35,706 nucleotides of DNA from an uncultured Paracoccaceae bacterium (GTDB lineage: Bacteria > Pseudomonadota > Alphaproteobacteria > Rhodobacterales > Rhodobacteraceae). A program made the position numbers and the translations under genes. Positions 1-35,706 of the stretch are shown here, in pieces. Where the stretch lies: the NCBI GenBank assembly GCA_947489705.1, contig CANLEQ010000030.1, positions 1 to 35,706 of the forward strand, written 5' to 3'. Numbering within the stretch: position 1 is the first letter of the stretch; every line of letters starts with the position of its first letter. The notes under the pieces are model-generated. The model did not search any database and was not told where the DNA came from. It was given only the letters and a program-made list of their open reading frames with translations.

Positions 1-133
1 CCGTTCCTCTCCCAGCCGGGAAATCGTAGCGGAACACTCCAGCTTCAAACGGTCCAGTTTGCGGGGATCAGATCACTTATGCGGCCGTCATTTTGCTCCT
101 GTGTTGCTCGATTTCGTTCCGGGAATGGGGCTC
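1..133. other. Region downstream of repB, expected repB-repC spacer
   Basis: This stretch follows the repB stop codon on the minus strand. In repABC replicons the spacer between repB and repC usually carries a small antisense RNA, transcribed against the operon, that limits repC expression and sets incompatibility. The position fits, but I could not find a convincing hairpin with a T-tract on the plus strand, nor a start of repC before the window ends. The antisense RNA is therefore inferred from family organisation and not seen. Confidence 0.3.
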
Positions 134-1114
134 TCAGGCCCTTGTTTTCCCCTCCTTGCGCCAACGATCGTGCAGATCTCTGGCGATGGTCTCGGCGTTC
201 TCCGCGAGCCATTCCGTGAACTCGGCGTCTACCGCGGTAGACAATCGCATTTCGACGGCTCTGGACGTTCTGCGAACTTGTCCGATAGCACACCCGTCAT
301 AAAGTGTCAGCGATACTGACCTATTTGGACCATCGTCCTTTGGTTTGGCTGCTGCCCGACCCGCCACAGTTTTGCGCGCGGATTTCAGCACCCATTCGAA
401 CCGTTGGTCGGAGGGCAAGTCGTGCGGAACACCAAAAGAACTTTCCACGAGATCGACCTTTTCAGTCTTTCCGATTTCGGCCAGTGCGGCCCATTGCCGT
501 CGGCCAACGCCGTGCGCGGCGCCGACACGTTCGATCACCTCGTCGGGAATGTCGGAGATGAGTGTGATATGGGCTGACACGGATTGCCGGCTCAAACCGA
601 GGGCATCGCGGATCACGCCCGCACCGTATCTAGCCGCTTTCATTTCACGAATGAATATCGCCTTCTCGATGAAAGAGGGATCGAGCCGGAGATTGTTCTC
701 CTGGCCTTGAGCGAGGATCGCTTCCTCGTCACTCAAGGTCCTGACGATTGCCTTGACGGGCCGCGCAAGTCGCTTGAGGGCCATGAGGCGGCGGCGACCA
801 TAGACAACCGCGTATCGGTCAGGTTGATCGGTCGGTCTGACGAGAATGGGAACCTGTTGCCCGTGGGTCCGGATGCTCTCCGCGAGATTCTCGATTCCGT
901 CATCCTCGCCGAACCTGTCGGTAAGGCCGCCGCCTTCGATCATCGACGGATCGATATCCAGGATCGAGTTGGACGAGAGATCGCGAAGGGACTCTCTCAG
1001 TCCCGTCACGGAAGCCGAGGAACTGCGCGTCCGCGGGGCAGGGGGCTCCGATTGCGGCTCGGCCTTGTCCGCATCCGTTGCGATTTCGACGCCGAAGATC
1101 TTGCGTGCCATCAT
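134..1114 (-). CDS. repB: RepB, ParB-like plasmid partition protein
   Basis: This is the centromere-binding partner of the RepA ATPase in repABC plasmid segregation, 326 residues, the normal length. The N-terminus carries the short RKIFG motif typical of RepB. A ParB nuclease-like/CTP-binding fold follows, with YGRRR (about residues 105-109) and GQENNLR (137-143), then a helix-turn-helix around 164-185 (GVIRDALGLSRQSVSAH). The start ATG overlaps the repA stop as ATGA, so the two are translationally coupled. A second ATG follows immediately and could also serve. No parS-like 16-bp palindrome of the form GTT-N4-GC-N4-AAC was found by eye in the flanks. The protein looks intact, unlike repA next to it. 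Confidence 0.9.
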   Translation of the reverse strand: MMARKIFGVEIATDADKAEPQSEPPAPRTRSSSASVTGLRESLRDLSSNSILDIDPSMIEGGGLTDRFGEDDGIENLAESIRTHGQQVPILVRPTDQPDRYAVVYGRRRLMALKRLARPVKAIVRTLSDEEAILAQGQENNLRLDPSFIEKAIFIREMKAARYGAGVIRDALGLSRQSVSAHITLISDIPDEVIERVGAAHGVGRRQWAALAEIGKTEKVDLVESSFGVPHDLPSDQRFEWVLKSARKTVAGRAAAKPKDDGPNRSVSLTLYDGCAIGQVRRTSRAVEMRLSTAVDAEFTEWLAENAETIARDLHDRWRKEGKTRA

Positions 1115-2178
1115 CTCCCCCAGGCTGCTTGAATGACGGTCTCGAGCTCGTCGGCCACGCCGTTCATGCTGGTGATCGCCCGCTCGAGCGTCTTGCGCAC
1201 GAGCTGGCTCGGATCGACCTCGTAGATTGTCTGCTGGGTCATGCCCGCATCGCTGATTGCCGTGGATTTCAGCATGGGCTGGGTCAGGACCTGATCGCCC
1301 AGGATCGTGCGGAGATATCCGGCCATCTGTGTCTGCGGACCGTCGGACGGTTCGTACTGCGTGATGAGGAACTTAACGAAATCCCAGCTCACCCGCTTGT
1401 CGATGGCTTCCTCGACGGTTTCAACGGTTTCCGCGGCGAGGTTCAGGAACTGCGACATCGAGGCGATATCGAGCATGCTCGGGACCACCGTCACGACCAG
1501 GCCCGTCGATGCGGCGAGCGCCGTGAGGGTCACGAAGCCGAGCTGCGGAGGACAGTCGATAATGATCAGATCGTAATCGTCCTCGACTTCCTCCAGCGCG
1601 CGGGTCAGACGCTCGGCAAAGATCGGCTGGACCCGCCGGCCGAGAGCGTTGGCCGTTTCGGTCTCGTATTCCGAAAGGATAAGCCCCGCGGGGGCGAGGT
1701 CGAGATTGTGGAAATAGGTCTTCCGAATTACCTCGGAGAGGGGGCGAGGGTCCTTGTACCGCAAGGCGTCGTAGATCGTGCCGGCCTCGCTGAACTCGAG
1801 TTCGGGGCGGAACCCGAAGAAGGTGGTGAGACTCGCTTGCGCGTCCATGTCGAGGACCGCCACCCTGTACCCTCGCAGGCTGTAGCGCATCGCGAGCGAA
1901 ATCGCGGACGACGTCTTGGCCGATCCGCCCTTAAAGTTGCACACGCTCAGCACTTGAAGGTGGTCACCCTTTCGCCGGCCCGGCCGGTAATGATCGGGGT
2001 TTTTGCCCGTCTGTGCCATGATCGACCTGATCTGGTCGATTTCCTCGGCAGTATAGTGACGATGGCCCCTGGTATCCGTAAATACGTCCGGAAACGACCC
2101 GTCCTTGTGGCGTGTCCGGAGGTTGGACGTGCTGATACGAAGGAGCTCGGCCACCTCCGTCGACGAGAATCGCCGCAA
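1111..2178 (-). CDS. repA: RepA, ParA-type partition ATPase, N-terminally truncated
   Basis: RepA drives repABC plasmid segregation and represses its own operon. Seen here are a MerR-like DNA-binding segment (RRFSSTEVAELL, residues 2-13), the deviant Walker A motif KGGSAKT (83-89), LDMDAQ (109-114) and the Walker B stretch DLIIIDCPP. Family members have about 400 residues; this one has about 355 from the best start. I chose TTG at 2178 because a GAGGAG Shine-Dalgarno lies nine bases upstream and no ATG or GTG exists before it in frame. The frame upstream still reads like RepA (PEERKSLRRF) for about ten residues and then runs into the end of tctA, whose stop is at 2223-2225. The first ~40-50 residues and the normal repABC promoter therefore appear to be lost. 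It may be cotranscribed with tctCBA. Confidence 0.85.
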   Translation of the reverse strand: MRRFSSTEVAELLRISTSNLRTRHKDGSFPDVFTDTRGHRHYTAEEIDQIRSIMAQTGKNPDHYRPGRRKGDHLQVLSVCNFKGGSAKTSSAISLAMRYSLRGYRVAVLDMDAQASLTTFFGFRPELEFSEAGTIYDALRYKDPRPLSEVIRKTYFHNLDLAPAGLILSEYETETANALGRRVQPIFAERLTRALEEVEDDYDLIIIDCPPQLGFVTLTALAASTGLVVTVVPSMLDIASMSQFLNLAAETVETVEEAIDKRVSWDFVKFLITQYEPSDGPQTQMAGYLRTILGDQVLTQPMLKSTAISDAGMTQQTIYEVDPSQLVRKTLERAITSMNGVADELETVIQAAWGR

Positions 2179-2222
2179 GGACTTGCGCTCCTCGGGGGAA
2201 CCGGAATCTCCTGGATTGTTGC

Positions 2223-3746
2223 TTACTTCGATGTCCGGTTTTCCGGAAACAGCTTCGCTCGGCGTTGATCCCGGATGGCAAGCCAGACCGAAAGCGCAAG
2301 GAAGAGCGCCGTGAACGTGTAGAGTACGACGGATATCCAGCTCGAGAGCAATATTCCCCAATCTCCGTCCGAGATCGACATGGCACGTCGCAGATTCCGC
2401 TCCATGTCGCCGCCGAGCAGAAGCCCGAGGACGAGCGGAACGAGGCTTACCCCCAGCTTGCGCAGGACATAGCCGAGCGCGCCGAACATGATCATCAGTT
2501 CCAGATCGAAAATCGAGTTCGAGATCGAGAAGACCCCCACGAAGCTCACGGCAGCGACGATCGGCATGAGCGCCCAGGTGGGCACCATCATCAGCCGGGT
2601 GAAAAGCCCGATCAGGGGCAGGTTCAGGACCAGAAGCGCGATATTGGCGAGATAGAGGGAGGCCACCAACCCCCAGACGAGCTCGGGTTGCTGCGCGAAA
2701 AGGAGCGGTCCGGGTTGCACGTTCAGCGACACGAGCATCGCGAGCATCACCGCCGTTGTGCCCGAGCCCGGCACACCCAGCGACAGCATGGGAATGAGCG
2801 CCCCGCCCGAAGCCGCGTTGTTGCCGGCCTCCGGCGCCGCGACGCCGCGCGGATCGCCCGTGCCGAACGTTCCTCCGCCGCCGCTGACCTGCTTTTCCAT
2901 CGCGTAGCTCATGACCGCTCCGAGCGACGCCCCCGCTCCGGGCAGCACGCCCGCGACGAAGCCGACCAAGGATCCGCGTGTCATTGCCCCCCGTGTGGAC
3001 CAGATCGCCCGGAAATCCGGAAGCCAGCTCTGCACCCTTATCGTCGCGGCGCGTTCCTTGCCGCGCTTTTCGAGCAGGACGAGTATCTCGGAGATCGCGA
3101 AAAGTCCCACCAGTGCCACGATCGGATCGACACCGTCGTAGATATGGTAGTTGCCGGCCGTGAAGCGCGGAATGCCGGTGATGGGATCGATGCCGATACA
3201 GGCGATCATCAGGCCGAGTGCCGCGGACAGCAACGTCTTGCGCGGATCGACCCCCGCGATGCCCCCGATCGTGGCGAAGGCGAGCACGTAGAGCGCGAAA
3301 TAGTCGGCAGGCCCGAAATAGATTGCCGCCCGCGCGAGAAGCGGGGCGAAGAGCGTGAGGCCGATCACCGACACCGTCGCCCCGACGAAGGACGCGACCC
3401 CGGAGATTGCCAGCGCATCGGCGGCGCGTCCCTGCTGGGCCATCGGAAATCCGTCGAGCGTCGTCATGATCGCCGGCTCGTCGCCGGGTATGTTGAGCAG
3501 GATCGAACTGATCCGCCCGCCATACATGCACCCGAAATAGACCGCGGAAAGCAGGATGAGCGACGACGTCGCGTCGAAGCCGAAAGCGAAGGTCAGCGGG
3601 ATCAGGATCGCGACGCCGTTCACCGGTCCAAGGCCCGGAAGCGCCCCGATCAAGGTGCCCGCGAAACATCCCAGAAGCAGAAGCGTCAGGTTCAAGGGGG
3701 TGAGGGCAACGGCGAAGCCGCCGGCCAGTGCGCTCAGGGTTTCCAC
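2223..3746 (-). CDS. tctA: TctA, large membrane subunit of a tripartite tricarboxylate transporter
   Basis: This is the roughly 12-helix membrane subunit of a TTT-family, cation-driven carboxylate importer, 507 residues, the usual family length. The two halves each carry the conserved glycine-proline loop: GALPGLGPVNG near residue 40 and GVLPGAGASLGAV near 265. It is the third gene of tctC-tctB-tctA; tctB ends ten bases upstream of its start. The 3' end is intact (…FPENRTSK, stop TAA) but is followed directly by the truncated repA frame. No terminator is visible between the two, so transcription could read through into repA-repB. Confidence 0.93.
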   Translation of the reverse strand: METLSALAGGFAVALTPLNLTLLLLGCFAGTLIGALPGLGPVNGVAILIPLTFAFGFDATSSLILLSAVYFGCMYGGRISSILLNIPGDEPAIMTTLDGFPMAQQGRAADALAISGVASFVGATVSVIGLTLFAPLLARAAIYFGPADYFALYVLAFATIGGIAGVDPRKTLLSAALGLMIACIGIDPITGIPRFTAGNYHIYDGVDPIVALVGLFAISEILVLLEKRGKERAATIRVQSWLPDFRAIWSTRGAMTRGSLVGFVAGVLPGAGASLGAVMSYAMEKQVSGGGGTFGTGDPRGVAAPEAGNNAASGGALIPMLSLGVPGSGTTAVMLAMLVSLNVQPGPLLFAQQPELVWGLVASLYLANIALLVLNLPLIGLFTRLMMVPTWALMPIVAAVSFVGVFSISNSIFDLELMIMFGALGYVLRKLGVSLVPLVLGLLLGGDMERNLRRAMSISDGDWGILLSSWISVVLYTFTALFLALSVWLAIRDQRRAKLFPENRTSK

Positions 3747-3756
3747 ATCGATCTCC

Positions 3757-4185
3757 TCAGAACCAAGTGCCCAGCACGTCGAGCGGCAGGCCCAACCCCT
3801 TGTCGAAGAGCGCCCAGAGACCCGGTGCGATCAAAGCGGCGATCGCGGCCGACTTCCAGGCCGGACCGTCGAGGATGATGCCCAGAAGCGCCAGCAGCAG
3901 GAAGGTCGCCAGCGGAAAGCCGAGGGGTCGCAGCAGCCAAGCGTAACCCAGCAACACGGCAAGCGACGCCCCTTGCCGCGCAAGCCGTTCGGGGCGGGGC
4001 CAGGCGACCTCCCCGCCGGGCCAGACCACGAGGGATGCCGACAGGATCATTGCCGGAATGCCGACGATGATCGGAAACACCGCGGGACCCAGGACGTCGC
4101 CGAACGGAGCGTCATAGGATGTGGCCCCGCTGACGAAGAGCGCCGCGATCACAAAGATCACGGCGCCAAGCAGTCTGGTGGTCAT
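3757..4185 (-). CDS. tctB: TctB, small membrane subunit of the TTT transporter
   Basis: This is a four-helix small membrane subunit that pairs with TctA, 142 residues, a normal length for this poorly conserved family. Hydrophobic segments are LLGAVIFVIAALFV near the start, FPIIVGIPAMILSASLVV, ASLAVLLGYAWLL and the C-terminal block. The ATG at 4185 overlaps the tctC stop as ATGA, which fixes the start. The identification rests on hydrophobicity, size and the position between tctC and tctA more than on any motif. Confidence 0.88.
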   Translation of the reverse strand: MTTRLLGAVIFVIAALFVSGATSYDAPFGDVLGPAVFPIIVGIPAMILSASLVVWPGGEVAWPRPERLARQGASLAVLLGYAWLLRPLGFPLATFLLLALLGIILDGPAWKSAAIAALIAPGLWALFDKGLGLPLDVLGTWF

Positions 4186-5156
4186 TCTATGATGCCGATT
4201 TCTCTCGAAATCTCGGCCATCGCCTCTTCCTGGTCCTGGACGTACTGGGTGAACTCGTCCCCTCCGCGCCAGATCGGCAGGAGACCGGATTCCTCGGCCG
4301 CCTCTTGCCACTCCTCGCTCTGATAGAGGGTTTCGAGCCTGTCGACCCATGCCTGGTAGGCCTCGTCGGAGACATCTCCGCCGGTATAGACGCCACGCCA
4401 GTTATAGCCGGTGACATCGACCCCCTGGCTCACGGCCGTCGGAATGTCGGGAAATGCCGGTACGGGCTCGTCGGACAGGACGGCGAGAACGCGAATGTCG
4501 CCCGATTCCACGAAGCCCGCGATTTCGCCGATATCGGTCGAGACGACGTCGACCTGATTGCCCATCATCTGCGTCACCGCATCGGTGCCTGCGTCGAACT
4601 GGACCCACCGGAGCGCCGAAAGGTCTTCGAGCCCCGCCTCGCGCGCAACGAGCAGAAGCCGGATGTGGTCCCAACCGCCCGCCCCGGACGACCCCGCGGT
4701 GACGATCGATCCCGGGTCGTTCGCCATGATCTCGGTCAGTTCTGCGAGATCGTCGATCTCGCTGTCGGCATTCACGGCGATGAGGCCGACATCGGCCCCG
4801 AGCATCGCGATGTAGCGCATCGCATCCAGCGGTGCGGGATACCGGCCCTGGGCGATCTGGGTGACGCCGACCGTCGATGTCGCGACGATGAGGTTCTCGT
4901 CCTCGGGGCGTTCGCCGTCGACCATCGCGTAGGTCACGGCCCCCACGCCGCCGGGCATGTTCGTCACCTGCATGTTGCCGTCGATGAGATCGAGATCGCT
5001 CAGGATCCGGGCGATCGTTCGGCATGTGAAGTCCCAGCCCCCTCCCGGGGCCGAAGGTGCGATGCATTCCGTCGTCTGGGCGCTGGCGGGGGCCAGCGAG
5101 GCAAGCGCGCTCAAAGCCGCGCCGGCCAGCAGGGCCGTTACCTTGCGAGTGTTCAT
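4182..5156 (-). CDS. tctC: TctC, periplasmic substrate-binding protein of the TTT transporter
   Basis: This secreted binding protein captures a carboxylate and delivers it to TctAB; it has 324 residues. It starts with a Sec signal peptide (charged MNTRK, hydrophobic core, cleavage after about ASAQ). The mature N-terminus has CIAPSAPGGGWDFTC, with cysteines 31 and 45 flanking the PGGG substrate loop, followed by MPGGVGAVTYA. This paired-cysteine PGGG arrangement resembles the citrate-type TctC of enterobacteria rather than the many TctC paralogues of unknown substrate. That points to a citrate-like tricarboxylate or hydroxy-dicarboxylate. The start is supported by GGGAGG six to seven bases upstream of the ATG. 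Confidence 0.93.
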   Translation of the reverse strand: MNTRKVTALLAGAALSALASLAPASAQTTECIAPSAPGGGWDFTCRTIARILSDLDLIDGNMQVTNMPGGVGAVTYAMVDGERPEDENLIVATSTVGVTQIAQGRYPAPLDAMRYIAMLGADVGLIAVNADSEIDDLAELTEIMANDPGSIVTAGSSGAGGWDHIRLLLVAREAGLEDLSALRWVQFDAGTDAVTQMMGNQVDVVSTDIGEIAGFVESGDIRVLAVLSDEPVPAFPDIPTAVSQGVDVTGYNWRGVYTGGDVSDEAYQAWVDRLETLYQSEEWQEAAEESGLLPIWRGGDEFTQYVQDQEEAMAEISREIGIIE

Positions 5157-5205
5157 GTGATCCTCCCTTTGATCGTGTTCATCACCACACAGGAGCGATC
5201 GTCCT

Positions 5206-5270
5206 TTATCAAGTAGGGAGTTCGCGTGATGGCGCATCTCTTGATAAGCGGTCGGTTTCGCTGCCACTAT
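5206..5270. promoter_or_regulatory. Divergent promoter region between tctC and the lyase gene
   Basis: An 8-bp inverted repeat, TTATCAAG at 5206-5213 and CTTGATAA at 5240-5247, lies between the divergent genes with centres 34 bp apart, about three helical turns. Each arm contains TTGATA reading outward, so each could also be a -35 box. On the plus strand TTGATA (5241-5246) is followed 18 bases later by CACTAT (5265-5270). On the minus strand the -10 match is poor. The repeat could be an operator shared by both operons, or simply two -35 elements. No regulator gene lies beside it. Confidence 0.4.
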
Positions 5271-5295
5271 GCAGCTCAGCAGGGGGAGAGAGACC

Positions 5296-6255
5296 ATGAC
5301 CGACAATCCGGGGCCAGCCGCGCGCGGAGGGCACGTAACGGTATGCGAGGTAGGACCGCGCGACGGGTTCCAGGCCGAGGAGACCTTCATTCCCACGGAC
5401 CGCAAGATCGCGATCGTGGATGGCCTCTTCGCGGCAGGCGTTCGCCACGTCCAGGTCACATCCTTCGTCAGTCCCCGCGCCGTTCCGCAACTTCGCGACG
5501 CGGAAGAGGTCCTCTCGGGGATAACGCGTCCGCCGGGCGCGGTCGTCGCGGCGCTCGTCGCGAACCAGAAAGGGGCGGAGCGGGCAGGGACGGCCGGGGT
5601 CGACATCGTCCACGGCGTTCTGTCGGCGTCCGAGACGCATAACCTCAAGAACGTGAACCGGCCCGTCGCGAAATCGCTCGAAGACATGAAAGGGATCGCA
5701 GCGACGCTTTCGGGCGCGGGTGTCGCGATCGAGGGGGGGATCGCCACGGCGTTCGGCTGCCCCTTCGAAGGCCCGGTGCCTGCCGAGAGGGTAGGGCGTA
5801 TCGCACGGGCCTATCAGGAGCTCGGTGCGGTGCGCGTCTCGCTCGGTGACACGACGGGCATGGCGACGCCCCTGACCGTCGCCGCCGCCATCCGTGCGAT
5901 CCGCGAGGCGGCGCCGGGTATGCCGATCGGGCTGCATTTCCACAATACCAGGGGCGTGGGGCTCGCCTGCGTGATGACCGGGCTTTCCATGGGCGTCACT
6001 CATTACGACGCCTCGATCGGCGGGCTCGGCGGATGTCCCTTCGCGGCCGGGGCGACCGGAAATATCTGCACCGAGGATCTCGTCTATCTGCTGGCCGAGA
6101 GCGGCTACGAGACCGGCATCGATCTCGACGCATTGATCGGCGTCGCCGAACGTACTCAGGAAACGATCGGCCGGCCATTGCCGGGCCAGGTGATGAAGGC
6201 CGGGCCGCGGCTCCGGCGCCACGATCCCGAACTCACCCGGCACGCGGCGGGATGA
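5296..6255 (+). CDS. Hydroxymethylglutaryl-CoA lyase family protein
   Basis: This TIM-barrel DRE-metallolyase is predicted to split a 3-hydroxy-3-methyl acyl-CoA (HMG-CoA to acetoacetate plus acetyl-CoA, or a close relative such as citramalyl-CoA). It has 319 residues. Family landmarks are all present: VGPRDGFQ (19-26, with the catalytic Arg-Asp pair), the metal-binding HFH (His214 and His216), the lyase signature GGLGGCPFAAGATGN with the flexible-loop Cys247, and the metal ligand Asn256. I chose ATG 5296 because GGGGAGAG lies just upstream; an in-frame ATG at 5269 has no such site. Its stop overlaps the ATG of the CoA-transferase. Pairing with a CoA-transferase and a citrate-type transporter suggests catabolism, not leucine degradation, since no leucine-pathway gene is nearby. 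Confidence 0.9.
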   Translation: MTDNPGPAARGGHVTVCEVGPRDGFQAEETFIPTDRKIAIVDGLFAAGVRHVQVTSFVSPRAVPQLRDAEEVLSGITRPPGAVVAALVANQKGAERAGTAGVDIVHGVLSASETHNLKNVNRPVAKSLEDMKGIAATLSGAGVAIEGGIATAFGCPFEGPVPAERVGRIARAYQELGAVRVSLGDTTGMATPLTVAAAIRAIREAAPGMPIGLHFHNTRGVGLACVMTGLSMGVTHYDASIGGLGGCPFAAGATGNICTEDLVYLLAESGYETGIDLDALIGVAERTQETIGRPLPGQVMKAGPRLRRHDPELTRHAAG

Positions 6256-7442
6256 GCCATCTTCCATTGTCGGGCGTGCGCGTCGTCGATCTCACGCGCA
6301 TCCTTTCCGGACCGTTCTGTTCGATGCTGCTCGGGGATCTCGGCGCCGATGTGGTGAAGATCGAACCTCCGGGCAAGGGCGATCCCGTGCGCGGCCAGGG
6401 GGAGATCGTCGAGGGCATGTCGTGGTACTTCGCGGGCTTCAACCGCAACAAGCGCTCTCTGGCGCTGAACCTGCGTGAGGAGGCAGGCCGCGAGGTTCTC
6501 GCCCGGCTCCTGTCGCGCGCCGATATCCTCACCGAGAACTTTCGCCCCGGCGTTCTGACCGAGATGGGGTTCACGCCCGAACGGCTGGCCGAGCTCAATC
6601 CGGATCTCATTGTGGTGAGCGTCAACGGCTATGGCTCCGACGGGCCCTATGCGAACCGCCCCGCCTTCGATTTCATCACCCAGGCGATGTCGGGATACAT
6701 GGCGACGAACGGGACGCCCGAGACGGGGCCGATCCGCACGGCGCCTCCGATCACGGACCTCGTCGCCGGGCTCTATGCCGCTCTCGGAGCCGTCGCCGCC
6801 CTCAGGGGGCGCGAGGCGGGCGGTCCCGCGCAATCGGTCGAAGCCTCCATGATGATGTCGATGATGTCCATGCTGGCCTATCTGTCGTCGAATGCGCTCG
6901 CGACCGGGCGGGACCCGCAACCCACCGGCAACGACCATCCGATCGCCGCGCCCTACGGGCTGTTCCGCGCCTCCGACGGTCATGTCGCGGTCGCGCCCTC
7001 GACCGAGGCGATCGTGCGCCGGTTCCTCGCGGCACTCGAGCTCGATCACCTGCTCGACGATCCGCGCTTCGATTGCAACGCGGCCAGGCTCCGGAATAGG
7101 GGGGATCTCAACCGTTTGATCGACGACGTCGTCTCGCGGGACACGCAAGCGGCCTGGATCGAGCGTCTGAACGCCGCGGGCGTCCCCTGCGGCCGGGTGC
7201 AGTCGCTGACCGAGGCCCTTTCCGACCCTCAAACGATCGCGCAGGAAATGGTCATTCGTGTCGAGCATCCCGGCCATGGGACCGTCGGAATGACGGGCTT
7301 TCCCATCAAGCTGTCGCGGACGCCGCTTTGCGCGCGCCATCCCGCGCCCGATCTCGGCGCCCATGGGGCGGATATCCTGCGCGAGGCCGGTCTCGACGGG
7401 GCGACAATCGCCGAGTTGCAGCGGACTGGCATCGTGGGATAG
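6252..7442 (+). CDS. Family III (CaiB/BaiF) CoA-transferase
   Basis: This protein transfers CoA between carboxylic acids via an aspartyl-CoA thioester. It has 396 residues, the normal length. The N-terminus is typical (LSGVRVVDLTRILSGP; GADVVKIEPP; NRNKRSL), and the catalytic aspartate is Asp169 in APPITDLVAG, the same position as in CaiB. It overlaps the upstream lyase gene by ATGA, so the two are a translationally coupled pair. The likely job is to load the imported acid with CoA, perhaps from succinyl-CoA or acetyl-CoA, for cleavage by the lyase. The actual acid is not determined by the sequence. Family III enzymes for glutarate, HMG, citramalate and formate are similar at this level. Confidence 0.9.
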   Translation: MSHLPLSGVRVVDLTRILSGPFCSMLLGDLGADVVKIEPPGKGDPVRGQGEIVEGMSWYFAGFNRNKRSLALNLREEAGREVLARLLSRADILTENFRPGVLTEMGFTPERLAELNPDLIVVSVNGYGSDGPYANRPAFDFITQAMSGYMATNGTPETGPIRTAPPITDLVAGLYAALGAVAALRGREAGGPAQSVEASMMMSMMSMLAYLSSNALATGRDPQPTGNDHPIAAPYGLFRASDGHVAVAPSTEAIVRRFLAALELDHLLDDPRFDCNAARLRNRGDLNRLIDDVVSRDTQAAWIERLNAAGVPCGRVQSLTEALSDPQTIAQEMVIRVEHPGHGTVGMTGFPIKLSRTPLCARHPAPDLGAHGADILREAGLDGATIAELQRTGIVG

Positions 7443-7593
7443 GCCAGACTTCCAGTCCCGGACTATTAACGGCATTTTGGACGCTCCGGGCAGCCAAGCC
7501 TCTTCAAAGCGCAACAGGAACCGTCGCATTCACCCGGGACGCAATGCGGGGCAAGCCGACTGAAACGCTCTACCGATTGCACCCCGCGGGCGA

Positions 7594-8676
7594 TCAGATC
7601 GAGAGCCCGATCCGGACGAGGTGATTGTCCCAGGCGCGCCGCTGCGTCGTCAGGGATCGCAGGCCATCCGGCCCCACCGCGTGAATGGACCCCAGCCCGT
7701 CAGTCGCGAGAAAACCGCCGGGCGCCGGGGCGACGCCGCAGATGTCGGGCCGCCGGATTGCGTTGCGGAACGCGCCTTCTCCGGAGAAGACGTGGAGACG
7801 CGCGCCGCGCGGGCAGGTGATGCCGATGAGCGTGCCAGCCTGGTCGAATGCCACGCTGCCGGCATAGCCTTCCGTTGCAAGTTGCTCTGCCAAACCGGCC
7901 TCCGCGAGCCGCGGCGGAGTGCCCCTCCGGTGCAGGCCGAGAAGCGGGACGACGTCCATCGGGTCGCCTTGCCATTGCATCGCGAAAGCGACCGTTCCAT
8001 CCGGGCCGACAGCGAGATGTCGTATGGAGTTGTGGTGAAGGTCCGGCGCCAGTTCGGCCTGGTCGATGACCCCGCGATCCGGATCGACATAGGCGAGGTT
8101 CGGCCGCATGGTATCGAGGTTCAGCTTTTCGCGTCCGCGACCGGGGTGCGTGCGGATGCCGCCGTTGGCAATGGCCAGATTGTCGTCCGGCAGCCGGCGC
8201 AATTCGTGGGGCCCGACGCCGCCCGAGGCGATGTCACCGATGCGGGTGTAGCCCTCGGGACGCGACCAGAGGCCGATCCGGCCCTCCCCGGTCTCGATAT
8301 CGTTTTCGGTGGTGCAGAGCAGATCGCCATCGGCCAGGAAGGCGCCGTGGCCGTAGAAGTGCCGTCCCGGCGGAGTTTCGAGCCGATGCAGCAGTTTTCC
8401 GGAGGCGCAATCGATGACCAGCGCGAAGGTGCCGGGCCGCCGGGCGAAGGCGACGGCCTCCGGCGCATGGGGGTGCGCGGCCGCGGCATGGCCCCGGGCG
8501 GGGAGCGGAATGCGAAACACGTCCGCGCCTTGGCCGCTGAGGCCGAAGATGCAGAAGCCACCATCGGGCTCGCGGGCGGCGGCAAGGTAGGCGGGGCTGC
8601 CGGCATCGGCCCAGCCGAGCTTCGGTACCAGCGATGCGGCTAGAAAGCTCGCCAGGAAGTTGCGCCGGTTGGTCAT
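7594..8676 (-). CDS. DUF1513 protein, predicted periplasmic beta-propeller
   Basis: This 360-residue protein is exported, with an RR-containing N-terminus (MTNRRNFLASFLAASLVP) that could use the Tat or Sec route. The rest has repeated GTFALVID-, FYGHGAFL- and GPHELRRLPDD-like blade patterns expected of a beta-propeller. It matches the DUF1513 family, which in proteobacteria is regularly the last gene of imelysin/di-heme clusters. The gene begins four bases after the second imelysin gene, so it is cotranscribed. A role in periplasmic iron handling is inferred from context only. The spacer to the convergent CoA-transferase gene (7443-7593) shows no clear terminator. Confidence 0.82.
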   Translation of the reverse strand: MTNRRNFLASFLAASLVPKLGWADAGSPAYLAAAREPDGGFCIFGLSGQGADVFRIPLPARGHAAAAHPHAPEAVAFARRPGTFALVIDCASGKLLHRLETPPGRHFYGHGAFLADGDLLCTTENDIETGEGRIGLWSRPEGYTRIGDIASGGVGPHELRRLPDDNLAIANGGIRTHPGRGREKLNLDTMRPNLAYVDPDRGVIDQAELAPDLHHNSIRHLAVGPDGTVAFAMQWQGDPMDVVPLLGLHRRGTPPRLAEAGLAEQLATEGYAGSVAFDQAGTLIGITCPRGARLHVFSGEGAFRNAIRRPDICGVAPAPGGFLATDGLGSIHAVGPDGLRSLTTQRRAWDNHLVRIGLSI

Positions 8677-8680
8677 GGGT

Positions 8681-9670
8681 TCAGTCCCCGTCCGCCGCGT
8701 TGAAGCCCTGCGAAATGCCCAAGGGCACGCCGATCTCCTCCGTCACTGCGACCTGAATGCGTTCGATCCGTTGCTGCAGGATCTCGACCTTGAGCCGCCC
8801 GCTGGGATCGCTCACCCCGGCGAAGACCGGATCGAGAGTGGCGGCCTGCTCGAGGGCGGCGGCGAATGCCTGCTCGGTCTCGGGGATCGGCCCGTCGGCG
8901 AGGGCGCGCGCCAGTTCGCGCAGCGCCTCGAGGGACAAGGCGACATTGCGCAACGGGCGGCCCGACCGCCGCGCTTCGGCCCGTTCGGGTCGCGGCCGTT
9001 CGAATGTGCCGAGCGGCCGTCCCAGCCTTTGCTCGGCCGTGAAGCCGAGTCCGGTCGTCAGAGCGGTATAGAGTACCTGCGCGGGTTCGCGCGCAGACAG
9101 ATAGAGCGTGTTGCCCGGATCGCCGGCGCTCAGAAGGGCCGGGGCCTGATCGGTCCGCCATTCGGACAACAGGGCGTCGCTCGTCATGGCGAGATCCTCG
9201 GCGATGGCCTGCACGAGCCTGCATTCGTAGTCGCCGTCGTCGTAGTCGGCGAGCTCGGGCTCGAAGAGCAGGCGCTCCAGGGCGAAGAGCCCGCGACCGG
9301 CGATGGACACCTCGGCGAAGGCGTCGGGGTCTTCGAGCACCGGATCCTCCTCGGCGATCAAACGGGCGACCGTGTCGCCGACCATGCCGCGGGTGTCGGG
9401 CCAGAAACCGATCGAAAGCGCCCGGCCTCCTTCCTCCAGGGGACCGAAGCGCAAGTGGCTCACGCCCAGCCATGCGTCGAAGAGATCTTGAAACGGCGGG
9501 CGAAGGGCATCGGCCGTACAATCGTCCGCCGCCGCGTCGGCGAGGTCGCCGGCCTGCACGGCAAAGTTCGCCATCCTCGGCAGGACGTGATCTTCGACCG
9601 CCTCCTCGACGCCGGCGAATGCCGGCCCGCCGGCGAGGAGGAACATCAACGCGAGGTGTCGGATCATCAT
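8681..9670 (-). CDS. Imelysin family protein, second copy
   Basis: A 329-residue periplasmic protein with a short signal peptide (MMIRHLALMFLLAGGPAFAG) and the helical imelysin/peptidase M75 fold. Segments such as FQDLFDAWLGVSHLRFGP and GRGLFALERLLFEPE match imelysin helices. Like the shorter imelysin copies in other clusters it lacks a clear GxHxxE motif, which is present in the first copy here (gene at 11318-12580). The start is set by ATG 9670 overlapping the di-heme gene stop (ATGA); a second ATG follows directly. It is probably an iron- or heme-related periplasmic binding protein working with its paralogue, inferred from the cluster. Confidence 0.85.
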   Translation of the reverse strand: MMIRHLALMFLLAGGPAFAGVEEAVEDHVLPRMANFAVQAGDLADAAADDCTADALRPPFQDLFDAWLGVSHLRFGPLEEGGRALSIGFWPDTRGMVGDTVARLIAEEDPVLEDPDAFAEVSIAGRGLFALERLLFEPELADYDDGDYECRLVQAIAEDLAMTSDALLSEWRTDQAPALLSAGDPGNTLYLSAREPAQVLYTALTTGLGFTAEQRLGRPLGTFERPRPERAEARRSGRPLRNVALSLEALRELARALADGPIPETEQAFAAALEQAATLDPVFAGVSDPSGRLKVEILQQRIERIQVAVTEEIGVPLGISQGFNAADGD

Positions 9671-11241
9671 AGGCTCTCCAGAAACCGGATCAGTGCGGCG
9701 CGGTCCTCTTTCGTCATCCCGACCACGGCGTCGCGCGCCCTTTGTGCCTCTCCTCCATGCCAAAGAACAGCCTCGAGAAGCGAACGCGCCCGCCCGTCAT
9801 GCAGGAAGTCGGTGTGGCCGCTCACCTGCTCCGTCCGCCCGATCCCCCAGAGCGGCGGCGTGCGCCATTCACGCCCCGTCGCACGGCCCTCGGGGCGGTC
9901 GTCGGCCAGCCCGTCTCCCATATCGTGCAGGAGCAGGTCGGTATAGGGCCAGATGAGCTGGAAGCTCTGCTCCGGCTGATCCTCGAGCCGGTGCGTGACG
10001 TGCTTCGGCGTATGGCAGGCGGTACAGCCCGTCTCGTAGAACACCTGCTTGCCGCGCAGCACCTTGGGGTTGGCCGCGTCCGGACGTTCGGGAACGCCGA
10101 GATTGCGGCTGTAGAATGTAACGAGGTCGAGACCCTCTGCATCGATCTCCTGACCGCGCGCGTCGCCGTCGCCATGCGGCGCCGCAAGGCAAGCCCGCTG
10201 CAGATCCGTGCAATCGCCGGCGGGTGTGTCGAAGATCGGGTTGGAGATGCCGATATCCCCCGCGAAGGCGCTCGCCGATTGTTCGCGGATGGTGGGAGAG
10301 CCCGCCTTCCACCCGAACCGGCCCAGCATGGGCCGGTCGTGCTCGAACGACCAGACGACCTGTGCCCGTCCCGAGATCCCGTCGCCATCCGCGTCGCCCG
10401 GATCGGCCTTGGCCAGGATATCGGTGGCCGGGATCGCTTCCAGCAACCCGAGCCCGATCATCGGTGGGGCGACCCGCGGGCTGAGCATGAGGTCCGGGTG
10501 CGGCTCGCCGTAGGCCGGATCGGCAAAGCTGTATGTCGGCGCCCTGAGATGGGCCGTCTCCCCGTCCGAAAGCTCGACCGGAAGGTCCTCGTAGGCGATC
10601 TCCATCCGTCCCTCGGCCGAGAGGCCCTGCACGGCGCGGTCCTGCAACTGGCCGCCGTAGATCGGGTCGGGGCGGGTGCCGGGAGCGTCGTCGCCATGCG
10701 AAAGAAGGAACGCCTCGATGTCGCTCGGGTCGGCGTCCGGTGGGGCAGGGACGGAGAGGCGCAGGAACATGGAGGTGCGCTCGTCTCCGGGCCCTTCAGG
10801 GGGATGCCCGCGGCCGTCCTTGAGGTGGCAGCGTTGGCAGGACCGCGCATTGTAGAGGGGGCCGAGCCCGTCGGAAGCCAGGGTCGAGGACGGCGAGGAC
10901 GTCCAGAGCTTCTTGAAAAGACCGTTCCCGACCTTGAAGTCGAGCTCGCGCTCGAATGGAATGTTGCCCGACGGTTGCGAAAAGGCGTCTGCCCCCTCGC
11001 GGGCCCGGACGCTTGCCGCGCCGGCCGGCTTGGCCTCGGATCGTTCCGGAGCGGAAAAGTCGGTGGCCTCCGCGATCGCGTCCGCGATCCGCGTCGCTTC
11101 GTCCTCGGTCCGGGGCACGATGTCGAGGAAAGGCGCGGTGAGTTCCGGGCGCGTGCCAAGCGCACCCGGATCCGCCCCGACCGAGAACGCCCCGAGACTT
11201 GCCGCCGAGAGCAGGCCGCCGAATATTCCGCGGCGCCTCAA
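9667..11241 (-). CDS. Di-heme oxidoreductase of the thiol oxidoreductase/DUF1111 family
   Basis: This exported c-type cytochrome is distantly related to MauG and bacterial cytochrome c peroxidases. Two heme attachment motifs are present, CQRCH (in NARSCQRCHLKDG) and CTACH (in ETGCTACHTPKH). A conserved GDADGDGISGRAQ stretch could bind calcium. No ATG or GTG in frame precedes the conserved part after the end of the upstream gene. TTG at 11241 gives a good signal peptide (MRRRGIFGGLLSAASLGAFS), so I chose it, giving 524 residues; its Shine-Dalgarno is weak. It lies between two imelysin genes, an arrangement typical of iron-regulated imelysin clusters, and probably carries out the redox step in iron uptake. 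The true reaction is not known. Confidence 0.87.
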   Translation of the reverse strand: MRRRGIFGGLLSAASLGAFSVGADPGALGTRPELTAPFLDIVPRTEDEATRIADAIAEATDFSAPERSEAKPAGAASVRAREGADAFSQPSGNIPFERELDFKVGNGLFKKLWTSSPSSTLASDGLGPLYNARSCQRCHLKDGRGHPPEGPGDERTSMFLRLSVPAPPDADPSDIEAFLLSHGDDAPGTRPDPIYGGQLQDRAVQGLSAEGRMEIAYEDLPVELSDGETAHLRAPTYSFADPAYGEPHPDLMLSPRVAPPMIGLGLLEAIPATDILAKADPGDADGDGISGRAQVVWSFEHDRPMLGRFGWKAGSPTIREQSASAFAGDIGISNPIFDTPAGDCTDLQRACLAAPHGDGDARGQEIDAEGLDLVTFYSRNLGVPERPDAANPKVLRGKQVFYETGCTACHTPKHVTHRLEDQPEQSFQLIWPYTDLLLHDMGDGLADDRPEGRATGREWRTPPLWGIGRTEQVSGHTDFLHDGRARSLLEAVLWHGGEAQRARDAVVGMTKEDRAALIRFLESL

Positions 11242-11317
11242 GGTCGCTCGGGCCCCCGCGGGGCAGGCGCGCCGCCCCTCATCCCCGCCGGGCCATCCAC
11301 AAAGCCCTCCGGGGCCG

Positions 11318-12580
11318 TCACTGGAACACGGCGTCAGGGTCGTCGAGGCTGTCCGACCCCTCGAACCCGATCTGGTCGAGCTCCAGCGTGGTGACGGCCC
11401 GTTCGATCGAGCGGGTCTGCGCGACCAGCGCATCGACCGCCCCCATGATCAGCGCTTCACCGGCTTCGTTGCCGCGAGCAAGCATCATGTCATAGCTGAA
11501 TCCCGCCTCGGCGGCCGTTTTGAGCTGACCGAGTTCGATCATGGTCCGGTTCAGATCCTCGCGCAGGGCGGCGTCGACTTGCGGATCCGCAGACGCGACC
11601 AGCTCGGAAAGCGACGGGCCGGAAACCACGCTGCCGTCTACCCGGACATACTCTCCCACATAGACGTTGCGGACGCCGAGGCCGTCGTAAAAATGGCTGT
11701 TATGCGTGTTGTCGGAGAAGCAGTCATGCTCCTCTTCGGGATCGTTCAGCATCAGGCCGAGCTTCATCCGCTCTCCCGCCTGCTCGCCGTAGGAAAGCGA
11801 CCCCATGCCGGTAAGCATGGCGACGATGCCCGCGTCGGGATCTTCCATCAGTGCTGCCCGCGCGGCGCCGTCGTCGGTCCACTGTCCGCTCATCCATTCG
11901 AGATCCGAAACCAGCAGGTCGACCGCCGCCTCGAGATAATTGCCCCGGCGCTCGCAGTTCCCGTTCGTGCACTCGTCTCCTTCGGCGTAGTCGGTCCAGG
12001 GCCGCGCGCCTGCTCCGTGGTCAGTGCCGTTCAGATCCTGGCCCCAGAGCAGGAACTCGATGGCATGGTATCCCGTCGCGACATTGGCCTCGACCCCGTC
12101 GGCCTCGTGCAACTCGTTCTCCAGAAGGGCGGGGGTGATCTCGGTGGCATCGATCTCGGCACCCGACAGGGTGAAGGTCGGGTTGGCGATCACGTCGAGG
12201 CCCGCATAAAGGTTCTCGTCGGTCGGCCCGCCATAGCTCTGGTCCACGTAGTCGATCAGCCCTTCGTCGAGGGGCCAGGCGTTCACCCTGCCTTCCCAAT
12301 CGTCGACGATCGGGTTGCCGAAACGGTAGACCTCGGTCTGCTGGTAGGGCACGCGCGCCTCGAGCCAGGCCGCCTTAGCCGCGGCAAGCGCATCCGCCGA
12401 AGGCTCCGCCACCAGTGCAGAGATTGCCTCCTTCAACGAGCGCGCTTTCGCGAAGCTGTCCTCATATCCCGCCTGGGCAATATCGGCATAGGTGTCGATG
12501 ACGGCAATCTTGTCCTGTGCGAAAGCCGGCGCCGCGGTGATTGCCAGAAGCGCGGGAAGCGCGGTGATCTTGCAGTGCAT
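11318..12580 (-). CDS. Imelysin, IrpA-like periplasmic iron-regulated protein
   Basis: A 420-residue exported protein of the imelysin (M75) family. It has a signal peptide (MHCKITALPALLAITAAPAF, cut near AFAQ), the signature GYHAIEFLLWGQD containing the GxHxxE motif, and the long IrpA-type insert with cysteines (DECTNGNCERRG). The family is iron-regulated and thought to bind iron or heme at the cell envelope; despite the peptidase-like motif no protease activity is expected. It is the first gene of the four-gene cluster, and GGAGAC sits upstream of the ATG. A TTGACA box lies about 60 bases upstream in the divergent spacer. Confidence 0.9.
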   Translation of the reverse strand: MHCKITALPALLAITAAPAFAQDKIAVIDTYADIAQAGYEDSFAKARSLKEAISALVAEPSADALAAAKAAWLEARVPYQQTEVYRFGNPIVDDWEGRVNAWPLDEGLIDYVDQSYGGPTDENLYAGLDVIANPTFTLSGAEIDATEITPALLENELHEADGVEANVATGYHAIEFLLWGQDLNGTDHGAGARPWTDYAEGDECTNGNCERRGNYLEAAVDLLVSDLEWMSGQWTDDGAARAALMEDPDAGIVAMLTGMGSLSYGEQAGERMKLGLMLNDPEEEHDCFSDNTHNSHFYDGLGVRNVYVGEYVRVDGSVVSGPSLSELVASADPQVDAALREDLNRTMIELGQLKTAAEAGFSYDMMLARGNEAGEALIMGAVDALVAQTRSIERAVTTLELDQIGFEGSDSLDDPDAVFQ

Positions 12581-12616
12581 CTGGCTGTCTCCAATCCAGC
12601 GTTGATCTTTGGCGAA

Positions 12617-12648
12617 ATGCTGATCAATTTTGTCGGAATTGTCAATCA
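12617..12648 (-). promoter_or_regulatory. Candidate promoter and operator of the imelysin cluster
   Basis: On the minus strand a perfect -35 box TTGACA (12640-12645) is followed after 17 bases by CAGCAT (12617-12622), a weak -10. The same AT-rich block, 12621-12648, is an imperfect inverted repeat (TGAT…CAATT against AATTG…ATCA), which stands out in GC-rich surroundings. It also has CGA-N9-TCA, one base from the TGA-N9-TCA pattern described for iron-responsive sites in Rhodobacterales. Regulation by an iron sensor is a guess from gene content. Confidence 0.4.
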
Positions 12649-12755
12649 CGCTTCTGTCATGATTCTCGCCCGGCGCGCATCGGACGAAGGTCAACATCGG
12701 GTCGCGGCGTTCGATCTCAGTGGCAACCGGGATCCGGCGGGCGCGTTGGGCGCGC

Positions 12756-13817
12756 ATGAAGCATATTGCTCTGATCTGTCTCTTGGTCTTCCTGCCATCG
12801 CCTCTTGCGGCGCAGGAGGCCGCTTCGCTGGCGTCGGATGCCGAGCGGGGTCCTCTCCGGGTGGGTGTCAACGCGTATCCGCCTTACGCCATCGATGGGG
12901 GAAACGGCGCATGGCTCGGCATGGGGGTCGATATCTGGCGATTGGTCGCCGAGCGCGAGGGGTGGAACTACGAACTGGTCCCCGCTCAACTGGATGCGCT
13001 GGAGGCGGGGACGATCGACATTCTTCTTCCCGTGGTGGCAAGTCCCGATCTGGAGGAAGCCGTTGACCTGGCGTTGCCGTTTCACACTGCGACGATGGGC
13101 GTGGCGGCGGAGCGCCAGTCGCGCCTTTTATCCGTCGTGCACGGGTTCGCCTCCTGGCGGTTCCTTCAACTCGTCATGTCGCTTTCGGCCCTCTTGCTGA
13201 TCGTTGGGGCGCTGGTCTGGGTGGTGGAGCGACGCCGCAACGAGGGCGAGTTCAACCGCGGGATCGTGAAGGGCTTGGGCGACGGGTTCTGGTGGGCGGG
13301 CGTGACGCTGACAACCATCGGATACGGTGACAAGTCACCCAAGACCCTGCTTGGTCGCGGGATCGCGATGCTCTGGATGCTGATGGGCCTCGCGGTCAGC
13401 GCCGCCCTGACCGCGGCGGTCGTGACCATGGCCGAGCCCGGCCGGTCCGGGCCTTTGCCCGAGCGCTTTGCAGGAGAAACGGTGAGCGTGATCGCCGACA
13501 GCACCACGGCGCGGTACCTTCAATCTGCCGGGGTGGATCTTGCGGTCTACCCCGACCTGGACGGAACGCTGCGGGCGTTGCAATCGGGCGACGTCACGCG
13601 GGCCGCGGCGCCCGGTCCCGTGTTGCGCCATGCCATCGACGAGCGGGGGTCGGTCGATTTCGGCGTCTCCGATACCACGCTGGACCCCTTGATGATCACA
13701 TTCGCGCTTCCGGAAGGGTCGGCCCTGCACGAGCGGTTGAACCGTGCCCTGTTGGACGTCCTGTCGTCCGAAACAGGCTGGGACGTCGTGCAACGCTACG
13801 ACAAGATCGACGAATAG
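12756..13817 (+). CDS. GluR0-like ligand-gated potassium channel subunit
   Basis: This is a prokaryotic ionotropic glutamate receptor homologue: a periplasmic amino-acid-binding domain split by a potassium channel pore. Order of parts in 353 residues: signal peptide (MKHIALICLLVFLPSPLAAQ), first lobe from RVGVNAYPPYAI (about 35-118), first membrane helix (about 135-157), pore loop with the exact selectivity filter TTIGYGD (186-192), second helix (about 203-223), and second lobe (about 240-345). There is no third membrane helix, as in GluR0. I chose ATG 12756 because it directly precedes the signal peptide; an in-frame GTG lies 36 bases upstream. The ligand cannot be read from sequence. It diverges from the iron cluster and has no obvious partner gene. 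Confidence 0.88.
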   Translation: MKHIALICLLVFLPSPLAAQEAASLASDAERGPLRVGVNAYPPYAIDGGNGAWLGMGVDIWRLVAEREGWNYELVPAQLDALEAGTIDILLPVVASPDLEEAVDLALPFHTATMGVAAERQSRLLSVVHGFASWRFLQLVMSLSALLLIVGALVWVVERRRNEGEFNRGIVKGLGDGFWWAGVTLTTIGYGDKSPKTLLGRGIAMLWMLMGLAVSAALTAAVVTMAEPGRSGPLPERFAGETVSVIADSTTARYLQSAGVDLAVYPDLDGTLRALQSGDVTRAAAPGPVLRHAIDERGSVDFGVSDTTLDPLMITFALPEGSALHERLNRALLDVLSSETGWDVVQRYDKIDE

Positions 13818-13918
13818 GCGGGATCGGCGGGAGGGCCTCGATCGCCGTACGGGCGGGCTGTGGTAGGGGACGATAAGGTCCCGCTGGCAAAGCCCTGCGA
13901 TCCACGGCATCAGAGGGC

Positions 13919-14821
13919 ATGGAGCCATGGATCGTCCTCTCGCTCGCCGCGGCCGCCTTTCAGACGTTGCGGTTCGTGCTGCAAAAGCACCTCAGCATGG
14001 GCGCGCTCAGCGCCGGCGGTGCGACGCTTGCGCGGTTCGTCTATTCCGCGCCGTTCATCGTGGCGCTCACGCTCGCCTATCTGGTCCTGAAGGGGGCGGC
14101 GTTTCCCGGCCACGTGCCGATCTTCTGGGCCTATGCAACGGTCGGAGGGCTGTCTCAGATCCTCGCGACATGGTGCGTTGTGGCCCTGTTCGCGCAGCGG
14201 AACTTCGCGGTCGGGATAACGCTGAAGAAGACCGAGGTCATCCAGACCGCGCTGGTGGGGTTGCTGGTCCTGGGCGACCGGATATCGGCGGTCGGAATGG
14301 GGGCGATCCTGCTGGGTCTGGTGGGCGTTCTCGTCCTGTCGGAGACGCCCGGCTTCGAGGGGCGTGGATGGCGGCGTCTGGGCAACCGTGCCGTCGGACT
14401 GGGGCTGGCGTCGGGGGCGTTCTTCGCCATATCCGCGGTGGGCTATCGAGGGGCGACCCTGTCGGTCGCGAGCGACGATCCGCTGTTGCGCGCTGGCCTG
14501 TCGCTGGCGATCGTGACCGTAATGCAGGCGGCCGCGCTTTCTTTGTGGTTGATGTGGCGCGAACCGGGTCAGGTCGCCCGGGTGATCGCCGCGCGCCGCA
14601 CGGCCGTCTGGATAGGTCTGACCGGCATGGCGGGAAGCCTGTGCTGGTTTACCGCCTTTACCCTTGAAAACGCGGCGATGGTCTTCGCCGTCGGTCAGGT
14701 CGAGGTGATCTTCTCGCTTTTCGCATCGGTGTTGTTCTTCGGCGAGCGGATCACCTCGCGAGAAGGGTGGGGCATCGCCCTGATCACCATCTCCGTGATC
14801 GCCGTGATGGCCGTGCGCTGA
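13919..14821 (+). CDS. EamA-family (DMT) transporter
   Basis: A 300-residue integral membrane protein with about ten hydrophobic segments in two repeated EamA halves. The conserved helix ends are recognisable (ALVGLLVLGDRISAVGMGAILLG in the first half, FSLFASVLFFGERITSREGWG in the second). DMT proteins export or import small metabolites; no substrate can be deduced. The ATG is close behind AGAGG. It stands 101 bases behind the channel gene on the same strand and could share its transcript. Confidence 0.88.
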   Translation: MEPWIVLSLAAAAFQTLRFVLQKHLSMGALSAGGATLARFVYSAPFIVALTLAYLVLKGAAFPGHVPIFWAYATVGGLSQILATWCVVALFAQRNFAVGITLKKTEVIQTALVGLLVLGDRISAVGMGAILLGLVGVLVLSETPGFEGRGWRRLGNRAVGLGLASGAFFAISAVGYRGATLSVASDDPLLRAGLSLAIVTVMQAAALSLWLMWREPGQVARVIAARRTAVWIGLTGMAGSLCWFTAFTLENAAMVFAVGQVEVIFSLFASVLFFGERITSREGWGIALITISVIAVMAVR

Positions 14822-15361
14822 GGAGGCGACGACCGAAGCCGTTGCCGTTTCCGGTGCCCGCCCGGCCAAAACCGAAGCGCGGCGACAGCGACGCCAAGCC
14901 GCCAAGCGCCGGAAGGTGCGAATTCGACGACGCGCGTACCTGCCGAGCCAGGGCGCAGAACCTGCACCTTGGCAAGCCGCTCAGATCCAGTTCTCCGAAC
15001 AGACACGGATCAGATTTTCGCCCAGGATCTTGCAGATGTCCTCTTCCTTGCAATGCGCGCGCCAGCGCCTCCGCGATCTCGTAGGTCGTCTCGGGCGTCT
15101 CGAGTCGACCTATATCGCGCAGGTGATCGATCAACGGCGGGCGGCCGATCCGATGGCGGGAAAGTGAGCCGGATGGGCTTGAAACGAACGCAACCGGCGT
15201 GATCGATGTCGGCTGTCTTCGGGTCACGATGGGTCTGCGATCCTGTTCCGGATGTGGATGGCGCGCGGGAGACCGGTGGGCTAGCCTTTGTCGCGGAGCC
15301 GGTGCCCCCGCTGGAACAGCGAGGGATCCTGGCGCGAAATTCTGGATCACGGAGAGACTGA
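14822..15361. other. 540-base gap holding a decayed gene end
   Basis: No intact gene was found here. On the minus strand around 14981-15150 there is a remnant of a dipeptidase C-terminus (separate entry). The flanks 14822-14980 and 15151-15340 show no family I recognise in any frame. GGAGAG just before 15362 is the ribosome-binding site of the next gene. The gap looks like eroded coding DNA. Confidence 0.5.
14981..15150 (-). pseudogene. Peptidase M19 (membrane dipeptidase) C-terminal remnant
   Basis: Two adjoining minus-strand frames together read like the end of a membrane dipeptidase. One gives PPLIDHLRDIGRLETPETTY and continues EIAEALARA; the other gives CKEEDICKILGENLIRV followed by CSENWI and a stop at 14981-14983. 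M19 enzymes end with a similar block (…EALLARG.SEEDIRKILGGNFLRV…). The two pieces are one base out of register, so a frameshift lies near 15050. Nothing recognisable remains of the catalytic part upstream. The call rests on one conserved motif and its order. Confidence 0.5.
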
Positions 15362-16375
15362 ATGGCTAGGATCGCATTCGACGAGATGCGCGACACGATT
15401 GCGCGGGCATTCACCAATGCCGGGATGTCCGAGGACAAGGCCCTCGAAGCCGCGCGGGTCCATGCCGAATCGAGCCGCGACGGGGTCTATTCACACGGCC
15501 TGAACAGGGTGCCCCGTTTTGTGGAATATCTGGAGAAGGGGTGGGTCGACGCCGATGCGGAGCCCGCGCTGGTTCGGGCGATGGGACCGATGGAGGTCTA
15601 TGACGGACAGCGGGGCCCGGGCATCCTCAACGCGCTTGCCGCGACGGATCGCGCCCTCGATCTGGCTGCAACGCATGGCCTTGCGGTCGTCGCGCTGCGC
15701 AATACGACGCATTGGATGCGCGGCGGCGCCTATGGCTGGCGGGCGGCGGAACGCGGCAAGATCCTGCTCGCCTGGACGAACACCGAATCCTGCATGCCGG
15801 CATGGGGCGCGCGCGACACCCGCCTTGGGAACAATCCGCTCGTCATGGCGGTCCCGTGCGGGGAGGGTCCGGTGGTGCTGGACATGGCCATGTCGCAATA
15901 TTCCTACGGCAAGCTTCAGACGACACGGCTGAAGGGCGAGGATCTGCCCTATCCCGGCGGCTTCGACGACGACGGCACCCTGACGACCGATCCTGCCGCG
16001 ATCGAGGCGTCGCGACGGATCCTTCCCGCAGGCTTCTGGAAGGGATCGGGCCTGGCCATCATGCTGGACATGCTGGCGGCAATCCTGTCCGAAGGGTCGG
16101 CCACGCACGATATCGACCGTATCGATCAGGGCAGCTGTACCGGCTGTTCGCAGGTCTTCATCGCCTTCGATCCCGACCGCCTGGGAACTTCGGAACACCT
16201 GGATCGTGTCGTGACGGGCTTGGTGGAGTATGTGAACGCGTCGTCGCCTGCCGATCCCGATCGGCCGGTGACTTATCCGGGCCAGAACACAAAAGCCACG
16301 CGCAAGGATCACCATGAAAACGGCATCCTTGTCGATGACGATATCTGGGGCGAGGTCGTGGCCTTGGCCGGGTAA
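15362..16375 (+). CDS. dlgD: 2,3-diketo-L-gulonate reductase (LDH2/MDH2 oxidoreductase family)
   Basis: This NAD(P)H-dependent 2-oxoacid reductase resembles E. coli DlgD/YiaK along its whole 337 residues. Shared stretches include SRDGVYSHGLNR with the catalytic His45, ALRNTTHWMRGGAYGW (His117), PAWGARDTRLGNNPL, the GYWKGSG-like FWKGSGLAIMLDMLAAILS block, and CSQVFIAFD near the C-terminus. DlgD reduces 2,3-diketo-L-gulonate to 3-keto-L-gulonate in ascorbate-derived sugar use; related enzymes act on malate, lactate or ureidoglycolate. The rest of a yia-type pathway is not in the window, so the physiological substrate is open. The start has GGAGAG about six bases upstream. Confidence 0.85.
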   Translation: MARIAFDEMRDTIARAFTNAGMSEDKALEAARVHAESSRDGVYSHGLNRVPRFVEYLEKGWVDADAEPALVRAMGPMEVYDGQRGPGILNALAATDRALDLAATHGLAVVALRNTTHWMRGGAYGWRAAERGKILLAWTNTESCMPAWGARDTRLGNNPLVMAVPCGEGPVVLDMAMSQYSYGKLQTTRLKGEDLPYPGGFDDDGTLTTDPAAIEASRRILPAGFWKGSGLAIMLDMLAAILSEGSATHDIDRIDQGSCTGCSQVFIAFDPDRLGTSEHLDRVVTGLVEYVNASSPADPDRPVTYPGQNTKATRKDHHENGILVDDDIWGEVVALAG

Positions 16376-16657
16376 AATTCCGCAGCGCGGATACACCGAA
16401 CGCGCTCGTCGAACGCGCGCGGATTTGTCCGCCGCTCCCGTCTCTTGGCCGATCCGACATCGGCATCCGTCATGTCACGGTGTCGCAGATCCGCCCCGGA
16501 TGGCTGGAAGTTTGCGGATCCGATGTACATAGAGGGCCGAATGACACGCAAGGCGGACGTCTGGCCCTCCTGAACCCTGCCGCGACGCCTCGATCCAGCG
16601 GTACGTGGCTCTTCTTGCACGTGGCCGCGTATCCCCGCCAACGGAAGGGACCGCAGG

Positions 16658-18154
16658 ATGAACCAGGTTGTGACGGGCGCCCAGCCCAGTTCGTCCGCGG
16701 GGATCGAGATCGCGCCGCCAGCGACAATTGTCATCTGCGGCGCCGCGGGCGACCTGACGAAACGCCTAATGGTACCGTCGCTCTACAATCTCTGGCTGGA
16801 AGGGCTGCTCGACCCGGAGACCCGCATCCTGGGAGTCGATATTACCGACATGACGGCCGATGCCTGGCGGGACAGGCTCGGCGAAACGATCCGGTCGTTC
16901 ACCTCGGATGCAAGCGCGGAGTTCCATCCCGCCTCCGACGAGGGCGCGTGGTCCGGCCTGATGGGGGCCGCCGACTATCTCAGGGGTGACTTCGCCGATC
17001 CTGCGACCTTCGACGCCCTGCGCGACAGGATCGGGGAGCGCAGCGCCGTGTTCTATCTGGCCACGTCCGCGCGGTTCTTCGCTCCCGTGGCCGAGGCGCT
17101 CGGCCATGCCGGGCTGTTCGACGCGCCGCCGCGCGGGTTCCGCCGCCTTGTGGTGGAGAAGCCCTTCGGATCGGACCTCGCCTCGGCCAGGGCACTCAAC
17201 GAACGGCTTTTGAAGGCCGCGCACGAGGATCAGATCTACCGCATCGATCATTTCATGGGTAAGGAGCCGGTGCAGAGCATTCTCGCGTTGCGCTTCGCCA
17301 ACCGCCTTTTCGAACCGCTGTTCGACGGGGCGGATATCGACCGGATCGAGATCACCGCGGCCGAGACCCTGGGCGTTGAGAAACGCGGCAGGTTCTACGA
17401 ACCCACGGGCGTCGTGCGCGACATGGTACCGAACCACCTGTTCCAGCTCCTGTCGATGGTGCTGATGGACCCGCCGCCCTCGCTCAAGAATTCCGATCTG
17501 CGCGACCAGAAGCTGGCCCTTCTGAAGGCGATTCAGGCGCTCGTCCCCGGGGACGTGGTGCTCGGGCAGTACGGCGCCGGGAAGGTGGCGGGGCGCGCGG
17601 TTCAGGCCTATCGCGACGAGGCCGGCGTGGCGGCCGAAAGCGACACACCGACCTTTGTCGCCCTGCGCCTCGCCCCCCGGAACGACCGCTGGGCCGGTAC
17701 GCCGGTCTATCTGCGCACCGGCAAGTGCCTCGCCGCCCGCCGAACCGAGATCGTCGTCCATTTCAAGGCCCCCGCCCGGGACCTTTTCCAGGATCGTCGC
17801 GGCGGCGAGACCAACCGCATCGTGATTTCCATCGATCCGAGCCACGCCGTGGAGTTCGACTTCCAGGTCAAGCGCCCCGGCCCGAAGGAGGATCTTGCCG
17901 ATGCCAGTCTCAGCTTCTCACCCACCGAGGCCTTCGGCGAACGGCCGAACGTGGGCTACGAGACATTGCTCTACGATTGCCTCGTCGGCGACAAGACCCT
18001 CTTCCAGCGCGCCGACGTGATCGAGGAGGCCTGGCGCATCGTCGACCCGATCCTCGCACCTGGTGCGGCGCCCATCGAAATCTACGCGGCGGGCAGCGAC
18101 GGGCCCGAGGCGGCGGGCAGGCATCTGCCGCAGGGATGGAGGCCCCTATCGTGA
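16658..18154 (+). CDS. zwf: Glucose-6-phosphate 1-dehydrogenase
   Basis: This is the first enzyme of the oxidative pentose phosphate and Entner-Doudoroff routes, oxidising glucose 6-phosphate with NAD(P)+. It has 498 residues, the normal size. The nucleotide-binding GAAGDLTKR (28-36) replaces the usual GASGDLAKR, EKP (167-169) is conserved, and the active-site signature is RIDHFMGKE (195-203; usually RIDHYLGKE). pgl and edd, which often accompany zwf in alphaproteobacteria, are absent; instead a GH15 hydrolase overlaps its end. The 282-base spacer upstream has only a loose 7-bp inverted repeat (GATCCGC at 16488-16494, GCGGATC at 16514-16520). This is probably an additional copy on a secondary replicon, which cannot be checked here. 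Confidence 0.95.
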   Translation: MNQVVTGAQPSSSAGIEIAPPATIVICGAAGDLTKRLMVPSLYNLWLEGLLDPETRILGVDITDMTADAWRDRLGETIRSFTSDASAEFHPASDEGAWSGLMGAADYLRGDFADPATFDALRDRIGERSAVFYLATSARFFAPVAEALGHAGLFDAPPRGFRRLVVEKPFGSDLASARALNERLLKAAHEDQIYRIDHFMGKEPVQSILALRFANRLFEPLFDGADIDRIEITAAETLGVEKRGRFYEPTGVVRDMVPNHLFQLLSMVLMDPPPSLKNSDLRDQKLALLKAIQALVPGDVVLGQYGAGKVAGRAVQAYRDEAGVAAESDTPTFVALRLAPRNDRWAGTPVYLRTGKCLAARRTEIVVHFKAPARDLFQDRRGGETNRIVISIDPSHAVEFDFQVKRPGPKEDLADASLSFSPTEAFGERPNVGYETLLYDCLVGDKTLFQRADVIEEAWRIVDPILAPGAAPIEIYAAGSDGPEAAGRHLPQGWRPLS

Positions 18155-19968
18155 CCAAGGACAAAAGAGAGATCTCCGATTACGCGTTGATCGGCGATTG
18201 CCAGACCGCCGCCATGGTCTCGCGCGATGGGTCCATCGACTGGCTTGCCGTGCCGCGCTTCGACGCGCCGGCCGTCTTCGCGGCCCTCGTGGGCGACAGT
18301 GACAACGGTCGCTGCCGCATCCGGCCGAAAGGGGAATACGAGGTCTCGCGCCGCTACCGTCCCGGGACGCTGATCCTGGAGACCGAGTTCCGCACCGAAA
18401 CCGGCACCGTTCTGCTGACCGACTTCCTGCCGATCCGGGAGGACCATTCCGTCAACGTCGTGCGGATCGTCGAATGCCGCGCCGGCAGTGTCGATCTCGA
18501 TCTCGATCTCTGCATCCGCTTCGATTACGGTCGGATCGTTCCCTGGGTCACGCGCCACGATGACGTCACGCACCTTGCCATCGGCGGACCCGATGCCCTT
18601 GCCGTGCGCACGCCGATCCCGATCGAGGGGCAGGGGCTCCGCAGCGTCGCCGACATCTCCCTTTGCGCGGGCGAAAGCACGCACCTGGTGCTGACCCATT
18701 ACCCGTCCCATTTGCCGCCACCCGCGGCGATAGACCCGTCCGCGGCGCTGGCCGATACAGAAAGCTACTGGCGGGACTACACCTCCGGCTGCCCCGATCT
18801 CGGGGCCGATACGGAGGTGGTGGCCAATTCCCTCGTCATTCTGAAGGCGCTCACTTATGCCCCGACGGGCGGCCTCGTCGCTGCCGCGACCACCTCGCTG
18901 CCCGAGGAGATCGGGGGCGGGCGGAACTGGGATTACCGTTACTGCTGGCTGCGCGACGCGACCATGACGCTCGTCGCATTCATGGAGCTCGGCTATTTCG
19001 ACGAGGCGCGGGCCTGGCGCGACTGGCTGATGCGCGCCATCGCCGGGGATCCCGCGCATCTGCAGATCATGTACAGCGTCACCGGCGAGCGCCGTCTGCA
19101 GGAATGGCAGCCGGACTGGCTTCGTGGCTTCCGCGGGTCGCGCCCGGTTCGCATAGGCAACGCTGCCAGCGGACAGCTGCAACTCGACGTCTTCGGCGAG
19201 GTCTTCGACATGCTCGCCCAGGCATCGTCCCGGATCGAGGTTTCGCCCCATGCCCGCGATCTGCGGATGAACCTGCTCGAGCACCTCGAGACCGTCTGGC
19301 GGGAGCCCGATGCCGGGATCTGGGAGCCGCGTTCGGGCCCGGAGCATCATGTCCATTCCAAGGTGATGGCCTGGGTGGCCTTCGACCGTGCCGCCAAGGG
19401 CTTCGCCGACGGGTGCGATCCCGACGAGGAGTTGGTCCGTCATTGGCGTAGCGTCGCGGACGAGATCCGTGCCGACATTCTGGCGCATGGCTACGACGAG
19501 GAACTGGGATCCTTCGTGCAGGCCTACGGTCGCAAGACCCTCGATTCCGCGCTGCTCTTCATCCCGCTCGTCGGTTTCCTGCCGCCCGACGACCCGCGCG
19601 TCGTCTCGACGGTGGCGGCGATCGAGCGGACGCTGATGGTCGATGGCGTCTACTTGCGGCGCTACGACACCCTCGAATCCGATGACGGACTCGAGGGCAG
19701 CGAGGGCATGTTCCTGGCCTGCTCGTTCTGGCTGGCCGACGTCTATGTCCTGCAGGGGCGGTGGGACGACGCCCGTGCCATTCTGGACCGGCTGATCGCG
19801 CTGCGAAACGATTGCGGGCTGCTGCCCGAGGAAATCGACCCCGAGACCGGACAGTTCCTCGGCAACCTGCCGCAAGCGTTCAGCCACGTGGGACTGATCA
19901 CGACGGCACTCAACCTGTCTCGGGACGATGGCCCGGCGAAACGACGCCGCGATCCGGGGTCAGGCTGA
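18151..19968 (+). CDS. Glycoside hydrolase family 15 protein (trehalase/glucoamylase type)
   Basis: This predicted cytoplasmic inverting alpha-glucosidase, possibly a trehalase, has about 605 residues and no signal peptide. The N-terminal beta-sandwich contains ALIGDCQTAAMVSRDGSIDW, the classic bacterial GH15 opening. The (alpha/alpha)6 barrel has NWDYRYCWLRDATMT and the C-terminal catalytic-base region EEIDPETGQFLGNLPQAFSH. GTG at 18151 overlaps the zwf stop as GTGA and has a perfect GGAGG eight bases upstream, so I prefer it; ATG at 18136 in the same frame would add five residues. The coupling suggests that glucose released from a glucoside feeds straight into the zwf pathway after phosphorylation. 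Confidence 0.88.
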   Translation: MTKDKREISDYALIGDCQTAAMVSRDGSIDWLAVPRFDAPAVFAALVGDSDNGRCRIRPKGEYEVSRRYRPGTLILETEFRTETGTVLLTDFLPIREDHSVNVVRIVECRAGSVDLDLDLCIRFDYGRIVPWVTRHDDVTHLAIGGPDALAVRTPIPIEGQGLRSVADISLCAGESTHLVLTHYPSHLPPPAAIDPSAALADTESYWRDYTSGCPDLGADTEVVANSLVILKALTYAPTGGLVAAATTSLPEEIGGGRNWDYRYCWLRDATMTLVAFMELGYFDEARAWRDWLMRAIAGDPAHLQIMYSVTGERRLQEWQPDWLRGFRGSRPVRIGNAASGQLQLDVFGEVFDMLAQASSRIEVSPHARDLRMNLLEHLETVWREPDAGIWEPRSGPEHHVHSKVMAWVAFDRAAKGFADGCDPDEELVRHWRSVADEIRADILAHGYDEELGSFVQAYGRKTLDSALLFIPLVGFLPPDDPRVVSTVAAIERTLMVDGVYLRRYDTLESDDGLEGSEGMFLACSFWLADVYVLQGRWDDARAILDRLIALRNDCGLLPEEIDPETGQFLGNLPQAFSHVGLITTALNLSRDDGPAKRRRDPGSG

Positions 19969-20135
19969 ACCTTCGGCGTTCTCGCAACGAACGGGCGCCG
20001 GCGTGACTCACGCATCTCGTCGATCCGAGCGCGCCGGCGTCGATCCCGAGAATGGCACTGCGCGCCGGTCCCGCAACTTCGCGCTCGGGCGGGCATGTCG
20101 CGAACGGCGTTCCGCATTGCGACGCGGCCCCAGCG

Positions 20136-22378
20136 TCAAAGCTGCGCGGCACTTCCGCTCAGGGCACCCGACAGGGCCGTGATCAGATCTGCGCGGCTCA
20201 CGGGTTTGGCCAGGAACCCGTCCATGCCCGCTTCGAGACAGCGCGACCGGTCCTCCTCGAAGGCGTTTGCAGACAGGCCGATGATCACACACCGCCGGTC
20301 CGGTCCTTCATGCGCGCGGATCTCGCGGGTCGCGTCGAGGCCATTCATCCGGGGCATCGAGATATCCATGACGATCGCGTCCGGACGATGCCGGTCGAAA
20401 CCCGAAACCGCGCCGATCCCGTCCTCGGCCTGATAGACGCGGGCATTGGCGCGATCGAGGTACCGCTCGACCAGGAAACGGTTCGTCCGGTTGTCATCGA
20501 CCACCAGGATGCTGTGCCGCGCGAGATCCGGAAAGGCCAGGCTTTCGGCTTTCGAGGGGGCACCCGGCTTTCGGGGGCCAGGGGAAGCGGCTGGAGCAGG
20601 GTGAATGTCGAGCCTCCGCCGAGAACCGACCGGACGTCGATGTCTCCGCGCATGCGACGGGCCAGCATGCGGCTGATGGAGAGCCCGAGGCCTGTGCCGC
20701 CGAAGCGCCGGGTCGTTTCGCTGTCGCCCTGGGTGAAGGGTTCGAATATCGCCGCGAGCCGGTCGGAGGCGATGCCGGTGCCGGTATCCTGCACTTCGAC
20801 CCGGCACTGGCCATCCATCCACGAAAGCCGCACGGCGACCGATCCCGTATCTGTGAACTTCACGGCATTCCCGATGATGTTGGTCAGGATCTGGCGGAAC
20901 CGCCCGGCATCGCCCTCGACCTCGCGGGGAGGGGCCGCATCGACGTCGAAGGTCAGGGCGATCGCCTTGGCATCCGCAAGAGGCTTCAGCATGTCCACGA
21001 CGGACCGGACGGCCCGCGCGAGATCGAACGCCGCAGTGTCGAGGATCACCTTGCCTTCCTCGAGGCGGGTGAAGTCGAGCAGCATGTTGACCAGCAGGAG
21101 GAGCCCGTCGCTCGATTCCGACATCGTGTCGAGAAAGCCGCGCTGGGTGTCGTCGAGGTGGGTGTCGCGCATGAGCTCGATCGTGCCCATGATGCCGTGC
21201 AGGGGGGTGCGAAGCTCGTGGCTGACCGTGGCCAGGAACAGGCTCTTCGCCCGCACGCCTTCCTCGGCCGCGATCTTCGCCCGGCCGAGCTCGGCCTCCC
21301 GGGCCTTCGTCGTCTCTTCTATTCTCAGCCTTTCGCGCTGATCGCGGAACGCGAACACGGTCTGATGCTCGGCCCCGACCTTCACGGTGCTCCGCAGCAC
21401 GCGGACGGGAACAGGGGGGCCCGAAGGCTGAACGAGCGCGGTGTCGTATTCTTCCCGTTCGGCCATCCCGGGGGGGATCGCGGTCGACAGGAGATCGGCG
21501 ACCCGCCGGCCGACCACCTCGTTCGCGGGGATCCCCGCCAGGCGTGCGAAACTGTCGTTGACGATCGAGACGACGTCGCCGTCGCAGACCACGAGCCCCT
21601 CGAGTGCGAGGTTCGAAAGTTCGCGCAGCCGTGCCCGATCCCGTCGCAGCTGCGCCTGCGCCTGGAGGCTGAACCGCAGCCCCAGGAACGCCAGCACGAT
21701 CAGCGCGAAGCAGACGCTGGCGACGATCGGGGCAATCACCCGCGTCGCGACGGAAAGGGCCGGAAACTCGATGGATGGATTGTAGGTCAGCGTCATGGCC
21801 GTCATGCCGCCGATATGCACGACCGCGATCGCGCTGAAGAGCAGCAGGGGGGCGAAGCGCCGTATCACCCGGCTGCGTTCGACCGCCATGACCATGGCGG
21901 CGCCGAACATCAGCAGGCCGATCGCCGCCGAGCCCGCCGCGAGCGGGACGTCCCACGAAATGGCCGCCGCCACCTGATAGCTGAATTGGCCGAGGTAATG
22001 CAGAACGGTGACGGAGAGCCCGAGAAGCACGCCCGAGGAAAACCTGCGACGGCGGTCGCGCGATCCGATCACGCGGCTCATGCTCATGCCGATCCCGACG
22101 ATCACGAGGAGAAGGGAAAGCGCCGTCAGAGGAAGATCGAACGCCGCCGGCATGTTCGGTTCGTAAGCCAGCAGGGCGACCATATGGGTGGACCAGGCCG
22201 TGCATCCGGCCGCAACGATGCCGACAAGCGCCCAGTTGCGCCGCGCAATGCCTTCGGATCGGCCGGCGTGCCCTGCCAGCGCGAACGACGCATAGACCCC
22301 GATCATGCAGATCAGAGCCGAGGCCAGCAGCAAGAGCCGGTCATGACCCTCGCTCAGACATGTGATCACTGCTTCCAT
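20136..22378 (-). pseudogene. MHYT-PAS hybrid histidine kinase with receiver domain, frameshifted
   Basis: The parts in order are an MHYT-type membrane sensor with seven helices (about 1-235; motif variants THMVALL, LHYLGQ, VHIGGM), PAS (about 250-350), HisKA with phospho-acceptor His387 in FLATVSHELRTPLHG, and a HATPase with NIIGNAVKF, DTGTGI and GGTGLGLS. A receiver domain follows in another frame (ILVVDDN; phospho-acceptor Asp in VMDISMPRMNG; FLAKPVS). The kinase frame leaves register near residue 608, at a run of five C on the minus strand (20556-20560). One more base there would give an open frame of 747 residues. The gene may be truncated in vivo, making a kinase without its receiver, or the base may be a sequencing or assembly error. 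No target regulator is adjacent. Confidence 0.82.
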
Positions 22379-22519
22379 GCGCGGCTCGCTGTTGACCCTG
22401 CCGAGGACGGGCCGGAAACCGGACTTCGGCGCTCTGCTCCGCGGGGTTTCGCAGGGAAAGGTATGTTTGAGGTTACCGCGCGCGCAAAGTCCCGAGCCCT
22501 GTTGCCGCCCCAGGCTCGG

Positions 22520-23474
22520 TTACGGCGCCGCGACCCCGAGCAGGGGCGCGTCGGCGGCGATGTCGCGTTCGAAGACGAGCCGCCCCGCCGCGACATGCAG
22601 CAGGCCGTGATGGATTGCGGTCGCCCGTTCGGCGGGGCTTTTCGGGCCTTCGGATTGGCTGCGCTCGTCCCAGCGGGGATGGGTGAAATAGTAGATCGCG
22701 GCGCGATCGCCTCTCACCAAGACATCCGCATGGCGCACGTAGCGCCTGTCGTCCGGATCGGCGCCCGGTACATCCCCGAAAAGGCCCTGCCGGTCCCAGC
22801 TTACTGCGTCGCGCGACCGGTAGGCCGCCTGGCCGCGCCACTCGTCGACGATGAGCCAGTACCAGCCGCCGAGGCGGAACACATTGGGCCCTTCATGGGG
22901 GGATGCGTCGGGCCGGCCCGGCAGGACGCGACGCTCGACCGTCCATCGATCGAGGTCCGGGCTGGTGGCGCTCCAGGTGCTCGCGCCGTCGTCCTCGTCC
23001 TTGTACCACAAGCGCCAGAGGCCGTCGGGGCAGGGGAACACGCAGGCATCGATCACCCGCGGGCTCGACAGGGTGAGCGGTCCGCGTCGCGTCCAGGTTT
23101 CCAGATCGGGACTGGTCAGGTGAACGATCGTGCGGGGATGGCCCGCGGTCGTCGAGGATGGCACGCCGTCGATATGGGTGAGGAACATGTGATAGCGGCC
23201 CTCGTGGAAGATCACCTCGGGCGCCCAATGCGTGTTGGGACCGGGTCGTCCGGGAGGATCGAGCCCGGCGACCGTTCCTCGGTGGCGCCAGGAAGCACCG
23301 CCGTCGCCGCTGACCGCCACGCCGATGGGCGCCGTGGATCCAGAGCTTGTCCCCCGCGGCGGCGGGCCGCCGATTGGTATAGAACATCCACCATTCGCGG
23401 GTACCGTGACGCTGCACGATCACCGGATCGGCGGCGCCGTCCTGGTCGGGGTAGAGGTAGATCGGCGCGGACAT
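22520..23474 (-). pseudogene. Five-blade beta-propeller glycosidase (GH43/GH117-like), frameshifted
   Basis: The start (ATG 23474) gives YLYPDQDGAADPVIVQRHGT and a segment ending GDKLWIHG. The frame then switches near 23324-23334 to one reading PIGVAVSGDGGASWRHRGTV, HWAPEVIFHEGRYHMFLTH and HEGPNVFRLGGWYWLIVDEW. The acid residues of clan GH-F-like propellers are recognisable (DPV, APEV, HEGPNVF). Related proteins read straight through this point (W-x-HG-x-x-IG pattern), so either two bases are missing or one is extra. Restored, the protein would have about 318 residues and no signal peptide. It is the last gene of the ABC operon, 12 bases behind the second ATPase, and probably acted on short arabinose- or xylose-type oligosaccharides. 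The substrate is inferred. Confidence 0.7.
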
Positions 23475-23486
23475 GGCATGCGTTCC

Positions 23487-24422
23487 CTAGCCGGCGGCGT
23501 TCGGGGCCGACCCGTGGACCATGACGCGGCGGCCATCGTCGCGGTCCTCGAGCCGGCCGGGCCGGCGGGACAGGGTCTCGGCGGCGGCGATGATGTCGGG
23601 ATCTATGGAGAGCCGTCCCGCGCCGGCATCGGCGGTCGACAGGACCCCGGCCTTCAGGAGCCGCGAATAGGGATGCTCCGGCGTATCGAGCACGGCATGC
23701 CCGGGCCCGATCTCGACGATCCGGCCCCTCTGCATGATCATCAGGCGGTCCGAGATGTAATAGGCGGTCGCAAGGTCATGGGTGATGTAGATCACCGATA
23801 CGCCGTAATCGTCGCGCAGACTGCGCAGCAGGTTGACGATGCTCATCCGCAGCGATGCGTCCACCATCGGCACCGGCTCGTCGGCGATGAGCAGCCGCGG
23901 GTTGGGGATCAGGGCGCGGGCGATCGCGGCGCGCTGAAGCTGTCCGCCGCTCATCTCGTGGGGAAACCGGCCGCCGACCTCGGCAAGGCTCAGGCCCACC
24001 TTCTGGAGCGCGGCGTCCATTGCCGCTTCGATCGTCGCCCGGTCGGGGTCCGGCAGGAACCGGCGGGCGGTACTTTCGAGATAGCGGTCGATCCGCTTGA
24101 GCGGGTTGAAGGCCTCGAACGGATTCTGGAAAACCGGCTGCACATTGGCCATGAAATCGAGACGGCTTGCCCGGCCCGCACGACCGTCGACGCGCTTTTC
24201 CTGAACCAGGATTTCGCCCTCCGAGGGCTCCTCGAGCCCGAGGATCATGCGCGCCAGGGTCGTCTTGCCCGAGCCGCTTTCGCCGATGATGGTGAAGATC
24301 TCCGGCATCTCGGCGCTCATCGCGAAACCGGCTTTCTCGACCGCCTGCACGCTGCGCCGGTTCATCATCCCGCCGGTCGTGAACCGCTTGGAGACGTTCC
24401 TGACGTCGAGAAGCGTGCTCAT
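23487..24422 (-). CDS. ABC transporter ATP-binding protein, OppF/DppF type
   Basis: This is the second ATPase of an oligopeptide-type ABC importer, 311 residues. Walker A is GESGSGKT (47-54), followed by the Q-loop FQNPFEAFNP, the signature MSGGQLQRAAIARAL, Walker B LLIADEP with the OppF-typical MVDASLR, and the H-loop THD. The start ATG overlaps the stop of the first ATPase gene (ATGA). The C-terminal part after HPYSRLLKA is shorter than in peptide transporters and lacks the cysteine cluster, as in sugar-oligomer members of the family. The protein looks intact even though the binding protein of the operon is not. Confidence 0.92.
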   Translation of the reverse strand: MSTLLDVRNVSKRFTTGGMMNRRSVQAVEKAGFAMSAEMPEIFTIIGESGSGKTTLARMILGLEEPSEGEILVQEKRVDGRAGRASRLDFMANVQPVFQNPFEAFNPLKRIDRYLESTARRFLPDPDRATIEAAMDAALQKVGLSLAEVGGRFPHEMSGGQLQRAAIARALIPNPRLLIADEPVPMVDASLRMSIVNLLRSLRDDYGVSVIYITHDLATAYYISDRLMIMQRGRIVEIGPGHAVLDTPEHPYSRLLKAGVLSTADAGAGRLSIDPDIIAAAETLSRRPGRLEDRDDGRRVMVHGSAPNAAG

Positions 24423-25447
24423 CGCACAACCTCCTGCCGCATGCCGTGATCGACCAGCGGCGCCACCTCGGACCAGCGCCAGCAGGCGGTGCGGTGATCG
24501 GGCGACACGGTTTCGAGCGGCGGCGCCTCGCGGCGGCATCGCTCGACGGCCAGCGGGCACCGGGGGTGGAACCGGCATCCCGGAGGCGGTTTCGCGAGGT
24601 TCGGCGGGCGCCCGTCCAGCGCCGGTCGCTGGGCGGTGTCGCCGATCCGCGGCAGGCTCGCGACCAGATGGGCCGTGTAGGGATGCTTCGGCGCGCTGAA
24701 CATCTCCCGCGTCGGGCCCTCCTCGACGAGATTGCCCGCATAGATGATGCCCACCCGATCGGCGACATTGGCATGGACGCTCATGTCGTGCGTGACGAAG
24801 ATCACGGCGGCGCCCATCTCCTTCTGGATATCTCGCAACAGCTTGAGAACCTCCTTTTGCACCACGACGTCGAGTGCGGTTGTCGGCTCGTCGGCAAGGA
24901 TGAATTCGGGGTGGCAGACGGTGGCGAGACCGATCGTGACCCGCTGGCGCATGCCGCCCGAAAGTTCGTGGGGATAGGCCTGCAGGACCTCTGCCGGCAG
25001 TTTCAGCCGCTCGAGATGCGCGACGATCCGGTCGCGGAATGCCCGCCCCCGCAGGTTCAGCGGCCGGCTGGCGAAATCCTCGAATGTCCTGCCGATCCTG
25101 CGCACGGGGTTCAGGACGCTCATCGAGCCCTGCATGATGTAGGAAAGGTGCTTCCAGCGGATCGCCTCGATGTCGCGGGCATCCGCGGTGGCAAGGTCGA
25201 TCGGGTGACCGGCGAAATCGTAACGCACCGATCCAGAGACCAGTCGCAGCGGCGGACGGATCGCCGCCGCCAGGACCTTCACGAAGCTCGACTTGCCCGA
25301 GGAACTCTCCCCCGCGATCCCGTAGACCTCGCCCCGGCGCACCGACATGTCGATGCCGTCGACGGCGCGTACCTCGAAATTATTGCCGTAATAGTTCATC
25401 TGGTAGTAGGCCTTGAGGTCGCTGACCTTCAGGATGTCATCGGTCAC
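24419..25447 (-). CDS. ABC transporter ATP-binding protein, OppD/DppD type
   Basis: This is the first ATPase of the same importer, 342 residues. It has Walker A GESSSGKSS (46-54), the signature LSGGMRQR, Walker B FILADEPTTALDV, the H-loop THD, and the C-terminal oligopeptide-permease extension (HPYTAHLVASLPRIGD) with CRFHPRCP, whose cysteines often hold an iron-sulfur cluster. It begins five bases upstream of the permease stop. An insert with YYQMNYYGNNFEVRAV precedes Walker A, a feature seen in sugar-oligomer systems rather than peptide ones; this last point is from memory and not tested. Confidence 0.92.
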   Translation of the reverse strand: MTDDILKVSDLKAYYQMNYYGNNFEVRAVDGIDMSVRRGEVYGIAGESSSGKSSFVKVLAAAIRPPLRLVSGSVRYDFAGHPIDLATADARDIEAIRWKHLSYIMQGSMSVLNPVRRIGRTFEDFASRPLNLRGRAFRDRIVAHLERLKLPAEVLQAYPHELSGGMRQRVTIGLATVCHPEFILADEPTTALDVVVQKEVLKLLRDIQKEMGAAVIFVTHDMSVHANVADRVGIIYAGNLVEEGPTREMFSAPKHPYTAHLVASLPRIGDTAQRPALDGRPPNLAKPPPGCRFHPRCPLAVERCRREAPPLETVSPDHRTACWRWSEVAPLVDHGMRQEVVR

Positions 25448-25451
25448 CGTC

Positions 25452-26309
25452 TCACGCTCCCATCCGTCTCAGCCGGCTTCTGGGGTCGATGTACTCGTTG
25501 GTGCTGACCGCGAGCAGGAAGAGCCCGAGAAACGTCATCACCACGAGGATGATCGGGATCACCACCCACCACCAGACGCCCACCACCATTGCCGAATGGG
25601 AATTGGCCCAGTAGAGTACGGTGCCGACGGTCGGCTCGTTGATGTCGGTAAAGCCGAGAACGGCGAGCGTGACCTCGAAACCGATCGACCAGAGCATGTT
25701 GTTCATGAAGGTCGAGAAGATAATCGGCATGACATAGGGCAGATGCTCCTCGAAGAGGATCTTGCGCGTCGACATGCCCGCGAAGACGGCGTGGCGCGTG
25801 AACTCCCGGTGCTTGAGCCCCATCGCCACGGACCGGATCAGCCGCGCATCGAACGGCCAGCCGAAGCAGGCCATGATCAGGGCCAGCCGGAAACTGTCGA
25901 GATCGTCCCTGAAGACGAAGTAGAAGAGCACCAGGACGGGAAAGATCGGGATCGCCACGAAGATGTCGTTGACGAACATCAGCGACCGGTCGACCCAGCC
26001 GCCGACATAGCCCGACGTCAGACCCACTGCGATCGAGATGATCCGGCTGAGGATGGCGACCGTGAAGCCGAAGACCAGGCTGTTGCGAAACGCGAAGGTC
26101 AGCTGCCAGAAGAGGTCCTGCCCGCGCGAATTGGTGCCGAACCAGTTCTCCGCCGAGGGAGGCTGGTCGGGAATGGCGAGATAGACCATCGTCGGATCGA
26201 CCGGAGAGACGAAGCTCAGACCGGCGAAGATCACGATTGCGGTCATGAGGCCGAGGCCGATGGCGAATTCGATGTTGTAGCGGACGAGGTCGTGAAGGAC
26301 GGTGAACAT
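25452..26309 (-). CDS. ABC transporter permease, OppC/DppC type
   Basis: The second inner-membrane subunit, 285 residues, has six hydrophobic segments. The N-terminal region contains NWFGTNSRGQDLFWQL (usual HPFGTDxxGRDL), and the EAA-like loop contacts the ATPases (GLKHREFTRHAVFAGMSTRK). The ATG at 26309 follows five bases behind the first permease gene, so the order on the minus strand is permease, permease, ATPase, ATPase, glycosidase. Intact by length and motifs. Confidence 0.92.
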   Translation of the reverse strand: MFTVLHDLVRYNIEFAIGLGLMTAIVIFAGLSFVSPVDPTMVYLAIPDQPPSAENWFGTNSRGQDLFWQLTFAFRNSLVFGFTVAILSRIISIAVGLTSGYVGGWVDRSLMFVNDIFVAIPIFPVLVLFYFVFRDDLDSFRLALIMACFGWPFDARLIRSVAMGLKHREFTRHAVFAGMSTRKILFEEHLPYVMPIIFSTFMNNMLWSIGFEVTLAVLGFTDINEPTVGTVLYWANSHSAMVVGVWWWVVIPIILVVMTFLGLFLLAVSTNEYIDPRSRLRRMGA

Positions 26310-26314
26310 GGGGG

Positions 26315-27319
26315 TTACTCCGACCTGATGCGGGGATCGAGCAGGGGATAGAGCAGGTCGACCACGAAGATCGCGCCCGCCACCGCGACCACCGAGATCG
26401 ACGACACGGCGAGCACCAGCGCGTAATCCCCCTCGAAGACTGCGTCGATCAGCAGCGATCCGAGACCGGGATAGTTGAAGACCTCCTCGGTGATCACCGT
26501 TCCCGAAAACACTGTGCCGAGCGTCATGGCGAGCCCCGTGATCTGGGGAATGAGCGCGTTGCGCATGACGTAGGATCCAACGATGGTGGACTTCCTGACG
26601 CCTGCCAGCTCCGCATAGGTCACGTAATCCTCGGTGACGATGTTCGAGACCAGCGCCCGCATCCCGAGAAACCAGCTTCCGAAGCCCACGAGGACCAGCG
26701 AGAGCGCCGGCAGGATCGCGTGGTTCAGCACCGACAGGACGAAGGGCAGGTTGAGCCCCGGCGTCACGGTCATGGCGTAGCCGCCCGAGATCGGCAGAAC
26801 CGGCCAGACGAACCCGAAGAGGATCAGCAGGATGAACGCGACGACGTAATACGGGATCGGCTGCAGGCTGATGGCGAGCATTCCCAGCGACTTGAAAAGC
26901 GCGTTGTTCTGGTTGTATCCGGCAAGCCCCCCGAGAAGGTTCCCCAGCACGAAGGTAATGAGTGTCGAGATCACCAGAAGGGCCACCGTCCACGGCATCG
27001 CCTGCATCACTAGTGTCATGGCCGGCGTGGGAAACGCGATGAGCGACGGGCCGAGATCGCCCACCAACAGTCGCCGCCAGAAGTTGCCGTATTGCGAAAG
27101 CACCGGCGCGTCGGTTCCGTAAAGCTCGGTCAGGGTCTGCCGCATTTCCGCGATCGCCTGCGGGCTGAAGCTCGCCTGCGATGAAATGCGTCCCAGCGCG
27201 GTCTCCACGGGATCGATCGGAGAGAGATGCGTGATGAAGAAGGCCGCCGAGACGCCGAAGAAGATCACGGCCACCAGAAGTGCTGCGCGCTTCGCGAGGA
27301 ACCAGATGTAATCAGTCAT
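26315..27319 (-). CDS. ABC transporter permease, OppB/DppB type
   Basis: The first inner-membrane subunit, 334 residues, has a hydrophobic N-terminal helix (LLVAVIFFGVSAAFFITHLS) and the typical periplasmic segment with LYGTDAPVLSQYGNFWRRLLVGDLG. The core ends with the GVRKSTIVGSYVMRNALIPQ coupling loop and EEVFNYPGLG. It is intact and begins 63 bases behind the chimeric binding-protein frame; a stable hairpin lies in that spacer. Confidence 0.92.
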   Translation of the reverse strand: MTDYIWFLAKRAALLVAVIFFGVSAAFFITHLSPIDPVETALGRISSQASFSPQAIAEMRQTLTELYGTDAPVLSQYGNFWRRLLVGDLGPSLIAFPTPAMTLVMQAMPWTVALLVISTLITFVLGNLLGGLAGYNQNNALFKSLGMLAISLQPIPYYVVAFILLILFGFVWPVLPISGGYAMTVTPGLNLPFVLSVLNHAILPALSLVLVGFGSWFLGMRALVSNIVTEDYVTYAELAGVRKSTIVGSYVMRNALIPQITGLAMTLGTVFSGTVITEEVFNYPGLGSLLIDAVFEGDYALVLAVSSISVVAVAGAIFVVDLLYPLLDPRIRSE

Positions 27320-27348
27320 CTACATGCCGCCCGTCCAGATCCGGTGTG

Positions 27349-27378
27349 GGCGCCGCGACCGGCGAGGGCCGCGGCACC
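27349..27378 (-). promoter_or_regulatory. Intercistronic hairpin between binding-protein frame and permease
   Basis: On the minus strand GGTGCCGCG (27370-27378) can pair with CGCGGCGCC (27349-27357), a nine-pair stem with one G-U pair and a 12-base loop. No T-tract follows, so it is unlikely to be a full terminator. Hairpins at this place, behind the solute-binding protein gene, are known from mal-type operons, where they protect the upstream message so that binding protein is made in excess. Confidence 0.45.
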
Positions 27379-27382
27379 GCGT

Positions 27383-28396
27383 TCAGCTCGCCGGTTCGAT
27401 CTGGGTAAGGATGTATCGACTGTTGCCCCAGTTGGTGACGGGGTTCGCATAAGGCCGCTCCGCATCGGGCCACCCGGTCCAGTAGCGGTTCGACTGGATG
27501 GAGAAGACGTTGAACGCCATGATCGGGATGATCGGCATTTCGTGCACGTAGTACTTGGCGAATTCGCGCCCGATCTCGACCACGCGCGGATCGTTGAAGT
27601 CGATGCTTCGGATCTCTTCGATCATCGCGTCCTGTTCCGGTGTCGCGTAGCGCATCAGGTTGCGCGGCGGCTGCGGCATGCCCGGCGGTGCCACGAATTG
27701 CGAATGATAGCTGTCGAGGAAGTAGCTGAGATCGGGATGGCCGCCATAGGTCTCGACCGCCCAGCGGACGGCAGCGACGTAATTGCCCGCGGTCAGACGC
27801 TCGCGGATGTCGGGGGCGGGTTCGGGCGAAACCTGGATGCCGTTCTGGCTCCAGGTCTGGGCGATGACGCTTCCCAGCCGGTTGACCACGCCGTCCGAGG
27901 GCACCATGAGGCTGAACCGGAACGGCTCGCCCTCCGGGGTCATCCACTGGCCGCCGGACTTGGTGAATCCCGCATCGGTCAGAAGTTCCTCGGCGGCGGC
28001 GGCATCCTGCTTCCACCAGCCATGCCCGAAGGATCTGCGGATCTCGGCTTCGTCTTCCGTCACCGCGCCGCCATATTGTCCCCTGACGAGATCGGCGATC
28101 TGCAGCGGGACTTCGGGATCGTAGGGCCGTATCGTCCGGCTTCCGGTATCGAGCTCAAAGGCGGCGAGCCAATCCTTGAGCGGCCCGTGGTAATCCTGGG
28201 GATCGAGCTTGCGCACGAGCTCTAGCACGTCGCCGCGCATGCCGTTCGCATCGGCGGTCGGGTGATCGGGCTCGTAGATGCCTTCGTAGATCGCGCGCCC
28301 CAGATGCTCCAGGAATGCGCCGTACACCCGATCGTCGATCTTCGAGATCGTGAATTCGATATTTGCGACGGCCCTACTTTTATGGTTTCCCCCCAA
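27383..28396 (-). pseudogene. Chimeric frame: GH51 arabinofuranosidase N-terminus joined to family 5 solute-binding protein C-terminus
   Basis: Residues about 10-63 (FTISKIDDRVYGAFLEHLGR, then AIYEGIYEPDHPTADANGMR and GDVLELVRK) are the opening of a GH51 alpha-L-arabinofuranosidase. From about residue 64 the frame becomes the C-terminal part of an extracellular solute-binding protein family 5 (AAEELLTDAGFTKSGGQW, FAKYYVHEMPIIPI, YWTGWPDAERPYANP). The join is near 28205. There is no signal peptide, and most of both proteins is missing. In frame the only start is TTG at 28396; an ATG one base out of register may have existed at 28381-28383. The simplest history is an in-frame deletion in an operon that began abfA … binding protein. 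The product should not work as either protein, so the transporter here probably lacks its own binding protein. Confidence 0.8.
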
Positions 28397-28399
28397 AGT

Positions 28400-28437
28400 A
28401 AAACCGATTACCTGATCTATATCAGATAATCGGTTTT
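28400..28437. promoter_or_regulatory. 38-bp near-perfect palindrome, candidate operator of the sugar operon
   Basis: The arms AAAACCGATTA (28400-28410) and TAATCGGTTTT (28427-28437) enclose CTGAT/ATCAG (28412-28416 and 28421-28425) around a TA centre. Only two base pairs of 19 are mismatched (28411/28426 and 28417/28420). It is AT-rich in GC-rich DNA and lies between the ArsR-type regulator gene and the first gene of the operon, three bases before the TTG start of the chimera. TATAGAT within it on the minus strand could serve as a -10 box. It is most likely the binding site of the neighbouring regulator. Confidence 0.7.
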
Positions 28438-28524
28438 AACATGGCGGCAGGTTCTGGCAAGCCTCCGTGCGCCCCGTCTGGCATGTTCCGCTCGCGAAAG
28501 GGACGGTACGTCCCCGCGCCGCCA

Positions 28525-29451
28525 TCACGCCATGTGAAGCCGCAGCTGGATATCCTGATCGTGGTTGCCGAAGCCGCGTCCGAAGACGTTGATGCCGCCG
28601 GGGTGACGCGCGGTCTCCTTCACGCCGATCCTGAGCCGGATCGAATGGTGGTTCGAAAGATCGAGGTCCGCGATCGAGACGGTGGAGACCTTCACCCCGT
28701 CGATGAACGTGCCATCGGTTGAGATGGACCAGGTCTTGAGCCTGCCGTACTGGCTGCCGGCGAGTTTCCACCAGCTCGGGGTATAGAGGCCGCGTTCGTC
28801 GCCGAAATCGCCCGGCGAGGTCCAGGTTCCCGCATCCCGCCCGTTGATCGACAGGGTGATGTCGCTGGGCCAGTCCGCGAGGGTCCCGGGCACCTCCGAG
28901 CTGAGTTCGAGGGCGAATTCGATCATTTCAACGTTCCGCCCGAGCACCTTGGCGTTGTTGGGGAACTGGTATTCGACGAAGCCCCTGGTGAACCAGATCA
29001 GCCCCGCATTCATCCGCCCCGGATCGAGAAAGCTGCCCGGAACGTCGAGCAGTCCGATGACCCCCGTGGTCGAACAAAGTCCGCAGGGCGCCGAGACCTC
29101 GCAGCGCGTATAGAGCCCGAGCGGCATGCTCACGTCGATGATGTTGGAGTTTTCGGCCGCCCCCCCGTTCTCGAGCGTGACCATGACCTTGTCGTAGATC
29201 GCGAAGCAGATCTTCTGGTTGCCCTTTCGCGCCTTTCGCGTCTCCGTCCGGACGAGGCCCGCGGCCTCGAGGATCTGCAGGTTGGTCGACACCGTCGATT
29301 GCGGAAGCTCCAGCATGCGCGCGATGTCGTTGCCGTTCATACCGCCTTCGGACTGAAGCAGCTTCAGCATCCGGATCCGCGCCGACGACGCGAGGGCCTT
29401 GAGAACGTCGATCTGCATCTCTGCATCGAGAACGAGAAAATTGCCGGTCAT
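28525..29451 (-). CDS. ArsR-type winged-helix regulator with long C-terminal sensor domain
   Basis: A 308-residue protein. Residues 10-85 are an ArsR-like winged helix (VLKALASSARIRMLKLLQSE; NDIARMLELPQSTVSTNLQI; LEAAGLVRTETR). The remaining 220 residues are beta-rich (SDITLSINGRDAGTWTSPGD; KVSTVSIADLDLSNHHSIRL) and have Cys117, Cys123 and Cys126 in CEVSAPCGLC, a possible metal site. Ordinary ArsR proteins have about 100 residues, so the C-terminal part is a separate sensor, probably for a sugar. ATG 29451 has AAGGG six bases upstream; an in-frame ATG at 29484 does not. It lies directly before the palindrome and the GH51-derived frame, so it likely controls the arabino-oligosaccharide operon. 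The ligand is not known. Confidence 0.82.
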   Translation of the reverse strand: MTGNFLVLDAEMQIDVLKALASSARIRMLKLLQSEGGMNGNDIARMLELPQSTVSTNLQILEAAGLVRTETRKARKGNQKICFAIYDKVMVTLENGGAAENSNIIDVSMPLGLYTRCEVSAPCGLCSTTGVIGLLDVPGSFLDPGRMNAGLIWFTRGFVEYQFPNNAKVLGRNVEMIEFALELSSEVPGTLADWPSDITLSINGRDAGTWTSPGDFGDERGLYTPSWWKLAGSQYGRLKTWSISTDGTFIDGVKVSTVSIADLDLSNHHSIRLRIGVKETARHPGGINVFGRGFGNHDQDIQLRLHMA

Positions 29452-29490
29452 CGCGTACCCTTGGTTTCGAAAGGGGCGATACAACGCATC

Positions 29491-29518
29491 TTCATATCAA
29501 GAAAGCGGATTTTGTCAT
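29491..29518 (-). promoter_or_regulatory. Candidate promoter of the ArsR-type regulator
   Basis: On the minus strand ATGACA (29513-29518) and TATGAA (29491-29496) are 16 bases apart, about 40 bases before the start codon at 29451. The surrounding 30 bases are AT-rich compared with the flanks. Position is the main support. Confidence 0.35.
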
Positions 29519-29623
29519 CGATCCCAATTCGAACCCGGATCGGTGCCCAAGTCATGCGTCCGCACCGCCCGGCAGGCGGCCATTCCGTGGGGATGCGGTC
29601 CGCCCTGTCCGTCGGGTCCTATG

Positions 29624-29684
29624 GGGGGCCATCGACCCCCGGAACCTCGATCCGGGCGCCCGGCCCGCGCCCGGACGCGGCGCC
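29624..29684 (-). terminator. GC-rich hairpin region behind the MaoC gene
   Basis: Directly behind the MaoC stop on the minus strand there is a self-complementary CCGGGCGCCCGG, then a GGGGG/CCCCC stem (29636-29640 with 29624-29628) with a seven-base loop. There is no T-tract, so this would be a weak or Rho-assisted end of the TRAP operon. Confidence 0.3.
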
Positions 29685-30164
29685 TTACGCGCGCTCCGGC
29701 CGTCCCATCATCAGGCGGAGCGGTTCGTAGACCAGGACGGTCTCGCCGCGCTGATTGCGCACGATGTTCCGCGTCCGCACCAGGCCGCGGGATCCCTTCG
29801 ATTCCTGCCGCACTTCGGTGATCTCGATCTCGACCTCCACGGTGTCGCCCGCCACGACGGGACCCTTCACGTCGAGCGTGGTCCCGAGAAAGGCGAGCCC
29901 GGTCTCCTGTGCGGTCGCGTTCAGCGAAAGCCCCTCGGCCACCGCGAAGACCAGCGCCCCGGGGCAGATCTCGCCCTTCATCGCCGCTTCGGTGCGGCGG
30001 TACTCGGCATTGGTGAACAGCACCTCGATCATCCCCGCGAGACCCACGAACCCCGAGATATCGGAGGCCGAGATGGTCCGGCCATAGGTCAGATAGCGGC
30101 TCCCCACGCTCAGATCCTGCCAGTAGAAACCCCGGCCGAGCCGTGCGGGCGTATCGTCGTTCAT
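29685..30164 (-). CDS. MaoC-like hotdog-fold protein
   Basis: This 159-residue hotdog protein is related to MaoC/R-specific enoyl-CoA hydratases. Family features are ISASDISGFVGLAGMIEVLF in the first half, the substrate-gate PGALVFAVAEGLSLN, and the strand pattern VVAGDTVEVEIEITEVR…GLVRTRNIVRNQRGE. The catalytic Asp-x(4)-His pair of true hydratases (DxNPxH) is not present at the expected place: the equivalent stretch reads GLAGMIEVLFTNAEY. It may use other residues or bind rather than convert the acyl-CoA. The start ATG overlaps the CoA-transferase stop (ATGA). It is the last gene of the TRAP operon and likely handles the CoA ester made by the transferase. Confidence 0.82.
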   Translation of the reverse strand: MNDDTPARLGRGFYWQDLSVGSRYLTYGRTISASDISGFVGLAGMIEVLFTNAEYRRTEAAMKGEICPGALVFAVAEGLSLNATAQETGLAFLGTTLDVKGPVVAGDTVEVEIEITEVRQESKGSRGLVRTRNIVRNQRGETVLVYEPLRLMMGRPERA

Positions 30165-31342
30165 GGCTTCTCACCTTTCCTGCCGGACCGCCCGGCAAAG
30201 CGCGCAATGCTGTCCTCGTCGTATCCGAGGTCGCGCAGGATTTCGGGTGCATCCGCGTTCAGCGGCGGCGGCGGCGTATCGGGGTGCCGCGCGGCGCCCT
30301 CGTATGTCACGGGATGCCCGACCGCGCGGGCCAGCCCGTTTCCGCCCTCAAAAAGGCCCGCCGCCGCAAGATGCGGATCGGTGAGAAGATCGTCGAGCGT
30401 CGCGACGCGGGAATGGGGCACGTCGAGCTGCTCGAACACCGACAGCCATTCGTCGGTGGAGCGGCGCGGCATCTCGGTCGCAAGGATCTCGTAGAGACGG
30501 CCGATATTGTCGGATCGGGTCGACGCGGTCGCGAACCACTCTTCTGCCATGACGTCGTGACGCCCGAGTTCCGTCAGCGTTCGCGTCCAGTGTCCTCCGG
30601 TATAGGGCAGAACGGCGATCCAGCCGTCGGCGGTCCGGAACGGCCGGCGATGCGGGTTCAGCATCCGCCCGTACCCGGCGCTGGCATTCTGCGAGAAGGT
30701 GGCGGCGGCGAGATGCTCGGTCATGACGAAGGCCACGAGGCTCTCGAACATCGGCACCTCGATGGTGATGCCGGTGCCGGTGCGCTGTCGGCCGACGAGG
30801 GCGGTGGTGATCGCATTGGCGGTATAGAGCGCCGAGATCTTGTCGGCGACGACGCTCGGCACGTAGGTCGGATCGCCGGTCTCGCGGAACAGGCCCGCAA
30901 TGCCCGATGCCGCCTGGATCACGTCGTCATAGGCCGGACGCGCGGCGTAGGGCCCCCCCGACCCGTAGCCGATCGCCGAGCAATAGATGAGCGCCGGGTT
31001 CCGCGCACGCATGGCTGCAGGCCCGAAGCCGAGACGCTCGATCGCCGCCAGGCGCATGTTGTGAAGGAACACGTCCGCCCCGTCCACGAGGCGGCAAAGG
31101 ATCTCGCGATCGGTCTCGGATTTGAGGTCGAGGGCGATGCTGCGCTTGTTGCGGTTGGTGTTGACGAACATCGCCCCCTCGCCGTCGGGCGAGCGCGGCT
31201 CGATCTGTCGCGCGAGGTCGCCCTCGGGGGCCTCCACCTTGACCACGTCGGCGCCGTTGTCGGCGAGGATCTGCCCTGCCATCGGGCCGAGGATGATGGT
31301 GGAGAGTTCCACCACGCGGATCCCCTTCAACAGGTCGTACAT
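30161..31342 (-). CDS. Family III (CaiB/BaiF) CoA-transferase, TRAP operon
   Basis: The second CoA-transferase of the window, 393 residues, is clearly distinct from the one at 6252-7442. It has LLKGIRVVELSTIILGP, GADVVKVEAPEGD, NRNKRSIALDL and the catalytic Asp167 in SVVADKISALY. The ATG at 31342 has GAGAGG nine bases upstream. It follows dctP after 55 bases containing a strong hairpin and overlaps the MaoC gene. The context suggests it activates the acid imported by the TRAP system. Confidence 0.9.
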   Translation of the reverse strand: MYDLLKGIRVVELSTIILGPMAGQILADNGADVVKVEAPEGDLARQIEPRSPDGEGAMFVNTNRNKRSIALDLKSETDREILCRLVDGADVFLHNMRLAAIERLGFGPAAMRARNPALIYCSAIGYGSGGPYAARPAYDDVIQAASGIAGLFRETGDPTYVPSVVADKISALYTANAITTALVGRQRTGTGITIEVPMFESLVAFVMTEHLAAATFSQNASAGYGRMLNPHRRPFRTADGWIAVLPYTGGHWTRTLTELGRHDVMAEEWFATASTRSDNIGRLYEILATEMPRRSTDEWLSVFEQLDVPHSRVATLDDLLTDPHLAAAGLFEGGNGLARAVGHPVTYEGAARHPDTPPPPLNADAPEILRDLGYDEDSIARFAGRSGRKGEKP

Positions 31343-31368
31343 GCACTTTTGCCTCTCGATGGGGGTGA

Positions 31369-31387
31369 TGCCCCCCCGCGGGGGGCA
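31369..31387 (-). promoter_or_regulatory. Intercistronic hairpin between dctP and the CoA-transferase
   Basis: A run of C and a run of G around a GC centre (perfect six-pair arms 31372-31385, extendable by TGC/GCA with one bulged C) forms a very stable hairpin. No T-tract follows. As with the hairpin behind the ABC binding-protein frame, it may stabilise dctP message or partly attenuate the downstream genes. Confidence 0.5.
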
Positions 31388-31397
31388 CCGCATATCG

Positions 31398-32438
31398 TCA
31401 GCTCGAACCGTCGCGCAGGGCCGCGACGTTCTCGCGGAATTCCGACAGGATGTCACTGCCCGGCTTGCCGCGATTGTCGAGATTCGTCGCCCAGTCCTCC
31501 GCGACCGAGGCGAAATTCTCCTTGAGGGTGGCCGATGCCGCCTCGTCGAGCGTGAAGACGTTCTTGCCGGCCGCGGCCAGTTCGTCGGCCAGTTCGACCT
31601 CCGCCTGATCGAAGGCCTCGCAGGCCGCGCGGGTCACCTCTTCGCCGACTTCGGTCAGGACCTCCTGCACGTCCGGTGCGAGGCTGTCCCATTTCTGCTG
31701 CGAAATCGCATAGGTGATGCCGACCGACCCGAAATTGGCACCGCGCGTGGCCGAGCCGGTGATCTGGTCGAGCCCGTAGGAAAACGTCGAGGTGAACGGC
31801 AGCAGCGCGCCGTCGATGGTGCCCTTGCTCATCGCGTCGTAGATCTCGGGCGGGGTCATCCGGACCGGCACGCCGCCGATCGATTGCAGCGACAGCTCCA
31901 TCGCGCCGGGGTTGGACCGGACCTTCTTGCCCTGCATCGCTTCCAGCGAACCCACATCGGCCCGCTTCGAGAAGATCGCCTGATAGGGCGAGAGCGCGAC
32001 GTTGTAGAGAACGCGCACGCCGTTCGGTGCGAATTCCAGCTCGTCGAGCGTCCCGCCGGGGCGGGTCATCTCGGCGAAGGCGAGCGTCCCCTCGCAGGAC
32101 GACGCGATCTCGCCGGGAAGTTCCACGACGCCCCCGAGCGGCATCTTCTCGGACACGTAGGAGGGCACGACATAGCCGATATCGGCGATCCCGGCCTGCG
32201 TGATCGACAGAATGTCCTTGGCCTTGGCGAGCTGCTCGGCCGGGAAATGCTGGAACGCGACGCGGTCGCCCAGTTCCTCCTCGACCCGTTCCATGAAGAC
32301 GTCGGTGGTGTTGCGCGTGATGATGTGGTCGGCGGGCAGCGAATCCGCGATCTTGAGGGTCACCTCCTGCGCGACGGCCGGCGTGCCGATCAGCATGCCG
32401 AGCCCGGTCAGGGTCTTGAGGGTCTGCAGATGGGTCAT
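31398..32438 (-). CDS. dctP: DctP-type TRAP transporter solute-binding protein
   Basis: Periplasmic receptor of a TRAP importer, 346 residues. It has a signal peptide cut near PAVAQ and the DctP core GKKVRSNPGAMELSLQSIGG with the carboxylate-binding arginine. PVRMTPPEIYDAMSKGTIDG and LNVGIxF-like GSVGITYAISQQKWDSL follow. GGGAGGAGTG before ATG 32438 is the best ribosome site in the operon, as expected for a binding protein needed in excess. The ligand is a carboxylate by family rule. The branch resembles DctP proteins near CoA-ligase/transferase genes for aromatic or branched acids, but I cannot decide among these. Confidence 0.92.
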   Translation of the reverse strand: MTHLQTLKTLTGLGMLIGTPAVAQEVTLKIADSLPADHIITRNTTDVFMERVEEELGDRVAFQHFPAEQLAKAKDILSITQAGIADIGYVVPSYVSEKMPLGGVVELPGEIASSCEGTLAFAEMTRPGGTLDELEFAPNGVRVLYNVALSPYQAIFSKRADVGSLEAMQGKKVRSNPGAMELSLQSIGGVPVRMTPPEIYDAMSKGTIDGALLPFTSTFSYGLDQITGSATRGANFGSVGITYAISQQKWDSLAPDVQEVLTEVGEEVTRAACEAFDQAEVELADELAAAGKNVFTLDEAASATLKENFASVAEDWATNLDNRGKPGSDILSEFRENVAALRDGSS

Positions 32439-32464
32439 TGTCACTCCTCCCTTGTCGTGACGGT

Positions 32465-32860
32465 TCAGTCTTCGATCCGGGCCCCTTCGCCGTAAGGGGG
32501 CCCGTATGCGATCAGCACGCGGACCTCGTCGGGTCCGAGCGCCGTGAAGGTGTGGCTCGTATCGGCGGGAAAGAAGCACGATTCCCCCGGTCCGATCTCG
32601 CGGGTCAGCCCGCCGATCTCGACGCGGGCGCGTCCCTCGAGCATCCAGCAGAACTGGTCGATGCCGGGATGGTGGTGCGGCGAGGCGCCCTGTCCGGGCT
32701 CGATCGTGCCCACCAGCACCTCCAGATGCGTGGCCCCGGTCTCGGGCGAGACGAGGCGCCGGTTCGTGGTGCCCGAATGGCCGCGCGGCGAATAGGCCTC
32801 GGCGGTGGCTTCGGTGGTGAAGAAGCGTTCGGGGTCGATATCCATCATGTCCCTTTTCAT
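32465..32860 (-). CDS. Small cupin-domain protein
   Basis: A 131-residue single-domain cupin inserted between dctM and dctP. Motif 1 is GQGASPHHHPGIDQFCWMLEG; the metal-binding glutamate of the usual HxH-x(3,4)-E is replaced by glutamine (IDQF). Motif 2 is FFPADTSHTFTALG with its histidine. Three histidines could still hold a metal. The start ATG overlaps the dctM stop (ATGA), and ATG 32848 in frame is an alternative. It may bind or isomerise the imported compound; the function is unknown. Confidence 0.85.
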   Translation of the reverse strand: MKRDMMDIDPERFFTTEATAEAYSPRGHSGTTNRRLVSPETGATHLEVLVGTIEPGQGASPHHHPGIDQFCWMLEGRARVEIGGLTREIGPGESCFFPADTSHTFTALGPDEVRVLIAYGPPYGEGARIED

Positions 32861-34146
32861 TGTTGGATCGTGCCGGGCAGCCAGAGGACGATCTGCGGGA
32901 AGGCCACCAGCAGGGCGAGTACGACGACATGCGCCGCGATATGGGGCAGGACGCCGCGAAAGATCTCCGACAGGGGCCGGTCCGCGTAGCGCGCCACGAC
33001 GAAGATGTTGAGACCGAGCGGCGGCGTGATCATCCCGACCTCGGCGGCGACGACGACCAGAACCCCGAACCAGACCGGATCGAAGCCGAGCGACACGATC
33101 GCCGGCGTCATGACGGGCACGGTCAGGATCAGGATCGCGATCTGGTCCATGAAGCAGCCGAGGATCAGGTAGAAGACGACGATCCCCGCCATGATGACAT
33201 AGACCGACACGTCGAGCGCGGTCAGCCACGCGACGAAGCCCGGCGTGATCTGCCCGAGCGTCAGAACATAGCCGAACACATGCGCGCCGATGATGATGAG
33301 GAAGATCATGCAGGTCGCCCGCACCGCCCGCGCCAGGGCGTCGAATGTCGATTGCAGCGTCAGCGTCCGGAAGGCCGCCGCCAGGACGAAGGCCCCGAAG
33401 GCGCCGAGGCCCGCCGCCTCCGTCGGCGTCGCGATGCCGGCATAGATCGATCCGGTGACGCAGAAGAGCAGCACCAGCATCGGCCCGATCGCCTTCAGCG
33501 CCGACGCCTTCTCGCGCCAGGGATAGGGGCGCGCGGCCGGGGCCAGCGCGGGATCGCGCCACAAAAGCAGGTAGATCGTCACGACGATGGCCGCCGTCAC
33601 CAGCAGGCCGGGCATGATTCCCCCGATCAGCAGCGCGGCGATGTCGGCCTCCACGATGATCCCGTAGAGGACCAGCGCGATCGACGGCGGGATCAGCATC
33701 GCGAGCGTTCCCGACACGGCGACGACGCCCGCCGAGAATTTCGGCTCGTAGCCCGCGCGTTGCATGGCCGGGATCGAGGTCGACGACAGCGCCGCGGCGG
33801 CTGCGGTCGAGGATCCCGAGATCGCGCCGAACCCCGCTCCGGCCAGCGCCGTGGCCACGGCCAGCCCGCCGGGCAGCCGTCCGACCCAGATCGTGATCGC
33901 CCGGAACGTCCGGTCGGCGATGCCGCTCACCACCACGAATTCCGCCATCAGGATGAAGAGCGGCACCGCGATCAGCTCGTAGCCGTTGGTCGTCGAGAGC
34001 GGCGTGGTCGACATCACCGACAGCGCGGAGCCGAACCCGACGATCGAGATCAATCCCGCAAGCCCCGTCACGGTCAGCGCGAAACCGACCGGAACGCCAA
34101 GCAGCAGAAGCGTGAGTAGCCCCAGAACGACGAGAAGCGAGGTCAT
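32857..34146 (-). CDS. dctM: DctM-type TRAP transporter large permease
   Basis: Large membrane subunit with about 12 helices and ion coupling, 429 residues. Recognised by LLLGVPVGFALTVTGLAGL, GFGAISGSSTAAAAALSSTS, the second-half repeat GIATPTEAAGLGAFGAFVLA, and VVVAAEVGMITPPLGLNIFV. The start ATG 34146 overlaps the dctQ stop (ATGA), and its own stop overlaps the cupin start. Intact. Confidence 0.93.
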   Translation of the reverse strand: MTSLLVVLGLLTLLLLGVPVGFALTVTGLAGLISIVGFGSALSVMSTTPLSTTNGYELIAVPLFILMAEFVVVSGIADRTFRAITIWVGRLPGGLAVATALAGAGFGAISGSSTAAAAALSSTSIPAMQRAGYEPKFSAGVVAVSGTLAMLIPPSIALVLYGIIVEADIAALLIGGIMPGLLVTAAIVVTIYLLLWRDPALAPAARPYPWREKASALKAIGPMLVLLFCVTGSIYAGIATPTEAAGLGAFGAFVLAAAFRTLTLQSTFDALARAVRATCMIFLIIIGAHVFGYVLTLGQITPGFVAWLTALDVSVYVIMAGIVVFYLILGCFMDQIAILILTVPVMTPAIVSLGFDPVWFGVLVVVAAEVGMITPPLGLNIFVVARYADRPLSEIFRGVLPHIAAHVVVLALLVAFPQIVLWLPGTIQQ

Positions 34147-34658
34147 GCCCGATCCTCCGGCACGCCGGTCGCGATCGTGCGCATCGCGCCCAAAAGCCGG
34201 ATCGCGCAGACCGCGACCAGCGCCGCCGTGCCGACCGGGACCAGCGCATAGCTCGCCCAGGCGGGCCAGGGCACGATCGAGGCGATCCGCTCTCCCGCCG
34301 CGAAACTCTTGGCGAACCGCTCCCACGAGACGAAGAGCAGTATCCCGAAGACGAAGAGGCCGATCGCGTTCGTGAGCAGGTCCGAAAGCGCCTGGCCGCG
34401 CGGCGGCAACCGCGTCGTCAGGATGTCGACGGCCAGATGCTCGCGGCGCCAATGCGTCGGCCCGAAGCCGAAGAAGAACAGCGCCGGGGTGAGGTAGAGG
34501 ACGACCACGTCATGGGCGAAGAAGATCGGCCGTCCGATCCCGTAGCGCAGCGAGACATCCGCCACGATGAGCAGCGTCAGCAGCGCCAGCGCGAGTGCCG
34601 CCACCGCGGTGAACGCCCGGTCGATCGCCGTGCCGATGCGTGCGAGCCTGCGGATCAT
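34143..34658 (-). CDS. dctQ: DctQ-type TRAP transporter small permease
   Basis: Four-helix small membrane subunit of the same TRAP system, 171 residues. Conserved features are DVSLRYGIGRPIFFAHDVVV in the first loop, the GPTHWRREHLAVDILTTRLP motif and VPWPAWASYALVPVG. It overlaps the iclR stop by ATGA, so the regulator and the transporter are translated as one chain. Confidence 0.92.
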   Translation of the reverse strand: MIRRLARIGTAIDRAFTAVAALALALLTLLIVADVSLRYGIGRPIFFAHDVVVLYLTPALFFFGFGPTHWRREHLAVDILTTRLPPRGQALSDLLTNAIGLFVFGILLFVSWERFAKSFAAGERIASIVPWPAWASYALVPVGTAALVAVCAIRLLGAMRTIATGVPEDRA

Positions 34659-35404
34659 CCCGGGCCCTCCCCGAGACGTCCGCGAAGCTCTGCCGCATGA
34701 TCCATGAGGCACGCCGCAAGCTCCTCGTGGCGGCCGTCCATGCGGTAGTTCGGCCCCGCGACGGAGAGGCCGAGGGTCCGTCCCGCGACCTGCAACCCGA
34801 CGCCGACGCCGGACACTTCGGGCGTGAATTCGGTCGCGTTGAGATGCCATCCGCGCCGCCGCCCCTCGGTGAGCACGCCGAGCAGCTTCGCCGGATCCGT
34901 GATCGAGGTTGGCGCGGCGGCGGAGAAGTCGAGCCGTGCAATCTGCGGTTCGATGTCGGCCTCGGGCAGGAGCCCCAGGATCGCCTTGCCGCCCGACACC
35001 GCATAGATCGGCTTGCGGTCGCCGATCCGCGCCGCATACCGGATCGGCTTCGGGCTTTCGACCACCTCGATATAGACGATCTCGCTCGCATTGCGCGCGC
35101 CCAGCAGGATCGTCTCGCCCGTCTGCCTGCAAAGGTCGACCATCGTCTCGCGAACGAGGCCGAGCACCGGATCGCCGGCATCGATCGCCTCGCCCAGGTC
35201 CCTGAGCCGCCGGGTGGGATAGAAGCCCCCGCGCTGCCGCACCTCGTAGAGATACCCCCGGTTTCGGAGCGTCTCGATCAGGTTGGAGGTGCTGGAGATC
35301 GGCAGGTCGAGCCGGTCCGACAGGACGCTGAGCGTCGCCGGCGCCTGTTCCGACGCGAAGTATTCGAGACACCGAAGGACATTGTCGGCCTGGCGAACGA
35401 TCAT
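34655..35404 (-). CDS. IclR-family transcriptional regulator
   Basis: A 249-residue regulator. The N-terminal winged helix (NVLRCLEYFASEQAPATLSV; PISSTSNLIETLRNRGYLYE) is followed by the IclR effector domain, with AVSGGKAILGLLP and the closing GVGVGLQVAGRTLGLSVAGP. I chose ATG 35404 because AGGGGAGG lies seven bases upstream; upstream ATGs at 35428 and 35488 lack such a site and add unrelated residues. As first gene of the operon it likely senses the imported acid or its CoA derivative and controls its own promoter. Confidence 0.9.
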   Translation of the reverse strand: MIVRQADNVLRCLEYFASEQAPATLSVLSDRLDLPISSTSNLIETLRNRGYLYEVRQRGGFYPTRRLRDLGEAIDAGDPVLGLVRETMVDLCRQTGETILLGARNASEIVYIEVVESPKPIRYAARIGDRKPIYAVSGGKAILGLLPEADIEPQIARLDFSAAAPTSITDPAKLLGVLTEGRRRGWHLNATEFTPEVSGVGVGLQVAGRTLGLSVAGPNYRMDGRHEELAACLMDHAAELRGRLGEGPG

Positions 35405-35437
35405 GTCGGCGCCTCCCCTCGCTTCCATGTACAGGGA

Positions 35438-35466
35438 ACTATTTTCGCATACGTGAAACAAGTCAA
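35438..35466 (-). promoter_or_regulatory. Promoter and candidate IclR operator of the TRAP operon
   Basis: On the minus strand TTGACT (35461-35466) and AATAGT (35438-35443) are exactly 17 bases apart, about 34 bases before the iclR start. The spacer contains TTTCACGTATGCGAAA, an inverted repeat with arms TTTC/GAAA and a TAT centre. Binding there would block polymerase, consistent with autorepression. Confidence 0.6.
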
Positions 35467-35630
35467 GCCGCAAATCCGCCCGCGTCACCGTGTGGCCGAG
35501 CGCGATCGCATGGCCGGTGGAAGGCCGCAGGTCTCGACACCTCCCGCGCGGTAGCGAGTGAAAGGGTGTTTGCGGAGGGGGTCTGCGAGTTGCCGGACGT
35601 GCCTTCCCGGGCGGGACCGGGGGCTGCGCG
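35467..35630. other. Spacer between iclR promoter and partial gene at the right edge
   Basis: About 160 bases with no recognisable gene on either strand. It would carry the end of the right-edge minus-strand gene's transcript and the upstream region of the iclR promoter. No clear terminator hairpin with a T-tract was seen. Confidence 0.4.
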
Positions 35631-35706
35631 TTACGGGGTGGCGGTCGAGCGTTCGCGGATTTCCTGGCGGCGCATGGGCATCTTGTCGATGCTTCGGGTG
35701 ATCTCG
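35631..35706 (-). CDS. C-terminal end of an unidentified gene, cut by the window edge
   Basis: A minus-strand frame enters from the right edge and ends with TAA at 35631-35633. The last residues are EITRSIDKMPMRRQEIRERS followed by TATP, a charged tail rich in arginine and glutamate. The stretch is too short to assign to a family, and a chance open frame cannot be excluded. Confidence 0.3.
   Translation of the reverse strand, partial: EITRSIDKMPMRRQEIRERSTATP

Follow-up and report, generated by a model that had tools for sequence, protein, structure and literature searches.

A probable repA′-repB-parS remnant of a repABC operon behind the tctCBA operon of an uncultured Paracoccaceae bacterium

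The window, i.e., the whole stretch of 35,706 bases analyzed in this work, corresponds to an entire contig (C30) of the 156-contig draft genome of an uncultured Paracoccaceae bacterium, and both of its ends consist of repeats. The minus strand carries, in this order, tctC-tctB-tctA-repA′-repB, with the following features:

1..75, minus strand: terminus of an IS3-like element, beginning with TGATCTGATCCCC; an OrfA-like frame reads leftwards out of the contig
76..133, minus strand: 58 bp from the IS terminus to the repB stop, with AGGAG (100) and ATG (91)
134..1114, minus strand: repB, an intact ParB-type partition gene of 326 aa (TIGR03454, 251.5 bits, cut-off 201.5)
227..242, no strand assigned: putative parS, a perfect palindrome GTCTACCGCGGTAGAC within repB, with likeness to the group sites GTCCACCGCGGTGGAC
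1111..2178, minus strand: repA′, 5′-truncated, 355 aa from a TTG, with HTH and ATPase kept (TIGR03453, 491.8 bits)
2196..2268, no strand assigned: recombination joint of up to 73 bp, similar to neither parent at the DNA level
2223..3746, minus strand: tctA, complete, 507 aa (PF01970)
3757..4194, minus strand: tctB (PF07331)
4182..5117, minus strand: tctC, first gene of the operon (PF03401)

The repA′ and repB genes are of the RepABC type and lie in order with an ATGA overlap (1114-1111), and their TIGR03453 and TIGR03454 matches were both above cut-off; the Pfam RepB profile PF07506, with 27.4 bits, missed its cut-off of 30. Neither a tRNA nor a known RNA was found near the joint. With regard to the counter-transcribed RNA of the repB-repC region, which is cut by the IS, no Rfam match was obtained in window 1-6500 at E-values up to 1. 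The right contig end (35610-35706) recurs over 97 bp, at 99% identity, as the beginning of contig C7; parts of this segment, a short dispersed repeat, matched several sister genomes at 78–90%, and plasmids gave no match. In sister genomes, matches to the genes of C30 were scattered over large contigs.

A sequence-only reading of this locus had described the repA frame as RepA-like from PEERKSLRRF onward and as running upstream into the 3′ end of tctA. This was confirmed, as RepA homology starts abruptly at 2196. The start falls at residue 9 of the query (window:1111-2220) in all 40 plasmid matches listed, and group matches in family genomes start at query base 1551, which is window position 2196. 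Read from the TTG, the 355-aa protein enters the TIGR03453 profile at position 31 of 387. RepA of intact relatives is longer by 37 aa before the homology start (e.g., 399 aa in Paracoccus yeei), and these approximately 37 extra N-terminal residues, with a helix like DIGAFADSLAESLDRQMK, were present in all 20 distinct relatives of the same group. The same N-terminus was observed in 19 out of 19 fetched order-wide RepA loci (18 match the strict motif and one carries a D-to-N change), which partly overlap the former 20. Similarly, the 66 other RepA places listed from 390 genomes of the order, with up to five candidates scored per genome, all had an open frame of 391 aa or more where the homologous stretch spans 361 aa, although an open frame alone is no proof of a native start.

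By analogy, the leading helix that is absent from the window RepA and present in the 20 relatives would be a dimerization helix. In Rhizobium RepA, according to an excerpt of PMC4492784, oligomerization depends on the first 78 residues, which comprise both helix and HTH; the deletion tested there is larger than the loss in the window RepA, which speaks against reading the locus as a remnant. The earlier proposal that RepA had lost its N-terminus was correct for the leading helix and the start codon, but not for the DNA-binding part, since a MerR-type HTH is retained at residues 18-70 of the 369-aa frame (PF13411, 23.3 bits against a cut-off of 21.6). The ATPase domain is also retained.

The tctA stop (TAA, 2225-2223) is located 45 bp before the TTG at 2178, which is preceded by GAGGAG (2193) with 9 nt between, as had already been pointed out. 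That this TTG is a newly selected start was rejected, because 11 of the 20 intact relatives carry the same Leu codon and no selection is needed to explain it; a small doubt is left by GAG GAG, which only one of the 20 shares. A TctA-RepA frameshift fusion was also dropped: the repA frame does extend through tctA as an 852-aa ORF, but visual inspection around the end of tctA revealed no sequence obeying the standard slippery-sequence rule.

Upstream of repA′, the control-region repeats of the relatives, TTCTGACG/CGTCAGAA, are missing. Relative to the homology start, TCTGACG of the relatives lies at −204 to −189 (19 of 20) and CGTCAGA mostly at −181 to −155 (20 of 20). Within the window, a heptamer copy was detected at 836, inside repB, and none occurs upstream of repA′ before 9062. 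Based on their inverted order, and on the RepA operators mapped upstream of Rhizobium repA (excerpted from PMC4492784), we infer that these repeats represent the RepA operator. The claim that repA has lost its own control region holds, with the 3′ end of tctA standing in its place. In the stretch from tctA to repA′, the minus strand showed neither a promoter-like nor a terminator-like match. On the same strand, two weak terminator-like matches are located within the tct operon (3784-3769 and 3344-3326); on both strands together, 4 such matches were found vs. 1.8 expected.

The 80% DNA match to the closest tctA, which is from the same genus, breaks off at 2269, and resemblance to RepA begins at 2196; the joint therefore lies within 2196-2268, a bracket that includes the position of about 2205-2225 originally suggested for it. 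In most near relatives, tctA protein alignments reach residue 498-503 (about 2253-2238), and would narrow this bracket. TctA comprises 507 aa vs. 501–505 aa in nine relatives, and, because its tail KLFPENRTSK has by eye no clear counterpart in relatives, the native tctA end may also have been cut. Among the candidates scored in the own genome (40 of 216 and 2 of 226 first-look candidates), no match across the joint was observed besides C30 itself, and no repeat was found at the joint at E-values up to 0.001, which makes a repeat-driven misassembly unlikely. Relatives sharing both the short RepA and the tctA junction, which would refute the sequence-only reading, were also looked for. However, tct genes were beside RepA in none of the 19 order-wide loci fetched, with flanks of up to 1.5 kb, and no listed match from 394 family genomes (up to two candidates scored per genome) spans the joint, except that of the own genome.

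In the sister genome G402, a tct cluster with 80% identity over 5.2 kb is present on a 2.95-Mb contig, which was taken as the chromosome. This cluster includes genes for HMG-CoA lyase and CoA transferase, named after the annotation of a plasmid record. Since no RepA match lies beside it in the 19 kb fetched, where other DNA follows tctA, the tctA-repA′ junction was probably derived in the lineage of the window. The right-hand neighbors of the G402 cluster matched C5 and C11 of the own genome, not C30.

On the other side of the locus, 58 bp separate the repB stop from the IS terminus that closes the contig. Copies of this 75–78-bp stretch occur at eight more contig places; seven of these lie no further than 2 bp from the end of a contig, and the eighth is located 303 bp into C12 and is followed by an OrfA-like frame. 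We presume an IS3 family membership from the look of this OrfA. In the last 400 bases of C12 (L057), the OrfA-like frame of the IS copy shows a tandem duplication around EDENSRLKKIVADL. In eight listed plasmid matches to window 1-133, similarity ends at base 75-89, and essentially covers the IS part. Next to the IS terminus (76-100), an ATG with AGGAG lies 42 bases after repB and is followed by TAA after four codons, possibly the cut start of the next gene.

No repC was found downstream of repB, where the IS terminus stands instead and the contig ends; in two group plasmids compared, the gap between repB and repC measures 240 bp, vs. 58 bp up to the IS in the window. The assembly, 100% complete by estimate and distributed over 156 contigs, contains five RepC (RP-C) genes, all away from C30. 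With a group RepC as query against the own assembly (E-values up to 1), the best match, whole or fragment, showed 36% identity, compared with 50–79% for RepC of four intact group loci. The search for a second repABC, proposed as a check from the sequence, revealed two other complete operons (C55 and C39), with other palindromes.

The other three of the five RepC genes, with open frames of 357–382 aa, are located on C29 (L050), C34 (L051) and C23 (L052), and no RepA or RepB was found in the stretches fetched around them. LuxR-type and LuxI-type genes (PF03472 and PF00765) are located near repC on C29 and C23, suggesting quorum-sensing-linked repC replicons. In C14:84000-91648 (L053), two convergent parA-parB-like pairs occupy 1140-5928, with TGTACCGCGGTACA palindromes at 3678, 3712 and 3774, within the gap that separates the pairs or close to it; the second parB-like protein had no Pfam match, no RP-C gene was found on the contig, and C14 ends in the same IS terminus as C30.

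The repB frame is open throughout. RepB identity was 41–52% in the listed matches from 394 family genomes, with up to five candidates scored per genome and 52% as the best value. In plasmids, all 2371 matching records were below 60%, and the best listed reached 48.2%. Within the group, the window RepB is 44–49% identical to the other members; between those, identity was 58–63% in the 25 pairs printed, which are the most distant ones by RepA.

The palindrome at 227-242, GTCTACCGCGGTAGAC, is the only exact copy in the genome; the degenerate pattern within one mismatch occurs at two other places, neither of them a perfect palindrome. It differs from the group site GTCCACCGCGGTGGAC by one change, made symmetrically in both halves. 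Two or three GTCCACCGCGGTGGAC sites were present in each of the six distinct group loci read through repC (L044, L045, L078, L079, L084 and L085), and one of those in L085 is inside repB. By base composition, the number of matches this close expected by chance in repAB is 4e-5, and we regard GTCTACCGCGGTAGAC as the putative parS-type palindrome of the operon. Neither this sequence nor the group's own sites fit the parS consensus GTTNNNNGCNNNNAAC quoted in an excerpt of PMC9040568. As a single reciprocal palindrome change separates compatibility groups 1 and 2 of the Rhodobacteraceae (excerpt of PMC5613091), a distinct specificity of the putative parS is plausible. Among about 85,000 species genomes, from which the own genome was possibly left out, the variant palindrome was found in 10 stretches, none with a Rhodobacterales title and none yielding both repA and repB by tblastn.

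RepA′ departs at 8 of the 86 columns that are invariant in 27 other RepAs (20 ingroup and 7 outgroup), including a change from DPQ to DAQ after the P-loop, whereas the 20 ingroup RepAs, tested one by one in the same way, showed 0–3 departures. RepB departs at 3 of 34 invariant columns, compared with none in the ingroup. The eight deviations in RepA′ may partly reflect its position as the deepest branch of the group. No stop or frameshift was found in repA′ or repB. The branch ratio of first-and-second to third codon positions was 0.124 for RepA and 0.240 for RepB, in each tree the fourth highest of the 15 branches with a third-position length above 0.2, and is thus high but not outside the range. 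Relative-rate counts revealed a mild, outgroup-dependent excess for RepA and no excess for RepB, in which the window was sometimes slower. The parS-like site was probably under selection until recently, since it is perfectly palindromic and both halves changed together. Departures at invariant columns on the one hand, and the lack of stops, the in-range ratios and the mild rate excess on the other, indicate that the lesion is either recent or still partly constrained.

The locus is probably a damaged repABC remnant, repA′-repB-parS, cut at both ends. A deletion or a similar illegitimate joining would have removed the repA control region, the start codon and the leading helix, and fused the remaining repA to the 3′ end of the tctCBA operon. 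Just after repB, the locus would have been ended by an IS3-like element or by a rearrangement mediated by one, with the loss of repC. RepA′ would at best be read from the tct transcript via a weak internal start, and could neither dimerize normally nor repress itself, while RepB may still bind its own site. The locus would not drive replication, and the DNA of C30 would therefore be kept by another replicon, plasmid or chromosome. The sequence-only reading had offered two options. A dead secondary repABC copy, which that reading placed in a putative cointegrate, fits better of the two, because the assembly lacks the cognate repC, an IS terminus follows repB, the control repeats of the group are missing and the genome contains two further complete repABC operons. 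The expression of partition genes from the tct promoter, with segregation tied to carboxylate supply, is only a physical consequence of the gene order, and nothing tested supports a selected function.

It is unlikely, though worth weighing, that repA′ and repB are an orphan but working partition module, co-transcribed with tctCBA, acting on the parS in repB and stabilizing the replicon of C30, whose segregation would then depend on the tct promoter. The missing control repeats, the two weak minus-strand terminator-like matches inside the tct operon and an arrangement found in no searched relative argue against it, as do the changes at 8 of 86 invariant RepA positions and the absence of a helix found in all examined group relatives, which belongs to the oligomerization stretch of Rhizobium RepA. 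These are set against the same-strand order with 45 bp from the tctA stop to the TTG, the lack of minus-strand promoter-like or terminator-like matches in the tctA-repA′ interval, the intact RepB frame and palindrome and the in-range codon-position ratio. In addition, GAGGAG before the TTG, shared by one of 20 relatives, might be an adapted ribosome site, and repAB evolves separately from repC in RepABC-9 plasmids, according to part of PMC9426580. A ParA devoid of the dimerization helix and of self-repression, driven by a substrate-responsive tripartite transporter operon and endowed with a new centromere specificity (GTCTACCGCGGTAGAC inside repB), for a replicon replicating by other means, is highly improbable.

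Alternatively, the IS might merely interrupt the contig, with repC beyond it and the module still replicating; a contig end at a multi-copy IS is a classic assembly break. We consider this very unlikely, given that no group-like RepC was found in the assembly at E-values up to 1, that the IS begins at 58 bp instead of after a 240-bp gap, and that the repA control region is missing regardless. An assembly error joining tctA to repA, as might occur in a draft of 156 contigs, is more improbable still in view of the absence of a repeat at the joint among the scored own-genome candidates (E-values up to 0.001).

As a damaged remnant, the locus shows a repABC module being dismantled, in which the replication gene and the control end of repA are gone, and repB and the centromere survive. 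A working orphan module, if this is one, would test whether partition by a type Ia ParA depends on the leading helix. The symmetric one-base change in parS, together with a RepB far from the group, provides a natural test pair for parS-RepB specificity.

Among the papers listed by literature searches on orphan repAB genes, none described a repA′-repB behind a tct operon in its title or abstract start. Composite RepABC plasmids, e.g., pMM259 of Martelella mediterranea, contain extra replication parts and mosaics within repABC, and the missing palindromes of Oceanicola sp. HL-35 were considered a possible sign of an inactivated module (both from excerpts of PMC5613091). On the evidence of that source, pMM259 combines complete RepABC modules with a solitary RepC, whereas in the window repC is lost, repA is beheaded and the palindrome is kept. 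Type Ia ParA proteins (PDB 3ez2 and 3ez9; structure matches obtained with an intact relative) share with the window the N-terminal HTH region and the deviant Walker ATPase, but their leading dimerization helix, a role taken for RepA from part of PMC4492784, is missing in the window. A further close system is that of the RepABC plasmids of the Paracoccus yeei unnamed4 and Celeribacter ethanolicus TSPH2 type (rep_cluster_231, PLSDB), within a RepA plasmid group that spans Paracoccus, Celeribacter, Phaeobacter and others. RepA is 80% identical over 361 aa (group range 77–80%), RepB is 44–52% identical, depending on the alignment, and the parS core ACCGCGGT is common to both. In contrast to the window, these plasmids harbor a full RepA (399 aa), its own control region and repC, and two GTCCACCGCGGTGGAC sites in place of the single symmetric variant.
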